A DNA stretch of 64,000 nt from Cellulomonas gelida. GTDB taxonomy: Bacteria > Actinomycetota > Actinomycetes > Actinomycetales > Cellulomonadaceae. Both the position numbers and the translations under genes were made by a program. The number at the start of each line of letters is the position of its first letter. The first letter of the stretch is position 1. A model generated the notes under the pieces. It was given only the letters and a program-made list of their open reading frames with translations. It was not told where the DNA came from and made no database searches. Location of the stretch: contig NZ_BJLQ01000003.1 of the NCBI RefSeq assembly GCF_006538725.1, positions 62,001 to 126,000 of the forward strand, read 5' to 3'. Below are positions 1 to 64,000 of the stretch, in pieces.

Positions 1-411
1 GCGAGGTCAGCGACGCGATGCAGCGTGGCGCTCTTCCGGAGCGGCCCGTCGGCTGAGCCTGGCCCTGCTCCACGGGCCCCCGGCGCGGTGCACGAAACCT
101 TCACAATCGTCGTGGGGCGTGCGACGCGCCGGGGGGTCTGTCCGGATCTGTGCCGCTCTGGTCCGGGTCGGACCGCGCCGATCACCGGGTCAACCGGCGT
201 GTCGTTCGGCGTGTCGGCGTGGGCGGTGTGGGAGCGCGTTCCTCCGTTCGACTGGACGGCCGTCCAGGGGGTTGGACGCGGGCGGGTGAGCCGTTATGGT
301 TTCGTGATCGCCGGCGATGGTGCGGGGCCGGGGCAGTCCCGCGGGCCGGCGTGCTCCATGTTCAGGTTCGTCATCCGTGCCCCACGCGGGCGCCCGGTCT
401 CGGGAGGTGCT
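1..411. other. 5' flank without a recognised gene
   Basis: I see no convincing gene here. The reading frame of the downstream carboxypeptidase is open back to base 25, but its codon use and composition before base 412 do not look like protein. The stretch may hold the end of an upstream gene cut by the window edge. A possible promoter lies at 272-300. Confidence 0.5.
272..300 (+). promoter_or_regulatory. Candidate sigma-70-type promoter of the M15 carboxypeptidase gene
   Basis: TTGGAC at 272-277 and TATGGT at 295-300 are separated by exactly 17 bases. Transcription would begin near base 307, giving a leader of about 105 bases before the GTG start at 412. Seen directly in sequence; promoter activity is inferred. 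Confidence 0.4.
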
Positions 412-2106
412 GTGGTCGATCGTGACCAGGCGTCGGCCCCGTTGACCCGCCGCCAGATGCGTGAGGCAGAGCGCGCCGCCGCGGAGCGTGCCGAGCGGTC
501 GGTCTCGCACGTGGCCCCGGAGCGCACCGGCCAGAGCCGGTCCACGCACGTGGCGCACGCCGCGTGGGACCCGCGTCCTGTGGCGTCCCCAGGCGCCGGG
601 CACACCCCGGGCGGTGGCCAGCTCTCCGGCGCGGGGCACGCTCCCGGCGCCGGGTACGGGACGCTCCCGGGCGTTCCTTCCCGCAGCCTGTCGCGCGGGC
701 CCGACGGCCAGGAGTCCGCGGCGCGCACGGCGCGTCGGCCCGTGGCGGCTCCCACGGCCCCGGCAGCGAGCCCCGCGCCGCGCGCCGCTGCCGCGCAGCA
801 CACCCCGAGCTGGGTCCCCACCGAGCGTCGGTCGGTCTCGCAGCCGCCCGTGACGCGCGGTGCGGCGGCCACGGGTGCGGCGCACCCGAGCGGAGCGTCC
901 CTCGAGCCTCCGGCATTGCCCGAGATCTTCGTCGCACCCGAGGTCCCCGTCGCCCCGGCCGTGTTCGTGGCGCCGGCGTCGCCCGAGCCCGCCTCACGCG
1001 TCGCGCCCACGACGGCGATCGCCTCGCCCGCAGCGCTCGCCGCTCCCGCCACCCCGCAGTGGCCGGCGACATCGTCGCGCCGGCCCGCACCGCGTGCGAC
1101 CACCCTGCTGTCCGACGAGACGGTCGTGCTCGACGCGTTCGTCGCGCTCGACGAGCCGGTCGCACCCGAGGCGTCGATCGCAGCCGAGGAGCCGGTCGCC
1201 GCGTCGACCCCCGCGCCCGTGCGTGAGCAGACCCCGGCCCCGGTCGCCGTCACCGCGAGCGAGGCCGCGCCGGTCGGCGCCGTCGCCGCCCCGCGGGCGG
1301 CGACCGCACCCCGGGTCGTGGCCCGTGGGGGCGACGAGCAGCGCAGCGAGTCCGATCACGTCGTCCGGGCGCAGGCCCGCACGCTCGCCAGGGCCGGGCG
1401 CAAGGCGGTGCGGTTCGGTGTCGTCGGCGCGCTCGCCGCGGTGACCGTCGCCGTCCCTCTCGGCCGCGGCTCGCTCGGCAGCACCGACGTGCTGTCCGGC
1501 CTGCCCAGCGACCACGGCACTCTGCCGACGACCGTCTCGGCGCTCACGGCCATGCCGTTGTCCGTCTCGCCGCCCGCCTCGCTCACCACGGTCGACTCGG
1601 CGATCCTCGACGCCCGCGGGGCCGAGCTGGCCAGCCGCGACGCGTCCCGGCAGCCGATCCCTGGGTGCGACCCCTCGGCGCGACCTGCCGGTGAGAACGG
1701 CCGCCTCGCGCGAGGCGACCTGTGCGCGCTGTGGGACGGTCACACGCAGATGCGCGCGGACGCCGCCTCCGCGCTGGCCGAGCTCAACGCGGTGTACGTC
1801 GCGCGGTTCGGCGCCGACATGTGCCTCGCGTCGGGCTACCGGACGCTGCAGGAGCAGTACAGCGTCAAGGCGCGCAAGGGCGGGCTCGCGGCACCTCCCG
1901 GCAAGAGCAACCACGGCTGGGGCCTGGCGGTCGACTTCTGCAGCGCCATGACGAGCGGCGCGCGCTGGACGTGGCTCAACGAGAACGCCGGCACGTACGG
2001 GTTCGAGAACCCCGAGTGGGCCCGCCCCGGTGGCTCGGGTCCGTACGAGCGCTGGCACTGGGAGTACACCAAGGGCGTCATGGCCGACGGCGAGTACTAC
2101 GGCTGA
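412..2106 (+). CDS. Membrane-anchored M15 family D-alanyl-D-alanine carboxypeptidase (VanY-like)
   Basis: About 564 residues from a GTG start preceded by GGGAGG. The N-terminus has the charged LTRRQMREAERAAAERAERS segment common in actinobacterial wall peptidases, then about 280 residues of low-complexity Ala/Pro/Val sequence, one hydrophobic segment (FGVVGALAAVTVAVPL) and a C-terminal VanY domain. The zinc ligands are visible in the family motifs SNHGWGLAVDF (His and Asp) and HWEY. The predicted role is trimming D-Ala from peptidoglycan stem peptides outside the membrane, with the Ala/Pro stretch as a wall-spanning stalk (inference). The reading frame continues upstream to base 25, but the start at 412 is favoured by the ribosome site and by the conserved N-terminal motif. 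Confidence 0.8.
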   Translation: MVDRDQASAPLTRRQMREAERAAAERAERSVSHVAPERTGQSRSTHVAHAAWDPRPVASPGAGHTPGGGQLSGAGHAPGAGYGTLPGVPSRSLSRGPDGQESAARTARRPVAAPTAPAASPAPRAAAAQHTPSWVPTERRSVSQPPVTRGAAATGAAHPSGASLEPPALPEIFVAPEVPVAPAVFVAPASPEPASRVAPTTAIASPAALAAPATPQWPATSSRRPAPRATTLLSDETVVLDAFVALDEPVAPEASIAAEEPVAASTPAPVREQTPAPVAVTASEAAPVGAVAAPRAATAPRVVARGGDEQRSESDHVVRAQARTLARAGRKAVRFGVVGALAAVTVAVPLGRGSLGSTDVLSGLPSDHGTLPTTVSALTAMPLSVSPPASLTTVDSAILDARGAELASRDASRQPIPGCDPSARPAGENGRLARGDLCALWDGHTQMRADAASALAELNAVYVARFGADMCLASGYRTLQEQYSVKARKGGLAAPPGKSNHGWGLAVDFCSAMTSGARWTWLNENAGTYGFENPEWARPGGSGPYERWHWEYTKGVMADGEYYG

Positions 2107-2119
2107 CGCCCCACCCCGA

Positions 2120-2174
2120 CACACGACGATGCCCTCGTCCACGCCTGGAGCGTGGGCGAGGGCATCGTCGTGTG
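2120..2174. terminator. Bidirectional terminator hairpin between convergent genes
   Basis: The arms 2120-2137 and 2157-2174 are an 18-base perfect inverted repeat. The inner part continues with a T-G wobble pair and a further 6 pairs around the loop CTGGA, about 25 pairs in all. It lies 13 bases after each of the two convergent stop codons. No T-run follows, as is common in high-GC actinobacteria. Confidence 0.85.
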
Positions 2175-2187
2175 GACGGTGCGGGCG

Positions 2188-3123
2188 TCACTCGAGGCGC
2201 AGGCCCCAGCGGGCCTCGTGCGCTGCGCCCGGCGCGAGCTCGACGAGCAGGTCGCCGGTGCGGAACGCGTCGGCGACGCAGGTCATGGGCTCGACCGCCA
2301 CACCCCGGCGCGCGATCGCCGGGACGTAGTCGCCCGTGCAGACCTGCCAGGCCTCGAACGCCGCGTCGGCCCACATGGCGGTCGTGCGGCCGTCGGGCGT
2401 GGTGAGCCGCGCCCAGGTGAGCCCGGCGTCGTCGCGCACCGGTGCGAGCCAGGCGTCGTCGAGCGCGATGCCGCGCAGCACGCGGGGCTCGAGCAGGTCG
2501 TACCGTCCCTCGACGTCCTCGTCGCCCGTGGGCAGCAGGCGCTCGTCGACCGTGACGTGCAGGCTCGCGCCGAGCTGCAGCGCGCACTCGTCGAGCGAGG
2601 CGTCGCCGGGCGAGAGCCAGGGGTGGAAACCGAGCCCGTACGGCGCGCTCGTCGTGCCGAGGTTCGTGGCGCGGGTGGTCACCTCGAGGCCGCCGTCGCC
2701 GAGCGCGTACGTGACGTCCAGGCGCACGGGCCACGGGTAGCCGTGGGTCGGGACGATCGTGGTCGTGAGGGTGACGGTGTCGGCGCCCGCCTCGCCCGCG
2801 ACGACGAACGGCGTCGTGGCGACCAGGCCGTGCAGCGCGGTCAGCCGGTCCGGCTCCGTGATGGGCACCTGGTACGTGCCGCCGGCGTAGCCGTACAGGC
2901 CGTCGGCGAGGCGGTTCGGCCACGGCGCGAGCGTGGCGCCCGAGAACGCGGGGGCGATCTCGTCCTCGGCGAACGGGAGCACCACGTCACGCTCGCCGAC
3001 GCGGTACTCGCGCAGGCTCGCGCCCACCGCGGCGACGACGGCGTACTGCTCGCCGTGCCGCAGGACGTGCTGGGTGCCCGAGGGGGCAGGGGTCTGGACG
3101 ACGTCGTCGAGAGGGCTGTTCAC
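2188..3123 (-). CDS. Aldose 1-epimerase (galactose mutarotase) family protein
   Basis: About 311 residues from a GTG start at 3123. The family pattern is clear: an early APWPNRLADG segment, LTALHG with the first conserved histidine, and GLGFHPWL with the second catalytic histidine. Near the C-terminus it has WQVCTGDY and AVEPMTC, as in this branch. The usual reaction is interconversion of alpha and beta anomers of free aldoses in the cytoplasm. The substrate cannot be read from sequence. It stands alone, convergent with the M15 gene and divergent from the tad operon. Confidence 0.85.
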   Translation of the reverse strand: MNSPLDDVVQTPAPSGTQHVLRHGEQYAVVAAVGASLREYRVGERDVVLPFAEDEIAPAFSGATLAPWPNRLADGLYGYAGGTYQVPITEPDRLTALHGLVATTPFVVAGEAGADTVTLTTTIVPTHGYPWPVRLDVTYALGDGGLEVTTRATNLGTTSAPYGLGFHPWLSPGDASLDECALQLGASLHVTVDERLLPTGDEDVEGRYDLLEPRVLRGIALDDAWLAPVRDDAGLTWARLTTPDGRTTAMWADAAFEAWQVCTGDYVPAIARRGVAVEPMTCVADAFRTGDLLVELAPGAAHEARWGLRLE

Positions 3124-3258
3124 GGGCCCCACCGTAGTCCTCCGAGCAGGGCTTTCGAGTCGCTGCGGGCACGACGCGCGGGCCGTCGCGGGGCTGCCCG
3201 TCCGGGTGGTGCGAGCCGGACTGTGGACAGACGACTGCGGCACCTGCGGGGAGTCCCG

Positions 3259-3301
3259 TAGGGTGCGCATGCCCTGAGCGGATCGGACATCTCGGGCATG
3301 C
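3259..3301 (+). promoter_or_regulatory. Candidate promoter and hairpin upstream of the tad operon
   Basis: A TAGGGT hexamer at 3259-3264 could be a -10 box. Just downstream, GCATGCCC (3267-3274) and GGGCATGC (3294-3301) form an 8-base inverted repeat that extends by GAG/CTC with one bulged base. The hairpin would lie at the very 5' end of the tad mRNA, or act as an operator. The function is inferred. Confidence 0.35.
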
Positions 3302-3334
3302 GGCCGGTGGTGGCATCGACGAGCAGGGGGACAG

Positions 3335-4561
3335 ATGGACGGCGTCGGGATCCTCGAGGACGAGGTGCGCGAGCTGATCCGTCGTCGTGGCATCGACCCG
3401 GTGCGCGACCGGCCGGGTGTCACGGCGCTCGTCGACGAGGTGATCGCCGACTACGACGCGCGCTCGGTGCTGGGCGCGGTCCCGCCGCTCGTCGAGCCGG
3501 GCGCCGCGCACAAGGCGGTACTCGACGCGGTCGCGGGGTTCGGGCCGCTGCAGGTCTACCTCGACGACCCGGACGTCGAGGAGATCTGGATCAACACCCC
3601 GCAGCAGGTGTTCGTCGCGCGGCACGGCGAGGCCGAGCTCACCACGACGATCCTCACCGCACCGCAGGTGCGCGAGCTCGTCGAGCGGATGCTCAAGGTC
3701 TCGGGGCGGCGCCTCGACCTGTCGAGCCCGTTCGTCGACGCGACCCTGCCCGGCGGCGAGCGCCTGCACGCGGTCATCCCCGACGTCACGCGCACCCACT
3801 GGGTCGTCAACATCCGCAAGTACGTGGTGCGGGCGGACCACCTCGACGACCTCGTCGCGCTCGGCTCGCTGCCGCCCGACGCCGCGACGTTCCTCACTGC
3901 CGCGGTCCGCGCGGGCCTCAACGTCCTCGTCTCGGGCGCGACGCAGGCCGGCAAGACGACGATGCTCAACGCGTTGGCGGGGGCGATGCCCGTGCGCGAG
4001 CGCGTCATCTCCTGCGAGGAGGTCTTCGAGCTGCGGCTGGCCGCGCGCGACTGGGTCGCGATGCAGTGCAGGCAGCCGAACCTCGAGGGCGCCGGCGAGA
4101 TCCCGCTGCGGCGCCTGGTCAAGGAGGCGCTGCGGATGCGCCCGGACCGCCTGCTGGTCGGCGAGGTGCGCGAGGCCGAGGCCCTCGACCTGCTCATCGC
4201 CCTCAACGCGGGCGTCCCCGCGATGTGCACCATCCACGCCAACTCGGCGCGCGAGGCGGTCACCAAGCTGTGCACCCTGCCGCTGCTCGCCGGCGAGAAC
4301 GTCTCCGACCGGTTCGTCGTCCCGACGGTGGCCTCGTGCGTGGACCTCGTCGTGCACCTGGGGCACGACGCGCGTGGCCGGCGCCGCGTCCGTGAGGTCC
4401 TCGCGATCCCGGGGCGCACCGAGCAGGGCGTGGTCGAGACCGCGGAGATCTTCGCGTGGCGCGACGACAGGCTCGTGCGTGCCGACGGCTTCCCGCCTCA
4501 CCCCGAGCGCTTCGCGCGCATCGGGGTCGACCTCGCGGCGCTCCTGCGGTCGAGGGGGTGA
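3335..4561 (+). CDS. tadA: Flp pilus assembly ATPase TadA/CpaF family
   Basis: A 408-residue secretion ATPase starting at ATG 3335 behind a GGGGGA ribosome site. It has the N-terminal CpaF-type helical region, a Walker A of the GATQAGKTT form near residue 200, a Walker B region with RPDRLLVGEVRE near residue 270, and the histidine-box segment TIHANSARE near residue 298. It powers assembly of a tight-adherence (Flp) pilus at the inner face of the membrane. It is the first gene of the tad run; the next gene starts one base after its stop codon. No TadZ/CpaE and no prepilin peptidase (TadV) are visible beside it. Confidence 0.9.
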   Translation: MDGVGILEDEVRELIRRRGIDPVRDRPGVTALVDEVIADYDARSVLGAVPPLVEPGAAHKAVLDAVAGFGPLQVYLDDPDVEEIWINTPQQVFVARHGEAELTTTILTAPQVRELVERMLKVSGRRLDLSSPFVDATLPGGERLHAVIPDVTRTHWVVNIRKYVVRADHLDDLVALGSLPPDAATFLTAAVRAGLNVLVSGATQAGKTTMLNALAGAMPVRERVISCEEVFELRLAARDWVAMQCRQPNLEGAGEIPLRRLVKEALRMRPDRLLVGEVREAEALDLLIALNAGVPAMCTIHANSAREAVTKLCTLPLLAGENVSDRFVVPTVASCVDLVVHLGHDARGRRRVREVLAIPGRTEQGVVETAEIFAWRDDRLVRADGFPPHPERFARIGVDLAALLRSRG

Positions 4562-4562
4562 C

Positions 4563-5423
4563 GTGGACGTCGTCGTGGGACTCGTGCTGGGCGCGGGCGT
4601 GGGGTGCGTGTGGTGGTCGTTCTGGCCGCGGGCCGCGTCGTCCGACGCGCGTGCCGGGAGGTGGAGCGCCCGGGTGCAGGACGAGCTCGTCCAGGCGGGT
4701 GTCCACGGCGTGACGCCGGGCGGGCTCGTCCTGGCGAGCGTGCTGCTCGCGGTGGTCACCCTCGTCCTCGCCGTCGCGCTGACGCGGGCACCCACCGTGG
4801 CGCTGTTCTTCTCGGCGTTCTCGGCCGCGGGGCCGCTGGCGATCGTGCGCGGCCGGGCACGGCGGCGCCGGTCCCGCCTGCGGCAGCTGTGGCCGGAGGT
4901 CGTCGACCACCTGGCCTCGGGGATCCGTGCCGGGCTGTCGTTGCCCGAGGCCGTCGCGCAGGTCGGCGAGCGCGGGCCGGTCGAGCTGCGCGCGCAGTTC
5001 CGGGCGTTCGGCGAGGACTACCGCGCGACGGGCCGGTTCGCCGAGAGCCTCGACCTGCTCAAGGCGCGCCTCGCCGACCCGGTCGCGGACCGCATCGTCG
5101 AGGCGTTGCGGATCACCCGCGACGTCGGCGGGACGGACCTCGGGCGGCTGCTGCGCACGCTGTCGGGCTTCTTGCGCGACGACGTGCGGACCCGTGGCGA
5201 GCTCGAGGCGCGGCAGAGCTGGACCGTGTACGCGGCCCGGTTGGCTGCAGCCGCACCCTGGATCGTGCTCGCGGTGCTCTCGACGCGCACGGAGGCGGCG
5301 GCCGCCTACGACACCCCCGCAGGGTTCGTCGTGCTGCTCACGGGCGCCACGTGCACCGTGATCGCGTACGCGGCCATGCTGCGCGTCGCGCGGCTGCCCG
5401 AGGACCCGCGGGTGCTGCGATGA
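4563..5423 (+). CDS. tadB: TadB-type type II secretion F-domain membrane protein
   Basis: About 286 residues from GTG 4563. An N-terminal hydrophobic segment is followed by a further hydrophobic pair, a cytoplasmic T2SSF helical domain (VVDHLASGIRAGLSLPEAVAQVG and onward) and two C-terminal membrane segments. It is the platform protein that couples TadA to pilus assembly. It overlaps the next gene by four bases (ATGA), which suggests translational coupling. Confidence 0.85.
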   Translation: MDVVVGLVLGAGVGCVWWSFWPRAASSDARAGRWSARVQDELVQAGVHGVTPGGLVLASVLLAVVTLVLAVALTRAPTVALFFSAFSAAGPLAIVRGRARRRRSRLRQLWPEVVDHLASGIRAGLSLPEAVAQVGERGPVELRAQFRAFGEDYRATGRFAESLDLLKARLADPVADRIVEALRITRDVGGTDLGRLLRTLSGFLRDDVRTRGELEARQSWTVYAARLAAAAPWIVLAVLSTRTEAAAAYDTPAGFVVLLTGATCTVIAYAAMLRVARLPEDPRVLR

Positions 5424-6352
5424 GCCCCGTCGTGCAGGGCGCGTTCGCGGGGCTGCTCGCGGCGTGTGGCGTGCTCGTCGTGATCGCGCGTGTGCGCGCA
5501 CGCCGGATCACGCTCGACCAACGGCTCGCGCCCTACCTGCGGCCGCGACGCACCGGCTCGCGGCTGCTCGGTTCGCCCGTCGTGCGCGGGCCTGTGCCGG
5601 TCCTCGAGCGACTCGTCGCTCCCGTGCTCACCGACGGGGTCCGGCTCGTGGCGCGGGTCGGCTCGCCCACCGCGGAGCTCGCGCGGCGGCTCGTACGGGC
5701 GGGTCGGCTCGAGACTGTCGAGCAGTTCCGCGCCGGCCAGGTGGTCTCCGGGGCGCTCGGGCTCGCCGCGGGCCTCGCACTCGCGCTGGTCCTGGCAGCC
5801 ACGCGCGGCTCGGCGACGATCGCCCTGCTCGTGCTGGTCGGCGTGTGCGGGTTCGCGGGCGTCCTCGTCCCGGACTGGTTGCTCGGTCGCCAGGTCCGCG
5901 CACGTGAGGGCCGCATCGTGGCCGAGCTGCCCACCATCGCCGAGCTGCTCGCTCTCGCCGTCGGTGCGGGTGAGGGGGCGTTGGGCGCGCTCGAGCGCGT
6001 CACGCGCAGCACGCACGGCGAGCTCAGCGTCGAGCTCGAGCGCACGCTCGCCGACGCGCGTGCGGGCATGCCCATCACCCAGGCGCTCGACGGGCTCGCG
6101 GACCGGACGGGTGTCCCGGCGCTGGCGCGGTTCGCCGAGGGGGTGGCGGTCGCGGTCGAGCGGGGTGCGCCACTCGCGGACGTGCTGCGCGCCCAGGCGC
6201 AGGACGTCCGCGAGGAGGGCAGACGCGTGCTCATGGAGACCGGCGGCCGCAAGGAGGTGCTGATGATGATCCCGGTGGTGTTCCTCATCCTCCCGGTGAC
6301 GGTCGCGTTCGCGGTCTTCCCGAGCGCGGTGCTGCTGCGGGTGGGCCTGTGA
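5420..6352 (+). CDS. tadC: TadC-type type II secretion F-domain membrane protein
   Basis: 310 residues from ATG 5420, which overlaps the tadB stop codon. The layout matches TadB: an N-terminal membrane anchor, two central membrane segments, a T2SSF domain (ELPTIAELLALAVGAGEGAL) and a C-terminal membrane segment ending in FPSAVLLRVGL. It probably pairs with TadB as the second platform subunit. A GTG overlaps its stop codon and opens a long out-of-phase frame discussed in the findings. Confidence 0.85.
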   Translation: MSPVVQGAFAGLLAACGVLVVIARVRARRITLDQRLAPYLRPRRTGSRLLGSPVVRGPVPVLERLVAPVLTDGVRLVARVGSPTAELARRLVRAGRLETVEQFRAGQVVSGALGLAAGLALALVLAATRGSATIALLVLVGVCGFAGVLVPDWLLGRQVRAREGRIVAELPTIAELLALAVGAGEGALGALERVTRSTHGELSVELERTLADARAGMPITQALDGLADRTGVPALARFAEGVAVAVERGAPLADVLRAQAQDVREEGRRVLMETGGRKEVLMMIPVVFLILPVTVAFAVFPSAVLLRVGL

Positions 6353-6469
6353 CGGCCGACGAGACCTCCAAGACCGACGAGACCGACAAGACCGACGAGA
6401 CCGGGCCCCCGGGGCCGCAGCACGAGCCCGCCCCGCCGAGCGGTGGGGCGCGCAGACAAGGAGGAGCAC

Positions 6470-6724
6470 ATGATCAGGACAGGCCGTGCGAGGGCGCGTC
6501 GGTACCGCACGACGCTGCGGGACGTGCCTCTGAGGTGGACGGCGCGTTCGCACGCGTGGCTGGGGCAGCGGGTGCTCGCCGCTGGCCGGCCGGACCGCGG
6601 CGACGTGCCCGGGTGGGTGCTCGTGACCTTGATGACCGCCGGGATCGTGACCGCGCTGTGGGTGCTCGCCAAGCCCCTGCTCGAGAACCTGTTCCAGGAC
6701 GCGGTCGAGGGCGTGCACGGCTGA
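6470..6724 (+). CDS. Small pilin-like membrane protein of the tad operon
   Basis: 84 residues from ATG 6470, with an AAGGAGGAG ribosome site 4 to 12 bases upstream. A basic N-terminal half (MIRTGRARARRYRTTLRDV) is followed by a single hydrophobic helix (GWVLVTLMTAGIVTALWVLAK) and a short acidic tail. The position between tadC and tadE and the single helix fit a Flp-type major pilin or minor pilin. The canonical glutamate five residues after a glycine cleavage site is not obvious, so the pilin assignment is inference. The 120 bases upstream hold an 18-base tandem repeat (6370-6402) in another frame. Confidence 0.6.
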   Translation: MIRTGRARARRYRTTLRDVPLRWTARSHAWLGQRVLAAGRPDRGDVPGWVLVTLMTAGIVTALWVLAKPLLENLFQDAVEGVHG

Positions 6725-6783
6725 CACCGCGGCACGGGCGCGTCTCGCGGTGCGGTGACGGGAGCGAACACGGGAGTGCTGTC

Positions 6784-7137
6784 GTGGACTTCGTGCTGGT
6801 CGGCGGGCTCGTCCTGCTGCTGGTGCTCGGCATCGTGCAGCTCACCCTCGCGCTGCATGTGCGCAACACCCTGATCGACAGCGCGTCCGAGGGGGCCAGG
6901 TACGGGGCGCTCGTCGGACGCTCGCCGTCGGACGGCGCCCAGCGCACGCGCGAGCTCGTGCGGGGGTCGCTCGCCGACCGTTACGCGGGCGAGGTCGACG
7001 CGACGGCCGTCTCGCGCGACGGCGTCGAGCTGGTCGAGGTGCGCGTCCGCGCACCGCTGCCGGTCATCGGGCTGCTCGGTCCGGCGGGCGGGCTGACGGT
7101 CACGGGTCATGCGATCGCCGAGGACTCGCTGCCGTGA
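6784..7137 (+). CDS. TadE-like minor pseudopilin
   Basis: About 117 residues from GTG 6784, which has CGGGAG about 8 bases upstream. The family motif seems to begin slightly earlier (GSAVVDFVLVGG), so the true start is unsettled. No ATG, GTG or TTG lies closer upstream in frame after 6658; a CTG at 6721 overlaps the pilin stop. The N-terminal hydrophobic helix and the NTLIDSASEGARYGAL region are typical of TadE. It is expected to be processed or anchored in the membrane and to take part in pilus assembly. It overlaps the next gene by four bases. Confidence 0.75.
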   Translation: MDFVLVGGLVLLLVLGIVQLTLALHVRNTLIDSASEGARYGALVGRSPSDGAQRTRELVRGSLADRYAGEVDATAVSRDGVELVEVRVRAPLPVIGLLGPAGGLTVTGHAIAEDSLP

Positions 7138-7643
7138 GCGGTCGCGCGGGAGTGCGAGGGTGTCGGGTGTGCGCACGGTTGCGCGCTCGCTGGACGGCCG
7201 GGTCTGCGGGCCGTGGCGAGGACGCCGGGAACGCCGTCGTCGAGTTCCTCGGGCTGTCGCTCGTGCTGCTCGTCCCGCTGGTGTACCTGGTCCTGGTCCT
7301 CGCCCGGATCGAGGCCGCGAGCTACGCGGTCGAGGGCGCGGCGCGCGAGGCGGCACGCGTGTACGTCGCGGCCGACGACGCCGAGTCCGCCGCCGCGCGC
7401 GCGGTCGCGGTCACCGGCGTCGCCCTCGCCGACCAGGGGTTCGACGACGACCCGTCGGAGGCGCTCGCGATCGCGTGCGAGCAGGACCCCTGCCTGCGCC
7501 CCGACGCGCACGTCGAGGCGCGCGTCGAGGTCGTGGTCCCGCTGCCCTTCGTGCCCGGGTTCGTGCGCGACGTCGTCCCGCTCGAGGTGCCCGTCAGCGC
7601 GCGGCACGTCGCGGTGGTCGACGAGTTCCGGAGCGTCCGGTGA
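7134..7643 (+). CDS. TadE/TadF-like pilus assembly protein
   Basis: 169 residues from GTG 7134, overlapping the previous stop. A basic N-terminus precedes GNAVVEFLGLSLVLLVPLVY, the classic TadE motif with its glutamate. After it comes EAASYAVEGAAREAARV and a periplasm-facing domain with two cysteines (CEQDPC) that could form a disulfide. It is likely a minor pilin in the Flp machine. The gene is translationally coupled to both neighbours. Confidence 0.75.
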   Translation: MSGRAGVRGCRVCARLRARWTAGSAGRGEDAGNAVVEFLGLSLVLLVPLVYLVLVLARIEAASYAVEGAAREAARVYVAADDAESAAARAVAVTGVALADQGFDDDPSEALAIACEQDPCLRPDAHVEARVEVVVPLPFVPGFVRDVVPLEVPVSARHVAVVDEFRSVR

Positions 7644-8188
7644 CGGGCGGGGTGCGTGCGTGGGTCGCTCGTCGCGGCGGCGCGCTGCGAACTCGTCTCG
7701 ACGACGAGTGTGGTGGCGAGGGCGCCGGGCGGACCGGTGCAGACGGGGGGACAGGTGCGGCCGAGCGTGGGCAGGTGCTGGTGCTGACGATCGGTGTCGT
7801 CGTCTTCGCGGTGCTGCTCATCCTCGTGGTCGCGTCCGCTGCCCAGGTGCACCTGGAGCACAAGAGGCTCGTCGCGCTCGCGGACCTCCTGGCGCTCGAG
7901 GCGGCCGACTCGATCCGCGACGAGGTGTACTACGGCGAGGAGGGCGACGCGCGGATCCGGGTCACGGACGCATCCGTGCGCGACGCGGTCGAGTCCTACC
8001 TCGCGGAGCACCCGGGGCAGACGCGCGGGTGGCGCCAGGTCGCGGTCCAGGAGGCGACGGCGACGGGAGCTCGTACCGCCCGGGTGTCCATCGTCGCGCG
8101 GGTGCGTCCCGCGGCCACCGCGTGGGTGCTCGCGGCGTGGTCCGACGGAGTGGTCATCGAGGCCACGTCCAGCGCGACCGCGGACTGA
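7640..8188 (+). CDS. TadG-like (Tad domain) pilus-associated protein
   Basis: 182 residues from GTG 7640, overlapping the previous stop by four bases. About 45 residues of basic/glycine-rich leader precede RGQVLVLTIGVVVFAVLLILVVASAAQ, the hydrophobic Tad-domain signature. The rest is a soluble domain with no motif I recognise. It is the last gene of the tad operon and shorter than full TadG proteins, which often carry a von Willebrand domain. Confidence 0.7.
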   Translation: MTGGVRAWVARRGGALRTRLDDECGGEGAGRTGADGGTGAAERGQVLVLTIGVVVFAVLLILVVASAAQVHLEHKRLVALADLLALEAADSIRDEVYYGEEGDARIRVTDASVRDAVESYLAEHPGQTRGWRQVAVQEATATGARTARVSIVARVRPAATAWVLAAWSDGVVIEATSSATAD

Positions 8189-8229
8189 GCGCCGAACAGC
8201 GGCTCGTCGGCAGACGCCCCGGGTGCCGG

Positions 8230-8235
8230 TAACCT
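8230..8235 (+). promoter_or_regulatory. -10 element of a probable leaderless prfB transcript
   Basis: TAACCT at 8230-8235 ends 8 bases before the prfB GTG at 8244. With the usual distance to the start point, transcription would begin at or within two bases of the start codon. No clear -35 box is seen. Confidence 0.45.
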
Positions 8236-8243
8236 GACTCGTT

Positions 8244-9356
8244 GTGGCCACCACCGACTTTCCCGCTGAGATCCGTGATCTGCGCACCACCCTGGCGTCC
8301 ATCCAGGCGGTGAGCGACCCGACCGCGCTCCGGGCGAAGATCGCGCAGCTCTCCGAGGCGGCCTCCGCCCCCGACCTGTGGGACGACCCGGACTCCGCGC
8401 AGAAGGTCACGAGCGCGCTGTCCGCCACGCAGGCCGAGCTGGAGCGCGTCGACCGGCTCGCCGGCCGGATCAACGACCTCGAGACGCTTGTCGAACTCGG
8501 GCAGGAGATGGGCGACGAGGACACGATGGCCGAGGCCGAGGCCGAGCTCGTCGCCATCCGCAAGGACCTCGACGCACTCGAGATCCGCACGCTGCTCGCG
8601 GGCCAGTACGACCAGCGCGAGGCCGTGGTCACGATCCGCTCGGGTGCGGGCGGCGTCGACGCGGCCGACTTCGCCGAGATGCTGCTGCGCATGTACCTGC
8701 GCTGGGCCGAACGGCACAACTACCCGACGACCGTGCTCGACACCTCCTACGCGGAGGAGGCCGGGCTGAAGTCGGCGACGTTCGAGGTCAAGGCGCCGTA
8801 CGCCTACGGGCACCTGTCCGTCGAGGCCGGCACGCACCGCCTCGTGCGCATCTCGCCGTTCGACAACCAGGGACGGCGTCAGACGTCGTTCGCGGCCGTC
8901 GAGGTCATCCCGCTCATCGAGCAGACGGACTCCATCGAGATCCCCGAGTCCGAGATCAAGGTCGACGTGTTCCGCTCGTCTGGCCCCGGTGGGCAGTCGG
9001 TCAACACGACCGACTCCGCGGTGCGGATGACGCACATCCCCACGGGCATCGTCGTGTCGATGCAGAACGAGAAGTCCCAGATCCAGAACCGAGCCGCGGC
9101 GCTCCGCGTCCTGCAGTCCCGCCTGCTCCTGGTCCGCCAGGAGGAGGAGCGCGCGGCCAAGAAGGAGCTCGCGGGCGACATCAAGGCGAGCTGGGGCGAC
9201 CAGATGCGCTCGTACGTGCTTCAGCCATACCAGATGGTCAAGGACCTGCGTACCGAGCACGAGGTCGGCAACCCGGCCGCGGTGTTCGACGGCGACATCG
9301 ACGACTTCATCGAGGCGGGCGTCCGCTGGCGCCGCGCCCAGGAGATCTCCGCCTGA
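8244..9356 (+). CDS. prfB: Peptide chain release factor 2
   Basis: 370 residues, full length for RF2. The stop-codon reading tripeptide SPF is at residues 204-206 and the peptidyl-transfer GGQ motif at residues 249-251. RF2 ends translation at UGA and UAA codons. The frame is open from GTG 8244 to the end, so the programmed frameshift known from many bacterial RF2 genes is absent. The gene follows the tad operon by 55 bases and probably has its own promoter. Confidence 0.96.
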
Positions 9357-9370
9357 CCCCACGGGCCTCC

Positions 9371-9392
9371 GCCGGGCCAGCAGGTGCCCGGC
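9371..9392 (+). terminator. Candidate prfB terminator
   Basis: GCCGGGC (9371-9377) and GCCCGGC (9386-9392) form a 7-pair stem with an 8-base loop, 15 bases after the prfB stop. No T-run follows. Confidence 0.5.
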
Positions 9393-9444
9393 CAGTCCGC
9401 GGAGCACCCCGGCGAAGCCTGCGGGGACCGCGCACGGTTCGCCC

Positions 9445-9660
9445 GAGGCTGCGGTTGCTCCGGGTGTGGGGCGCCTTGGCCGGAGCAGGTGCTGGCTCGC
9501 GTCGGTGGTGGGGGCTGAGGCTGGGGTTGCTCCGGGTGTGGGCGGCCTTGGCCGGAGTAGGTGCTGGGTCGCGTCGGTGGTGGGGGCTGAGGCTGGGGTT
9601 GCTCCGGGTGCGGGCGGCCTTGGCCGGAGCAGGCGCTGGGTCGCGGAGCAGTCGGGTGCT
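9445..9660. repeat. Three 72-bp tandem direct repeats
   Basis: Units begin at 9445, 9517 and 9589, each opening with GAGGCTG. Units 1 and 2 differ at only a few bases; unit 3 diverges in its last third. Because 72 is a multiple of three, both strands stay open and give 24-residue periodic translations, but I see no ribosome site or known motif and do not call a gene. The array sits between prfB and the end of the LacI gene and fills most of that 366-base gap. Confidence 0.85.
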
Positions 9661-9722
9661 GGGTGCGCGGAGAGCGCGGAGCGCGTGCTCGGGGTCGGTG
9701 TCGCGGTCGGGGTGGGGACCGG

Positions 9723-10721
9723 TCAGCCGACGGTCGAGGCGCGGACCGTGAACGACGTGGGCAGGACGATCGGCTCGCGCGGGACCGGGGTGCCGCGGAA
9801 GCTCGCGAGCAGGGCACGCGCGGCGGCCTGACCCATCTCGCGGATGGGCTGGTGCACCGAGGTCAGCGGCGGGTCGGTCTGGGCGGCGGACGGCAGGTCG
9901 TCGAAGCCGACGACGGCGACGTCGTCGGGGATCCGCAGTCCCGCACGGCGCAGCTCGGCCATGGCACCCGTCGCCATCGTGTCGTTGTGCGCGAACAGCG
10001 AGTCGAAGTGCAGCCCCGCCTCGAGCGCGCGGGCGACCGCGGCCTGCCCTGATTCGAACGTGAAGTCGCCCTCGACCGCCCGCAGCGGGTCGAGCGTGAG
10101 CCCGGCGGCGCCGAAGCCCTCGGCGAAGCCCGCGAGGCGCTCCTGCACGCACCCGAACCGGGGGTCGCCGCTGACGACCAGGGGCTCGCGCCGGCCGATC
10201 TCGAGCAGGTGGTGGGCGGCGGCGAGAGCGCCGAGCCGGTTGGTCGTCGCGACGGACCCGAACATCGGCTCGTGCCCGCGGTCGTCGACGAGCACGACGG
10301 GCAGGCCGTCCTCGTGCAGGCGCGTGATGTAGTCGAGCGTGCCCCCGGGCTCGACGACGAGCAGCCCGTCGAACGCGCGCGCGGAGACGTGCTCAGCGAA
10401 CCGTCGCATCGACTCGTCGCCCTGCGTGGTGGTGAAGACGAGCATCCCGTAGCCCTCGTCCTCGACGGCCTCGATGGCGGCCTGCACGACCTCGCCGATC
10501 CACGGCCACGTGAGCGAGGGCAGGAGCATCGCGACGATGTGCGTCGAGCCGCGGGCGAATGCGACAGCCCGCGCGCTCGGGACGTAGCCGAGCTCCGCGA
10601 TCACCGCGCGGACCCGCTCGGCGGTGCGCTCGTCGAGCTCGTCGCGGCCGTTGAGGACGCGCGAGACGGTGGTCTTGGAGACCCCGGCCCGCTGCGCGAC
10701 GTCGCGGATGGTGACTGGCAC
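9723..10721 (-). CDS. LacI family sugar-responsive transcriptional regulator
   Basis: 332 residues from GTG 10721. The N-terminus is a textbook LacI helix-turn-helix (TIRDVAQRAGVSKTTVSRVLNG, split here for length as TIRDVAQRAGVS plus KTTVSRVLNG) followed by the hinge region. The rest is a periplasmic-binding-protein-like effector domain with HNDTMATGAMAELRRAG and a late VVGFDDLP segment. It is divergent from the sugar importer that starts at 11024 and is the obvious candidate to control it. Effector and operator are not determined. Confidence 0.88.
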   Translation of the reverse strand: MPVTIRDVAQRAGVSKTTVSRVLNGRDELDERTAERVRAVIAELGYVPSARAVAFARGSTHIVAMLLPSLTWPWIGEVVQAAIEAVEDEGYGMLVFTTTQGDESMRRFAEHVSARAFDGLLVVEPGGTLDYITRLHEDGLPVVLVDDRGHEPMFGSVATTNRLGALAAAHHLLEIGRREPLVVSGDPRFGCVQERLAGFAEGFGAAGLTLDPLRAVEGDFTFESGQAAVARALEAGLHFDSLFAHNDTMATGAMAELRRAGLRIPDDVAVVGFDDLPSAAQTDPPLTSVHQPIREMGQAAARALLASFRGTPVPREPIVLPTSFTVRASTVG

Positions 10722-11023
10722 AGCGCCGATTGTCCCGGTTGCGGCGCGGATCGGGGCAGGTTCGAACGGGCGTAACCCGGGAGTGTGACGCAGGACACAT
10801 CGGATGACTTCGCATCGTGAAGCGAACGTATCTGGTCACGCGCAGATCACGCTCAACACGCGGAAGGACACACTTTGATAACGCCACTTGCGCTGTCATG
10901 GCTTTGAGTCTTGAATTCAGCCGTCACCTCGGGGTGGTGAACCATCGGCGGCTCACCCATGCGGGACCGGCATCGTCGTCGGCCCGACGCTCCCCAGAGG
11001 ATGTACCAGAGGAGTAGACGACG
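10722..11023. promoter_or_regulatory. Divergent control region between LacI gene and sugar importer
   Basis: On the minus strand GACAAT (bases 10729-10734) ends 7 bases before the LacI GTG, fitting a leaderless transcript. TTCGC (10809-10813) and GCGAA (10822-10826) form an inverted pair around 8 bases, and a TGAATTCA palindrome lies near 10911; either could be an operator, but neither is a clear LacI-type site with a central CG. AGGAG about 10 bases before 11024 is the ribosome site of the binding-protein gene. Confidence 0.4.
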
Positions 11024-12178
11024 ATGTCCCAGACCTGGAAGAAGGTGGCGGTCGCGATCGCGACCGCCGGCCTTTTCGCCACCTCGCTCGCGGCGTGCAG
11101 CAGCGAGCGCGAGACGCCGCCGGCCGCGACGGGCGGCGCGACTGACGCCGCGACTGACGCGGCGAACGGGGGCGGCGGCCTCATCGGCATCGCGATGCCG
11201 ACGAAGGCGCTCGAGCGGTGGAACCGTGACGGTTCGCACCTCGTGGAGCTGCTCGAGGCCGCTGGCTTCGAGACGAGCCTGCAGTACGCGGACAACAAGA
11301 CCGACCAGCAGATCAGCCAGATCGAGAACATGATCAACGACGGCGCCAAGGTGCTCGTCATCGCCTCGATCGACGGCACGACCCTCGGCCCGGTGCTCGA
11401 GCAGGCCGCGGCGAAGGACGTCAAGGTCATCGCGTACGACCGCCTCATCAACGAGACGCCGAACGTCGACTACTACGCGACGTTCGACAACTACAAGGTC
11501 GGCCAGCTCCAGGGCCAGTTCATCGAGGACGCCCTCGGCCTGAAGGACGGCAAGGGCCCGTTCAACTTCGAGCCGTTCGCCGGTTCGCCGGACGACAACA
11601 ACGCGAAGTTCTACTTCCAGGGCGCCTGGGACATCCTCAAGCAGTACGTCGACAGCGGCAAGCTCGTCGTGCCCTCGGGCAAGGCGCCGGCCACCGACGA
11701 CGCGTGGAAGAACATCGGCATCCTCGGCTGGGGCTCGGACGACGCGCAGTCCGAGATGGAGAACCGCCTCAACTCGTTCTACGGCGGCGACACCAAGGTC
11801 GAGGTCGTCCTCTCCCCGAACGACTCGCTCGCTCTCGGCATCGCGCAGGCGCTCACCGGCGCCGGCTACAAGGCGGGCGAGGGCTGGCCGGTCCTGACCG
11901 GTCAGGACGCTGACCAGGCCAACGTGCTCAACATGCTCGCGGGCAAGCAGTCCATGACCGTCTGGAAGGACACGCGCGCCCTCGGCGACGCCGTCGCGAA
12001 GATGGTCGAGGAGATCACCAGCGGCAAGGAGGTCACGACGAACGACAACGAGACGTACAACAACAACGTCAAGGTCGTCCCGACCCTCCTGCTCGACCCG
12101 CTGGTCGTCACGCCGGACACCGTCGAGAAGGACCTGGTCGACTCGGGCTTCTACAAGGCCTCTGACCTGGGTCTGTGA
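11024..12178 (+). CDS. chvE: Multiple-monosaccharide ABC transporter substrate-binding lipoprotein (ChvE-like)
   Basis: 384 residues. A lipoprotein signal ends in LAAC with the lipid cysteine at residue 25, so the protein is tethered to the outer face of the membrane. The mature part is a type I sugar-binding fold (IGIAMPTKALERWNRDG, then YDRLINETPNVDYYATFDN and VLTGQDADQANVLNMLAGKQSMTV). Those segments match the ChvE/xylose-binding group that feeds GguA/GguB. It captures monosaccharides for the permease encoded downstream. A strong hairpin follows the gene, consistent with higher expression than the rest of the operon. Confidence 0.85.
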   Translation: MSQTWKKVAVAIATAGLFATSLAACSSERETPPAATGGATDAATDAANGGGGLIGIAMPTKALERWNRDGSHLVELLEAAGFETSLQYADNKTDQQISQIENMINDGAKVLVIASIDGTTLGPVLEQAAAKDVKVIAYDRLINETPNVDYYATFDNYKVGQLQGQFIEDALGLKDGKGPFNFEPFAGSPDDNNAKFYFQGAWDILKQYVDSGKLVVPSGKAPATDDAWKNIGILGWGSDDAQSEMENRLNSFYGGDTKVEVVLSPNDSLALGIAQALTGAGYKAGEGWPVLTGQDADQANVLNMLAGKQSMTVWKDTRALGDAVAKMVEEITSGKEVTTNDNETYNNNVKVVPTLLLDPLVVTPDTVEKDLVDSGFYKASDLGL

Positions 12179-12193
12179 CCCGAACCTGACGCA

Positions 12194-12231
12194 GGCCGCC
12201 GCCGCACACGCACGATCGTGCGGCGGCGGCC
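12194..12231 (+). terminator. Intercistronic hairpin after the binding-protein gene
   Basis: GGCCGCCGCCGCAC (12194-12207) and its perfect 14-base complement (12218-12231) flank a 10-base loop. It lies between the binding-protein and ATPase genes of one operon. It may be a partial terminator or a 3' end stabiliser that gives excess binding protein, as known for other importer operons; this role is inferred. Confidence 0.7.
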
Positions 12232-12312
12232 CGTCGGGGCGCCGCCCTCAGGCGGCACCGTCAGGGTCCGCCAGGGCGGACCGGTCGTGACCGGGCAAGG
12301 ACCGAGGACGAG

Positions 12313-13938
12313 ATGGACACCACAGCAGGACCGGGCGCCACGGCAGCACCGGGCAACACAGCAGGACCGCAGGACGCTCCGGGAACGGGCGCCGCGGCAC
12401 CGGAGCACATCCTCGAGATGCGGGGCATCACCAAGCGCTTCCCCGGCGTGCTCGCACTCTCCGACGTGAACCTCTCCGTGCGGCGGGGCGAGATCCACGC
12501 GATCTGCGGTGAGAACGGGGCCGGCAAGTCGACCCTGATGAAGGTGCTCTCGGGGGTGTACCCCCACGGGAGCTACGACGGAGACATCGTCTTCGAAGGC
12601 CGGACCGCGGAGTTCAAGAGCACGCGGGACTCCGAGCACGTCGGGATCGTGATCATCCACCAGGAGCTCGCGCTGTCGCCGTTCCTGTCGATCGCCGAGA
12701 ACATCTTCCTCGGCAACGAGCGGTCCGCCCGCGGCGTCATCGACTGGAACCACACGAACTCCGAGGCCGCCAAGCTCCTCGCTCGCGTGGGGCTCGACGA
12801 GCGGCCCGACACGCGCATCATCGACATCGGTGTGGGCAAGCAGCAGCTGGTCGAGATCGCCAAGGCGCTCTCGAAGGAGGTCAAGCTGCTGATCCTCGAC
12901 GAGCCGACCGCGGCGCTGAACGACGAGGACAGCGCGCACCTGCTCGGCCTGATCAGCGGTCTGCGTGACCTCGGCATCACCTCGATCATCATCAGCCACA
13001 AGCTGAACGAGATCGAGGCGATCGCGGACACGACCACGGTCATCCGTGACGGCCAGACGATCGAGACGATCGACATGCACGGCGAGGACGTCAGCGAGGA
13101 GCGGATCATCCGCGGGATGGTCGGTCGTTCGCTCGACCACCGGTTCCCGGAGCACACGCCGACGATCGGCGACGAGGTCCTGCGCATCGAGGACTGGACC
13201 GTGCACCACCCGCTGGACCAGTCCCGCAAGGTCGTCGACGGCGCCTCGCTCAACGTGCGGCGCGGCGAGATCGTCGGGATCGCGGGCCTGATGGGTGCCG
13301 GGCGCACCGAGCTGGCCATGTCGGTGTTCGGGCGGTCCTACGGGTCGCACATCTCCGGTCGCGTGTTCAAGGACGGTCAGCAGGTCACCCTGCACACCGT
13401 GGGCGCGGCGATCAAGGCCGGCATCGCGTACGCGACCGAGGACCGCAAGCACTACGGGCTGAACCTGATCTCGACGATCCGCGACAACGTCTCGGGTGCG
13501 GCGATCTCCAAGGTCTCCGAGCGAGGCGTGATCGACCGCAACGAAGAGCTCAAGGTCGCCGAGCGGTTCCGCAAGGACCTCAACATCCGCACGCCCAGCG
13601 TCGAGGCGCTCGTCGGCAAGCTGTCCGGCGGCAACCAGCAGAAGGTCGTGCTGAGCAAGTGGATCTTCTCCGACCCGGACGTGCTCATCCTCGACGAGCC
13701 GACGCGCGGTATCGACGTCGGCGCGAAGTACGAGATCTACACGATCATCAACAGGCTGGCTGACGCCGGCAAGGGCGTCATCGTGATCTCGTCGGAGCTG
13801 CCCGAGCTGCTCGGCATCTGCGACCGCATCTACACCCTGTCCCAGGGCCGCATCACGGGCGAGGTCGCCCGGCAGGACGCGACCCAGGAGCGACTCATGC
13901 ACTACATGACCATGGAGAAGGACGTGACTCCCCGATGA
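12313..13938 (+). CDS. gguA: Multiple-monosaccharide ABC transporter ATP-binding protein (GguA-like, two ABC domains)
   Basis: 541 residues with two fused ABC domains, as in RbsA/XylG/GguA. Domain 1 has Walker [10 protein letters not shown] near residue 68 and Walker [12 protein letters not shown]. Domain 2 has the degenerate first motif GLMGAGRTE usual in this family, then LSGGNQQKV and [14 protein letters not shown]. About 35 Gly/Ala/Pro-rich residues precede domain 1, so a later start is possible, but ATG 12313 is the best candidate. It energises import through the permease whose start overlaps its stop codon. Confidence 0.9.
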
Positions 13939-15167
13939 GCACCGACACCAACCTTGCCCCTGCGATGCCTCCCGGCGAGCAGGCGCGCATCCCGCTGAGC
14001 CAGCGCCTGTCGGGCCTGGGCGGCAACGCGCGGCAGTACGGCATCTTCGCGGCGCTCATCGTCATCATCCTGCTGTTCCAGGGTCTGACCGACGGCCGTC
14101 TGCTGAAGCCGGACAACGTCGTCGCCCTGTTCCAGCAGAACGCCTACGTCATGGTCCTGGCCATCGGCATGGTGATGGTGATCGTCGCCGGGCACATCGA
14201 CCTGTCCGTCGGGTCGGTCGTCGCCGTGGTCGGCGGGATCATCGCGGTCTCGATCTCCGACTGGGGCCTGCCGTGGTGGCTGGCCGTCATCCTCGGCGTC
14301 GTGATCGGTGCCGCGATCGGGGCCTGGCAGGGCTTCTGGATCGCGTACGTCGGGATCCCAGCGTTCATCGTCACCTTGGCGGGCATGCTGATCTTCCGCG
14401 GGCTCGCGCTCGTCGTCGTCGGCCAGACGATCCGCGTCAACAACGACTCGTTCAACTCGATCGTGTCCGGCTCGCTGCCGAACTTCCTGGGCTTCACCTC
14501 GGACATGGACGTCGTGACGCTCGTCATCGGTGCCCTGACGATCGCGGCGTTCGCCGTCGCGCAGCTCCGCGCCCGCATGCAGCTGCGCAAGCACGACCTG
14601 CACGTCGAGGCGCTCGGCCTGTTCATCGGCAAGCTCGTCGCCGTCGCGGTGGCGGTCGGCTTCCTGGCCGTCCTGCTGTCGCTGTCGGCCGGCGGCATGC
14701 CGATCATCCTGGTCATCGTCGGCGTGCTGATCGTCGTCTACACGTTCCTCATGGGCCGCACGGTCTTCGGCCGGCACATCTACGCGGTCGGTGGCAACCG
14801 GCCCGCCGCGAGCCTGTCGGGCGTGCGCACCAAGCGCGTCGACTTCATGATCTTCGTGAACATCGGCGCCCTCGCCGGCATCGCGGCGATCATCACGACG
14901 GCCCGTGGTGGTGCCGCCGTCGCCGCCGCCGGGCAGAACTTCGAGCTCGACGCGATCGCCGCGTGCTTCATCGGTGGTGCGGCGGTCACGGGCGGCATCG
15001 GCCGGATCTCGGGTGCCATCGTCGGTGCGCTCATCATGGGCGTGCTCAACATGGGCCTGTCGATCATGTCGGTCGACCCGTCGTGGCAGCAGGCGATCAA
15101 GGGCCTCGTGCTCCTGGCCGCGGTGGCGTTCGACCTCATCAACAAGCGACGCGCCGGCACCAGCTGA
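13935..15167 (+). CDS. gguB: Multiple-monosaccharide ABC transporter permease (GguB-like)
   Basis: 410 residues with many hydrophobic segments and the sugar-permease signatures [32 protein letters not shown] and [11 protein letters not shown]. It is longer than RbsC because of an insertion of about 90 residues between the two permease halves, as in GguB-type permeases. ATG 13935 overlaps the ATPase stop (ATGA), so the two are translationally coupled. Confidence 0.9.
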
Positions 15168-15204
15168 CACTCGTCAGCTGACCAGGAGAACCGTCGACGA
15201 ACAC

Positions 15205-15210
15205 TAAGGT
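15205..15210 (+). promoter_or_regulatory. -10 element of a probable leaderless ROK-regulator transcript
   Basis: TAAGGT at 15205-15210 lies exactly 6 bases before GTG 15217. AGGAGA at 15183-15188 is too far away to serve that start. This suggests an internal promoter between the permease and the ROK gene. Confidence 0.5.
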
Positions 15211-15216
15211 GCGAGC

Positions 15217-16419
15217 GTGAGCAGGCGAGCAGGCACGGCCGGCTCCCAGTCGTCCCTTCGTGAGGCCAACCGCCAGCTCGTCGCCGAGACGGTCAAGCGG
15301 TACGGCGGTCTCACGCAGGTCGAGCTCGCCGAGGCCACCGGTCTGTCCCAGGCGACGGTGTCGACGATCGTCCGCGAGCTCTACGCCGCGGGGGTCGTCG
15401 ACACCGTCGCCACGACGCGCAGCGGGCGGCGTGCCCAGATGGTCACGCTCGCCCGCCGCGTCGGTCTGGCGGCCGGGATCCAGATCGGGCACCGGAACCT
15501 GCGTGTCGCGCTCGGCGACTTCTCGCACGAGATCCTCGCGGAGCAGACCCTGCCGCTCCCGGTCGAGCACCGGGTCGACACGACGCTCGACCGCGTCGCA
15601 CTGCTCGTCGTCGACCTGCTCGAGCGGGTCGGCGCCTCGCTCGAGGACATCGTGGGGATGGGCGTCGGGGTGCCCGCGCCCGTCGACTCGGCCACGGGCA
15701 TGATCTCGGTCGAGGGCATCATGCCCGGCTGGGACGACGTCCACCTGGGCCAGGTGCTCTCCAAGCGCCTGGGCCTGCCGGTGTACGTCGACAACGACGC
15801 GAACCTGGCCGCGTTCGCCGAGTTCAGCGCCGGTGCGGCGCGCGACCGTGCCGACTGCCTGTTCCTGCGCGCGTCGTACGGCGTGGGCGCGGGGATCGTG
15901 CTCGGCGGCCAGGTGCTGCGCGGCTTCGCGGGCACCGCGGGTGAGATCGGGCACCTGACGGTCCGGCCCGACGGCGAGCTGTGCCGGTGCGGGCGCCGCG
16001 GCTGTCTCGACACGGTCGTCGGCGCGGGCGCGCTGCTCGAGGCCGTCGGACCGGTGCCCGGCATCGCGAGCCTGCGGGACATCGTGCAGCGCGCGAACCA
16101 GGGCGACGAGCGCTGCGGCGACGTCGTCGCGGAGGCCGGGGCAGCGATCGGCGCCGCGCTCGCCGGGCTCGTGCTGGCGGTGAACCCGCAGGTCGTGGTG
16201 GTGGGCGGCGAGCTCTCGGAGACGGGGGAGACCCTGGTGGCGCCCTTGCGCGCGGCCCTGCTGCGGCACGCGTTGCCCAACCGCATCGCGCCGCTCGAGG
16301 TGGTGCGCGCGAGCCTCGGCACCCGCGCGGAGATGGTGGGCGCCCTGGCGCTGGCGGTGCAGTCCACGGACGTGCCGCTGCGCGTCGAGGAGACGGTCGA
16401 CGTGGAGGGGCTCGGATGA
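15217..16419 (+). CDS. ROK family transcriptional regulator
   Basis: 400 residues. The N-terminal winged helix (LTQVELAEATGLSQATVSTI) precedes a ROK sugar-kinase-like domain containing GVGVPAPVD, DNDANLAAFAE and GTAGEIGHL. The ROK zinc motif, with the cysteines of CRCGRRGC near residues 255-262, is complete. Such proteins are usually repressors whose DNA binding responds to a sugar or sugar phosphate. It follows the importer operon and overlaps the orphan ABC ATPase gene, so it probably adds a second layer of sugar control beside the LacI protein. Confidence 0.88.
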   Translation: MSRRAGTAGSQSSLREANRQLVAETVKRYGGLTQVELAEATGLSQATVSTIVRELYAAGVVDTVATTRSGRRAQMVTLARRVGLAAGIQIGHRNLRVALGDFSHEILAEQTLPLPVEHRVDTTLDRVALLVVDLLERVGASLEDIVGMGVGVPAPVDSATGMISVEGIMPGWDDVHLGQVLSKRLGLPVYVDNDANLAAFAEFSAGAARDRADCLFLRASYGVGAGIVLGGQVLRGFAGTAGEIGHLTVRPDGELCRCGRRGCLDTVVGAGALLEAVGPVPGIASLRDIVQRANQGDERCGDVVAEAGAAIGAALAGLVLAVNPQVVVVGGELSETGETLVAPLRAALLRHALPNRIAPLEVVRASLGTRAEMVGALALAVQSTDVPLRVEETVDVEGLG

Positions 16420-17261
16420 CGACCGTTGACGGCCGACGAGTGGGAGACTTCACTGACCAGCAGCACGACGACGTGGAGCAGGTGATCACGATGAGCCCAT
16501 CGCCCGTCCCCCTGCTGTCCATGCGGGGGATCAGCAAGAACTTCGGCGCGGTCGAAGCTCTCGCCGGTGTGGACCTGGACGTGTTCGCGCACGAGGTCGT
16601 CGCGCTCGTCGGCGACAACGGTGCCGGGAAGTCGACGCTCGCCAAGGTCGTCGCGGGCGCGTACACGCCCGACTCGGGGCTCATCGAGATCGCCGGCGAG
16701 CCCACGTCGATCCCGACTCCCGCGGCCGCCCGGACGCTCGGCGTCGCGACGGTCTTCCAGGACCTCGCGCTGTGCGACAACCTCGACGTGACGGGGAACC
16801 TGTTCCTGGGCCGTGAGGTCCGCCGGGGCGGACTGCGCGACGACGGCTACATGGAGGCCACGGCCCGCCGCGTGCTGGAGGCGTTGAACAGCCGCATCCC
16901 GTCGGCCCGCACCCCGTTGTCGACGTTGTCGGCAGGTCAGCGGCAGTCGGTCGCGATCGCGCGCACGCTCATCGGTGACCCGCGCATCGTCGTGCTCGAC
17001 GAGCCGACGGCCGCGCTCTCGGTGGCCCAGACGGCCGAGGTCCTCACGCACATCGAGCGCCTGCGCGAGCTGGGGCTGGCGGTCATCCTCATCAGTCACA
17101 ACATGACGGACGTGCGAGCGGTGTCCGACCGCATCGTGGTGCTGCGTCACGGCCGCAACAACGGCACGTTCGACGCCGCGACGACGAGCCACGAAGAGGT
17201 GCTCGCGGCGATCACCGGCGCCACGGTGCGTCGCTCGCCGCGCCTGCACGCGCTGCGCTGA
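16416..17261 (+). CDS. Orphan single-domain sugar ABC transporter ATPase
   Basis: 281 residues from ATG 16416, overlapping the ROK stop; an alternative start is ATG 16491. One ABC domain only: Walker A GDNGAGKST near residue 66, signature LSAGQRQSVAIARTL, Walker [12 protein letters not shown]. The closing NNGTFDAATTSHEEVL resembles FrcA/XylG-type carbohydrate ATPases. No permease or binding protein accompanies it. It could serve the GguB-type permease, a remote permease, or have a regulatory role with the ROK protein; these are inferences. Confidence 0.85.
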   Translation: MTTVDGRRVGDFTDQQHDDVEQVITMSPSPVPLLSMRGISKNFGAVEALAGVDLDVFAHEVVALVGDNGAGKSTLAKVVAGAYTPDSGLIEIAGEPTSIPTPAAARTLGVATVFQDLALCDNLDVTGNLFLGREVRRGGLRDDGYMEATARRVLEALNSRIPSARTPLSTLSAGQRQSVAIARTLIGDPRIVVLDEPTAALSVAQTAEVLTHIERLRELGLAVILISHNMTDVRAVSDRIVVLRHGRNNGTFDAATTSHEEVLAAITGATVRRSPRLHALR

Positions 17262-17461
17262 CCGGTTCGTCCGCACTTCGGCGCGTTCGTCCTCGCGCGT
17301 CCGGAACGACCTTCACGCGACCTCCGCGTCTGCACGGCGTGTCGGCCCGCCGGGCTCATGGGCCCGGTGCCTAGTCTCGACGAGCCGGGCACCGCTCGGC
17401 GGCCGGGGCGTGCCCCGGTCACGTCGTGCGGACCCGCCGCCGGACAGCCAGAGCGAGCAGC

Positions 17462-18151
<690 letters not shown>

Positions 18152-18163
18152 GGGGGACCGGCC

Positions 18164-19081
18164 GTGCGACTGCGATTCATCCTCTCCGAGATCGGCATCG
18201 GTCTTCGTCGGAACCTGTCGATGACCATCTCGGTCATCCTCGTCACGTTCGTCTCGCTCACGTTCGTCGGGAGCGCTGCCCTGCTGCAGCTGCAGATCGA
18301 CAAGATGAAGGACGACTGGTACGACAAGGTCGAGGTCTCGGTCTTCCTCTGCCCGGCGACGTCGCCCGAGCCCACGTGTGCCGGCGGCGAGGTCACCGAG
18401 GACCAGAAGCAGGCGATCCGCGACGCGCTCGACGAGCCCGAGGTCGCGCCGCTGATCGTCCAGCCGATCTTCTTCGAGACCAAGGAGGAGGCGTTCGCCT
18501 CCTTCAAGAAGCAGTTCGGCGACCAGTCGTGGGCCTCGGTCGCGACCGTCGAGGACATGAACTCCTCGTTCCGGATCAAGCTCACCGATCCGTCGCAGTA
18601 CCAGGTGGTCGCGGACGTCGTGTCCGGGCGGCAGGGCGTGGAGTCCGTGCAGGACCAGCGGCGCCTGTTCGATCGGCTGTTCCTGGTGATCGACCGCGCG
18701 ACGCTGCTCACGGGTGGCCTCGCCGCGGTGATGCTGATCGCGGCGGTCCTGCTCATCACGACGACCATCCGGCTCTCGGCGCTCTCGCGCAAGCGTGAGA
18801 CGGGCATCATGCGGCTCGTCGGCGCGTCCACGATGTTCATCCAGCTCCCGTTCATGCTCGAGGGGGCGATCGCCGCGACGATCGGCTCGCTCATGGCTGT
18901 CGGCGGGCTCTGGTTGGGTGTGCAGTACCTGGTCACGGACTGGCTGGGCGGTACCGTCTCCTGGATCCCGTACGTGACGACCTCCGACGTGCTCACGGTG
19001 GCTCCGCTGCTGGTCGCGTCGGGGATCCTGTTGGCCGCCATCTCCTCGCTCGTGACCCTGAGCCGCTACACGAAGGTGTGA
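18164..19081 (+). CDS. ftsX: Cell division protein FtsX
   Basis: 305 residues from GTG 18164. A short cytoplasmic start, one membrane helix, an extracellular loop with a CPATSPEPTC pair of cysteines, then three C-terminal membrane helices (FtsX/MacB fold). The loop is the part that recruits and activates a wall hydrolase. The next gene, an M23 peptidase with a coiled coil, overlaps the ftsX stop and is the likely partner. Confidence 0.95.
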   Translation: MRLRFILSEIGIGLRRNLSMTISVILVTFVSLTFVGSAALLQLQIDKMKDDWYDKVEVSVFLCPATSPEPTCAGGEVTEDQKQAIRDALDEPEVAPLIVQPIFFETKEEAFASFKKQFGDQSWASVATVEDMNSSFRIKLTDPSQYQVVADVVSGRQGVESVQDQRRLFDRLFLVIDRATLLTGGLAAVMLIAAVLLITTTIRLSALSRKRETGIMRLVGASTMFIQLPFMLEGAIAATIGSLMAVGGLWLGVQYLVTDWLGGTVSWIPYVTTSDVLTVAPLLVASGILLAAISSLVTLSRYTKV

Positions 19082-20433
19082 GCATGCGTCGAACCACGCG
19101 CCCCACCCGTCAGTCGACGAGCCCGGCCCGGCAGGCCTCGCGGCCCGCCGCGCTCGCGGAGATCGTCGGGCTCGTCGCGACGATCGTGCTCGGCGCGGTC
19201 GCGGCGCCCGCGATGGGTGACGCGATCGACGACCGGCGCGCGGCGGCCGAGAAGGAGAAGAAGACCAACGAGCAGCGGCGTGCGGACGCCGAGGAGGTGC
19301 TCGAGGGCCTCGAGGGCGAGCTCGGCGCGGTCTCGGACCGCCTGCTCGAGATCCAGACCCAGCTGCCCGCGGCGCGGCTCGCGCTGCAGGAGGCCGAGGC
19401 GGAGTTCGCGAAGGCGAAGCGTGAGGCGGCGATCGTCGCGGCCCGGCTCGAGGACGCGCGCGACCAGGCCAAGGACCTGTCCGCGACCATCGAGGCCGAC
19501 TCCGACGAGGCGACGCGGATGCGCGAGGCCATCGGTCAGATGGCGCGTGAGGCCTACCGCGGCGGCGGCGACGTGTCGAGCGTGAGCATGATCCTCGACG
19601 CGGACTCCTCCGAGGACTTCATCGAGCGTGCCGACCTCATGAGCCAGGCGCTGCGCACCCGGGCGCAGGTGCTCGACGACCTGCAGGCGACCGAGTCGGG
19701 CAACCGTAACTCCGCGCAGCGGCTCGAGGCAGTCGAGGCGCGCATCGGCGAGCTGAAGGACGAGGCCGACGCCAAGGTCGCCGAGTCCCAGAAGGCGAAG
19801 AAGGCCGCCGAGGCCGCGAAGGCCAAGCTGGACGCGCTGCTCGTCGAGCAGCAGGAGAAGCAGGACGCGCTGCTGGCGAAGAAGGACGAGATCGCCGAGA
19901 AGCTCAAGGCGATCGACGCCGAGGCGAAGCAGATCGAGCAGGACCTGGCCAAGGCGATCGAGGAGCAGCGCAAGCGCGACGCCGCCAAGAAGCCCGACCC
20001 GGCAGACCCGCCGGCGGCCTCCGGCACGCTGTTCGTCAACCCCACGCAGACCCGGCCGATCCATGTGACGTCCGAGTACGGCATGCGCTTCCACCCGGTG
20101 CTGCACTACTGGCGCCTGCACGCGGGGATCGACCTGCGCGACTACTGCGGCAACGACGTCTACGCGGCGAGGTCCGGCACGGTGCTGTGGACGCAGTACC
20201 GCTACGGGTACGGCAACCAGGTGATGATCGGCCACGGCACCGTCGGCGGCAAGACGCTCGCGACGAGCTACAACCACCTGTCGCAGTTCGTCGTGCGGCC
20301 GGGCGCGTCCGTCAAGGCGGGTCAGCTGATCGCGCGTGCGGGCAACACGGGGACGTCGGGCGCGTGCCACCTGCACTTCGAGGTCTACATGAACAGCGCG
20401 ACCGTCAACCCGCGCCCGTACCTGCCGCTCTGA
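19078..20433 (+). CDS. FtsEX-linked M23 peptidase with N-terminal coiled coil (EnvC/RipC-type)
   Basis: 451 residues from GTG 19078 (ATG 19084 is an alternative). A signal or anchor segment (LVATIVLGAVAAPAMG) is followed by about 280 residues of heptad-rich, highly charged coiled coil and a C-terminal LytM domain. The LytM metal ligands are present in HAGIDL and CHLHFEV, so the enzyme should be active on peptide cross-links. The overlap with ftsX and the architecture point to the hydrolase activated by FtsEX during septum splitting. The name RipC/EnvC is by analogy. Confidence 0.88.
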   Translation: MSMRRTTRPTRQSTSPARQASRPAALAEIVGLVATIVLGAVAAPAMGDAIDDRRAAAEKEKKTNEQRRADAEEVLEGLEGELGAVSDRLLEIQTQLPAARLALQEAEAEFAKAKREAAIVAARLEDARDQAKDLSATIEADSDEATRMREAIGQMAREAYRGGGDVSSVSMILDADSSEDFIERADLMSQALRTRAQVLDDLQATESGNRNSAQRLEAVEARIGELKDEADAKVAESQKAKKAAEAAKAKLDALLVEQQEKQDALLAKKDEIAEKLKAIDAEAKQIEQDLAKAIEEQRKRDAAKKPDPADPPAASGTLFVNPTQTRPIHVTSEYGMRFHPVLHYWRLHAGIDLRDYCGNDVYAARSGTVLWTQYRYGYGNQVMIGHGTVGGKTLATSYNHLSQFVVRPGASVKAGQLIARAGNTGTSGACHLHFEVYMNSATVNPRPYLPL

Positions 20434-20611
20434 CCGGTCACGCGGGCCCCGTCGCGGATAAGCGCGAGGGGTTCCTGGCGGCAGGCAGGTAGGCTCGTCC
20501 GGCGCACGACGAGCGTGCGTGAGGGCTCGTGCGCGCCACGGGCGGTCCATCGGGACCGCGCCGGCCGCTGGCAGCCCGACGAGCGAGAGACCTGACGAGA
20601 AGGGGTGCGCG

Positions 20612-21082
20612 GTGGCCAAGGAACCCGGGCGCAAGCTCGTGGCCGCCAACCGCAAGGCCCGCCACGACTACACGATCGAGGACGTCTTCGAGGCCGGCGT
20701 CGTGCTGACCGGGACCGAGGTCAAGGCGCTGCGCGCTGGCCGCGCGTCGCTGGTCGACGGCTGGTGCGAGATCGACGGCGGCGAGGCGTGGCTGCACGGG
20801 GTGCACATCCCCGAGTACGCGCAGGGCACGTGGACCAACCACGCGCCGCGCCGCAAGCGCAAGCTGCTGCTGCACCGCGAGGAGATCGAGCGGCTCGAGT
20901 CGCGCACGCGCGAGAAGGGCCACACGATCGTCCCGCTCGCGCTGTACTTCCTGGACGGCCGCGCAAAGGTCGAGATCGCGCTCGCGCGCGGCAAGAAGGA
21001 CTGGGACAAGCGCCAGGCGCTGCGCGAGCGGCAGGACAACCTCGAGGCGCAGCGCGCGATGCGGGACCTGCGCGACCGCTGA
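20612..21082 (+). CDS. smpB: SsrA-binding protein SmpB
   Basis: 156 residues from GTG 20612, matching the family start [20 protein letters not shown]. Key segments are [19 protein letters not shown] and the basic C-terminal tail [14 protein letters not shown]. SmpB delivers tmRNA to stalled ribosomes. The tmRNA gene lies 6.4 kb downstream in this window. The frame is open further upstream, but that extension has no family similarity. Confidence 0.95.
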
Positions 21083-21109
21083 GTGCTCGGCTGGTCGCTC
21101 GGGCCGCGA

Positions 21110-21115
21110 TAGGTT
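21110..21115 (+). promoter_or_regulatory. -10 element of a probable leaderless DUF2207 transcript
   Basis: TAGGTT at 21110-21115 ends exactly 6 bases before GTG 21122, and no ribosome site precedes that start. Confidence 0.5.
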
Positions 21116-21121
21116 GCGGCC

Positions 21122-23038
21122 GTGACCGCTCTCGATGCCCTGCGCCGACGTCCCCGACCAGGTCGAGCGCTGCGACGCGCCGGGCTGACGCTCGGGCTGG
21201 CCGGAGCCGCGCTCGTCGCGAACGGGCTGGTGGCCTCCGCCGCGCCGGACCAGACGAGCGGACGGGAGATCACGCGGTACGACGTGACGGCCGTCCTGAG
21301 CGCCGACGGCGTCGCGCAGGTGTCGATCGACTTCGACTTCGACTTCGGCGACGACCCGGGCCACGGGCCCTACCTCACGCTCCCCACCCGCCAGGGGTAC
21401 GACGAGACGCACGATCGCGAGTTCCGCTACAGCGGGCTGTCCTCCTCGAGCAGCACCGGCGCGCCCGCGCAGCTCAACCAGGAGGACGACGGCGACGCGC
21501 TCATCCTGCGGATCGGTGACCCGGACGTCGACGACGTCTCGGGGGTGCAGACCTACCAGCTGACCTACACGGTCGACGGCCTGGTCAACCCCGCGAACGA
21601 GCAGCACTCGGGCGACGAGCTGTACTGGAACGTCATCGGCACGGGCTGGGAGATCCCGCTGGGGGACCTGAGCGCGACCGTGACCGGCCCTGCCGACGTC
21701 GAGGGTGCGGTCTGCTTCGCGGGTCCCGAAGGGTCGGCGGACCCGTGCACCTCGGCGGATGCGCAGGGCGCGACGGCGACGTTCACGCAGGACCTGCTGG
21801 ACCGCGGCGAGCCGTTCACGACCGTGACCGGTTGGCCCGCGGGCACCTTCCCGGGTGTCGAGCCGATCGTCGTGGAGCGTCCTGACCCGGCCGCCGCCTG
21901 GGCACCGGCCTCGCCGCTCGGTGGCGTGGCGCTGCTGCTCGCCGCCGGGGGCGCCTGGCTCGCGATCCGGCGTGTGCGCCGCACGGGCCGCGACCGCGCC
22001 TACCTTGGCCTGACCCCGGGGCTGCGGCCCGTGAGCGGCCAGGAGGTCGGCTCGGGCTACCGCGACAAGCGCACGCCCGTGGCCGTGCAGTTCACGCCGC
22101 CGGCCAACGTGCGGCCGGGCGAGCTCGGCACGCTCGTCGACGAGAAGGCCGACCCGGTCGACGTCACCGCGACGCTGATCGACCTCGCCGTGCGCGGCTA
22201 CCTGCGCATCGAGGAGGTCCCGCGCGCCAACCCGAAGAAGAAGCCGAAGGACTGGACGCTCGTCGCGCTGCGCGAGCCCGACGCGGCGCTGCTCGAGTAC
22301 GAGGCGCTGCTCATGGACGAGATCTTCACCGGTCGGCCGACCGTCAAGCTGTCCGACCTCAAGACGACGTTCGCGTCGTCCATGTCCAAGGTGCAGGACC
22401 GGCTGTACGACCAGGTCACGCGCGTCGGCTGGTTCCGGGCGAACCCCAAGTCCGTACGCGGATCGTGGCTGGCCACGGGGATCGCGCTCATCGTCGTCGC
22501 CGGCATCACGCTGGTCCTGGCGATCGCGCTCAGCGAGTCGGGCGTGCCAGGACTGCTCAACGGCGTCGGACTCATCCCGATCGCTCTCGGCATCGTCGGC
22601 GTCGTCGTGCTGGTGTGCGCGTCGCACGCCCCTGCGCGCACCGAGGAGGGCACCGCGGTGCTCGCCGAGTCGCTCGGCTTCCGCACCTACCTCACGACCG
22701 CCGAGGCGGACCAGATCCGGTTCGAGGAGGGTGAGGACGTCTTCAGCCGCTACCTGCCGTACGCGATCGTGTTCGGCGTCGCCGAGCGGTGGGCGCGCGT
22801 GTTCGCCCAGCTCGCCGCGCAGGGCCGCGCCGTCGCGCAGCCCGGCTGGTACGTCGGGTACTACGACCCGCTGCCGGGTGTGTTCTGGGCGTCGGGCTTC
22901 GCCGCCTCGATGGACAGGTTCCAGTCGGTCGCGACCGAGTCGCTCACCGCTCCGACGCCAGGCTCGTCGGGCGACTCCGGGTTCTCCGGGGGCTTCTCCG
23001 GCGGTGGTGTCGGTGGGGGAGGCGGCGGGGGCTGGTGA
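21122..23038 (+). CDS. DUF2207 domain-containing membrane protein
   Basis: 638 residues. After a signal peptide (ALVANGLVASAAP) comes the extracellular DUF2207 beta domain, a membrane segment near residue 270 and a cytoplasmic part with a winged-helix-like region (LIDLAVRGYLRIEEVP). Two further membrane segments follow, then a soluble domain and the family's glycine-rich end with a terminal Trp. The function of DUF2207 is not established. The cytoplasmic region has a small relative 5 kb downstream (26140-26529). Confidence 0.88.
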   Translation: MTALDALRRRPRPGRALRRAGLTLGLAGAALVANGLVASAAPDQTSGREITRYDVTAVLSADGVAQVSIDFDFDFGDDPGHGPYLTLPTRQGYDETHDREFRYSGLSSSSSTGAPAQLNQEDDGDALILRIGDPDVDDVSGVQTYQLTYTVDGLVNPANEQHSGDELYWNVIGTGWEIPLGDLSATVTGPADVEGAVCFAGPEGSADPCTSADAQGATATFTQDLLDRGEPFTTVTGWPAGTFPGVEPIVVERPDPAAAWAPASPLGGVALLLAAGGAWLAIRRVRRTGRDRAYLGLTPGLRPVSGQEVGSGYRDKRTPVAVQFTPPANVRPGELGTLVDEKADPVDVTATLIDLAVRGYLRIEEVPRANPKKKPKDWTLVALREPDAALLEYEALLMDEIFTGRPTVKLSDLKTTFASSMSKVQDRLYDQVTRVGWFRANPKSVRGSWLATGIALIVVAGITLVLAIALSESGVPGLLNGVGLIPIALGIVGVVVLVCASHAPARTEEGTAVLAESLGFRTYLTTAEADQIRFEEGEDVFSRYLPYAIVFGVAERWARVFAQLAAQGRAVAQPGWYVGYYDPLPGVFWASGFAASMDRFQSVATESLTAPTPGSSGDSGFSGGFSGGGVGGGGGGGW

Positions 23039-23051
23039 GCCCGCGGTCTCC

Positions 23052-23080
23052 GCGCGCCCTCGGCGGGTCGGCGGGCGCGC
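23052..23080. terminator. Candidate terminator between DUF2207 gene and ligC
   Basis: GCGCGCCC (23052-23059) and GGGCGCGC (23073-23080) form an 8-pair stem in the 54-base gap between two convergent genes. Confidence 0.5.
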
Positions 23081-23092
23081 TCGTCGTGCCCG

Positions 23093-24157
23093 TTACGGAC
23101 GCCGGCCCAGGATGTCCGCGAGGTCGAAGCCGACCGGCTCGTCGAGCTGCGCGTACGTGCACGTCGCCGGGTCACGGTCGGGGCGCCAGCGGCGGAACTG
23201 CGCCGTGTGCCGGAAGCGGTCGCCCTCCATGTGGTCGTAGGCGACCTCGACCACGAGCTCGGGGCGCAGCGGGACGAAGCTCAGGTCCTTCGTCGCGTTC
23301 CAGCGGCTGACCGCACCCGGCAGCCGGTTGCCCGCGTGGGCCTCGGCGTCGGCCCACGCCGCCCACGGGTGGTCCTCGACGTCCGTGCGCAGCGGGGCGA
23401 GCTCGTCGACGAGCGCCGCGCGCCGCGCCATGGGGAACGACGCCGCGACACCGACGTGCTGCAGGTGGCCCTCGTCGTTCCACAGGCCCAGCAGCAGGCT
23501 CCCGACGATCGGGCCGGTCTTGTGCCAGCGGAAGCCCGCGACCACGCAGTCCGCGGTGCGCTCGTGCTTGACCTTGAACATCGTGCGTTTGTCGGGCTGG
23601 TACGTACCGTCGAGCGGCTTGGCGACCACGCCGTCGAGCCCCGCGCCCTCGAACTGCGTGAACCAGCGCCGGGCCTCGCCCAGGTCGCCGGTCGCGGGCG
23701 TGAGGTGCACGTCGCCGGCCGCGCCGGCGAGCGCGTCCTCGAGCCGCGCGCGACGCTCGCGCAGCGGTGTGCTCATAAGGTCGTCGTCGCCGAGCGCGAG
23801 GACGTCGAACGCGACGAAGCTCGCGGGCGTCTGCTCCGCGAGGAGCTTCACGCGCGACGCGGCGGGGTGGATCCGGTTCGTCAGCGAGTCCCAGCCGAGG
23901 CGATCGCCCTCGACGATGACGATCTCGCCGTCGAGGACGCACCGCGGGGGCGTGTGCGCCTTGATCTGCTCGACCAGCTCGGGGAAGTAGCGCGTCATCG
24001 GCTTCTCGTTGCGGCTGCCGAGCTCGACCTCGTCGCCGTCGCGGAAGACGATCGTGCGGAACCCGTCCCACTTGGGCTCGACGTGGCCCGTGTCGGGGAT
24101 CTCCTTGACCGACTTCGCGAGCATGGGTGCGACGGGCGGCATGACGGGCAGGCGCAT
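23093..24157 (-). CDS. ligC: ATP-dependent DNA ligase, LigC type
   Basis: 354 residues from ATG 24157. The adenylation motif EPKWDGFR places the reactive lysine at residue 29. Later motifs include VLDGEIVI, DGVVAKPLDGTY and MFKVKHERTADCVV. A C-terminal OB-fold region completes a minimal ligase without the polymerase or nuclease domains of LigD. LigC seals nicks and is linked in mycobacteria to base-excision repair and backup end joining. No Ku gene is visible in the window. Confidence 0.9.
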   Translation of the reverse strand: MRLPVMPPVAPMLAKSVKEIPDTGHVEPKWDGFRTIVFRDGDEVELGSRNEKPMTRYFPELVEQIKAHTPPRCVLDGEIVIVEGDRLGWDSLTNRIHPAASRVKLLAEQTPASFVAFDVLALGDDDLMSTPLRERRARLEDALAGAAGDVHLTPATGDLGEARRWFTQFEGAGLDGVVAKPLDGTYQPDKRTMFKVKHERTADCVVAGFRWHKTGPIVGSLLLGLWNDEGHLQHVGVAASFPMARRAALVDELAPLRTDVEDHPWAAWADAEAHAGNRLPGAVSRWNATKDLSFVPLRPELVVEVAYDHMEGDRFRHTAQFRRWRPDRDPATCTYAQLDEPVGFDLADILGRRP

Positions 24158-24244
24158 GTCGCCATCCTGCCCGCCCGGTACGACATCGGCACCGGTTCGG
24201 TGGACAGGGCTCCAGAGGCCGACGCGATGTGCCGATGATGGGGC

Positions 24245-25384
24245 GTGTCCTTCGACGACCTCCCGCGCTCGCCGTCGGGACGCATCCCGCAGTGGGTGAT
24301 CGACGAGGCCCAGGGGAGGGCGGCGACACCCCCACCCTGGCGTGCGGACGCCTACGACACGTCGGCCGAGGCCGCCGCGCAGGCGGCGTGGCGTGCGGGA
24401 CGGCGTGCCGGCCCGGCCGGTCTGCCGCGCAACATCGTCGGCGACCAGGACTGGCAGTACGTCCACCCGGGAGCGCGACCTCAGCGCGGCCGGAGGACGT
24501 TGCGGGTGCGGCGCGCGCGCTGGGCCGTGGGGGTGCTGTGCGGGCTCCTCGGTGCCGCGTGGGTCGGGGTGTGGTTGCAGCAGCTGCCCGAGCTCTCGTG
24601 GGACGCGGTCATGGCCGAGCTCTCGCGCAAGCCCGTGAGCCGCGCCGACCTCGAGGCGACGGGGACGCTGCTCCCGCCCGAGTCGGTGCCCGGCGGTGGG
24701 GGCATGGGCGGTCCCGAGCCCGGCCACGAGGAGGCGGCCGCGCCGCTCGGCGCACCCGCGCCGGTCGACTGGGACGGCGCGCCGTATGCGTTCCTCTCCA
24801 CGCAGGCCCGCCCCGACGGGCTCGAGGTGCCCGTGACGTGGTCGCCGTGCCGGCCCGTGCACTACGTGGTCAACAGCGCCGGAGCGCCTGTGGGGTTCGC
24901 CGACGACGTCGCCACGGTGGTGGCCGAGCTGGCGGACGCGACCGGGTTCGTGTTCGTCGACGACGGTCCGACGGACGAGTCGGCAGGCCCGGACCGGCCG
25001 ATCTACCAGCCCGAGCGCTACGGCCGACGGTGGGCGCCGCTGCTCGTGCAGTTCTCCGACGAGACGCTCCAGTCGGGGCTCGAGGGTGACGTCGTGGGGC
25101 AGGGCGGGCCGCGCACGGTCCGCCGTGAGGACGGGCTGCTCGTCGCCGTCTCCGGCACGGTCTGGCTCGACGCCTCGCTGCTCGAGAGCCAGCCCGTCGA
25201 CGCCGAGCCCGCGCACGTCGGGGTGCTGCGGCACGAGCTGGCGCACGCGCTCGGGCTCGACCACGTCGAGGACCGGACCCAGCTGATGAACCCCGAGACG
25301 CGCGGCGAGTTCACGACGTTCCAGTCGGGCGACCTGTACGGCCTGTCCCAGCTCGCCCGCGGGGTGTGCGCGCCGGACCTGTGA
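24245..25384 (+). CDS. Membrane-anchored matrixin-like zinc metalloprotease
   Basis: 379 residues from GTG 24245. A cytoplasmic segment of about 95 residues rich in Arg and Ala precedes one membrane helix (WAVGVLCGLLGAAWVGVWL). The outer part carries the zinc motif HELAHALGLDH, first histidine at residue 330, followed by a Met-turn-like QLMNP. This is the metzincin/matrixin active site, so the enzyme should cut extracellular proteins or peptides. The start may be leaderless: GATGAT at 24234-24239 ends 5 bases upstream. The gene is divergent from ligC. Confidence 0.85.
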   Translation: MSFDDLPRSPSGRIPQWVIDEAQGRAATPPPWRADAYDTSAEAAAQAAWRAGRRAGPAGLPRNIVGDQDWQYVHPGARPQRGRRTLRVRRARWAVGVLCGLLGAAWVGVWLQQLPELSWDAVMAELSRKPVSRADLEATGTLLPPESVPGGGGMGGPEPGHEEAAAPLGAPAPVDWDGAPYAFLSTQARPDGLEVPVTWSPCRPVHYVVNSAGAPVGFADDVATVVAELADATGFVFVDDGPTDESAGPDRPIYQPERYGRRWAPLLVQFSDETLQSGLEGDVVGQGGPRTVRREDGLLVAVSGTVWLDASLLESQPVDAEPAHVGVLRHELAHALGLDHVEDRTQLMNPETRGEFTTFQSGDLYGLSQLARGVCAPDL

Positions 25385-25503
25385 CGTGCGCGTTCGTCGC
25401 CCGATCTTCAGGGAACTCTCATCGTCGGTTCAGCCGTTCACCCGGTACCGCGACTTGAGTGGTCTCGGCGGCGCCGCCCCGGCGCCACGGAGGAGGGACG
25501 ACG

Positions 25504-25992
25504 ATGGCGATCGACGACGGTTCCCGAGCGCGCGACACCCGGTGCGACACCCCGGTGCGCGGGCGGCGGCGGGGCATGGCGATCGGCGCGGTCCTCGCGG
25601 TCGGTGCGACCGTCGTCGGGCCTGCGGCTTCGGCAACGGCCGGTGCGACCGCCGACGAGCGGCGTCCACTGACGGCGCCGTCGTGGCCGGGGCTGGCATC
25701 GACGGACTCGTCCTCGGGGGTGCTCGAGGTCTCGGCGGCGGGGGAGTCCGGGCCGGTGCGGGGTGCCGCGCTCGCCGTGGCCGCCGGCGGGATCGTCGTG
25801 ACGCACTCGCACGTCGTGGCGGGTGCGACGTCGATCGTCGTGACCGACCCGAGCACCGGTCTGCGCTCCGCGGCCTCGGTGCTGGTGCGCGACGAGCGCG
25901 CGGACGTGGCCGTCCTGCAGCTCGCCTCCGCCGACGGTGTTCGGCTGGCCACGCTGCGCGACGGTCTCCCCGACTCGGCGGAGTCGGCTTGA
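25504..25992 (+). CDS. Truncated trypsin-like (S1/HtrA-type) exported protein
   Basis: 162 residues from ATG 25504 with a GGAGGAGGG ribosome site. A signal peptide (AIGAVLAVGATVVGPAASATAG) leads to the first half of a trypsin-like fold. GGIVVTHSHVV carries the His position and RDERADVAVLQL the Asp position of the catalytic triad. The protein ends about 25 residues later, before any GNSGGP-like serine motif, and no continuation is seen in the other frames. It is either a pseudoenzyme of half-domain size or the 5' remnant of a protease. Confidence 0.6.
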   Translation: MAIDDGSRARDTRCDTPVRGRRRGMAIGAVLAVGATVVGPAASATAGATADERRPLTAPSWPGLASTDSSSGVLEVSAAGESGPVRGAALAVAAGGIVVTHSHVVAGATSIVVTDPSTGLRSAASVLVRDERADVAVLQLASADGVRLATLRDGLPDSAESA

Positions 25993-25994
25993 TG

Positions 25995-26010
25995 CCTGGG
26001 GCAGCCCAGG
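25995..26010 (+). terminator. Short hairpin after the truncated protease gene
   Basis: CCTGGG (25995-26000) and CCCAGG (26005-26010) flank a 4-base loop two bases after the stop codon. Confidence 0.5.
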
Positions 26011-26139
26011 TGTGACGCGTCACCTCACCCCGCAGCGTGATGCTGTGTCCGAAACCCGAGTGATTCGGGGCGGGATCGTTCCCACAGCCGGTGTCGGCGT
26101 GCCTAGATAGCCCCCTGCCACGTTGCTGACGAGGGGGCG

Positions 26140-26529
26140 ATGCGTATGGACGAGGTGATGAGAGCTGTACCCGCGCTCGCGCGGTCGGTCGAGTCGGCCG
26201 ACCGCGTGCCCGGGCTTGCCGGCGTGCTCGCGATCGTGGGGGTGATCGCGATCGGCGCCTTCATGATCGCGCGCAACTCGCGCCCCCATCCCACGCGCGA
26301 GGACCTGCCGTCCGTCGTGCTGGACCTGGAGGAGCGCGGCTACCTCGAGATCGAGGCCTTCTTCGAGCGCGGTGCACCCGACTGGCTGCTGCACCGGCGC
26401 CGACTCCCGGACCGGAACCTGTCCGAGCACGAGACCGGGTGGTACTTCGCGATATTCGGCACGCGACTCGCGGCGTCGGTGGCGTGGTCCCAGGTGCGCC
26501 CGCCGCACTCGCCGCACCCCACGGGCTGA
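26140..26529 (+). CDS. Small membrane protein resembling part of DUF2207
   Basis: 129 residues from ATG 26140 (or ATG 26146), behind GAGGGGG. One hydrophobic helix (LAGVLAIVGVIAIGAFMIA) is followed by a soluble tail. The tail segment LPSVVLDLEERGYLEIEAFF lines up by eye with the DUF2207 cytoplasmic segment LIDLAVRGYLRIEEVP encoded near 22170. The following DWLLHRRRLPDRNLSEHE corresponds to DWTLVALREPDAALLEYE. It looks like a cut-down relative keeping one helix and the winged-helix-like region. Function unknown. Confidence 0.6.
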   Translation: MRMDEVMRAVPALARSVESADRVPGLAGVLAIVGVIAIGAFMIARNSRPHPTREDLPSVVLDLEERGYLEIEAFFERGAPDWLLHRRRLPDRNLSEHETGWYFAIFGTRLAASVAWSQVRPPHSPHPTG

Positions 26530-26534
26530 CCGCC

Positions 26535-27332
26535 TCAGTCCGTCTCCGCGGACGGCTCGGCGCGCCGTCGTTCGAGGACCGCCAGGTCGCGCTCGGCGAA
26601 CTGGCGGTGGTACCACTCCTCGTTGAGCAGGACGCTCAGGCACTCGCGCACGGGGAACGGCCTCGCGGGTGGCCAGGAGTCGCCCTCGAGCGGGACGGTG
26701 TGCTCGTCGAGGCGGTCGTCGGTGAGCCCGCTCAGGAACGTGCGCACCGTCGCCTGGCGGTCGGCGCGCACCGCGAGAACCTCGTCGAGGCTGGGCCTGA
26801 CCTCTCGGTCACGGGGGATCCCCGGCTTGTCCGACATCTGGTCCCAGGGCAGGTCCAGCGGGTCCCACGGCTCCGGGACCCGCAGGATCGCCCGCCGCAC
26901 CCACGAGTCCGTCACGAACAGCAGGTGCCGCAGCGTCTCGATGAACGACCACTCCTCGTCGACGCTCACGTGCAGGTCCGCGGGATCGAGCGCGCGCGCC
27001 CGCTCGACCGTGCCGTCCCAGAGGCGCTCGAGCAGGTACCAGGCCTCGCGGAACCCGGTCGGGTCCGTGGGCCGCATCTTCACGCGGTCGGGGTCTCGGC
27101 GGTCCAGCTCGGCGTTGACGTACGCGCTGACCTCGACCCCGTTGATCGTGAGGTTCTCGACCTCGCCGGTGATCGTGGCGTCCACGAGCTCGACGCCGTC
27201 GAACCGGGCACCCCGCAGGTCGGCGCCCCGTACGTCGATGTCGATCAGGCGTGCTCGTCGGAACACCGCGCCCGTGAGGTCCACGTGCGTGAAGCGGGAC
27301 CCGCGCAGGTCCTCGTCGGTGAAGTCGACCAT
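26535..27332 (-). CDS. Pentapeptide-repeat protein with C-terminal DinB-like domain
   Basis: 265 residues from ATG 27332. The first 50 residues contain A(D/N)LxG-type pentapeptide repeats (LRGSRFTHVDLTGAVFRRA, VRGADLRGARFDGVEL). The C-terminal 200 residues look like a DinB_2/mycothiol-dependent-type helical bundle with EEWSFIETLRHLLFV and LLNEEWYHRQFAERDL. These folds often bind metal through histidines; the set here is H at HLLFV and H at EEWYH. The enzyme activity is unknown. The gene ends 5 bases from the convergent small membrane protein gene. Confidence 0.75.
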   Translation of the reverse strand: MVDFTDEDLRGSRFTHVDLTGAVFRRARLIDIDVRGADLRGARFDGVELVDATITGEVENLTINGVEVSAYVNAELDRRDPDRVKMRPTDPTGFREAWYLLERLWDGTVERARALDPADLHVSVDEEWSFIETLRHLLFVTDSWVRRAILRVPEPWDPLDLPWDQMSDKPGIPRDREVRPSLDEVLAVRADRQATVRTFLSGLTDDRLDEHTVPLEGDSWPPARPFPVRECLSVLLNEEWYHRQFAERDLAVLERRRAEPSAETD

Positions 27333-27473
27333 GCGCCCGACGCTAGACCGCGCCTCCGACACCCGCCCGCGAGCCCGCCCGGGAATCACGGCGACGACCG
27401 GCCCGTTGCCCAGGTAGTCTGGTCCCGTTCGGCTCGCGCTGGTCGCGGACCGGGCAGCTTGAAAATTCCACAT

Positions 27474-27839
27474 GGGGGTGATCGGTTTCGACGGTGATCG
27501 TCGAGCCAGGAGAAGCGGGTCGAGGACGCACGGTTATCTCGTCAACGCTCCGTGCAAATCACAGGTGCCGATTCCAAGAGCACCGACTTCGCCCTCGCCG
27601 CCTGAGCGAGCTTCGAAGTCCGTCGGCCTAAGTACGCTCTCGACTTAGCTCCCGGCGTCATCTAGAGAGCCACTGCTGGTCCTCATCGTCAGTGTGAGGA
27701 TCGGGACTTCTAGCTGACTGGGCCCGTCCACCTTCCCGTCCGTGGGAGTGGTGGGGGCCGAGAAAATCCATCACGGACTGCACCCGGAGAAGTCCTGGTT
27801 CCACGTCATCGGACGCGGGTTCGATTCCCGCCACCTCCA
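27474..27839 (+). ncRNA. ssrA: Transfer-messenger RNA (tmRNA)
   Basis: The 5' end GGGGGTG (27474-27480), followed by the typical ATCGGTTTCGAC, pairs with CACCTCC (27832-27838) to form the acceptor stem, with A27839 as discriminator. The T arm GCGGG-TTCGATT-CCCGC is at 27815-27831. The CCA end is not encoded. The tag reading frame starts at GCC 27567 and ends at TGA 27603-27605, giving ADSKSTDFALAA. The tRNA-like and mRNA-like parts are on one continuous molecule, not a permuted two-piece form. It works with SmpB (20612-21082) to rescue stalled ribosomes. Confidence 0.95.
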
Positions 27840-27850
27840 CTTCTGTTGCG

Positions 27851-27887
27851 CGAAGGCCGCCGTCCCAGTGGGGATTGGCGGCCTTCG
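27851..27887 (+). terminator. ssrA terminator
   Basis: CGAAGGCCGCC (27851-27861) and its perfect complement (27877-27887) form an 11-pair stem with an inner TCCCA/GGGGA pairing, 11 bases after the tmRNA 3' end. Confidence 0.8.
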
Positions 27888-27906
27888 TCGTGCTCGGCTG
27901 CACCTG

Positions 27907-28113
27907 TCATCGGGTCAGCCTCCAGGTGCGGGGCCATCGAATGCAGCCCGTCGCGCGGTCGTAGCCTTCGGACGCCACCTCCCAGCCGGCGTTGAACGCC
28001 ATCATCTCGGGATCGGCGAGCCATCGCTGCCGCACGACGAACTCGGAACGCGCGGGCACGTGCAGCTCGAGCACGTGCGCAACGTACACCTGGTCTCGCG
28101 AGGCCCTGCTCAT
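27907..28113 (-). pseudogene. N-terminal fragment of a GNAT-type acetyltransferase
   Basis: 68 codons from ATG 28113. VARSEFVVRQRWLADPEMM-like text and FNAGW...GYDRATGCIRWP resemble the N-terminus of a group of GNAT enzymes that begin with RQ..LAD..TM.YN and a TGCI.FP segment. The acetyl-CoA-binding core is missing; the frame stops about 20 bases from the ssrA terminator. I read it as a broken gene, but a small intact protein cannot be excluded. Confidence 0.45.
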
Positions 28114-28316
28114 GGCGATCCCGAGAGAGGCCGCCCCGTCGAAGGCCCGTGACGACGCACTCGGTGAGGTCGGACCGCTCGCCCGTCCCCACGCCTCCGT
28201 GCTGGCGAGGAGGGCCGCTGGTGCTCGTCTTCCGCGCTGGTGCCCCCATGGCTACGCTCGGACGTACCCATGGGGGCGTCAGTGTCTCGGCCGGCAACGG
28301 CATGGAGGTCGACAGC

Positions 28317-28823
28317 ATGGATGGGGCAGGGTCAGAGCGCGATCGCTCGACGCCCCCGGACGTCGGCCCGCCTCGCACCGACCTCCCCGCGCCGCTCGGA
28401 GCGGCCGAGGAACAGCGGCTGCAGTGGCAGATCCGCGTCCAGGCGGCCGCCGCCCGCCGAGCGGCCGCGCTCGGCCGGTTCGGCACGCCGTTCGACGTGG
28501 CGCTCGCCTCGGTGTGCGACGAGCTGGACCGGTCCTTCTGGACCCGCGACGAGTGGGGTTCGTCGTTCGACCGCGCGCACTTCGCGCGCACGGTCGTCGG
28601 GCTCGTCGAGGGGTCGGGGGACCGCCCCGACCCGGTGCTCGTGACCGCGGTGCTGGACAGCCTGGAGTACACCCTCACGACGCCGCTCGCGTACGGGCCC
28701 GCGGGCGCGGCCTGGGCGGAGAAGCGATGCACCACGGACTGCGAGGACACGGTCACCGCGGACGCGGTGGCGGCGATCTTCGAGGCGCGTGCGCTGACGG
28801 CCCGGGGTTGCCCCAGCGACTGA
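28317..28823 (+). CDS. Hypothetical cytoplasmic protein
   Basis: 168 residues from ATG 28317, chosen because GGAGGT lies 8 bases upstream; ATG 28302 is the alternative. The first 40 residues are Pro/Asp-rich and disordered-looking. The rest is predicted helical, with RFGTPFDVALASVCDELDRSFWTRDEW and late cysteines at CTTDCEDT. I do not recognise a family. It lies just upstream of the DosR-type box but is separated from the redox operon by about 170 bases. Confidence 0.6.
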   Translation: MDGAGSERDRSTPPDVGPPRTDLPAPLGAAEEQRLQWQIRVQAAAARRAAALGRFGTPFDVALASVCDELDRSFWTRDEWGSSFDRAHFARTVVGLVEGSGDRPDPVLVTAVLDSLEYTLTTPLAYGPAGAAWAEKRCTTDCEDTVTADAVAAIFEARALTARGCPSD

Positions 28824-28861
28824 CGCACAGGCGGGCGGCGCGTCCGGTCGCACCGGCCCGG

Positions 28862-28905
28862 GGGGACTTCAGTCCCCTCATCGGCGCGCGCCGCGAACTT
28901 ACGAT
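28862..28905 (+). promoter_or_regulatory. DosR/DevR-type box and -10 element before the pyruvate:ferredoxin oxidoreductase operon
   Basis: GGGGACTTCAGTCCCC at 28862-28877 is a perfect 6-base inverted repeat around TTCA. It matches the mycobacterial DosR core GGGACTWWAGTCCC at all but one W position (TC instead of WW). TACGAT at 28900-28905 is a good -10 hexamer, putting the start of transcription near 28912. The palindrome centre (28869.5) would then be at about -42.5, the usual place for DosR at activated promoters. The motif could alternatively act as a terminator hairpin of the gene ending at 28823. Confidence 0.6.
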
Positions 28906-28992
28906 GCGAGTGACCCAGTTGGGCCTGTGAGGAAGCAACGAAGCCCCTCGCCAGCCGTCCGACCTGCGACGACGTCATCGGCGCCGTAGATC

Positions 28993-31900
28993 GTGGCCGT
29001 CCCGGAGCCCGTCCGCACGGTCCAGTCCACGACTCGCACCCGGACGCGCACAGTGACTGCTGACCAGCCGAAGTACCCGGGCATCCCGGACGTCATCAAC
29101 GGGAACGGCGCCGTTGCCCACGTGATGAAGCACGTGTGCGGCGGGGTGATCGGCTACCCGATCACGCCCTCGACAGAGATCTCCGAGACGTTCGAGGCGG
29201 CCCGGGCCGAGGGCCAGCTCAACGTCTGGGGCAAGCATCCGTTCTTCGTCGAGGCCGAGGGTGAGCACTCGGCGCAGAGCGGTGCGTTGGGCGCGGCCCT
29301 CACGGGCGGGAACTTCATCTCCAACGCCTCGTCGAGCCAGGGCATCCTCTACGCGCTCGAGTCGCACTACGTGACCGTGGGCAAGAAGATCGGTGGCTTC
29401 GTGCTGCAGGTCGCCGCGCGCGTGGTGAGCAAGCACTCGCTCAACGTGATGGCCGGGCACGACGACATCTACGCGCTGCTCCCGGCCGGCTACACGGTCC
29501 TGTTCGGGTCCAACCCGCAGGAGGCGGCCGACCTCGCGGCGATCGCGTACCGGACGTCGTCGCTCTCGCTGATCCCGGTCGCGAACACGTTCGACGGCTT
29601 CGCCACGAGCCACGTCATGAGCGAGGTGCTGCTGCCCGAGCCGGACCTCCTGCGGGAGTACCTGGGCGACCCCGCCGGGCGGATCCCCGCACCGACTGTC
29701 GCGCAGGAGATCCTGTTCGGCGCCAAGGGACGCGTGTTCCAGCTGAACCAGTACCTCGACCGGCACGTGGTGGACTTCGCGGCCGACGACCTGTCGGCGC
29801 TGCGGGCCCACCTGGCGGCGATCGCGGACAAGGTCGAGGCCGACGACGCCGGCGACCTCGTCGGCGAGACCGCGGTCTGGGTGCCTGACGACCTGCAGGC
29901 GCAGTGGCGCCGGGCCTGGGTGAACGCGTGGCCTCAGGGCACGCGCCAGCTCGTGCCGGCCCTCGTCGACCCGCACAACCCGGGGCTCACGGGCCCGGTG
30001 CAGAACCAGCCAGACTTCCAGGCCGGCGCGGTGGACCACCGCACGCACTTCGTCTCCTCGGTGCCGTCGCTGGCCCGTCAGGCGATGGCGGAGTACGGCG
30101 AGCTGACCGGCCGTGAGTACTCCCCGGTCATGGCGTACGACTGCGAGGACGCCGACTACGTCATGGTCGGGCTCGGCTCGATCACCGACGACGTGCGCGC
30201 CGTCCTGCCGTACCTGCGGTCGCAGGGGCTCAAGGTCGGCGTCGTCTCGGTCAAGCTGCTGCAGCCGTTCCCGGAGGCCGAGCTGGTTGCCGCGCTCGCA
30301 AGCGCGAAGTCCGTCACGGTCCTCGAACGGTCCGACGACACCGCGCTGACTCGCCTCGTCACGCAGGCGCTGTTCCGTGCGCGGTCGAACGCGTCCCACC
30401 CGGACGAGTTCCCCGGCATCCCGGCGCTGACCGCGACCCCTCGCCTGACGACGGCGATCTTCGGCCTCGGCGGGCACGACGTCCAGCCGCGGCATCTGGT
30501 GGCCGCCTTCAAGAACATGGTGTCGCCGACCGGCTCGCCGCTGGTCTACATCGGCTCGCAGTTCTTCAGCGACACCCCGTCCGGCGAGCTCGCCGGGATC
30601 CAGGAGAAGCTGCGCGCCGCGTACCCGGAGACCGAGCTCATGGCGCTCGTCACGGAGCCGAACCCGCAGGTCCTGCCCGACGAGGCGCTGCGCATCCGGT
30701 TCCACTCGGTCGGCGGCTACGGCACCATCGCCACCGGCAAGCTCCTGACCGACATCCTCGCCGGGGTGCTCGGCATGTACTCCAAGTCGGCGCCCAAGTA
30801 CGGCTCGGAGAAGAGCGGTGCGGCGACGAACTTCTACATCACCCTGTCGCCGGAGCCGGTGCTGCTCACGAATGCCGAGCTCGAGGACGTCGAGGTCGTC
30901 GTCTCCCCGGACCACAAGGCGTTCATCCACACCAACCCGCTCAAGGGACTGGCGGTGGGCGGGACGTTCATCATGCAGTCCGACCTGGCGCCGATCGACG
31001 TGTGGCGCAGCCTGCCCGCGCACGCGCGGCGGACGATCCGCGAGAAGGAGATCGCGCTCCTGGTCATGGACGCCTTCAGCGTCGCGAAGAAGCACGCCCC
31101 GACGCCCGAGCTCGAGACCCGCATGATGGGCATCGCGTTCATCGGCGCCGTCGTCGGCTGGGTCGACCGGGTCTCCCAGGGCGCCACGCGCGACGAGATC
31201 CTCGAGAAGGTGCGCCACGAGCTGACGAAGAAGTTCGGTCGCAAGGGCGACGCGATCGTCAGCTCCAACATGGCGGTGATCACCGACGCGATCGCGGCGG
31301 TCCACCCGATCGACTACGACACCGACGAGCTCGTGGCGGTCGACGCCGAGCCGGCCGCCGTGCGTGCCCGGTCCGTGGCGCTCTCGGCGTCGATGTGCCC
31401 GGTCGCGGCGGAGCCGCGCGCGACCGCGCTCTTCGACCCCGCCTACTACGAGGACCTCGCCGCGCGCCCGTTCCGCGAGGGCACCGTGGGGGAGTCGCCC
31501 GTGCTCCCCGGCGCCGGGCTGTTCATGCCGGTCGGCACGGGCCTGCACAAGGACAAGGGCATCTTCCGGCGCACCGTGCCGGTGTTCGACCCGACCGCCT
31601 GCACCGGCTGCCTCGAGTGCGGCATCGCCTGCCCCGACGCGGCGATCCCGAACACCCTGCACGAGATCCACGACCTCGTGCGCGCGGCCATCGACGGCCT
31701 GGACGCCCCCGAGCCGCAGCGCGAGTCCCTGCGCGCGGTGGCCTACGTCTGGTCCGAGCAGATCCGCGAGGGCCTGCGGGCGGACGGCGGCGCGACGTCG
31801 CTCGCCGCGGTGGCCGCCGCCACGGTCCCGGACACCGGCCAGCGTGCGCTCGCGCGGCACGCGACCGCCGTCGTCGAAGCGCTCGCGGCCTTCCCGGTCG

Positions 31901-34035
31901 CGCGGACGCGTCCGTTCTTCGACTCGATGGAGAAGGAGACCCCGGGCACCGGTGCGCTGTTCTCCGCGGTCGTCGACCCGTGGAAGTGCACCGGCTGCCT
32001 GCAGTGCGTCGACGTGTGCGGCCCGCACGCACTGGTCGCCGCCGAGCAGGACGCCAGCCTCGTCGACCTGCTCGAGCAGCGGTTCGAGACCATGGCGGCG
32101 CTGCCCAGCACGCCGAAGCGGTTCGTCGCCGACGCCGCGACGCCGGACGGCGACGTCAAGCGGATCGTGCTCGACCACGCGAACTACTACGCCATGGTCG
32201 GCGGGCACGGCGGCTGCCGCGGGTGCGGCGAGGTCACCGCGATCCGCCTGATGACCGCGCTGTCCCGGGCACTGGGCGAGGAGCGCAAGCGGACGCACGT
32301 CGCCGAGCTCGAAGGCACGATCGAGCAGCTGGCCGCCAAGCTCGCCACCGTCGAGGACGCGGACCGTCGCGAGCACCTCGGCTCGCTCATCGGCGCCCTC
32401 GACAAGGCGCTGTACCTCTACGAGGGCGGCCCCACCGGCACCGGCCCTGCCTCGACGGTGATCGCGAACTCGACCGGGTGCTCGTCGGTCTACGCCTCGA
32501 CGATGCCCTTCCAGCCGTACCTCGACCCGTGGGTCAACAGCCTGTTCCAGGATGCGCAGCCCTTGGCCGTCGGCATCTACGAAGGTCTCGCCTCGCAGCT
32601 CGTCCCGGAGGTCCGCGCCCTGCGCGACGCCGCGCTCGAGCTGGCCGACGCCTACGACCCCGCAGTCCACGGCAAGGCCGGCGCGACGCTGACGTGGCAC
32701 GAGCTCACGGCACAAGAGCGCGCGCTGCTTCCGAACGTCCTGACGATCGGCGGCGACGGCGCGTCCTACGACATCGGCTTCGGCGCCATGTCGCGCGTGC
32801 TGACCAGCGGCACGCCGATCAAGGCACTCGTGCTGGACACCGGCGGCTACTCCAACACCGGAGGCCAGGCCTCGACGGCGTCGCTCACCGGCCAGGACGC
32901 CGACCTGGCGCGCTACGGCAAGGCCCACGCGGGCAAGCGCGAGGTGCGCAAGGAGATCGGCGTCATCGCGGCGTTCCACCCGAACGTCTTCGTCGCCACC
33001 ACCGCCACGGCGCTGCACGGGCACTTCCTCGCCGCGGCGATGAGCATGCTCGAGTTCGACGAGGGTGCGGCGGTCATGGAGATCTATGCCCCGTGCGGCA
33101 CGGAGAACGGGATCGCCGAGGACCTGTCGAACCGCCGCTCGCGGCTCGCGGTCGAGAGCCGGGTCAGCCCGCTGTTCGTGCACGACCCGCGCCGGGGTGG
33201 CACGCTGCCGGAGCGGTTCAGCCTGGACGGCAACCCGGACGTCGACGCGCTGTGGAGCACCTCGACCCTCGAGTACGTCGACGAGAGCGGGAACCTGCAG
33301 CTGCTGCAGGCACCGCTGACGCCGGCCGAGTTCGCGCTCGGCGAGGTGCGCTTCGCCAAGCAGTTCACGAAGGTCGCGGACGACGACGACGCGCACCTGG
33401 TCCCGATCGCCGAGTTCGTCGAGCTGTCCGACGACGAGCGGGCCGGCAAGGTGCCGTTCGTCCACGCGACGGACGCGGGCAAGCACCTGATCAAGGTCGC
33501 GTGCTCGTCGGCCATCGTCGCGCTCGTCGAGGACCGCAAGCACCACTGGCAGACGCTGCAGTACCTCGCCGGCTTCGGCGAGGCGCGGCTGTCCGCGGAG
33601 CACAGGGCGCAGCTCGCCGACCTCACCGCCAAGTACGAGGCGGCGTCCACGGCCCGCGAGACCTCGCTCGACGAGATCGCCGCGGCGATGGCCGAGCTCG
33701 CGTCGTCGTCGGCCGCCCCGGCGAGCCCGCCGACGTTCTCGTTCAGCGGCGCAGCGGCTGCTCCGGCCGCGGCGCCCCCAGCGGCCGCGGCGACGGCGCT
33801 CGCGGACCGGCCCGTCTGGCTCGACCCGGCCGACCAGCACCTGTGCAACGACTGCGGCACCTGCTACCAGGAGCTCCCGGCGCTGTTCGAGAAGGCGACG
33901 GTCGTCATCGACGGCGAGGCGCGTGTCGTCGGCCGTCTGAAGGAGAGCGCGCTCGACGGCCTTGAGGTCACCCCGGACATGGCCAAGCGCATCGCCCGGG
34001 TCAAGGCCACCTGCGACGCGGAGATCATCCACTGA
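28993..34035 (+). CDS. Pyruvate:ferredoxin (2-oxoacid) oxidoreductase-like fused protein, NifJ family
   Basis: 1680 residues from GTG 28993 (GTG 29053 is possible). Domain order: thiamine-diphosphate/pyruvate domain with GYPITPSTEISE near residue 55; domain II; gamma-type domain around residues 570-670; two 4Fe-4S motifs, CTGCLECGIACPDA near residue 870 and CTGCLQCVDVCGPH near 998; and the cofactor-binding domain with GGHGGCRGCGE near 1075 and GGDGASYDIGFG near 1255. A further CNDCGTC segment lies near residue 1615. Classic NifJ proteins are about 1170-1200 residues, so this one has extra segments and an extra C-terminal ferredoxin-like module. The family reaction is pyruvate + CoA to acetyl-CoA + CO2 with electrons to ferredoxin; the actual 2-oxoacid is not proven. 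Its stop overlaps the next start (TGATG). Confidence 0.85.
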   Translation: MAVPEPVRTVQSTTRTRTRTVTADQPKYPGIPDVINGNGAVAHVMKHVCGGVIGYPITPSTEISETFEAARAEGQLNVWGKHPFFVEAEGEHSAQSGALGAALTGGNFISNASSSQGILYALESHYVTVGKKIGGFVLQVAARVVSKHSLNVMAGHDDIYALLPAGYTVLFGSNPQEAADLAAIAYRTSSLSLIPVANTFDGFATSHVMSEVLLPEPDLLREYLGDPAGRIPAPTVAQEILFGAKGRVFQLNQYLDRHVVDFAADDLSALRAHLAAIADKVEADDAGDLVGETAVWVPDDLQAQWRRAWVNAWPQGTRQLVPALVDPHNPGLTGPVQNQPDFQAGAVDHRTHFVSSVPSLARQAMAEYGELTGREYSPVMAYDCEDADYVMVGLGSITDDVRAVLPYLRSQGLKVGVVSVKLLQPFPEAELVAALASAKSVTVLERSDDTALTRLVTQALFRARSNASHPDEFPGIPALTATPRLTTAIFGLGGHDVQPRHLVAAFKNMVSPTGSPLVYIGSQFFSDTPSGELAGIQEKLRAAYPETELMALVTEPNPQVLPDEALRIRFHSVGGYGTIATGKLLTDILAGVLGMYSKSAPKYGSEKSGAATNFYITLSPEPVLLTNAELEDVEVVVSPDHKAFIHTNPLKGLAVGGTFIMQSDLAPIDVWRSLPAHARRTIREKEIALLVMDAFSVAKKHAPTPELETRMMGIAFIGAVVGWVDRVSQGATRDEILEKVRHELTKKFGRKGDAIVSSNMAVITDAIAAVHPIDYDTDELVAVDAEPAAVRARSVALSASMCPVAAEPRATALFDPAYYEDLAARPFREGTVGESPVLPGAGLFMPVGTGLHKDKGIFRRTVPVFDPTACTGCLECGIACPDAAIPNTLHEIHDLVRAAIDGLDAPEPQRESLRAVAYVWSEQIREGLRADGGATSLAAVAAATVPDTGQRALARHATAVVEALAAFPVARTRPFFDSMEKETPGTGALFSAVVDPWKCTGCLQCVDVCGPHALVAAEQDASLVDLLEQRFETMAALPSTPKRFVADAATPDGDVKRIVLDHANYYAMVGGHGGCRGCGEVTAIRLMTALSRALGEERKRTHVAELEGTIEQLAAKLATVEDADRREHLGSLIGALDKALYLYEGGPTGTGPASTVIANSTGCSSVYASTMPFQPYLDPWVNSLFQDAQPLAVGIYEGLASQLVPEVRALRDAALELADAYDPAVHGKAGATLTWHELTAQERALLPNVLTIGGDGASYDIGFGAMSRVLTSGTPIKALVLDTGGYSNTGGQASTASLTGQDADLARYGKAHAGKREVRKEIGVIAAFHPNVFVATTATALHGHFLAAAMSMLEFDEGAAVMEIYAPCGTENGIAEDLSNRRSRLAVESRVSPLFVHDPRRGGTLPERFSLDGNPDVDALWSTSTLEYVDESGNLQLLQAPLTPAEFALGEVRFAKQFTKVADDDDAHLVPIAEFVELSDDERAGKVPFVHATDAGKHLIKVACSSAIVALVEDRKHHWQTLQYLAGFGEARLSAEHRAQLADLTAKYEAASTARETSLDEIAAAMAELASSSAAPASPPTFSFSGAAAAPAAAPPAAAATALADRPVWLDPADQHLCNDCGTCYQELPALFEKATVVIDGEARVVGRLKESALDGLEVTPDMAKRIARVKATCDAEIIH

Positions 34036-36863
34036 TGAGCGCCACCGACACGCCGCCGCGGTCCAGCCAGGACGACGTCCTGCGCTGGGTCGGGGCGCGC
34101 ACCGCGCTCGACGCGACGCGCGAGGAGGTCGAGGCTCTCGACGCGACACCCGGGGTCGCGACCTTCCGCCACCAGCTCGACCTGCTCGAGCGTCGGCTCG
34201 TCGCCGACCCCCGCGCCTTCCGCGACCTGTTCATCGCCGACGGCATGGCGGCGGTGGCCTGGGAGTTCCGGCAGCCCGAGCTCGGCCGGGACTTCGTCCT
34301 GCGCCTGTGGGACATGCTCCTGCGGGACGACGACGTCTCGACGCTGCTCATGCGGTTCGTCTGGGACCTGCCGCTCGGCAAGAAGCGTCTGTTCGTCAAG
34401 GCGGTCGACGCGCACCTGTCCGACCGCTACCCGATGGTCAAGGGCCTCGCGACCGACTGGCCGGCCGGCAGCACGATCCCCCCGTACGTCCGCGACGCCG
34501 ACGATCGCGCCGAGGACTTCGGCCTGGTCAACAAGGGCTACCTCGGCTACATGGACCTCGGCTACACCCGGCGGGAGGTCGAGCTGCTCGTCTGGCTCGA
34601 GGCGATCCGGGACAAGCAGTGCTCCGACGCTCCGTGCGAGCTCGGCGTGTTCCTCGAGGCGCACCAGCCGCCGAAGTTCGGCTGCCCGGTGAAGATCCAC
34701 ATCCCCACGATGATGGAGCTCCTCGGCACGGGGCGGTTCACCGAGGCCCTCGAGCTGCTGCACTCGTGCAACCCGCTGCCGAACGTCACCGGGCGCGTGT
34801 GCCCGCAGGAGCTCCAGTGCCAGGCGGCGTGCCTGCACAAGACGTCGATGCAGATCGGCCAGCTCGAGTGGTTCCTGCCGGAGCGTGACAAGCTCGCCCA
34901 CCCGGGCGCGGACGCGGCGCGGTTCGCCTCGTTCCCGAACCCGTGGACCATGGCGGCCAAGCCGCCCGTGGCGATCGTCGGGTCCGGCCCGTCCGGGCTC
35001 ATCAACGCGTACCTGCTGGCCGCCGAGGGCTTCCCGGTCACCGTGTTCGAGGCGTTCCACGAGCTGGGTGGCGTGCTCCGCTACGGCATCCCCGAGTTCC
35101 GCCTGCCGAACGAGCTGATCGACGACGTCGTGCGCAAGATCCGCCTGCTCGGCGGCCGCTTCGTCACGAACTTCGTCGTGGGCAAGACCGCCTCGCTGCA
35201 GGACCTGCGCGACGCGGGCTTCTGGAAGATCTTCGTCGGCACCGGCGCGGGCCTGCCGATGTTCATGAACGTGCCCGGCGAGCACCTGCTCAACGTCATG
35301 TCGGCGAACGAGTTCCTCACGCGCGTCAACCTCATGCACGCCGACTGGGAGAGCACCGAGACACCGCTGCCGTTCGTGCGGGGCAAGAACGTGCTGGTCA
35401 TCGGCGGCGGCAACACCGCGATGGACGCGGCCCGCACGTCCCGGCGCCTCGGCGGACACGTGACGATCGTCTACCGGCGTACCCGCGCCGAGATGCCGGC
35501 TCGCGTCGAGGAGCTCGAGCACGCGCTCGAGGAGGGCATCGCGCTGCTGCCGCTGCGGTCGCCGTCGGAGTTCCTCGCCGACGGCAGCACCGGGTTCGTC
35601 AAGGCGGCGACGCTCGACGTCATGGAGCTCGGCGAGCCCGACGCGTCCGGCCGTCGACGCCCGCTGTCGACGGGCAGGACCGAGCAGGTCGAGGCCGACC
35701 TGGTGATCATGGCGCTCGGCAACTCGTCGAACCCGATCATCAAGGACTCCGAGCCGCGCATCGACGTCTCCCGGTGGGGGACGATCAACCTGGCCGCGGA
35801 CGGCACGCAGCAGACCACGCTCGAGGGCGTGTACTCCGGCGGCGACGCGACCCGCGGCGGGTCCACCGCGATCAACGCGGCCGGCGACGGCCAGGCCGCC
35901 GCGCGCGAGATCATCGGCGACGTCGACGTGCCGCACGCCGAGGTCACGCGCATGGTCGAGGCCGCCCACGGCTACACCGACATGGCGGCCTCGGACGCCG
36001 TGATCCTCGCCAAGCGGAACCTGTCGCCCGGCATCGAGGAGCTCGTCGTCCGGGCGCCGGTCATCGCGCGGTCGGCGCAGGCGGGTCAGTTCGTCCGCGT
36101 GTTCCCGCGGCTGGGCGGCGAGCTCATCCCGCTCACGCTGGCGGACTGGGACGCGGAGGCAGGCACGGTCTGCCTCGTCGTCCAGGCGATGGGCGTCAGC
36201 TCGATCGAGATGAACGCGATGCAGCCCGGCGACGTCCTCGCCGGCATCGCCGGCCCACTCGGTCGACCGTCGGACGTGCACCGGTACCCGGACGACGAGA
36301 CCGTCGTGTTCACCGCCGGCGGCCTCGGCCTGCCGCCGGTGTACCCGATCATGCGCGAGCACCTGCGGCTCGGGAACCACGTCACGCTCATCGCCGGCTT
36401 CCGCACCAAGGACCTCATGTTCTGGACGGCGGACGGTGAGCGGGTCGCCGCCCTGCAGGCCGAGTTCGGCGACCGCCTCGAGGTGGTCTACGCGACCAAC
36501 GACGGCTCGTACGGCGTCGAGGGCTTCGTCACCAGGCCCCTCGGGGAGATGCTCGAGGCCGGTCGGAAGATCGCCGAGGTCGTCACCATCGGCCCGCCGA
36601 TGATGATGCGGGGCGTCTCGGACCTCACCCAGCCGTACGGCGTGCGCACGGTCGCGTCGCTCAACTCGATCATGGTCGACGCGACGGGCATGTGCGGTGC
36701 GTGCATGGTGCCCGTGGTGATCGACGGAAAGCTGGTCCGCAAGCACGCGTGCATCGACGGACCCGAGATCGACTCGCACCTCATCGACTGGGACAAGTTC
36801 TTGCCCCGGTTCGGGCTGTTCCACGCTCAGGAGCAGGAGGCTCGGACGCGACACGGCCTGTAG
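34035..36863 (+). CDS. Fused NfnB/GltD-type and NfnA/PyrK-type flavoprotein (NAD(P)H:ferredoxin oxidoreductase-like)
   Basis: 942 residues. After about 220 N-terminal residues comes the GltD-type iron-sulfur segment (CNPLPNVTGRVCPQELQCQ and following C) near residue 245. Then an FAD-binding GSGPSGLINAYLLAAEG near 314 and an NAD(P)-binding GGGNTAMDAARTSRRLGG near 455. From about residue 655 a ferredoxin-reductase/PyrK-like domain follows, ending in GMCGACMVPV and CIDGPE, the 2Fe-2S ligand region of NfnA/SudB. The fusion order is B then A in one chain. NfnAB bifurcates electrons between NAD, NADP and ferredoxin; here it would link the ferredoxin reduced by the upstream enzyme to NAD(P)H. The N-terminal 220 residues match nothing I know. 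Confidence 0.8.
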   Translation: MSATDTPPRSSQDDVLRWVGARTALDATREEVEALDATPGVATFRHQLDLLERRLVADPRAFRDLFIADGMAAVAWEFRQPELGRDFVLRLWDMLLRDDDVSTLLMRFVWDLPLGKKRLFVKAVDAHLSDRYPMVKGLATDWPAGSTIPPYVRDADDRAEDFGLVNKGYLGYMDLGYTRREVELLVWLEAIRDKQCSDAPCELGVFLEAHQPPKFGCPVKIHIPTMMELLGTGRFTEALELLHSCNPLPNVTGRVCPQELQCQAACLHKTSMQIGQLEWFLPERDKLAHPGADAARFASFPNPWTMAAKPPVAIVGSGPSGLINAYLLAAEGFPVTVFEAFHELGGVLRYGIPEFRLPNELIDDVVRKIRLLGGRFVTNFVVGKTASLQDLRDAGFWKIFVGTGAGLPMFMNVPGEHLLNVMSANEFLTRVNLMHADWESTETPLPFVRGKNVLVIGGGNTAMDAARTSRRLGGHVTIVYRRTRAEMPARVEELEHALEEGIALLPLRSPSEFLADGSTGFVKAATLDVMELGEPDASGRRRPLSTGRTEQVEADLVIMALGNSSNPIIKDSEPRIDVSRWGTINLAADGTQQTTLEGVYSGGDATRGGSTAINAAGDGQAAAREIIGDVDVPHAEVTRMVEAAHGYTDMAASDAVILAKRNLSPGIEELVVRAPVIARSAQAGQFVRVFPRLGGELIPLTLADWDAEAGTVCLVVQAMGVSSIEMNAMQPGDVLAGIAGPLGRPSDVHRYPDDETVVFTAGGLGLPPVYPIMREHLRLGNHVTLIAGFRTKDLMFWTADGERVAALQAEFGDRLEVVYATNDGSYGVEGFVTRPLGEMLEAGRKIAEVVTIGPPMMMRGVSDLTQPYGVRTVASLNSIMVDATGMCGACMVPVVIDGKLVRKHACIDGPEIDSHLIDWDKFLPRFGLFHAQEQEARTRHGL

Positions 36864-36915
36864 GTGGCCCGGCCCGCACGACCGCCTCGCGTCCTGCCGT
36901 GCGCACCCGAGGAGC

Positions 36916-36921
36916 TAGCCT
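36916..36921 (+). promoter_or_regulatory. -10 element of a probable leaderless methyltransferase transcript
   Basis: TAGCCT at 36916-36921 ends exactly 6 bases before GTG 36928. It lies in the 64-base gap after the redox operon. Confidence 0.5.
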
Positions 36922-36927
36922 CGGGGC

Positions 36928-38085
36928 GTGGATGAGGCCGCTGGGAACGACGAGACCGATCTGCTCGCTCAGCTGCGGCGTCACCCCGATGTCGAGGCGC
37001 TGAACCTGCACGCGGTCGATGCGAGCGACCGGCTGATCCTCGACGAGGCGTCGTCGGCGCTGGACGCCGAGAACGGGGCGCACGTCGTCGTGATCGGCGA
37101 CCACCACGGCGCGCTGACTCTCGGCGCGATCGCACGGCACGGGCTGGCCGGGGTCCGCACGCACCAGGACCGGCTCCTGGGCGAGCGGGCGCTGCGCGCG
37201 AACGCCGCACGGCTGGGAGTCGGCGGCTTCACCCAGCTGGAGCTGACGCCTGAGCTCGTCGACGGGGCGCGGCTCGTCCTGCTCCAGCTCCCACGCTCGC
37301 TGGACGCGCTCGACGAGATCGCCGGGCTGGTCGCCGCGCACGCCGACCCCGAGGTGCTGGTCGTCGCGGGTGGGCGCGTCAAGCACATGACGACGGCGAT
37401 GAACGACGTCCTGCGGCGGCACCTCGGCGACGTGCAGGCGAGTCTGGCCCGGCAGAAGTCACGCGTGCTGGTCGCCTCACGGCCGCGTCCCGCCGACGAG
37501 CGGCCGGCATCGACGTGGCCTCGGAGCGAGGATCACCCGGACCTGGGCGTGACGGTCTGCGCCCACGGAGGCGTCTTCGCCGGGTCGGGGATCGACATCG
37601 GTACGCGCGCGCTGCTCCAGCGCGTCGACGCGATGCCCATGGACGCGACGTCGGCGCTCGACCTCGGCTGCGGGACCGGGGTACTGGCTGTCCTCCTGGC
37701 GAAGGCGAACGACGGGCTCACCGTCACGGCGACCGACGAGTCGGCCGCCGCGGTCGCCTCCGCTCGCGCGACTGTCACGGCGAACGGTCTGCAGGATCGC
37801 ATCGCCGTCGTGCGCGCAGACGGCGCGGACGGGGTGCCGGATGCCAGCGTCGACCTCGTCGTGCTGAACCCGCCGTTCCACGTCGGCGCCGCGGTGCACG
37901 CCGGAGCCGCGCACGCCATGTTCGCCGAGGCCGCGCGGGTGCTGCGCCCGGGCGGGGAGCTGTGGGCGGTGTGGAACTCGCACCTGCGCTACCGGTCGAC
38001 CCTCGAGCGCGTCGTCGGGCCCACCCGGCAGGTCGCCCGCGACCCGAAGTTCACCGTGACGGCCTCCACACGCGCTGCTCGCTGA
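36928..38085 (+). CDS. RlmG/RsmC-type rRNA guanine-N2 methyltransferase
   Basis: 385 residues with two tandem Rossmann methyltransferase-like domains, as in RsmC and RlmG. The N-terminal domain is degenerate; the C-terminal one has the SAM loop LDLGCGTGVLAVL near residue 245 and the catalytic NPPFH near residue 314. NPPFH fits guanine-N2 methylation of rRNA; which rRNA position cannot be told from the sequence. It appears to be a single-gene unit. Confidence 0.8.
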   Translation: MDEAAGNDETDLLAQLRRHPDVEALNLHAVDASDRLILDEASSALDAENGAHVVVIGDHHGALTLGAIARHGLAGVRTHQDRLLGERALRANAARLGVGGFTQLELTPELVDGARLVLLQLPRSLDALDEIAGLVAAHADPEVLVVAGGRVKHMTTAMNDVLRRHLGDVQASLARQKSRVLVASRPRPADERPASTWPRSEDHPDLGVTVCAHGGVFAGSGIDIGTRALLQRVDAMPMDATSALDLGCGTGVLAVLLAKANDGLTVTATDESAAAVASARATVTANGLQDRIAVVRADGADGVPDASVDLVVLNPPFHVGAAVHAGAAHAMFAEAARVLRPGGELWAVWNSHLRYRSTLERVVGPTRQVARDPKFTVTASTRAAR

Positions 38086-38193
38086 CGCCGCACGGCGCGG
38101 GCACGGAGGCCACGTCGGCGCGATCGTCGTTATCGTCTCGGGCAGGAGCCCGGGTGCACCGGGCCTCTGCCCGCTTCCGCGAAGGAGATGACG

Positions 38194-39090
38194 ATGGCGT
38201 CGGATCAGCTCACGTTCGACAACCCGGTCGAGCGGCACTCGCACATCAAGCCGCACGCCTCGTGGCAGCCGCTGCCGGGCCTCGACGCGAAGCTCGACCC
38301 GAAGGCCGACCACGGCGAGACCTCGTACCGCGGCACGGGTCGGCTGCCCGGGCGCAAGGCGCTCATCACCGGCGGCGACTCGGGGATCGGCGCCGCCGTG
38401 GCCATCGCGTTCGCGCGCGAGGGCGCTGACGTCGCGCTGAGCTACCTGCCCGAGGAGCAGGTCGACGCCGAGGCGATCGCAGAGCACGTGCGCGCGGCCG
38501 GCCGCACGGTCGTCCTGCTGCCCGGCGACATCCGCGACCGCGAGTTCTGCCGCACCCTCGTCGCCGACGCGGTCGCGGGGCTCGGCGGGCTGGACATCCT
38601 GGTGAACAACGCGGCGCACCAGGTGTACCACCAGACGTTCGACGAGCTCGACGAGGCCGATCTCGACCGCACCATTCAGACGAACCTGTACGCGATGTTC
38701 TGGATCACGCGCGACGCGCTGCCGCACCTGGGCCCCGGGGCGACGATCATCAACAGCACGTCGGTGCAGGGGTACAACCCGTCGCCGATGATCATCAACT
38801 ACGCGTCGACCAAGTTCGCGATCATCGGCTTCACCAAGGCGCTCGCGGCCGACCTGGCTCCGCGCGGCATCCGCGTGAACGCGGTCGCGCCCGGCCCGGT
38901 CTGGACGCCGCTGCAGGTCTCGGACGGGCAGCCGAGCGAGAAGCTCGACGGCTTCGGCGAGTCGTCCTGGCTCGGTCGCACGAGCCAGCCCGTCGAGCAG
39001 GCGCCGGCGTACGTGTTCCTCGCCTCGCCCGAGTCGAGCTTCGTCGTCGGCGAGGTCATCAACGTCAACGGGGGCGCGAACGTGCCCTGA
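38194..39090 (+). CDS. Short-chain dehydrogenase/reductase (YghA/glucose-1-dehydrogenase-like)
   Basis: 298 residues from ATG 38194, which has AAGGAG 6 bases upstream; ATG 38188 is too close to that site. After an N-terminal extension of about 50 residues typical of this subgroup (LPGLDAKLDPKADHGETSY), the Rossmann motif TGGDSGIGAAVA appears near residue 58. NNAAHQ follows, then the catalytic YASTK near 203. It is a cytoplasmic NAD(P)-dependent oxidoreductase of unknown substrate; close groups are often stress or stationary-phase proteins. Confidence 0.88.
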   Translation: MASDQLTFDNPVERHSHIKPHASWQPLPGLDAKLDPKADHGETSYRGTGRLPGRKALITGGDSGIGAAVAIAFAREGADVALSYLPEEQVDAEAIAEHVRAAGRTVVLLPGDIRDREFCRTLVADAVAGLGGLDILVNNAAHQVYHQTFDELDEADLDRTIQTNLYAMFWITRDALPHLGPGATIINSTSVQGYNPSPMIINYASTKFAIIGFTKALAADLAPRGIRVNAVAPGPVWTPLQVSDGQPSEKLDGFGESSWLGRTSQPVEQAPAYVFLASPESSFVVGEVINVNGGANVP

Positions 39091-39108
39091 CGTCCCGCCG
39101 CGTCGGTC

Positions 39109-39151
39109 GGTCCTTTGGTCCCTCTCGGCGCCGGGGCCGCGTCACTAGCGT
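39109..39151 (+). promoter_or_regulatory. Degenerate DosR-type box and -10 element before the CoA-binding protein gene
   Basis: GGTCCTTTGGTCCC at 39109-39122 matches GGGACTTTNGTCCC at 12 of 14 positions; the right half is intact and the left half weak. TAGCGT at 39146-39151 would be the -10 box, with a start point near 39158. The box centre then falls at about -42.5, the same distance as at the strong site upstream of the redox operon. Confidence 0.4.
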
Positions 39152-39180
39152 CGTGATGACGACTCGATGTGGAGCGGATC

Positions 39181-39657
39181 ATGACCAGCACCAAGGAAGC
39201 GGCAGCAACGTTCCTCGACTCGCGCAGGATCGCGGTCACGGGGGTCTCGCGCACGCCAGGGAGTCACGGCGCGAACGTCGTCTACACCCGCCTGCGGGAC
39301 GTGGGCTACGAGGTGTTCGCGGTCAACCCCCACGCCGAATCCGTCGAGGGCGACCCCGCTTACGCGAACCTCGCGGCGATCCCGGGTGGTGTCGAGGCGG
39401 TCGTGGTCGCGACGAGCCCGCAGCACGCGGGGGCGACCGTGCAGGAGGCGATCGACCTCGGCATCACGCAGGTGTGGATGCACCGGTCGGTGGACAAGGG
39501 CAGCGTCGACGACGACGCCACCCGGCTCGGCCGCGAGAACGGTCTGACCGTGATCGACGGCGGTTGCCCGCTCATGTTCGGGCGCCCATCGGACCGCAGT
39601 CACCGCGTGATGTGCCGGCTCTTCACGCTGACGGGCCGGGTCCCGCGCGAGGTATGA
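39181..39657 (+). CDS. CoA-binding domain protein (YccU-like)
   Basis: 158 residues from ATG 39181; GTG 39169 is a possible earlier start, but GGAG at 39172 favours 39181. A single CoA_binding Rossmann domain: IAVTGVSRTPGSHGANVV at the start, VFAVNPHAESVEG and VVVATSPQHAG in the middle, DGGCPLMFG at the end. Such stand-alone proteins bind CoA or acyl-CoA, and the catalytic parts of acyl-CoA synthetases are absent. A role in acyl-CoA sensing or protein acylation is inference. Confidence 0.85.
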   Translation: MTSTKEAAATFLDSRRIAVTGVSRTPGSHGANVVYTRLRDVGYEVFAVNPHAESVEGDPAYANLAAIPGGVEAVVVATSPQHAGATVQEAIDLGITQVWMHRSVDKGSVDDDATRLGRENGLTVIDGGCPLMFGRPSDRSHRVMCRLFTLTGRVPREV

Positions 39658-39672
39658 GGGCGGACGCGCGGG

Positions 39673-39987
39673 TCAGTCGGACGACGACGCGGCCTGGCGG
39701 ACCAGCGCGTAGACGCGGCCGAGGTTGAGCGTCCAGCCGACCCCGAAGACCCGCGGGCCGAGGACGTGCTCGGCGTCGGGGTCCCAGAGGCGCTCGCGGA
39801 AGCGCGCGATGGTGGGCGGGCGCAGCTCGTAGGGCACGAAGCCGGCGACCACACCGTGCCACGTGCGCTCGTCGCTCGGCTTGCGCAGCTCCTTGACGAC
39901 GGCCGCGACGGCGAGAGCGACGCCGATCGCTCGCACGACGTCCTTGACGCCGGCCTGCCGCTTGCTGTCCTTGCCTCGTGCGGTCAT
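39673..39987 (-). CDS. DUF5808-type small membrane-associated protein
   Basis: 104 residues from ATG 39987 with GAGGAG upstream. One hydrophobic stretch (AIGVALAVAAVVKEL) is followed by the C-terminal FRERLWDPDAEHVLGPRVFGVGWTLNLGRVYAL. Its FG.GWT.N pattern is characteristic of DUF5808. Function unknown. Confidence 0.7.
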   Translation of the reverse strand: MTARGKDSKRQAGVKDVVRAIGVALAVAAVVKELRKPSDERTWHGVVAGFVPYELRPPTIARFRERLWDPDAEHVLGPRVFGVGWTLNLGRVYALVRQAASSSD

Positions 39988-40029
39988 CGGGACTCCTCGC
40001 TCGCGGTCTGCACGGCCATCATCCAGCGC

Positions 40030-40212
40030 TCAGCCCCGCTCGGCCAGGGCTACTGCTGCCACGTCCGTGCGGGAGCGGACGCCGTGCTTCGCGTAGACGT
40101 TGCGCAGGTGGTCCTCGATCGTCGTGGGGCTGAGGCACGGCGCGGCGGCGGCCTCGCGCGTCGTACGGCCGGCGCCCAGTGTGCGGGCGACCTGCTCCTG
40201 CGGGGTGAGGGG
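40030..40212 (-). pseudogene. LuxR-type helix-turn-helix remnant
   Basis: 60 codons ending in TGA at 40030-40032. TTREAAAAPCLSPTTIEDHL plus RNVYAKHGVRSRTDVAAVAL is a clear C-terminal LuxR/FixJ DNA-binding domain. No start codon lies at its head, and the sequence upstream on this strand is covered by the opposite-strand gene at 40307. The receiver or effector part is missing, so it is read as a decayed regulator. Confidence 0.65.
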
Positions 40213-40306
40213 GCATGAATCGGAGCCGGGTGTGGTTGACCTGGACGTGAGCGCAGGTGGTGCGCACGAGGGCTCGACCAGGGAGCCCGACGAGGAGGGA
40301 GCGACG

Positions 40307-40480
40307 ATGTCGCAGACGCTCGGGTGGACCGACCCCCGCGAGCAGATCGAGTTCAGCGTGCTCATGGCCGACGGACGCCTCGCCGGTCGGACGTTCGAGT
40401 CCCGCGAGCAGGCCGAGGCGTGGGCGCAGCCCGACGAGCAGGTCGTCGAGTACAACCTCGTCTGCGAGTGCGCGGTCTGA
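40307..40480 (+). CDS. Small hypothetical protein
   Basis: 57 residues from ATG 40307, with GAGGAGGGA about 6 bases upstream. Mostly acidic, with FSVLMADGRLAGRTFESREQAEAWAQ and a CxC near the end (VCECAV). No family recognised. A short inverted repeat (GGGCTC 40270-40275, GAGCCC 40283-40288) precedes its ribosome site. Confidence 0.55.
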   Translation: MSQTLGWTDPREQIEFSVLMADGRLAGRTFESREQAEAWAQPDEQVVEYNLVCECAV

Positions 40481-40487
40481 CGCCCGG

Positions 40488-41216
40488 TCAGCGCGACGGT
40501 GTGCGCACCGTGCCGAACACCGTGCGGCGCCGGAGCTGGAAGCCGAGCCGTTCGTAGATCGCGATCGCGCGCGTGTTCGCCTCGGCCGCGTGCAGCAGCG
40601 CCCGGTCGCCCCGTTCGTGGATGTGGTGCGCGACGTCGAGCACGAGGCGCGTGGCCAGGCCCTGGCGCTGGAAAGAGGCGTCGGTGCAGACCGCGGAGAT
40701 CTCGGTCCAGCCGCCGGGCTGCAGACGCTCGCCGGCCATCGCCACGAGTCGTCCGTCCCGTCGCAGGCCGACGTAGCGACCGAGCTCGTGCGTGCGCGGT
40801 GCGAACGGACCGGGCTGCGTCCGCTCGACGAGCGCGAGCATCTCGGGCACGTCGTCGGCGCCGAGGAGCACGGCTTCGTCGTCGGGTCGTGGCCGGAGCG
40901 CGTCGGTCTCGACGAGCTGCACGCCCGCACCACGTGCGACGACCTCCCAGCCGGGCGGCAGCGCCGGGTCGCTCCCGGAGACCGGGAAGAGCTGGCCCGG
41001 CCCGACGAGGTCGAGGACCGCGTCCCACACGTCCGGGTCGTCCCACGAGCGCACGGCCGCGAACGGCGAGACCTCGGGCAGGTAGCGCCGCGCGATCTCG
41101 TTGCCCTCGGACAACGCCGCGTGCCGGCCCGTGAGCGAGTGCCACGCAGGGTTGTCCAGGACGTGGACCGCTCGATCGGGCGCGGCCGGCACGGCGTCCA
41201 GGGTCTCGGCTGCCAC
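40488..41216 (-). CDS. GNAT family N-acetyltransferase (FR47-like)
   Basis: 242 residues from GTG 41216, behind GAGGAGAGG. The C-terminal half has the GNAT core: EISAVCTDASFQRQGLATRL (motif A with the QRQGLA acetyl-CoA loop) and NTRAIAIYERLGFQLRRR. The N-terminal half resembles the FR47-like group. The substrate is unknown. Confidence 0.85.
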   Translation of the reverse strand: MAAETLDAVPAAPDRAVHVLDNPAWHSLTGRHAALSEGNEIARRYLPEVSPFAAVRSWDDPDVWDAVLDLVGPGQLFPVSGSDPALPPGWEVVARGAGVQLVETDALRPRPDDEAVLLGADDVPEMLALVERTQPGPFAPRTHELGRYVGLRRDGRLVAMAGERLQPGGWTEISAVCTDASFQRQGLATRLVLDVAHHIHERGDRALLHAAEANTRAIAIYERLGFQLRRRTVFGTVRTPSR

Positions 41217-41340
41217 GGTGGTTCCTCTCCTCGTCGGACCGTCGGCCGGATGCTAGGCGCGTGGTGCGACGGCGCAAGGTCCATCGCCCAGCTTCCCGCG
41301 CAGTGAGACCGCACGTGGGTGGCGCGGACGTGGCGGCGGG

Positions 41341-41775
41341 TCACTCGTCGATGGCTTCGATGCCCTCGTCCTCGAGTGCCCGCAGGTGGTCGAGCATCGC
41401 CTGCAGCACGTCCGGCGGGTGGGGCTGCCACGGGGTGACCTCGGCGACGACGCGCAGCGGCTCGCGGGTGCGGTACGAGCGAGTCGGGTTCCCGGGGAAC
41501 CGCTTGTCGGTGAGGTTGGGGTCGTTCTCGATCCGACCGACGGGCTCGACACGGTAGATCCGTCCGCGTCCCTCGCCCTGCGCGAGCTCGGCGCCCCAGA
41601 TCGCGGCGTCCATCGTCGCCGTGAGGTAGACGAAGCTCGCCGTGCGCCGGGAGCCGTAGTTGGAGCTCCGCCCGGGTTCGAGCAGGTCGCCGGGCCGCAG
41701 GTCGGCCTTGGTGCCGTGGAAGAAAGGCCCAGCATCGTCCACCTCGACCGGTGCGCCCGTCTCCGTCACGTCCAC
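41341..41775 (-). CDS. arr: NAD(+)-rifampin ADP-ribosyltransferase
   Basis: 144 residues, the full size of Arr. The catalytic triad known from Arr of mycobacteria is present as His20 (FFHGTKADL), Tyr50 (VYLTATMD) and Asp85 (IENDPNLTDKRFPGN). The enzyme modifies the C23 hydroxyl of rifamycins and gives resistance. GTG 41775 has GAGGGG directly before it, so GTG 41769 could be the true start. No mobile element surrounds it, so it looks like an intrinsic chromosomal gene. Confidence 0.93.
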   Translation of the reverse strand: MDVTETGAPVEVDDAGPFFHGTKADLRPGDLLEPGRSSNYGSRRTASFVYLTATMDAAIWGAELAQGEGRGRIYRVEPVGRIENDPNLTDKRFPGNPTRSYRTREPLRVVAEVTPWQPHPPDVLQAMLDHLRALEDEGIEAIDE

Positions 41776-41900
41776 CCCTCACGCTCGTCGGTCGCTCACG
41801 TGTGTCTGCGCGCAGCGTAGGTCGGCTCCCCGCGCTGCCGCCATCGGGTCGTGCGCGCGCCGCCCGTGATCGCGCGGCTCCGACGGGGTCCGGGGTGCGC

Positions 41901-42759
41901 TCAGTCGGTGAGACGGGTCCGGAGCTCGATGACGTCGAACGGCTCGCTGCTGGACTCGGTGGTGGCTCTGCCGTCGATCGTGCGCCACTTGTGCAGCGGG
42001 TCGGCCGCGACTCGGTAGCGGCCGCGCCAGGACGTCGTCAGCCGGACGACGCTGCCCTGGTCCGGGGTGACGAACGTGTGGGTGACCTCGAACGACGGGT
42101 AGGGCTCACCGGGGACGTCGGTGGAGAACCGCTCACCGTCGTCGAACGCCCCAGTCCCAGGCGAAGGGTTCCGCGACGATCTCGACGTCGAACCCGGCGA
42201 TCTCGGTGTCGAACGCCTGCGCGTCGGCGAGGGTGTGGAGGATCGCCGGCTTGTTTACGAGCAGCTCGTCGGCTGGCTGCACCGCGACGTCGGGCGGTGC
42301 GATGTGCAGCACGCGGAGGTCCTCGATGCTGACCGGTGGCAGCAGGTGCTCGGGGCACGACCAGCCGACGAGCATCTCCCAGTCCGACCACGCCGCCTGA
42401 GGGCTGACCCGGAACCGGAACCACAGCGGAGCGATCGCCGGACCGTCCTCGCACGTCGGGCCTGTGATCTCGATCCCGGGCGGGACGTAGCACCGCTGGT
42501 CGATCCCCGGCTCCTCGACGTCGGTGTCGTCGTCGCACCGCGCCGCACGCTTGTACTCGTCCAGCCTCTCCGCCTCGGAGACGGAGGCTGCACGCCACGC
42601 CTGCTCCCGCTGGGCGCCAGCGAAGGCTCGCGCGTGAAGGGAGTCGTCGCCGGGTGCAACGACGTCGACGGTCTTGGCGCTCGCTGTCGAGGTCCCGAGC
42701 GTCAGAGCAACCAGACACACTGCCAGGATCCCGAGGGTGCGCCGGGCCGGATGACGCAT
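41901..42759 (-). pseudogene. Exported PKD-like protein with a one-base frameshift
   Basis: Reading starts at ATG 42759 with a signal peptide (LGILAVCLVALTLGTSTASA) and runs to AEPFAWDWG near 42150, where the frame meets a stop after VRRR at 42133. If one base is added in the CCCC/GGGG run there, the protein continues with AFDDGERFSTDVPGEPYPSF and VTHTFVTPDQGSVVRLTTSW to a stop at 41901. The joined product would have about 286 residues with a PKD-like W.WG.G region. Either a real frameshift or a sequencing error in the homopolymer explains this. The gene follows the DUF6318 gene by 2 bases. Confidence 0.75.
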
Positions 42760-42761
42760 GG

Positions 42762-43409
42762 CTACATGACCTCGATCAGAGACGGGTCGACGCCGTTGAC
42801 CTGCCAGCCGGTGCCGTCCCACTTGAGCAGCAGGGTGGCGCGGCTGTGTCGCGTGTCTGGGAAGTCCTCGACGACGTGCCCGGCATGGTCCACGGTTTGC
42901 GACGGGTGCTCGATGAAGGTCACCCATGTGACGAAGTCCGCGGAGTCGAACGTGCTGGCGCCGCTCTCAAGGACCTCGATGGCGCCGCCTTCACTATGCC
43001 GCTGCTTGGCGAGGTCCGCTCGCATCGAGTCGACGACGCCGGAGCAGTAACCGCACGACGGACCAGAGAGCGCCTCCCATGTCCCGCTGTCGCCGGTCGC
43101 GAAGAGGTACGGGAAGAGCGACATGAAGTACTCGGCCACGGCCGCTGCGTTCTCCTCGGTGGCGGGACCGTCGAGAGCGGCGGGCGGGGTCGGGGCGACG
43201 GTGACGTCGGCCAGTGCGGCGGTCGGGGTGGGCGACGGCTCAGGGGTCGGGCTCGGTGTGGCCGTGACCTGCGGGGTCGACGACGCCGTGACGGCTGGCG
43301 GGGAGGTCGGGCCCGCGCCCCCGCTCCCGGAGCAGGCCGCGAGCGCCAGGCCGATCCCGACGACTGCCGCGGCTGCGAGCGCGCGTGTGGTGCCCCCGTG
43401 ATGACGCAT
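42762..43409 (-). CDS. DUF6318-type lipoprotein
   Basis: 215 residues from ATG 43409. A lipoprotein signal ends in LAAC with the lipid cysteine at residue 26, then a Thr/Pro-rich linker and a domain with ATEENAAAVAEYFMSLFPYLFATGD and a CGYC motif. This matches DUF6318, an NTF2-like group of actinobacterial lipoproteins of unknown role. TAGTTT on the minus strand (43417-43422) ends 7 bases before the start, fitting a leaderless transcript. It forms a pair with the frameshifted PKD-like gene. Confidence 0.8.
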   Translation of the reverse strand: MRHHGGTTRALAAAAVVGIGLALAACSGSGGAGPTSPPAVTASSTPQVTATPSPTPEPSPTPTAALADVTVAPTPPAALDGPATEENAAAVAEYFMSLFPYLFATGDSGTWEALSGPSCGYCSGVVDSMRADLAKQRHSEGGAIEVLESGASTFDSADFVTWVTFIEHPSQTVDHAGHVVEDFPDTRHSRATLLLKWDGTGWQVNGVDPSLIEVM

Positions 43410-43584
43410 GCCGGGCAAACTACCCGAATCGGAACCCTCGGGGGCGAGGCGGCTCCCGGTTGTGGACAACCTCGAGGACCTGGTGACGCCGTCGCCACGC
43501 CATGCCTGACGCGGAGCCCGGAACGGCCTCGGGCACCGACCGCACCCAGGTCGTCTCGGTCGTCGACGCCGGGTGTCCCTCACC

Positions 43585-43635
43585 ACCGACGAGAGGGCCG
43601 GTCCCGCACGTCGCGGAACCGGCCCTCTCGTCGGT
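43585..43635. terminator. Strong terminator after the TM2-domain gene
   Basis: The arms 43585-43602 and 43618-43635 form an 18-base perfect inverted repeat with a 15-base loop, about 40 bases past the stop of the minus-strand TM2 gene. Confidence 0.85.
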
Positions 43636-43674
43636 CGTGCCGCCCGGCGTCGAGCCGGACGTAGGTGCAACTCG

Positions 43675-44205
43675 TCAGTGGCGGACCTGGACCACCGACG
43701 CGGACGCGTCACTCGAGAACTGGCTGAAGTCGGGCGGGTTGAGCGCCGAGCCGATGGACGAGGCGACCACGAGCACAGCCGTCACGATCCATGCCAGCTT
43801 CTTGTGCTGGTCGTAGCCCGCGAGGGGTCGGCCGTACTTGTCCTTCTGCTGCCCGGCGAGCACCAGGATCAGGTCGATGAGCGCCCAGATCCCGCAGCCG
43901 CCGAGCGTGAAGAGCTTGGCCAGGCCGGTGCCGACCTTGCCCAGGTAGAAGCGGTCGACCCCGAAGATGCCCAGGAAGTACGCCAGCAGCCACGTCGCGA
44001 TGAACGACTTGTCGGACTCGACGGGAGCGCCCGGGTAGGTCGCGCCCGGTCCACCGAAGGCGGGAGCGCCATAGGCCGGGGCCCCGTAGGCGGGTGCGGC
44101 GGGGTACTGCGGGGGCTGCGGGGCACCGTAGGCGGGCGGCGTGCCCGGCGTCGGCTGCTGCGGCTGGTTCTCGGGCGTCGGTGCGCCGGGGTACTCCGAG
44201 GACAC
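43675..44205 (-). CDS. TM2 domain-containing membrane protein
   Basis: 176 residues from GTG 44205 with AGGAG upstream. A Pro/Tyr/Gly/Ala-rich cytoplasmic N-terminus of about 65 residues has repeated APAYGAP units. The TM2 domain follows: [33 protein letters not shown] with the conserved DRFY, then [16 protein letters not shown] third membrane helix is near the C-terminus. TM2 proteins are widespread; the bacterial function is unclear. Confidence 0.85.
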
Positions 44206-44369
44206 GCGGGCTCCTGTTCGTCGGGAGGGGCCCCGGGCCACGAGCGTCGGGGCGAGCGCGTAGCGTACCGAAGCCGCAGGTCACCGCGGCACCTGTCTCG
44301 CGTGACGGGTGCCGGGACCGGTCTCGTCACCGACAGACGGGCCGCTTCCGGGAGGAATCGGTCGCCGCC

Positions 44370-44425
44370 CGGCTGCCGAAGGTCGCTCGTCGCGGACCGG
44401 GACGACGAGCGACCCTCGGCAGCCG
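44370..44425. terminator. Strong terminator after poxB
   Basis: Arms 44370-44392 and 44403-44425 pair over 22 of 23 positions (10 pairs, one A-C mismatch, 12 pairs) around a 10-base loop, directly downstream of the poxB stop on the minus strand. Confidence 0.85.
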
Positions 44426-44461
44426 CGTGCGGCCCGCCGAACGGGCGCCGGAGCCCCGAGG

Positions 44462-46183
44462 TCAGAAGACCTGGCGGAGGTTGGCGCGGGTCAGGTCGAG
44501 CAGCTCGTCGCCCCGACCGGACAGCAGCGTGCGCAGCGCGTAGAGCGCGAAGCCCTTGGCCTGGTCGAGCTTGACCGACGGCGGGATGGTCAGCTCCTGG
44601 CGCTCGGTGACCACGTCGACGAACGCCGGACCGTCGTACGCGAACGCCTGCTCGAGCGCGCCGCGCAGGTCCGAGGACTTCTCGACCCGGAACGCCTTGA
44701 GCCCGGCGGCCTCGGCGATCGCGGCGAGCGACGGGTTCTCGAGGTCGGTCGCGCTGGTGACAAAGCCGGCGGCCTTCATCTCGAGCTCGACGAAGTTGAG
44801 CGACGAGTTGTTGAAGACGACGATCTTGACGGGCAGCTTGTTCTGCGTGAACGTCAGGAGCTCGCCGAGCAGCATCGCGACGCCGCCGTCGCCGGACATC
44901 GCGACCACCTGACGGCCCGGGAACGCGGCCGCTGCGCCCGCGGCCTGGGGGAGCGCGTTGGCCATCGACCCGTGGATGAACGAGCCGATGAGCTTGCGAC
45001 GCCCGTTCATCGTCAGGTAACGAGCGGCCCAGATGACCGGCGAGCCGACGTCCGGGATGAACACGGCGTCGTCGGACGCGATCTCGTCGATCAGCTTGGC
45101 GACGTACTGCGGGTGCAGCGGCTGCGAGCCCTTGCGCGGCGTCGCGAGGTCGTCGAGCTTGGTGCGGGTCTTGGCGTAGTGCGCCAGCGCGTCGTCCAGG
45201 TGCGAGCGGTCGGACTGGCGCGACAGCCGCGGCAGCAGGCCCAGCAGGGTCTCGCGGACGTCGCCGACGAGCCCGAGCTCGAGCGGCGTGCGGCGGCCGA
45301 GGCGCTCGCCGCGGATGTCGACCTGGATGACCTTCGCCTTCTCGGGCAGGAACGGGCGGTACGGGAAGTCGGTGCCCAGCATCAGCAGCGTGTCGCACGA
45401 CTCCATGGCCTTGTACCCGGACGCGAACCCCAGCAGGCCGGTCATGCCGACGTCGAACGGGTTGTCGTGCTCGACGAACTGCTTCGACCGCAGCGTGTGC
45501 ACGATCGGCGCACCGAGGGTGTCGGCGAGCGCGAGCAGCTCGGCGTGCGCGCCCTCGACACCTGCACCGGCGAGGATCGTCACGCGCTTCGCGTCGTTCA
45601 GGAGCCCGGCGGCCGCCGCGAGCTCGTCGTCGGACGGCACGACCCGCGGCTTGGTGGCGCGGATGGGTGTGACGGTGGCGTCGTCGGCCTCGGCGAGCGC
45701 GACGTCGCCGGGGATCACGACGACGGCGACGCCCTTCTGCTCGATCGCGGCCCGCATCGCGCTCTGCATGACCCGCGGCATCTGGACCGGGGACGCCGCG
45801 TACTCGACGTACACCGAGCACTCGCGGAACAGCTCCTGCGGGTGGGTCTCCTGGAAGTAGCCCGAGCCGATCTCGGAGGTGGGGATGTGCGCGGCGATCG
45901 CGAGCACCGGCACGCCCGAGCGCTGCGCGTCGAACAGGCCGTTGATGAGGTGCAGGTTGCCCGGTCCGCACGAGCCCACGCAGACCGCGATCTCGCCGGT
46001 CAGTGCGGCCTCGGCGCCCGCGGCGAACGCCGCTGCTTCCTCGTGGCGCACGTGCACCCAGTCGATCCCGGAGCCGCGCAGCGAGTCCGTGAACCCGTTG
46101 AGCGAGTCCCCGGGGATGCCGTAGACGCGCTTGACGCCCGCGGCGACGAGCGTGTCGACCATGTTCTTGGCGACGGTGGTCAT
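44462..46183 (-). CDS. poxB: Pyruvate dehydrogenase (quinone) / pyruvate oxidase
   Basis: 573 residues from ATG 46183, the usual PoxB size. The activating glutamate is in VRHEEAAAFAAG, the FAD region in the middle domain, and the thiamine diphosphate motif GDGGVAMLLGELLTF with the closing NN is present. The sequence CVGSCGPGNLHLINGL is typical of PoxB. The enzyme oxidises pyruvate to acetate and CO2 and passes electrons to quinone at the membrane. A TetR gene lies 64 bases upstream on the same strand and may control it. Confidence 0.92.
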   Translation of the reverse strand: MTTVAKNMVDTLVAAGVKRVYGIPGDSLNGFTDSLRGSGIDWVHVRHEEAAAFAAGAEAALTGEIAVCVGSCGPGNLHLINGLFDAQRSGVPVLAIAAHIPTSEIGSGYFQETHPQELFRECSVYVEYAASPVQMPRVMQSAMRAAIEQKGVAVVVIPGDVALAEADDATVTPIRATKPRVVPSDDELAAAAGLLNDAKRVTILAGAGVEGAHAELLALADTLGAPIVHTLRSKQFVEHDNPFDVGMTGLLGFASGYKAMESCDTLLMLGTDFPYRPFLPEKAKVIQVDIRGERLGRRTPLELGLVGDVRETLLGLLPRLSRQSDRSHLDDALAHYAKTRTKLDDLATPRKGSQPLHPQYVAKLIDEIASDDAVFIPDVGSPVIWAARYLTMNGRRKLIGSFIHGSMANALPQAAGAAAAFPGRQVVAMSGDGGVAMLLGELLTFTQNKLPVKIVVFNNSSLNFVELEMKAAGFVTSATDLENPSLAAIAEAAGLKAFRVEKSSDLRGALEQAFAYDGPAFVDVVTERQELTIPPSVKLDQAKGFALYALRTLLSGRGDELLDLTRANLRQVF

Positions 46184-46247
46184 GCGTGGTCTCCCTGATG
46201 TGGGTGGGGTGGTGCGGCGGGGTGTGCCGCGCGGGTGGAGCTCGAGG

Positions 46248-46838
46248 TCAGGTCGTGATCGCGGGCCAGACGAGGGCGCACACGTGCTCGGCGAGGTCGT
46301 CGTCGAGCGGGGCGTGCCCCCAGATCAGCCTGTGGTACGCGGGCGCGAACAGCGCGTCGACGACGAGCGCGGGGTCGGTTCCGGCGCGCACCTCACCGGT
46401 GGCGATGCCGCGCTCGAGGTGGCCGATCGCTGCGTGACGGCGGGGTTCCATCCACTGGTCCAGCAGCGCGGTCGCTGTCGCCGCGTCGGTGATCGACGCG
46501 GACATCAGCTGGCGCAGGAGCCGTCCGGCGGGGGTATCGCGCAGCAGGTGGACGAGCGCCTCGACCTGGGCGGTGAGTGCGGTGCGCACCGGGAGGTCGT
46601 CGTCGAACTCGATGCTCGCGTGGAAGCGGTCGAGCAGTCCTTCGAGCAGGACGGCGGCCGACGAGGGCCACCACTTGTAGAGCGTCGTCCGCGAGACGCC
46701 CGCGCGCGTGGCGATCGCGTCCATCGTCGGCAAGGTCTCGCTGCCGAGCGCGAGCTCAGCGGCGGCGTCGAGCACCGCCTGCCGGCGCTCGACCGACCGC
46801 GGACGCCCGCGCGGCGCGCCCTCCGATTTCATGGACAC
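46248..46838 (-). CDS. TetR family transcriptional regulator
   Basis: 196 residues from GTG 46838 (ATG 46832 possible). The helix-turn-helix TMDAIATRAGVSRTTLYKWW is canonical. The C-terminal domain resembles the TetR_C group with EALVHLLRDTPAGRLLRQL. TATAGT (46846-46851, minus strand) ends 7 bases before GTG 46838, so the transcript is probably leaderless. It lies directly upstream of poxB in the same direction; regulation of poxB is inferred. Confidence 0.85.
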   Translation of the reverse strand: MSMKSEGAPRGRPRSVERRQAVLDAAAELALGSETLPTMDAIATRAGVSRTTLYKWWPSSAAVLLEGLLDRFHASIEFDDDLPVRTALTAQVEALVHLLRDTPAGRLLRQLMSASITDAATATALLDQWMEPRRHAAIGHLERGIATGEVRAGTDPALVVDALFAPAYHRLIWGHAPLDDDLAEHVCALVWPAITT

Positions 46839-46914
46839 GCTGTTCACTATATCCCCGCTCGCGCCACGGTCCCGTGTCTCGCCGGTCACAGGCTGGGCAT
46901 GCGGCCGGTGCCGC

Positions 46915-47922
46915 TCACCAGAGCTGGTTGACGTCCTCCGCCGAGCCCAGGAGGTCCTCGATCTCGAGCCGCGTGCCGTCGTTGAGCGTGACCCAGCCGG
47001 ACCAGTGGCCGAAGCACTGATGGGTGGACGAGCGCACGACGCGCAGGTCGGTGTGCGAGACGCGGTCGTGGAACGGCGTGAACGTGAGGTCGGCGCACGC
47101 GCCGCGGACAGTCCACGGGTCGGTCCAACCCCCGTCGGTCCAGGTCCAGGTCAGGTCCTCGCGGAGCTTGTGCAGGCGCCCGTCGACGACGACCGCGTTC
47201 TCGGTCGAGCCGGTCCCGTCGGTCCACCGGCCGCCGAGCTGCAGCCCGACCGTGCGGCCGTCGACGACGCCCGCGCCGAAGCCCCAGTTCCACGACAGCT
47301 CACGCGGCCAGTACCCGCGGCCGTGGTCGAGCACCGCGAACGAGCCGAGCGGCACGTCGAACGTCCGGCCGTCGACCTCGAGCCGCCCGACAACCGGCCG
47401 CGCGACGTCCTTCACGGTGTACTGGAACGTGCGCGAGTCCCACGGCACGACGACGCCGAGGCGCTCGTGGCCGGCGGGCAGCGCAGCGGTCGCGCCGAGG
47501 CGCACCCGGGCGGTGCGGGCGCGCAGGCGCGTGCCGTGCTCGTCGTCGTCGAACCTTGCCTTGACGGCGCGCGTCGCGGCGCTCGCGGGTCCGTCACCCA
47601 GCGTGCCGGGCAGGCGGGTGCCGAGCGCGAGGGGTGCGATGGCGACCGTGTCGACCTCCTCGCCCGTGCCGCGGTCCAGCACCCACAGCTGCGTGAGCCC
47701 CGCGTAGTCGAGCGACGAGATCGTCACTCCGACGACGTGCGTGGGGGTCAGGACCGCCCAGTACTCCCACCGCTTGGCCCGGCCCCAGCGTCGTGCCCAG
47801 CGGCCGACGCGGTCGGTGTCGTGCAGGGGAGTGCGGGTCCAGCCCACCGCGTCGGGGTTGAGCCGTCCGGAGGGCAGCTGCAGCGGGACGGGGAGCGTGA
47901 TCTCCTGCGCGTCGATGAGCAC
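46915..47922 (-). CDS. DUF2804 family protein
   Basis: 335 residues from GTG 47922. Segments SWNWGFGAGVVDGRTVGLQLGG and RVVRSSTHQCFGHWSGWVTL are typical of DUF2804, a lipocalin-like AttH-related fold of unknown function. It follows the GH13 and flavoenzyme genes on the same strand with a 65-base gap. GACGAT ends 6 bases before the start, so it may have its own leaderless promoter. Confidence 0.8.
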   Translation of the reverse strand: MLIDAQEITLPVPLQLPSGRLNPDAVGWTRTPLHDTDRVGRWARRWGRAKRWEYWAVLTPTHVVGVTISSLDYAGLTQLWVLDRGTGEEVDTVAIAPLALGTRLPGTLGDGPASAATRAVKARFDDDEHGTRLRARTARVRLGATAALPAGHERLGVVVPWDSRTFQYTVKDVARPVVGRLEVDGRTFDVPLGSFAVLDHGRGYWPRELSWNWGFGAGVVDGRTVGLQLGGRWTDGTGSTENAVVVDGRLHKLREDLTWTWTDGGWTDPWTVRGACADLTFTPFHDRVSHTDLRVVRSSTHQCFGHWSGWVTLNDGTRLEIEDLLGSAEDVNQLW

Positions 47923-47987
47923 GCGGGGATCGTCGCAGACGGACGAACGTCCGGACGGTGGGCGCGCCTGTGTCCGTGCCAGGGTGG

Positions 47988-49691
47988 TCAGATCAGGCGG
48001 CGTTCCGTCGCGTGCACCACGCGTAGCCAGCGGTAACCGTAGCCCGGCAGCTCCAGGGTGGTGCGGCCACGCGCGTCCAGCGCGGCCTCGCCGGGATGGA
48101 GCAGGTCGACGAGCCGGACCGGTGCACCCTCGCTCGAGCAGTCGCTCAGCTCGAGCGGAACGCTGACCGGCTCGGGGGCGAGGTTGTGCAGCGCGACCAT
48201 CGAGCCGTCGTCCCAGGTCGAGCGGTGCGCGAGCACGGCGTGGTGCGGCTGGTCGAGGATCTCCACCTCGCGCGCCCAGCCCAGCTCGGGGCTCTCGCGG
48301 TAGCGCCGGGCCAGGAGCCGCATGAACGCCAGGAGCGAGTCCGGGTCGAGCCGCTGCGCGGCCACGTTGACGTGCCGGGGACCGTAGCCGTCCTCGACCA
48401 CCGGGCCGGGCAGGCGGGACGGTGCGGCCCGGCTGAAGCCGCCGTTGCGCTCGGCGGTCCACTGCATCGGGGTGCGCACCGCCATGCGGCCCTCGGCCGC
48501 GAGGTTCTCGCCCATGCCGATCTCCTCGCCGTAGAACAGCACGGGGGTGCCGGGCAGCGAGAACAGCAGCGAGTAGACCATCCGGATGTGGCGCGGGTCG
48601 CCGTCGAGCATGGTCGGCAGGCGACGGCGCAGACCGCGCCCGTACAGCTGCATGTCCTCGTCGGGCCCGAACGCGGCGAAGACCTCAGCGCGCTCGTCGT
48701 CGGACAGCTTGTCGAGCGTGAGCTCGTCGTGGTTGCGCACGAACGTCGCCCACTGCGCATCCCGCGGGATCGTCGGACGCGCGGCGAGGGTCGCGGCGAG
48801 CGGGCGTGCGTCGTGCCGCGCGAGGGACAGGTACAGCTGTTGCATCCCGACGAAGTCGAACTGCAGCGTGAGCTCCGTGCCGTCGGAGGTGCCGTCGCCG
48901 TCGTCGTCGCCGAAGAACTGGCGCTGCTGGTCGTACGGCAGGTTCACCTCGCCCATGAGGACCGCGTCACCCGATCGCCTCGTGAGGAACGACCGCAGGT
49001 CGCGCAGGTAGTCGTGGGGGTCCTCGAGGTCGTCGTCCGGGCCCTTGGCGGTGTCCGCGAGGAAGAACGGCACGGCGTCGACGCGGAACCCCGACAGTCC
49101 GAGCTCGGTCCAGTAGCCGACGACCTTCGCGATCTCGTCCCGCACCTTCGGGTTGGCGGTGTTCAGGTCCGGCTGGTGGCGGTAGAAGCGGTGGCGGTAG
49201 TACTCGCCCGTCGCGTCGTCGCGCGTCCAGATGCCGGTCTCCTGGTCGGGGAACACCACCTGGTCGCTCGTGTCCGGCGGCTTCGTCGCGCTCCATACGT
49301 AGTAGTCGCGGTAGGGCGAGTCCTTGCTGCGCCGCGCGGAGCGGAACCACGGGTGCCGGTCGCTCGTGTGGTTTACGACGAGGTCCGCGATGACCCGGAT
49401 GCCGCGGTCCCGGGCGGTGCGGATCAGGCGCACCAGGTCGCCGACGTCGCCCAGCCGGGGGTCGACACCGAGGAAGTCGGTGATGTCGTAGCCGTCGTCG
49501 CGGTCGGCCGTCGGGTAGAAGGGCATGAGCCACAGGCACGTGACGCCGAGGTCCGCGAGGTGGTCGATGCGCTGCGTGAGGCCCTGCAGGTCCCCGACGC
49601 CGTCGTCGTCCCAGTCCATGAACGTCTCCACGTCCAGGCAGTAGACGACCGCCGTCTTCCACCACAGGTCACTGGTCTCGCGCAGCCTCAT
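47988..49691 (-). CDS. GH13 alpha-amylase family enzyme, trehalose-synthase-like
   Basis: 567 residues from ATG 49691. All GH13 regions are visible: IADLVVNHTSDRHPWF, GFRVDAVPF with the nucleophile Asp, VLMGEVNLP with the acid/base Glu, and FVRNHDELTLDKL with the third Asp. The N-terminus WWKTAVVYCLDVETFMDWD is like trehalose synthase relatives. It may isomerise maltose/trehalose or act as a glucan hydrolase; the sequence alone does not decide. Its ATG overlaps the stop of the LLM gene, so they are translationally coupled. Confidence 0.85.
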   Translation of the reverse strand: MRLRETSDLWWKTAVVYCLDVETFMDWDDDGVGDLQGLTQRIDHLADLGVTCLWLMPFYPTADRDDGYDITDFLGVDPRLGDVGDLVRLIRTARDRGIRVIADLVVNHTSDRHPWFRSARRSKDSPYRDYYVWSATKPPDTSDQVVFPDQETGIWTRDDATGEYYRHRFYRHQPDLNTANPKVRDEIAKVVGYWTELGLSGFRVDAVPFFLADTAKGPDDDLEDPHDYLRDLRSFLTRRSGDAVLMGEVNLPYDQQRQFFGDDDGDGTSDGTELTLQFDFVGMQQLYLSLARHDARPLAATLAARPTIPRDAQWATFVRNHDELTLDKLSDDERAEVFAAFGPDEDMQLYGRGLRRRLPTMLDGDPRHIRMVYSLLFSLPGTPVLFYGEEIGMGENLAAEGRMAVRTPMQWTAERNGGFSRAAPSRLPGPVVEDGYGPRHVNVAAQRLDPDSLLAFMRLLARRYRESPELGWAREVEILDQPHHAVLAHRSTWDDGSMVALHNLAPEPVSVPLELSDCSSEGAPVRLVDLLHPGEAALDARGRTTLELPGYGYRWLRVVHATERRLI

Positions 49692-50719
49692 GCCGCCACC
49701 TCCCGCAGCCCGGGCAGCAGGTGCTCGCCCGCCATGTCGAGGAACCGGTCGAGCGTCGCGGACCGCGGCGTCGCCGTCGGGTCCGCGCTGGGGTGCTTGT
49801 CGTCCGACGCGCGGGGGTCGGTCGCCACCTGGTGGACGTACACCGCGTCGAAGCCCAGGCCGACGAGCGCCGCGAGCCGGTCACGCAGGCGCGACGGGTC
49901 GTGCTCGACGAGCACCGCCCGACGCACGGCCTCGTCGGACACATGTGGGGCGAGCGAGTCGAACGACTCGGGCAGGTCCAGGTCCCACGCCACGGGCGGG
50001 CCGAACACCTGCACGCCCCACTGCTCGCGGGCCACCGCCATCGCCTCGTCGGGATCGGGTGCCCACGCGACGTGGACCTGGAGCGCGGCAGTGCCGCGGC
50101 CGCCGGCGTCGCGGTACGCGGCGAGCACGTCGCGCAGGCGGTCGGGATGCTGGTTGACGGTGACCAGGCCGTCGGCCCAGTCGGCGTGCGCGGCCGCGGT
50201 CGCGGGGGTCACCGCGGGCCCGATCAGGGCGGGCGGCTCGTCGGGCAACGTCCACAGCTTGGCGCGGTCGACCCGCACGAGGCCGTCGTGCGTGACCTCC
50301 TCGCCCGCGAGCAGCGCGCGGATGATCGCGACGGACTCGCGCAGGCGCGCGTCGCGCACGTGCTTGGGTGGCCAGCCGTCGCCCGTGATGTGCTCGTTGA
50401 CGTTCTCGCCCGAGCCCAGCGCGACCCAGAACCTGCCCGGGAACATCGCGGCGAGCGTCGCGGCCGCCTGAGCGACGATCGCCGGGTGGTACCGCTGGCC
50501 CGGCGCGTTGACCACGCCGAACGGCAGGCTCGTCGTCGCGAGCGCCGCACCGAGCCACGACCACGCGAACCCGGAGTGCCCCTGCGCGGCGCTCCACGGC
50601 GCGAAGTGGTCGGAGCACATGCCCGCGTCGAAGCCGACCTCGGCCGCGCGCTGCGCCGCCGCGAGGAGGCCCGCAGGGTGGACCTGCTCGTGCGAGTGGT
50701 GGAACCCGATCGTGGTCAT
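49688..50719 (-). CDS. LLM-class flavin-dependent oxidoreductase (TIGR03885-like)
   Basis: 343 residues from ATG 50719. A luciferase-like TIM barrel: TIGFHHSHEQVHPAGLL at the start, DAGMCSDHFAPWSAAQGHSG, and GRFWVALGSGENVNEHITG in the cofactor region. The group with FHHSHEQ is thought to use a flavin other than F420. It overlaps the GH13 gene by four bases. The pairing with a trehalose-synthase-like enzyme suggests a shared pathway, but the substrate is unknown. Confidence 0.82.
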   Translation of the reverse strand: MTTIGFHHSHEQVHPAGLLAAAQRAAEVGFDAGMCSDHFAPWSAAQGHSGFAWSWLGAALATTSLPFGVVNAPGQRYHPAIVAQAAATLAAMFPGRFWVALGSGENVNEHITGDGWPPKHVRDARLRESVAIIRALLAGEEVTHDGLVRVDRAKLWTLPDEPPALIGPAVTPATAAAHADWADGLVTVNQHPDRLRDVLAAYRDAGGRGTAALQVHVAWAPDPDEAMAVAREQWGVQVFGPPVAWDLDLPESFDSLAPHVSDEAVRRAVLVEHDPSRLRDRLAALVGLGFDAVYVHQVATDPRASDDKHPSADPTATPRSATLDRFLDMAGEHLLPGLREVAA

Positions 50720-50864
50720 GGCGATCCTTCCTACCCGGCGCGCGGGCATCGCGCGCGGCGAGCGGGTAGGCGGCCGAGGGGTCGCGCGGCCCGCTCGCGT
50801 CGTCGTGGCGCAGGGCGCACGATGCTTGCCAGGCCGCCGCGCGGCGGCCCCGGGGAGGTGGGCG

Positions 50865-51308
50865 ATGGCGACCGTCACGCGTCGGATGCGCTGCGAGCCG
50901 CACGACGTGCTCGAGTTGCTCGCCGACGGCTGGAGCTACGCCGCGTGGGTGGTCGGCACCGCCCGGATCCGCTCGGTCGACGACGAGTGGCCCGCGCCCG
51001 GTTCGCGCATCGCGCACTCCGTGGGCCTGTGGCCCGCCCTGCTCGACGACACGACGAGCGTCGTGTCCTGGGACCCGGCGGGACGCCTCGAGCTGCGCGC
51101 GCGGGCCTGGCCCGCGGGGGAGGCGCAGATCCTGCTCGAGGTGCGTCCGCACCCGGACGGCGGCACGTGGGTGCGCATGGTCGAGGACGCGGTCCGGGGG
51201 GTCGGCACGCTCGTGCCCCGACCGCTGCGCTCGGCGGCACTCGTCCCGCGCAACGTCGAGACCCTGCGGCGCCTCGCCTACATCGCGGAGGACCGCTCGA
51301 CCCGCTGA
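50865..51308 (+). CDS. SRPBCC (START-like) family protein
   Basis: 147 residues from ATG 50865 with GGGGAGG upstream. The pattern fits a polyketide-cyclase-like SRPBCC fold: CEPHDVLELLADGWSYAAWV at the start, alternating strand pattern, and a long C-terminal helix (RNVETLRRLAYIAE). Such proteins bind small hydrophobic ligands. It is divergent from the LLM gene. Confidence 0.75.
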   Translation: MATVTRRMRCEPHDVLELLADGWSYAAWVVGTARIRSVDDEWPAPGSRIAHSVGLWPALLDDTTSVVSWDPAGRLELRARAWPAGEAQILLEVRPHPDGGTWVRMVEDAVRGVGTLVPRPLRSAALVPRNVETLRRLAYIAEDRSTR

Positions 51309-51440
51309 GCCTCGCCCGCGCGCCCTCGTCGGGCCTCTTCTGCGACGAACGGCCCGTGCCGGCCTCGTCGGCTGCCTGTAGACCGACACGAACCGTCTCG
51401 CCCGTTGATACGCCCGCCCGGCTGCGACGCGCGTGACCAG

Positions 51441-51460
51441 GCGAGTTCCGGAACACTCGC
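51441..51460 (+). promoter_or_regulatory. Inverted repeat upstream of the amino acid permease
   Basis: GCGAGT (51441-51446) and ACTCGC (51455-51460) flank a TTCCGGAA palindrome, 33 bases before the ATG at 51493. It could be an operator or mRNA hairpin. Confidence 0.3.
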
Positions 51461-51492
51461 ACCATTCGGGTGTGGCGGCGGGAGGACCAGGC

Positions 51493-52971
51493 ATGAGCGT
51501 GCTGCGGACCAAGACGATCGAGCAGTCCCTGGCCGACGCCGACGAGCCGGAGTACCAGCTCAAGAAGTCGCTGTCGGCGCTCGACCTCGTGGTCTTCGGG
51601 GTCGGCGTCGTGATCGGCGCGGGGATCTTCACGCTGACCGGGCGCGCGGCGCACGAGGTCGCCGGACCCGCGATCGTCCTGTCCTTCGTCGTCGCGGCGT
51701 TCTGCTGCGCGCTCGCGGCCATGTGCTACGCGGAGTTCGCCTCGACCGTGCCGGTCTCGGGGTCCGCGTACACGTTCAGCTACGCGAGCATGGGCGAGCT
51801 GATCGCGTGGATCGTCGGGTGGGACCTGCTGCTCGAGATGTTCCTCGGCGCGAGCGTCGTCGCCCAGGGGTGGAGCGCGTACCTCGGGACGTTCCTGGAG
51901 AACCTCGGCTGGGTCCTGCCGGAGTCGATCGCGTACGGCGGTGTCGTCGACCTGCCGGCCGTCCTGCTGATCGTGTTCCTCGGTGTGCTGATCTCGTTGG
52001 GCATCAAGGAGTCGATGCGCGTCAACCTGGTGCTCGTCGGGATCAAGCTGTTCATCGTCCTGTTCGTGATCGTCGCGGGCATCCAGTTCATCTCCGCCGC
52101 GAACTACGACCCCTTCATCCCGGCGCAGCAGGTCACGGAGGCGAAGTCGGGCATGACGCAGCCTTTGCTGCAGGCGCTCGCCGGGATCGAGCCGTCGGCG
52201 TTCGGGGTGACGGGCATCTTCGCCGGGGCGTCGCTGGTGTTCTTCGCCTACATCGGGTTCGACGTGGTCGCGACCACCGCCGAGGAGACCAAGAACCCGA
52301 AGCGCGACCTGCCGATCGGGATCATCGGCTCGCTCATCATCTGCACCGTCCTGTACTGCGCGGTCGCGCTCGTCGTGACCGGGATGGTCAGCTACGACGA
52401 GCTCGACCCGGCCGCCGCGCTGGCCAACGCGTTCGAGGTGCACGGCCAGGACTGGATGGCCACGGTGATCTCGGCCGGAGCGGTCGCCGGCCTCACGACC
52501 GTGGTGCTCACGCTCATGATCGGCGCGTCGCGCGTGATGTTCGCGATGAGCCGGGACCACCTCCTGCCGCCGCGGCTCGCCAAGGTGCACTCGCGCTACC
52601 GCACGCCGTGGGTCATCACGGCCGTCGTCACCGGCGTGTGCGCGCTCGTCGCCGGGTTCACGCCGGTGGGCGTGCTCGAGGAGATGGTCAACATCGGGAC
52701 GCTCTCGGCGTTCGTGCTGGTCAGCGTCGGGGTGATCGTCCTGCGACGGACGCGTCCCGACCTGCCGCGATCCTTCCGGGTGCCGTGGGTGCCGTGGCTG
52801 CCCGCCGTGTCCGCGGCCGTGTGCCTGTACCTCATGCTCAACCTGCCCGTGGAGACGTGGCTGCGGTTCCTCGTGTGGCTCGTGATCGGCTTCGGGATCT
52901 ACTTCGGGTACTCCCGCAAGCGGTCGCGCGTGGGCCTCGAGGCCGCGCTGCGCGACGCCGACCGCGTGTGA
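51493..52971 (+). CDS. APC superfamily amino acid permease (cationic amino acid transporter-like)
   Basis: 492 residues from ATG 51493, chosen for GGAGG 7 bases upstream. The start KTIEQSLADADEPEYQLKKS is the hallmark of bacterial CAT-type permeases, followed by the helix 1 break GVGVVIGAGIFTLTG. About 12 membrane helices are apparent, with FFAYIGFDVVATTAEE in helix 6 and ASRVMFAMSRD later. It probably imports or exchanges an amino acid; the substrate is not readable. Monocistronic by position. Confidence 0.87.
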   Translation: MSVLRTKTIEQSLADADEPEYQLKKSLSALDLVVFGVGVVIGAGIFTLTGRAAHEVAGPAIVLSFVVAAFCCALAAMCYAEFASTVPVSGSAYTFSYASMGELIAWIVGWDLLLEMFLGASVVAQGWSAYLGTFLENLGWVLPESIAYGGVVDLPAVLLIVFLGVLISLGIKESMRVNLVLVGIKLFIVLFVIVAGIQFISAANYDPFIPAQQVTEAKSGMTQPLLQALAGIEPSAFGVTGIFAGASLVFFAYIGFDVVATTAEETKNPKRDLPIGIIGSLIICTVLYCAVALVVTGMVSYDELDPAAALANAFEVHGQDWMATVISAGAVAGLTTVVLTLMIGASRVMFAMSRDHLLPPRLAKVHSRYRTPWVITAVVTGVCALVAGFTPVGVLEEMVNIGTLSAFVLVSVGVIVLRRTRPDLPRSFRVPWVPWLPAVSAAVCLYLMLNLPVETWLRFLVWLVIGFGIYFGYSRKRSRVGLEAALRDADRV

Positions 52972-52980
52972 CCTCGTCGT

Positions 52981-53009
52981 TTGATGGGATGAATCTTCCG
53001 GGTTACCGT
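52981..53009 (+). promoter_or_regulatory. Promoter of the leader peptide-transporter unit
   Basis: TTGATG at 52981-52986 and TACCGT at 53004-53009 are separated by exactly 17 bases. The start point would be near 53016, about 57 bases before the leader peptide start at 53073. Confidence 0.5.
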
Positions 53010-53072
53010 GTTGGAGCCGGAGACCGCCGCACGACGGCGTCCCGCGTCCCCCTCCCGAGGAGCTGCCCCGCT

Positions 53073-53159
53073 GTGAGCACGATCCTGACCGAGCGCCGAG
53101 CTGTCGACCTGTCCCGGGTCTCCAGCGCGCTCTGTCGTGCCACCCCCCGGGGCTGTTGA
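53073..53159 (+). CDS. Cysteine-ended leader peptide (probable attenuator)
   Basis: 28 codons from GTG 53073 with GAGGAG at 53057-53062. The peptide starts VSTILTERRAVDLSRVSSAL and goes on with CRATPRGC before TGA. The pattern L..R..VDL.R..SA.C matches the short leader peptides found upstream of many actinobacterial sulfur and cysteine genes. Two cysteine codons are present, one right before the stop. Hairpins follow between it and the transporter gene, as expected for ribosome-mediated attenuation by cysteine supply. The match to the leader class is by recalled pattern. Confidence 0.65.
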   Translation: MSTILTERRAVDLSRVSSALCRATPRGC

Positions 53160-53202
53160 CCCCTTCTCGCAGCGCGCGCTGAGCCTCGGCCGCCGCTGAC
53201 CC

Positions 53203-53239
53203 GCCGCGCCTGAGCGCGGCCTCCGGCCCTCGTCGGGCC
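53203..53239 (+). promoter_or_regulatory. Tandem hairpins between leader peptide and transporter
   Basis: GCCGCGC (53203-53209) pairs with GCGCGGC (53214-53220) around CTGA. GGCCC (53225-53229) pairs with GGGCC (53235-53239). GGCC-rich arms of the first region can also pair alternatively with the second. This could form terminator and antiterminator structures 45-80 bases after the leader stop. Confidence 0.45.
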
Positions 53240-53332
53240 CTCCCTGTCGCACCACCGCGCCGTTCGCCGTGCGTGCCGACGTCACCCTCCCGCGCCGCGG
53301 CGCCCTCGTCGCGCGCCCTTGAAAGGTCACCC

Positions 53333-54775
53333 GTGTCCGACACGTCCCCCCAGCGCAGCAGGCTGCGCTTCCCCTCGTTCAGCGTCCAGGTGATCCTGGG
53401 CCTCGCGCTCGGCCTCCTGCTCGGCTGGGTCGCGCTGCAGATGGGGCCCGTCGCCGACGGCTCCGCGAACTGGCTCACGACGACGCTCGACACCATCGGC
53501 TCGTCGTTCGTCACGCTCCTCAAGGCGATCGTCCCGCCGCTGGTGTTCCTCGCGATCGTCGCGTCGATCGCCAACCTGCGGCACGTCACCAACGCCGCAC
53601 GGCTCGCCGGCCAGACCCTGCTGTGGTTCGCGATCACCGCCGCGATCGCCGTCGCCGTGGGCATCGGCCTCGGCCTGCTCTTCCAGCCGGGCGCGAGCTC
53701 GACGCTCGACCCCGCCGCCGGCTCCGAGCCCGGCAGGACCGGGAGCTGGATCGACTTCCTCAACGGGCTGATCCCCGGCAACTTCCTGGGCCTGGGCGCC
53801 TCGACCCAGCTCGCCGAGGACGGCACCGCGTCCACGTCGATCTCGTTCAACGTGCTGCAGATCGTCGTCGTCGCGCTCGTCGTCGGGATCGCCGCCCTGC
53901 GCTCCGGGAAGGCCGCTGAGCCGTTCCTCGCGTTCAACCGCTCGGCGCTCGCCGTCGTCCAGAAGGTGCTGTGGTGGGTCATCCGCCTCGCGCCGCTCGG
54001 CACGCTCGGGCTCATCGGCAAGGCCGTCGCGACCTACGGCTGGGACCTGCTCTCGCCGCTCGCCACGTTCGCCATCGCGATCTACGTGGGCCTGGCGATC
54101 GTGCTGTTCGTCGTCTACCCGGTGATCCTCAAGGCGCACGGGCTGCGTATCCGCTCGTTCTTCCGCGGTGCCTGGCCGGCGATCCAGCTCGCATTCGTGT
54201 CGCGCTCGTCCATCGGGACGCTGCCCGTCACGCAGCGGGTGACCGAGCGCAACCTCGGCGTCCCGTCGTCCTACGCGTCGTTCGCGGTGCCACTGGGCGC
54301 GACGACGAAGATGGACGGTTGCGCCTCGATCTACCCCGCGATCTCCGCGATCTTCGTCGCGCAGATCTTCGGCGTGGACCTGTCCCTGACCGACTACCTG
54401 CTCATCGCGTTCGTCTCCGTCGTCGGGTCTGCCGCGACCGCGGGGCTGACCGGCGCGGTCGTCATGCTCACGCTGACGCTGTCCACGCTGGGCCTGCCGC
54501 TCGCGGGCGTCGGGCTGCTGCTCGCGATCGACCCGATCCTGGACATGGGCCGTACCGCCGTGAACGTCGCGGGTCAGGCGCTGGTCCCGACCGTGGTCGC
54601 CAAGCGTGAGGGTCTGCTCGACGTCGCCCGGTACGAGTCGTCGTCCGCTGCGGACCTGTTCAGCGACGACGCGGCGGTTCCGTCCGACGGGGCTGCGGCG
54701 TCCGACGAGGGTGTGGCGGCCGACGAGCACGCGGCCGACGAGGCTGATGACCGTCAGCCTGTGTCCGTGGCCTGA
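53333..54775 (+). CDS. Dicarboxylate/amino acid:cation symporter (DAACS family), possibly cystine transporter
   Basis: 480 residues from GTG 53333 behind GAAAGG. About 8 membrane helices and two re-entrant loops; signature segments are SRSSIGTLPVTQRV, PLGATTKMDGCASIYPA and LLAIDPILDMGRTAVNV. The family includes GltP/DctA and the L-cystine importer TcyP. The leader peptide with cysteine codons upstream makes a sulfur amino acid the most attractive substrate, by inference. The C-terminal 40 residues are acidic and low-complexity. Confidence 0.85.
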   Translation: MSDTSPQRSRLRFPSFSVQVILGLALGLLLGWVALQMGPVADGSANWLTTTLDTIGSSFVTLLKAIVPPLVFLAIVASIANLRHVTNAARLAGQTLLWFAITAAIAVAVGIGLGLLFQPGASSTLDPAAGSEPGRTGSWIDFLNGLIPGNFLGLGASTQLAEDGTASTSISFNVLQIVVVALVVGIAALRSGKAAEPFLAFNRSALAVVQKVLWWVIRLAPLGTLGLIGKAVATYGWDLLSPLATFAIAIYVGLAIVLFVVYPVILKAHGLRIRSFFRGAWPAIQLAFVSRSSIGTLPVTQRVTERNLGVPSSYASFAVPLGATTKMDGCASIYPAISAIFVAQIFGVDLSLTDYLLIAFVSVVGSAATAGLTGAVVMLTLTLSTLGLPLAGVGLLLAIDPILDMGRTAVNVAGQALVPTVVAKREGLLDVARYESSSAADLFSDDAAVPSDGAAASDEGVAADEHAADEADDRQPVSVA

Positions 54776-54833
54776 TCGGCCGAGACCGGCGCGCACGCGC
54801 CGGTGAGGGACCGCACTCCTGTCACGTGCAGGG

Positions 54834-54871
54834 CGAGGCCCCGACTGCGGACCCATGCAGTCGGGGCCTCG
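54834..54871 (+). terminator. Terminator after the DAACS transporter gene
   Basis: A 15-base perfect inverted repeat (54834-54848 with 54857-54871) and 8-base loop. A smaller repeat, ACCGGCGC/GCGCCGGT (54785-54804), lies between it and the stop codon. Confidence 0.85.
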
Positions 54872-55180
54872 TCGTCGTGTGGGCCCCGGTGCTGGGCCGT
54901 CGCGTGGGCCCGCGGTGCTCGGCCGCCGTGCGCTGCGACGCCGGCTCGGGTGGCGTGCTTCGGGACGGCGGCGCGCCGATCGCCCGTTCTCGAGCGGCGG
55001 TCGACGTCTGTGCGCCGCGTGATCCGTCGATCCGTCGGTGCGTCGGCCCCTGGTGACGTCCCTGCGCGGTCGTGTGCGGGACGAGCGATGCCCGCGAGGA
55101 GGACCGCAGAGCGCCGACGGCAGGCTGCGGATGCAGCCGAACCGCGCCTGTGGATGGGGCGGGTGCGTGTCAGCGGCCTA
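54872..55180. other. Intergenic stretch without a recognised gene
   Basis: About 310 bases between the terminator and the SOS-type box. No frame combines a ribosome site, a start and coding-like third-position bias. I see no repeat here. Confidence 0.5.
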
Positions 55181-55196
55181 TGGAACACTTGTTCGA
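55181..55196 (+). promoter_or_regulatory. LexA-type SOS box upstream of the DUF222-HNH gene
   Basis: TGGAACACTTGTTCGA matches the actinobacterial LexA site TCGAAC-N4-GTTCGA at 11 of 12 fixed positions. It lies 40 bases before the start codon at 55236. LexA control is known for relatives of the neighbouring gene in mycobacteria (13E12 family). Confidence 0.65.
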
Positions 55197-55235
55197 ATCG
55201 AGGGGGCGTCCTGCTGGATCGCACGGGGGTGAGTG

Positions 55236-56873
55236 ATGACGGCGCTGCAGGAACGCGCGCGGCGGGATGTCATCGCACTGCGCGAGCCTCCGAGCACCGA
55301 CGCGAGCGCGGAACCCAGCGACGCGAGCCGACTGGTGGTCGATGCCCTCGCGCCCGGGCGTGAGGTCGGGTCGCCTGGGAGGGCTCACCTCTCCGGCGCC
55401 GATCGCGTGCCGCCCGCCGATCGGCCCGCCGTGGTGACTCCTGCGTGCCGGCCGGAGCCCACGGCATCGCGAGCCACCGGTCGCACAGGCGGGAGACCGT
55501 TGGCGCACTGGCCGGTGCACGCGGAGCAGTTCCCTGTGCCTGGCATCGGTGCTGCCGCGCTCGCCGGCCGGCTCGAGTCCGCGGTCGTCGCGGATGCGGA
55601 CGACGTCGAGCTCCTGGGCCTGGTGGTCGGCTGGCAGCAGCTGATCGGGCTCGCGGTGGCGGCGCAGGCCTCTGTCGTGCGCGAGCTTCTCGCCCGTGGG
55701 CACGGGCTGTGGGGCGACCTGCCGCAGGAGGTGGCGGCGGCACTCGCCTGGACCCGGACCGCGGCGCAGATGATGGTCGCGCGCGCGGGGTCGCTGGGGG
55801 ACCATCCCGCGCTCGACGAGGCGCTGCGCTCGGGTGCGATGGACGTCCGCAAGGTCGACCTGGTCCTCGACGAGGTCGCCGCACTCGTGGTGGGCACGGA
55901 CGAGCTGCCGGACCGTGACTCGGTCGGGCGGGCGACCGAGCAGGTGGTCGCGATGGCGGCCGAGTCCGCGAGCGACCTCACGCCCACGCAGCTGCGCCGC
56001 ACGGTGCGACGCGAGGTGCTCGCGGTCGACCCTGCCGCGACGCGCGCCCGCGCCGCGCAGGCCCGGGCTCGCCGGTGCGTGCGGGTCGACTGGGCGCCCG
56101 ACGGCATGGCCTGGGTGTCCGCGTTCCTGACCGCGCCGGACGCGATGGTCGTGCGCACCGTGCTCGACGCCGCGACGGACGTGACCGACCTCGTCGACGA
56201 CCGGACCCGTGACCAGCGCCGGGCGGACCTGTTCGTCGCGCTGTTCCGGGACATCGCCGACTCCGGGGTGCTGCCGTGCGGAGAGCGGCTCCCCACTCGC
56301 CAGCGCACGCGACCCCACATCCAGGTCACCGTCGCCGCCACGACGCTCCTCGGTCTCGACGACAACCCCGCCGAGCTCGCGGGTCACGGACCGATCCCCG
56401 CCGAGACTGCGCGACTCATCGCCTCCGACGGCACGTGGCGTCGGCTCCTGACGGATCCAGCCGACGGCACCCTGCTCGAGCGGAGCAGCCGCGCGTACCG
56501 CCCCGGCGCTGTCCTCGGCGCGCACGTGATCGCGCGCGACGTCACGTGCACGTTCCCCGGCTGCGTGCGCCCCGCCGGGACGTCCGAGCTCGACCACATC
56601 GCTCCGTACCGGGCCACGGCCACCGGCGGCGACGTCGGCCCGCCCCAGACGACGGCGAGCAACCTGCACGCGGTCTGCAAGCGCCACCACGACCTCAAGA
56701 CGCAAGGGCTCTGGAAGGTGACTCGCGACCTGCCCGGCGGTGGAACGGCCTGGACCTCGCAGCTCGGGATCACGTACGTCACGCATCCCCAACCGGTCCT
56801 CGCCACACCCCGCGCCTGGCAGCACGCCCCCCGCACCCACCACCCACCCGACGACGCGCCACCACCCTTCTAG
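55236..56873 (+). CDS. DUF222 / HNH endonuclease family protein (13E12-repeat type)
   Basis: 545 residues from ATG 55236 (GTG 55233 is adjacent). A disordered N-terminus of about 85 residues precedes the DUF222 helical domain (LVVGWQQLIGLAVAAQASVV to ARARRCVRVDWAPDGMAWV). The C-terminus has the HNH motif: CTFPGCVRPAGTSELDHI, then NLHAVCKRHHDLKTQG. Such genes are multicopy in actinobacteria. The SOS box upstream suggests induction after DNA damage. No flanking repeats or att sites were seen. Confidence 0.88.
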   Translation: MTALQERARRDVIALREPPSTDASAEPSDASRLVVDALAPGREVGSPGRAHLSGADRVPPADRPAVVTPACRPEPTASRATGRTGGRPLAHWPVHAEQFPVPGIGAAALAGRLESAVVADADDVELLGLVVGWQQLIGLAVAAQASVVRELLARGHGLWGDLPQEVAAALAWTRTAAQMMVARAGSLGDHPALDEALRSGAMDVRKVDLVLDEVAALVVGTDELPDRDSVGRATEQVVAMAAESASDLTPTQLRRTVRREVLAVDPAATRARAAQARARRCVRVDWAPDGMAWVSAFLTAPDAMVVRTVLDAATDVTDLVDDRTRDQRRADLFVALFRDIADSGVLPCGERLPTRQRTRPHIQVTVAATTLLGLDDNPAELAGHGPIPAETARLIASDGTWRRLLTDPADGTLLERSSRAYRPGAVLGAHVIARDVTCTFPGCVRPAGTSELDHIAPYRATATGGDVGPPQTTASNLHAVCKRHHDLKTQGLWKVTRDLPGGGTAWTSQLGITYVTHPQPVLATPRAWQHAPRTHHPPDDAPPPF

Positions 56874-57040
56874 CCCTACCGACCCGCAGAGCGACTGACC
56901 CGGCCGATCGGTCAGACGCCGTGCACGTTCCGTGGTCGGAGGTGCGCGCGGCTCTGACGGCGCCGCGCGCGCCTCCGGCACACCTGAACGTCGTGGCGCT
57001 CGGTCGGCGACGTCCGCGGCGTGGACCGCCGCACTGACGA

Positions 57041-57138
57041 AGTGGTGCCTGACGCTGACGAGTGGTGCCTGACGCTGACGAAGTGGTGCCTGACGCTGAC
57101 GAGTGGTGCCTGACGCTGACGAGTGGTGCCTGACGCTG
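57041..57138. repeat. Five tandem copies of a 20/21-bp repeat
   Basis: AGTGGTGCCTGACGCTGACG recurs at 57041, 57061, 57082, 57102 and 57122, the last copy cut at 57138. One unit boundary has an extra A. The array sits immediately downstream of the minus-strand HNH gene, whose stop codon is at 57140-57142, and replaces an obvious terminator. No spacers, so it is not a CRISPR. Confidence 0.9.
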
Positions 57139-57139
57139 C

Positions 57140-58027
57140 TCAGTGGGTGAAGGACTCCCACCGGTGCGCAAGGAGGTCGCGGTCGGGATGGTCGGCCGGT
57201 CTGCGCGGCAGGGTGAGGGTACGGCCGTGCATCTCCTGCAGGCCGTGGCGGAGCATCGGGCCGTCGATCTCGTCCATGAGCTCGCGGTCGATGTGGACGA
57301 CGTAGTCGGGCGTGACGCCGAGCATCTGCTGGTCGAACGCGGCGTGGTGGATCTTGCACAGCGCGAGGCCGTTCGGCGTCGTGGGTACGCCGAGCTCAGA
57401 CGCGTCGGGCGCGATGTGTGCGGCGTCGAGCAGCGATCCATGACGCAAGGTGCAGACGGCGCACCGCGTCTCGTAGGCGAGCAGCACGCGCGTGCGGAAG
57501 GCGGGCTGATGGAGCCGCTGCTTCGCGAGCCTCAGGGCGTAGGCCCGTTGGGGCTCGCTGAGGTGGCGGACGTCGGGCATGTACCGGAACGACTCGTCGA
57601 GGGCGATGAGGAAGCAGCTGTCCTCCGGCACGTCGTCGACGACGTACACGGGAGCGATCGGCGTGTAGAAGTTCGCGGTCTCCTTGCGGAAGAGGATCAG
57701 GGGCATCCCGGTCTCGATGGCGGCGCGCAGCTTACGGTTGTCGCCGCCGAAGGGGTCCCCGCTGCGGTAGGCGTAGTGCAGGAGGCCGTCGGTCGGGTCC
57801 TCGACGTCGTCGTAAGGGCCGTGCGCCGACTGCACGATTGCCAACGTCGACGCGAAGTCCGCGGGGTTCCGGATGCCGCGCGAGTAGTCGATCAGCGGCA
57901 GGTCCCGGCCGCCGGCTCGGAACGCGAGCAGCTCGTGCCGGTGGAGGTACCCGCCGTTCGCCTGCGCCCGGTGCTGGACCCACTCGATGATCTCGGCGCG
58001 CAACGCTGCTTCGACTGCGGTGTCCAC
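57140..58027 (-). CDS. HNH endonuclease (restriction-type)
   Basis: 295 residues from GTG 58027. The N-terminal domain contains LIDYSRGIRNPADFASTLAI, GGDNRKLRAAIETGMPLILF and FYTPIAPVYVVDD, a pattern I associate with stand-alone HNH proteins of restriction type. The C-terminal nuclease has CAVCTLRHGSLLDAAHIAPD and NGLALCKIHHAAFD, including the paired CxxC and the HNH core. It probably cuts DNA; whether it reads a modification through the N-terminal domain is not known. No methyltransferase partner is adjacent. Confidence 0.8.
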   Translation of the reverse strand: MDTAVEAALRAEIIEWVQHRAQANGGYLHRHELLAFRAGGRDLPLIDYSRGIRNPADFASTLAIVQSAHGPYDDVEDPTDGLLHYAYRSGDPFGGDNRKLRAAIETGMPLILFRKETANFYTPIAPVYVVDDVPEDSCFLIALDESFRYMPDVRHLSEPQRAYALRLAKQRLHQPAFRTRVLLAYETRCAVCTLRHGSLLDAAHIAPDASELGVPTTPNGLALCKIHHAAFDQQMLGVTPDYVVHIDRELMDEIDGPMLRHGLQEMHGRTLTLPRRPADHPDRDLLAHRWESFTH

Positions 58028-58242
58028 GCTGGGAGCTCACCACGCCGACGTGCTGCTGGCAAGGATGAGCGGAAACCGGCGATTCGGGCGGAACCGGTGA
58101 GTAGCGTCGGGCGTTGTCCCGGTGGTGGATGAGCGCCGAGAGGCGCGCGGGGCCGGTGCCGCGTGGCGGGTGTGGGTGGCGCCGCGTACGGTCTCGTCGG
58201 TCGGTCGTGACGGAGCAACGGTGTACCAGCGAGGAGGCAAGG

Positions 58243-58623
58243 GTGGACGTTGCGGGGGAGATCCGGGTCGAGGTGGAACCGGGCAGCACGGTCGTACGCA
58301 TGATCGGCGAGATCGACGTCGCGCTGCGGGAGCAGGCGAGCGAGTCGATGGTCGCGGCGATGACCAGTGACGGCGCGATCGTCGTCGACGCCTCCGCGGT
58401 GACGTTCATCGACTCCTCCGGCGTCGCGTTCGTCCTCCAGCTCTTGCACGCCGCTCGGGAGGCAGGGCTGGCCGTCTCACTGCACGATCCGGACCGGACG
58501 GTGCGCAGCGTGCTGGAGATCGTCGGCGCAGGTTCGCTCCTGCCGCCCGAGCCCGCGGTCGTGTCGGCGGGCAGTGGACCCGCGCTCCTCGGAGACGGAG
58601 CCGTCGCGACCTCGATCGGCTGA
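58243..58623 (+). CDS. STAS domain protein (anti-sigma factor antagonist type)
   Basis: 126 residues from GTG 58243, with GAGGAGG at 58231-58237. A complete STAS fold: STVVRMIGEIDVALREQASE, then VVDASAVTFIDSSGVAFVL. The DSSG motif carries the conserved phosphorylatable serine of anti-sigma antagonists. No anti-sigma kinase or sigma factor gene is adjacent, so the partner is remote. The C-terminal 25 residues are Pro/Ala/Gly-rich. Confidence 0.87.
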   Translation: MDVAGEIRVEVEPGSTVVRMIGEIDVALREQASESMVAAMTSDGAIVVDASAVTFIDSSGVAFVLQLLHAAREAGLAVSLHDPDRTVRSVLEIVGAGSLLPPEPAVVSAGSGPALLGDGAVATSIG

Positions 58624-58793
58624 CGCGCGACCAGGGCTCAGCAGGACGCCAGGCAGCGTCGGGCAATGGTGGGCCAAGCGCTACCCACGGGTCGGTCAGC
58701 GTTGTGCCACTGGTAGATCGCCGAGTGCGCCCGTGTGAGTGAACCGACTATTCGGTGTGCTTCGGGACCGGAAATACCTGCAGGTCAATGGCG

Positions 58794-58809
58794 ATCGTAA
58801 CGATACGAT
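58794..58809 (+). promoter_or_regulatory. 16-bp palindromic operator candidate before the MATE gene
   Basis: ATCGTAACGATACGAT is a perfect inverted repeat (6-base arms ATCGTA and TACGAT, 4-base centre), 90 bases before the ATG. Its size and form fit a TetR- or MarR-type operator, and it sits in one of the least GC-rich stretches of the window. The regulator is not adjacent. Confidence 0.5.
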
Positions 58810-58898
58810 TCTGGCCGGCGCATCGAACCGAGACACCCCGGCCGGACGCCGCAGCACCCTGCCCGCCCGCCCGCGCACGACCTCTCGGAGCCGTTCAC

Positions 58899-60422
58899 AT
58901 GGCCAAGGTCCTCACGACCGGCCGCCCCTGGCGCGTCATCCTCGTCTTCGCCGTCCCGCTGCTCGTCGGCAGCATCGTCCAGCAGCTCTACCAGGTCGCC
59001 GACGCCTTCGTCGTCGGCCGCACCCTCGGCGTGACCTCGCTCGCCGCCGTCGGCGTCGTCGGGGCGCTGCTGTTCCTGCTGCTCGGTGCCGCGTGGGGTA
59101 TGACGTCCGGGTTCGCCATCCCGACGGCTCAGGCCTTCGGTGCCGGCGACCTCCGCGGGGTGCGCCGGTCGGTGGCGACGGGCACGATCCTGGCGGCGAT
59201 CGCGAGCGTGGTGCTGACGGTTGTCGCGATGGCGCTCGTGGACCCGGCGCTGGGCTGGCTGCACACGCCCGCCGAGCTGGTGCCCGAAGCCCGGACGTTC
59301 GCGCTCGTCAGCTTCGCAGGCTCGGCCGTCACGATGTTCTACAACTACCTCGCGGCGATCATCCGGGCGATCGGCGACTCCCGCACGCCGCTCGTCTTCC
59401 TCACCGTGAGCTGCCTGCTCAACGTCGTCCTCGTGATCGGCCTGGTCAGAGGGCTCGGGACGGGGGTCGGGGGAGCCGCGCTCGCGACGGTCGTGTCCCA
59501 GGCCGTCTCGGTGCTGCTCTGCCTCGCGTACGTGCGGCGCCGCGTCCCGGTCCTGCACGTGCGGCGCGAGGACTGGCGGATCGACCGCGGCGACGTGTGG
59601 CGGCACCTGCGACTCGGCCTGCCCATGGGCTTCCAGTCGTCGATCATCGCGATCGGCACGCTCGCGGTGCAGCTGCGGCTCAACGAGCTCGGCCCCGACG
59701 CAGTCGCGGCGTACACGACCGCCGCTCGCGTCGACGGTCTCGCCGTCGCGCTGCTCGCCTCGCTCGGCCTCGCGGTCTCGACGTTCGTCGCCCAGAACCA
59801 CGGCGGCGGCCGCCCGGACCGGATCCGGCGCGGCGTGCTCCAGGCCATCGGCATGTCGCTGATCGGCGCGCTCCTGCTCGCCGCCGTCCTCATCACGAGC
59901 GGCGCGCACCTGGTCGAGCTGTTCGTGGGGCCGGGCGAGGAGCGCGTGGTCGAGATGGCGGCGCTGTTCCTCACCGTCAACGGTGCGATGTACGTGGTGC
60001 TGGGGGCGCTGTTCGTGCTGCGTGGTGCGCTGCAGGGGCTCGGGCAGTCGTTCGTCCCGACGATGACGGGCGTGCTCGAGCTCGCGATGCGCGTCGGTGC
60101 GGCGGTCGTGCTCGGCGCCGCGTTCGGCTACACCGGCGTGGTGTGGAGCAACCCGCTCGCGTGGATCGGCGCGATCGTGCTGCTCGTGCCCGCCTACGCC
60201 CGCGCGCACCGGATCCTGGGTGCACGACAGGACGCCGCCGCGGTCGCGGCGAGCCCGACCACGACGAGCCCGACCACGACGAGCCCGACCACCGGGACAC
60301 CCGTGGAACCGGGAGACGTCGGGGCGCCCGAGGTCGTCGTGCCGCAGCCGCGCGACGGCGCTCACGACGACGCGCACGACGAGCCGCGCGTCGACGGTCG
60401 GATGGCGCTGCCGACCTCCTGA
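58899..60422 (+). CDS. MATE family multidrug/antimicrobial efflux transporter
   Basis: 507 residues from ATG 58899. Twelve membrane helices in two MatE domains: PWRVILVFAVPLLVGSIVQQ plus LYQVADAFVVGR at the start, NYLAAIIRAIGDSRTPL in the first half, LPMGFQSSIIAIGTLAVQ starting the second. It exports cationic compounds using Na or H gradients. The C-terminal 70 residues are hydrophilic with three SPTTT repeats (15-base units near 60250-60295). Further starts upstream in frame lack family similarity. Confidence 0.87.
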   Translation: MAKVLTTGRPWRVILVFAVPLLVGSIVQQLYQVADAFVVGRTLGVTSLAAVGVVGALLFLLLGAAWGMTSGFAIPTAQAFGAGDLRGVRRSVATGTILAAIASVVLTVVAMALVDPALGWLHTPAELVPEARTFALVSFAGSAVTMFYNYLAAIIRAIGDSRTPLVFLTVSCLLNVVLVIGLVRGLGTGVGGAALATVVSQAVSVLLCLAYVRRRVPVLHVRREDWRIDRGDVWRHLRLGLPMGFQSSIIAIGTLAVQLRLNELGPDAVAAYTTAARVDGLAVALLASLGLAVSTFVAQNHGGGRPDRIRRGVLQAIGMSLIGALLLAAVLITSGAHLVELFVGPGEERVVEMAALFLTVNGAMYVVLGALFVLRGALQGLGQSFVPTMTGVLELAMRVGAAVVLGAAFGYTGVVWSNPLAWIGAIVLLVPAYARAHRILGARQDAAAVAASPTTTSPTTTSPTTGTPVEPGDVGAPEVVVPQPRDGAHDDAHDEPRVDGRMALPTS

Positions 60423-60445
60423 GGCACCGCGCCCGACGACGCCCC

Positions 60446-60478
60446 GCCCGCCCGCGTCGCACTGCGACGACGGCGGGC
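60446..60478. terminator. Terminator between the MATE and ABC-F genes
   Basis: Arms 60446-60460 and 60464-60478 pair at 13 of 15 positions around the loop ACT, between two convergent genes. Confidence 0.65.
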
Positions 60479-60554
60479 GCGGCGGCGAGCGGTGGCGGTC
60501 CCAGGCCCCGGCGCGGAGGCTCAGGGCCCGGCCGCTCGTCGTGCGCCTCGCGTG

Positions 60555-62225
60555 TCAGGGCGAGGGCTCCACCTCGCGCAGGTCGCCTGTGCGGTCCAGC
60601 TCGAGCATGCGGTCGAGGGCGAGGCGCGCCAGGAAGGCGTCGTCGTGGCTCACGACGAGGAGCGCGCCGCGGTAGGCCGCCAGCGCTGCGACGAGCTGGT
60701 CGACCGTGGTCAGGTCGAGGTCGTTCGTCGGCTCGTCGAGCACCAGGAGCTGCGGCGGAGGGTCGGCGAGCAGCAGCCGCGCGAGCGCCACGCGGAAGCG
60801 CTCGCCGCCCGAGAGCGTCCGCACCGGGCGGTGCACCGTGTCGCCGCGCAGCAGCAGGCGCGCCAGTCGGTTGCGCAGGTCCCGGGTCGGGACAGACGGG
60901 GCCGCGGCGCCGACGAGCTCGAGCGCGCTCGCGTCGTCGTCCAGGTGCCACGACCGCTGCGGGAGGTACCCGACGCGATCGGTCAGCAGGCGCACGCGCG
61001 ACGCGTCGATCGGCAGCTCGCGAGCGTCGTCGCCGCCCGGCGTCCCGTGCACGAGCAGCTCGAGCAGCGTCGTCTTGCCCACACCGTTGGCCCCGACCAG
61101 CGCGACCCGCTCCGGACCCTGGAGAACGATCGTCGTGGCCGCGTCTCCCGACGAGCCCGGCAGCTCCGCGATCCGGCGGCCGCGCGGCACGTCGGGGTCG
61201 CCGAGCTCGAGGTGCACCGACTCGTCGTCGCGCACCCGCGCGGCCGCAGCCTGCGCGGCGGCGCGCGCGGAGGCGACCTTGTCGTCCATCGCGCGACGGT
61301 GCCGGCCCGCGGTCGCCTCGGCCTTCGACGCCCAGGCGTTCAGCACGATCGGCGCTGCCTTGGCGTTGAGCGCCATGGTGCGGCCCTGCCGGGCACGCCG
61401 TGCGAGCTTGGTCTCGGCCTCGATCCGCTGCCTGCGCTCGACCTTCACCTGCTGCTCGGCGGTGCGAGCGGCCTGCGCCGCCGCGTGCTGCTCGGTCTCG
61501 AGCTGCGCTCGCCACGACGTGTACGGCAGTCCGTGGACCGACAGGCGGCTCGCGTACAGCTCCGCGGTCTCGTCCATCTCGTCCAGGAGTGCCGTGTCGT
61601 GCGAGACGACGACGAGCGCGCCCGGCCAGGTGCGTACCAGCTCGCGCAGCGCGGCGCGCGCGGCTCGGTCGAGGTTGTTCGTCGGCTCGTCGAGCAGCGT
61701 GACGGCCGCGCGCCGCAGCCGGAGCCCGGCGACGGCGACGAGCATCGTCTCGCCCCCGGACAGCGTCGCGACCGGGCGGTCGAGGTCGTCGGCGCCCAGA
61801 CCGAGGGGGTGCAGCGCGTCGGCGGCGCGGGCCTCGACGTCCCAGTCGTCGCCGACGACCTCGAAGTGCTGCTCGGCGACGTCGCCGGACTCGATGGCGC
61901 GCAACGCAGCGAGCGTCGCGCCGACGCCCAGCAGGTCGGCGACCGTCGCGACGGCGTCGAGCGTCACGTGCTGCGGCAGGTGGGCGACGTCGCCGGCGAC
62001 GACGACCGAGCCGGACGTGGGCGTCAGCAGACCCGCAGCGAGCCGCAGCAGCGTCGACTTGCCCGAGCCGTTCGCACCGACCAGACCGGTACGGCTTGGC
62101 CCGAACGAGCCGGTGACGTCGGTCAGGGTGACGGTCCCGTCGTCACGGACGAGCGTGACGTCCGCGAAGGTGACCGAGGGGCGCGCCGACGTGCGCGCAG
62201 GGGAGGGCGAAGAGGGGGTGAACAT
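60555..62225 (-). CDS. ABC-F family ATP-binding protein (possible ribosome-protection type)
   Basis: 556 residues from ATG 62225 with no membrane segments. Two ABC domains: GANGSGKST and LSGGE with LLDEPTNNLD in the first, GANGVGKTT and LSGGERFRVALARLL with VLDEPTNDLD in the second. A charged linker of about 80 residues joins them (RTAEQQVKVERRQRIEAETK). ABC-F proteins act on ribosomes; some give resistance to macrolide, lincosamide or pleuromutilin drugs. A short leader reading frame upstream (62294-62332) would fit drug-inducible control, which remains inference. Confidence 0.85.
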   Translation of the reverse strand: MFTPSSPSPARTSARPSVTFADVTLVRDDGTVTLTDVTGSFGPSRTGLVGANGSGKSTLLRLAAGLLTPTSGSVVVAGDVAHLPQHVTLDAVATVADLLGVGATLAALRAIESGDVAEQHFEVVGDDWDVEARAADALHPLGLGADDLDRPVATLSGGETMLVAVAGLRLRRAAVTLLDEPTNNLDRAARAALRELVRTWPGALVVVSHDTALLDEMDETAELYASRLSVHGLPYTSWRAQLETEQHAAAQAARTAEQQVKVERRQRIEAETKLARRARQGRTMALNAKAAPIVLNAWASKAEATAGRHRRAMDDKVASARAAAQAAAARVRDDESVHLELGDPDVPRGRRIAELPGSSGDAATTIVLQGPERVALVGANGVGKTTLLELLVHGTPGGDDARELPIDASRVRLLTDRVGYLPQRSWHLDDDASALELVGAAAPSVPTRDLRNRLARLLLRGDTVHRPVRTLSGGERFRVALARLLLADPPPQLLVLDEPTNDLDLTTVDQLVAALAAYRGALLVVSHDDAFLARLALDRMLELDRTGDLREVEPSP

Positions 62226-62293
62226 ACGGGCTCCGGGGGTTCGGCGGGTGCGCTGAACCTCGCCCGCGCCTCACGGGGCGGCGGGGGATGTGG

Positions 62294-62332
62294 TCAGCGC
62301 GGCTGGCGCGGCGCGAACCGGGTGCCCGTCAT
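62294..62332 (-). CDS. Candidate 12-residue leader peptide of the ABC-F gene
   Basis: ATG 62332 to TGA at 62294 encodes MTGTRFAPRQPR, with AAGG about 9 bases upstream on the minus strand. It ends 68 bases before the ABC-F start, and the gap contains GC-rich inverted segments. Arg-rich short leaders before ABC-F and Erm genes can stall ribosomes with macrolides. The assignment is speculative, as such short frames occur by chance. Confidence 0.35.
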   Translation of the reverse strand: MTGTRFAPRQPR

Positions 62333-62579
62333 GATCACGACCTTCGTTCGACGACAAGGACGCCGTACGGTCACACGACCTCGCAGGCGCCGGCAACGGA
62401 ATATGGGTGCCTCTCGGCCGGTGTGGAACGCGGCTGCGCCGCTGAGCGAGGACTGCCTGCGAGCCACGACGCGCGGTGAGCGTGCACGACGGCGGGGCTC
62501 GGATGCGCCTGTGCCGTTCGCTGACGGCTCCGGCGGCGCGGGTCTGTCGTCCTGGGTGCTGGCGGCACCCCGGCCCGGG
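62333..62579. other. Intergenic region upstream of the ABC-F gene
   Basis: No coding frame with a ribosome site is apparent. It should hold the promoter of the ABC-F transcript, but I see no convincing -35/-10 pair. The minus-strand gene at 62580-63536 ends at its other side. Confidence 0.4.
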
Positions 62580-63536
62580 TCAGATCGAGGTCTTGCGTGC
62601 GGTGCGAGGCCGCGCCGCGGCGGAGGGTCTCCCGGACGTGGGCGTGGCGGTGACGGACGTGGCAGGTGCGGGTGTCGTCGCCGGCGCCGTTCCCGGAGGG
62701 TCCGCGGGGGTCGTCGAGGTCTGTCCGGCGGGTGCCGTCGCGGGTGGCTGCGCCGCCGTCCCCTCGGTGTCCGCCGCGGTCGTCGGGGTCTGCGGTCCCT
62801 TGGCCGGGGGAAGCAGGACGGCCCCGCTCGGCGGGAGCCCTTCCTGCGCGCGCTGCTCCGCGCGTGCCGTCGTGACGGTGTTCGACCCGAAGTAGAAGGC
62901 CGCCACCGCGGTGACGAGCGTCGCGACCGTCGTCACGAGCTGCTTGGCGAGGTCGTCGGACGTGCGGGTGGCGGTGGGCGGCGGGTAGAGCACGACGTCG
63001 TAGACGGTGGTGCCGTCCTGCAGGCGTTGCGTCGAGGTCTGCACCTGCTCGATCGGGATCTGGGCGAGCTGCGCCGTGCTCAGCCCCTCGAGCGAGCGGA
63101 ACGAGGCCGGGTCGCTCGACACGCGGTTGCGCGTCGCGTCGAACAGGAACATCGCGCTGATGAAGAACAACATGATCAGCAGCAGCGCGATGACGGCGCG
63201 CACGCTCCCGGTCGGCAGGCCCATCGCCTCGTGCCCGTTGTCCAGGCGCAGCCGCTTGAGGATCACGCTGAGCGCGCCGACGACGAGGATCAGCACGACG
63301 GCCGCCGCCACGAACACGAGTGACAGGGCGGCCGTCGGCTGATCGGTGTTGAGCCGCTGGAGCAGGAGGACGATCGCCGCGAGGACGCCGACCGACACGA
63401 ACGCCGAGATCACGAGCGCCGTGACGGCCGACCACCGGTTGCTCTCCATCTCGCGCGCGGCCGGGCCAGGTGTGGACTCGGCGTCCTCACCCTGTGCGGA
63501 GCGGCGGATCTGGCGCCACATGCTGCGCACGCCCAT
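62580..63536 (-). CDS. Hypothetical four-helix membrane protein
   Basis: 318 residues from ATG 63536 (ATG 63521 possible). Two helices near the N-terminus (VTALVISAFVSVGVLAAIVLLL; LVFVAAAVVLILVVGALSVIL, each about 21 residues), a third at VRAVIALLLIMLFFISAMFLF and a fourth around VATLVTAVAAFYFGS. The C-terminal 100 residues are Thr/Pro/Ala-rich and unstructured-looking. The segment YFGSNTVTTARAEQRA resembles the end of membrane proteins near phage-like or secretion loci, but I do not recognise a family. Confidence 0.65.
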   Translation of the reverse strand: MGVRSMWRQIRRSAQGEDAESTPGPAAREMESNRWSAVTALVISAFVSVGVLAAIVLLLQRLNTDQPTAALSLVFVAAAVVLILVVGALSVILKRLRLDNGHEAMGLPTGSVRAVIALLLIMLFFISAMFLFDATRNRVSSDPASFRSLEGLSTAQLAQIPIEQVQTSTQRLQDGTTVYDVVLYPPPTATRTSDDLAKQLVTTVATLVTAVAAFYFGSNTVTTARAEQRAQEGLPPSGAVLLPPAKGPQTPTTAADTEGTAAQPPATAPAGQTSTTPADPPGTAPATTPAPATSVTATPTSGRPSAAARPRTARKTSI

Positions 63537-63628
63537 GACGCCAGGGTGATCGTCCGGACAGACCGGGCACAGACCTGTTGTGGGTGATCTTCACCCGAGA
63601 GGGTGACAGGCCCTGGCGCGAGCGACGG

Positions 63629-63889
63629 TCACTGGGCCAGCGAGGGGTGGTCGCGCCAGGCCGGCATGGTCGCCATGTAGGCGCGGGTCTGCGCCTCCAC
63701 CTCGGCGCGCGTCGCGCCCGGGCTGCGGCGCTCCTGCCACGAGACCATGCGCTCGAACCGCTCGTCGAACGACTGCAGCGCACCGGTCTCGTCAGTGCAG
63801 TACTGGCAGTACCGGCCCGACTCGATCGGCATGCCACAGCTCTCGCACGCGGCGGCGTGGACGTGGTCGTTCTGCGTGGTGGTGCTCAT
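63629..63889 (-). CDS. Small zinc-ribbon protein
   Basis: 86 residues from ATG 63889. ACESCGMPIESGRYCQYCTD provides two CxxC pairs for zinc, followed by GALQSFDERFERMVSWQER. This matches the putative zinc-ribbon family PF12674, often seen as small proteins in bacteria and archaea. Function unknown. The preceding 110 bases to the window end show no further gene. Confidence 0.75.
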   Translation of the reverse strand: MSTTTQNDHVHAAACESCGMPIESGRYCQYCTDETGALQSFDERFERMVSWQERRSPGATRAEVEAQTRAYMATMPAWRDHPSLAQ

Positions 63890-64000
63890 CGTGCTTCTCC
63901 TTCGTGGGGGTGGTGCAGGTCGGTGGCGGTGCTCGTAGCCGCGGGGGGTGACGCGCGAGGGCCAGCGTCGTGGGCGCCCAGGGCCGCGGTCTGAGCCGCG

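Follow-up and report, generated by a model that had tools for sequence, protein, structure and literature searches.

A tailed pyruvate:ferredoxin oxidoreductase homolog encoded beside a fused Nfn-type flavoprotein in Cellulomonas gelida, and a sister branch encoded in rnf operons

In the textbook view, pyruvate:ferredoxin oxidoreductase (PFOR) hands its electrons to free ferredoxin. A pair of overlapping genes in the actinobacterium Cellulomonas gelida raises the question of whether a PFOR can instead carry its own ferredoxin and deliver electrons to one dedicated acceptor. The window (the whole stretch of DNA that was analyzed, 64,000 nucleotides) contains a gene for an unusually long PFOR homolog, here termed PFOR-XL, followed by a gene for a flavoprotein in which the two halves of the Nfn transhydrogenase are fused. 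An earlier reading of the letters and open reading frames, referred to below as the sequence-only reading, had proposed that the two proteins form one module. The presence of both open reading frames was confirmed, and the features of the first gene are as follows.

28993-34035, + strand: PFOR-XL gene, GTG start, 1680 aa, PFOR homolog with extra parts
29143-29658, + strand: POR_N domain, residues 51-222, including T58, E91 and R143
29695-29952, + strand: first insert, residues ~235-320, no Pfam match above cut-off
30712-31293, + strand: POR (gamma-type) domain by Pfam, residues 574-767
31600-31632, + strand: first internal cluster motif, C870, C873, C876 and C880, invariant in the PFOR-XL rows that have letters there
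31654-31947, + strand: second insert, residues 888-985, separating the two internal 4Fe-4S motifs, no Pfam match
31987-32019, + strand: second internal cluster motif, C999, C1002, C1005 and C1009
32215-33225, + strand: TPP-binding beta-type region, with the proximal cluster residues C1075, C1078, C1163 and C1368 and the motif YSNTGGQ (N1288)
33574-33804, + strand: long helix (residues 1528-1572) and predicted disordered linker (residues 1573-1604)
33805-34032, + strand: C-terminal single-cluster ferredoxin arm, C1618, C1621, C1624 and C1674

The Pfam domains of PFOR-XL are POR_N, PFOR_II, POR, and Fer4, plus Fer4_15 at residues 1614-1680, and the POR_N, domain II, gamma, and TPP domains follow one another in the order of the PFOR superfamily. 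Its best relative of solved structure is the Moorella PFOR (E 5.6e-84), which is also matched by Foldseek with residues 860-1680 of the PFOR-XL model (E 5e-18). The classical PFOR equivalog model TIGR02176 gives PFOR-XL 393.3 bits, below its cut-off of 911.35, and the curated PadG and PadI models give the window pair 116 and 64 bits, respectively, below a cut-off of 700 each. The three homodimeric PFORs of solved structure are 1171, 1231, and 1232 aa long, so the sequence-only reading was right that PFOR-XL is some 500 residues too long, the excess being ~450-500 aa. The extra length is due to inserts at residues ~235-320, 888-985, and 1092-1150 and to a C-terminal extension; the 888-985 insert is for the most part helical in the AlphaFold2 model. 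Foldseek searches with the models of both proteins matched PFOR and Nfn, and among the 50 matches listed there was nothing for the inserts or for the N-terminal domain of the flavoprotein.

Loss of essential cofactor ligands had been named beforehand as an observation that would refute the proposed module, and no catalytic or cluster ligand of PFOR-XL is lost. Residues T58, E91, R143, and N1288, whose roles in TPP and substrate binding we presume from the D. africanus PFOR structure, and the 12 cysteine ligands of the core's three [4Fe-4S] clusters do not vary across 101 PFOR-XL rows wherever a letter is present. On the basis of these conserved residues, pyruvate is the putative substrate of PFOR-XL.

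The C-terminal ferredoxin-like module picked out in the sequence-only reading is borne out by a match to PF13459 (Fer4_15) of 26.8 bits, above the cut-off of 22.4, and its four cysteines, C1618, C1621, C1624, and C1674, are invariant in 60/60 tailed rows (the window and 59 of 61 stretches, selected for reaching the tail). In the AlphaFold2 model residues 1605-1680 are folded, and the linker at 1573-1604 has a pLDDT below 50. Across 93 relatives, the segment that precedes the tail is composed of 32% Ala, 13% Gly, 10% Ser, and 10% Pro. The tail bears a fourth cluster domain and is probably flexible, an arrangement that appears to resemble a swinging arm.

The second gene begins within the stop codon of the first, and its features are listed here together with the junction.

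34033-34037, + strand: TGATG stop/start overlap, one base common to both genes
34035-36863, + strand: fused Nfn-type flavoprotein, ATG start, 942 aa, NfnB part then NfnA part
34035-34604, + strand: N-terminal helical domain, residues 1-190, no Pfam match
34608-34883, + strand: two-cluster domain, R192-D193-x2-C196-x4-C201-x15-C217PV, GRVC256PQExQC262x3C266 and E278
34968-35912, + strand: NfnB-like FAD and NADP(H) Rossmann domains, residues 312-626
36003-36830, + strand: NfnA/PyrK-like part, residues 657-932, FAD, NAD and [2Fe-2S] (D882, C887, C890, C906)

The flavoprotein is a full-length member of the NF009415 family (1622.1 bits, cut-off 1519, residues 11-941). Its NfnB/GltD half (~192-626) precedes its NfnA/PyrK half (~657-917), in agreement with the reversed fusion described in the sequence-only reading, and Foldseek aligns its structure model (mean pLDDT 81.8) with both subunits of P. 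furiosus NfnI (5jca_L, TMt 0.84; 5jca_S, TMt 0.90). Ahead of the two halves lies a helical domain, a candidate docking domain, which indeed lacks a Pfam match and is 190 rather than the 220 residues first given. The possibility that the fusion is a new architecture was considered and rejected, since NF009415 and the Pattern C Nfn of the accessible text of PMC6405883 already exist.

Much of the Nfn machinery is retained in the fused protein: the GRVCPQExQCx3C motif, the proximal-cluster Glu (E278), the FAD and NADPH motifs, and the Asp/Cys3 [2Fe-2S] site, where D882, C887, C890, and C906 and the flanking NfnA-half motifs are invariant in 52/52 rows and match NfnI. The distal cluster differs. 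According to the accessible text of PMC6405883, the classical distal-cluster motif is RCx2Cx4Cx3CPV; this motif is absent from the fused Nfn, which has RDx2Cx4Cx15CPV in its place, i.e., a Cys-to-Asp change and a longer loop (residues 197-216, modeled with a pLDDT below 50). The motif residues of the two-cluster domain, among them R192, D193, C196, C201, C217, C256, C262, C266, and E278, are invariant in 52/52, and in a larger set D193 is found in 69/69 and C196 and C201 in 68/69. Alignment to classical NfnB with hhalign places R192-D193 on the R-Cys and C196 on the second Cys and leaves C201 in a gap, so that it is the x4 spacing that identifies C201 as the third Cys. A histidine at position 210 was considered as the replacement ligand and rejected, since it is His in only 20/69 rows, and Asp193 is favored because it is invariant and its spacing puts it in the position of the first Cys. 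D193 is thus probably a ligand of an Asp/Cys3 distal cluster, and the Cys-to-Asp change could alter the potentials that underlie confurcation. Ferredoxin is thought, by docking, to bind Nfn close to the distal cluster (PMC6405883, accessible text), and the change is therefore located where adaptation to a new partner would be expected to show.

The one-base overlap at TGATG, already noted in the sequence-only reading, is present, and linkage across genomes argues for a module. In a sample of 149 genomes of the window's order, searched with the fused Nfn at E <= 1e-100 with five first-look candidates scored per genome, 15 matched: 14 encode a fused Nfn, the window's included, and one (G272) encodes classical separate NfnA and NfnB. 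PFOR-XL lies directly upstream in all 14 fused-Nfn genomes; in the 13 besides the window's it is complete in 10 and cut by contig ends in 3, and a candidate start codon overlaps the PFOR-XL stop in 9/10 complete pairs. The same listing holds 2 congeneric and 8 confamilial genomes without the fused Nfn. Across 299 genomes of the phylum of Rhodopila (G349; E <= 1e-150), the fused Nfn occurs in nine, and in each of these a full-length PFOR-XL adjoins it directly upstream, by coordinates; the one further PFOR-XL in this sample, in G619, belongs to the Rnf type described below. Wide separate occurrence of the two genes had been put forward as a finding that would undo the proposal; the fused Nfn was never found apart from PFOR-XL in either sample. 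The pairing is not a product of chance, because homologs of both proteins adjoin in distant genomes.

The module is rare and patchy, to judge by the sample counts and by the congeneric and confamilial genomes listed without it. In the window's phylum, 68/198 genomes match PFOR-XL at E <= 1e-20, with a full-length match in the window's genome only; the other 67 match piecewise, like ordinary PFOR or PorA, and three genomes (G086, G134, and G181) contain long open frames with weak matches. A sample of the class of G344 contains PFOR-XL in 1/337 genomes, the center itself, and no further tail-less cases. Misses are possible in all of these counts, since scoring was limited to the first-look candidates of each genome: two in the samples of the window's phylum, the Rhodopila phylum, and the G344 class, five in the order, and four in the Gemmatimonadota. 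Among named genomes, 80 of 578 confirmed relatives were kept, with hosts that include Cellulomonas (nearest, 91%), Propionibacteriaceae, Tetrasphaera, Mobiluncus, Rhodopseudomonas, Rhodopila, Accumulibacter, Rhodoferax, and Vibrio. Nfn is directly downstream in 59 of these 80 loci, 15 end too early, and in six Nfn is absent (L097, L115, L118, L131, L140, and L141). The idea of a single PFOR-Nfn module is well supported by the linkage (14/14 and 9/9), by the start overlap (9/10), and by the joint presence or absence of tail and partner (97/99, below), but Nfn is not the sole setting of PFOR-XL, which also occurs with Rnf or with neither.

A tailed sister branch of PFOR sits in rnf operons, mostly in Gemmatimonadota. 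Plasmid records of ~1.1 Mb from Gemmatirosa and Persicobacter carry rnf genes next to a PFOR-XL gene whose product ends in a tail of this kind, and the Rnf-type PFOR-XL was found in 24/121 genomes of the Gemmatimonadota sample (four candidates per genome scored). In the 20 Gemmatimonadota regions fetched, rnfC is directly downstream on the same strand in 16; L234 is cut off inside the PFOR and has rnfB upstream, and L236-L238 have neither an rnf gene in the stretch nor a tail, L238 ending 279 bp past the gene. A tailed PFOR in an rnf setting is also found at L047, L048, L141, and L192. The commonest gene order is rnfB, PFOR, rnfC, rnfD, rnfE, rnfA, with rnfB at the far end in Persicobacter and an rnfG-like gene between rnfD and rnfE, seen by eye, in L141 only. 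The acceptor that we propose would differ between hosts: Actinomycetota and Proteobacteria would use a confurcating transhydrogenase, whereas in Gemmatimonadota, Persicobacter, and some others the ion-pumping Rnf would take its place.

In nearly all rows that were counted, the tail and the partner occur jointly or are both missing. From 123 classified loci, 17 were dropped for a contig end or a short protein, leaving 106, five near-duplicates were dropped, leaving 101, and two (L086 and L238) were uncounted as their partner is unknown. Of the resulting 99 rows, 92 have both tail and partner (73 Nfn, 19 Rnf), five have neither, two have the tail only, and none has the partner only, i.e., joint presence or absence in 97/99 (Fisher p = 2.9e-7, a value that ignores kinship). 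These figures include L082 (Nfn), L224 (Rnf), and L239 ("none"), which were called tail-less by the script through a frameshift or assembly gap; tblastn located a tail piece further on in each, and rnfC further on for L239, and they were recounted as tailed with a partner. Without the recount they are two rows with partner and no tail and one with neither. The counts are silent on gain versus loss.

On a FastTree phylogeny of the PFOR core built without the tail, four independent contrasts all point in the same direction, with tail and partner absent together, the sign test having a floor of p = 0.125 with only four contrasts. The three clearest compare Mobiluncus curtisii, which has the tail and Nfn, with M. 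mulieris, which has neither; L222 with L236 within the Gemmatimonadota; and Rhodospirillum sp. and Pleomorphomonas, which lack both, with the Tropicimonas group. The remaining contrast comes from the L237/L238 branch deep in the tree, which was flagged as long. The genomes of L097, L118, and L131 were searched, and no fused Nfn of the NF009415 type was found elsewhere in them; a fused Nfn of the other order (NfnA-NfnB) is present in the tail-less Rhodospirillum genome (G342, that of L097). Two betaproteobacterial MAGs run against the pattern, L115 and L140 (G343 and G346), which are tailed and have no such Nfn anywhere in the assembly. The insert at residues ~235-320 does not track the partner in this way. 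Members of the Nfn-linked clade have a median of 85 aa here, compared with 13 aa for the Rnf-linked rows and 2-3 aa for three ordinary PFORs, and its candidacy as a dock for Nfn was ruled out because tail-less relatives of the Nfn-linked clade retain it; the 85-aa insert is therefore no sign of the partner.

The DNA upstream of the pair bears on the conditions of expression.

28863-28876, no strand assigned: DosR-like palindrome GGGACTTCAGTCCC, exact match, 117-130 bp upstream of the GTG

We take the palindrome to be a DosR-like motif. The exact pattern has 8 distinct sites in the genome versus 0 for the reversed control; with one mismatch allowed there are 3 in the window versus 2.68 expected, which is no excess. 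The box occurs in 2/116 loci, that of the window and L062 from a Cellulomonas sp., where its distance from the gene is similar; L071 is among the loci without it. Exact FNR/FixK-type boxes occur within ~300 bp upstream of 9/116 PFOR-XL loci versus 0.065 expected by mononucleotide shuffling and with an assumed start, several of the nine loci being close kin, and in 0/1129 windows inside genes. No Rex boxes were found upstream among 114 loci. The genome also encodes an aerobic-type pyruvate dehydrogenase, AceE. Given the DosR-like and FNR-type sites upstream and the additional aerobic AceE, a role at low oxygen would be a natural inference.

We consider it somewhat probable that the pair is a low-oxygen pyruvate:NAD(P)+ system in which a tethered ferredoxin serves a dedicated Nfn, probably by confurcation with NADH onto NADP+. 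Going by the chemistry of its family, PFOR-XL would use TPP to oxidize pyruvate with CoA, yielding acetyl-CoA and CO2, and the electrons would run along the usual three [4Fe-4S] clusters. A fourth [4Fe-4S] cluster, carried on the Ala/Gly/Ser/Pro linker, would take them in place of free ferredoxin; the ferredoxin arm would then swing to the adjoining flavoprotein, in the manner of the lipoyl arm of pyruvate dehydrogenase, and dock at the remodeled, probably Asp/Cys3-ligated distal cluster of Nfn. From there the electrons would pass to the proximal cluster and on to the FAD of the NfnB half, as Nfn structures suggest. The Nfn reaction is given in the accessible text of PMC5861303 as 2 Fdred + NADH + 2 NADP+ -> 2 Fdox + NAD+ + 2 NADPH, and the net reaction would be pyruvate + CoA + NADH + 2 NADP+ -> acetyl-CoA + CO2 + 2 NADPH + NAD+. 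The physical association of the proteins, the movement of the arm, pyruvate as the substrate, the use of NADP+ and NADH, and confurcation are all proposed here from sequence.

It is also conceivable, if unlikely, that the same complex and arm work without confurcation, as a plain pyruvate:NADP+ (or NAD+) oxidoreductase in which the NfnA half is idle or regulatory. Phenylglyoxylate:NAD+ oxidoreductase and the Euglena-type pyruvate:NADP+ oxidoreductase (PNO) are precedents for a plain acceptor. The altered distal cluster of the fused Nfn is consistent with such an enzyme, and bifurcation appears to be absent from P. furiosus NfnAB2 (PMC5861303, accessible text), but the [2Fe-2S] residues of the NfnA half, needless if that half were idle, are invariant in 52/52. 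We think it improbable that the locus encodes two ordinary operon enzymes linked by free ferredoxins, with the tail as a non-essential exit or protective domain: L115 and L140, tailed without Nfn, would fit this, whereas the joint absence of tail and partner in four independent contrasts and the non-classical distal-cluster motif in 52/52 Nfn proteins argue against it.

Operation mainly in reverse, in which NADPH bifurcation would reduce the arm for the carboxylation of acetyl-CoA to pyruvate in photoheterotrophs or storage-polymer formers, seems very unlikely to us. The hosts do include Rhodopseudomonas, Rhodopila, and Accumulibacter, which have photoheterotrophic or storage-polymer physiology, but the closest relatives of the window's organism, like many further hosts (Cellulomonas, Propionibacteriaceae, and Mobiluncus), are fermenters, in which pyruvate oxidation is the natural direction. 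That NfnAB is reversible, as stated in the accessible part of PMC5861303, is in favor of the reverse direction.

Returning to pyruvate oxidation through a tethered ferredoxin, the arm probably serves as a plug-in linking this oxidation to a dedicated NAD(P)-reducing machine, because the tailed PFOR of the sister branch is encoded in rnf operons of other phyla. More tentatively, tailed PFORs as a whole may be modular pyruvate machines in which a swinging-arm ferredoxin replaces the soluble one and the energy-conserving acceptors, Nfn or Rnf, are exchangeable. If true, very low-potential electrons would be channeled through a tethered ferredoxin to one dedicated acceptor in organisms also exposed to oxygen, the uncharacterized Pattern C Nfn proteins would gain a role, and a pyruvate-driven Rnf pump would be suggested in Gemmatimonadota. 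The proposal is directly testable, as the tail can be removed and the partner exchanged.

Compared with known systems, PFOR-XL shares with the homodimeric PFORs of Moorella (6cin) and D. africanus (1b0p) the domain order, the TPP residues, and the ligands of the three [4Fe-4S] clusters, whereas it alone has three inserts and a C-terminal helix-linker-ferredoxin arm. The Euglena/Cryptosporidium PNO likewise wires a PFOR to an NADP reductase; there a P450-reductase-like (flavodoxin/FNR) C-terminus is fused to the PFOR, whereas here a ferredoxin arm would meet a separate Nfn, and a P450-reductase-like domain is absent among the Pfam matches of PFOR-XL. Phenylglyoxylate:NAD+ oxidoreductase, PadEFGHI, also joins a 2-oxoacid oxidoreductase to an NAD-reducing flavoprotein subunit, but it is made of separate subunits, has no NfnA half, and acts on another substrate. 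The NfnAB of Thermotoga and Pyrococcus (4ylf and 5jca) has in common with the window's Nfn both halves, FAD, NADPH, the proximal motif with its Glu, and the [2Fe-2S] site; the window's Nfn differs in its reversed fusion, its 190-aa N-terminal domain, its RDx2Cx4Cx15CPV motif, and its PFOR-linked gene. Rnf complexes are related to the locus through the tailed PFOR sister branch in rnf operons, whereas the window pair has no membrane part or rnf gene.

The window's flavoprotein is a full-length member of Pattern C Nfn (NF009415; Mobiluncus curtisii), with the same fused order and N-terminal extension. The accessible text of PMC6405883 places Pattern C in Actinobacteria and Proteobacteria, states that the fused kinds are not characterized in detail, and describes the fusion, not a link to a tailed PFOR or the Cys-to-Asp change; its Figure 2 lists PFOR among the abbreviations, so the neighbor relation may have been drawn before. 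Elsewhere, in texts accessible in part, the M. curtisii Nfn is placed on the earliest Nfn branch (PMC6085437) and the Pattern B Nfn of R. palustris is given another role (PMC9973337). A literature search of titles and the starts of abstracts returned nothing on a ferredoxin arm or on a PFOR in an rnf operon, and within the same scope nothing on the Asp change, on the order rnfB-PFOR-rnfC, or on a rule joining tail and partner. PFOR, Rnf, and Pattern C Nfn are each already known, and what is new here is the consistent placement of PFOR-XL directly upstream of Nfn in the two samples, the rnf sister branch, the joint occurrence of tail and partner, the Asp change with its longer loop, and the upstream DosR-like and FNR boxes.

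Tailed PFOR-XL, the long PFOR homologue with a C-terminal single-cluster ferredoxin, also occurs inside rnf gene clusters. It is directly preceded by rnfB at loci L047, L141, L192, L220-L229, L231-L235 and L239 (at L230 the contig begins at the PFOR gene), and rnfC comes next at these rnf loci wherever the contig continues. In Persicobacter (L048), rnfC likewise follows PFOR-XL, with rnfB at the far end. This gene order suggests that pyruvate may drive an Rnf complex in Gemmatimonadota, as well as in G619, a single genome from the sample of the Rhodopila phylum.

A deep PFOR-XL branch of about 1610 aa, represented by L237 and L238 (Gemmatimonadota), lacks the tail, and no rnf genes were found within the stretch at either locus. 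The Persicobacter protein is 35-38% identical to these two. At L118, a tail-less Pleomorphomonas PFOR-XL has a neighbor, recognized by eye, that is perhaps its acceptor route:

L118:15678-16532, other strand, ferredoxin-NADP+ reductase-like gene about 2 kb downstream of PFOR-XL

Two betaproteobacterial MAGs (L115 and L140; genomes G343 and G346) encode tailed PFOR-XL without the fused Nfn flavoprotein. Downstream of PFOR-XL at L115, formate-dehydrogenase accessory-like and diaphorase-type-like genes were noted by eye.

In the window, an ORF at 24245-25384 contains a HELAHALGLDH motif that appears, by eye, zinc-metalloprotease-like. Upstream of the window PFOR-XL lies:

28863-28876, DosR-like palindrome

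Seven further exact DosR-like sites occur elsewhere in the genome, and such a palindrome is likewise found upstream of PFOR-XL at L062.
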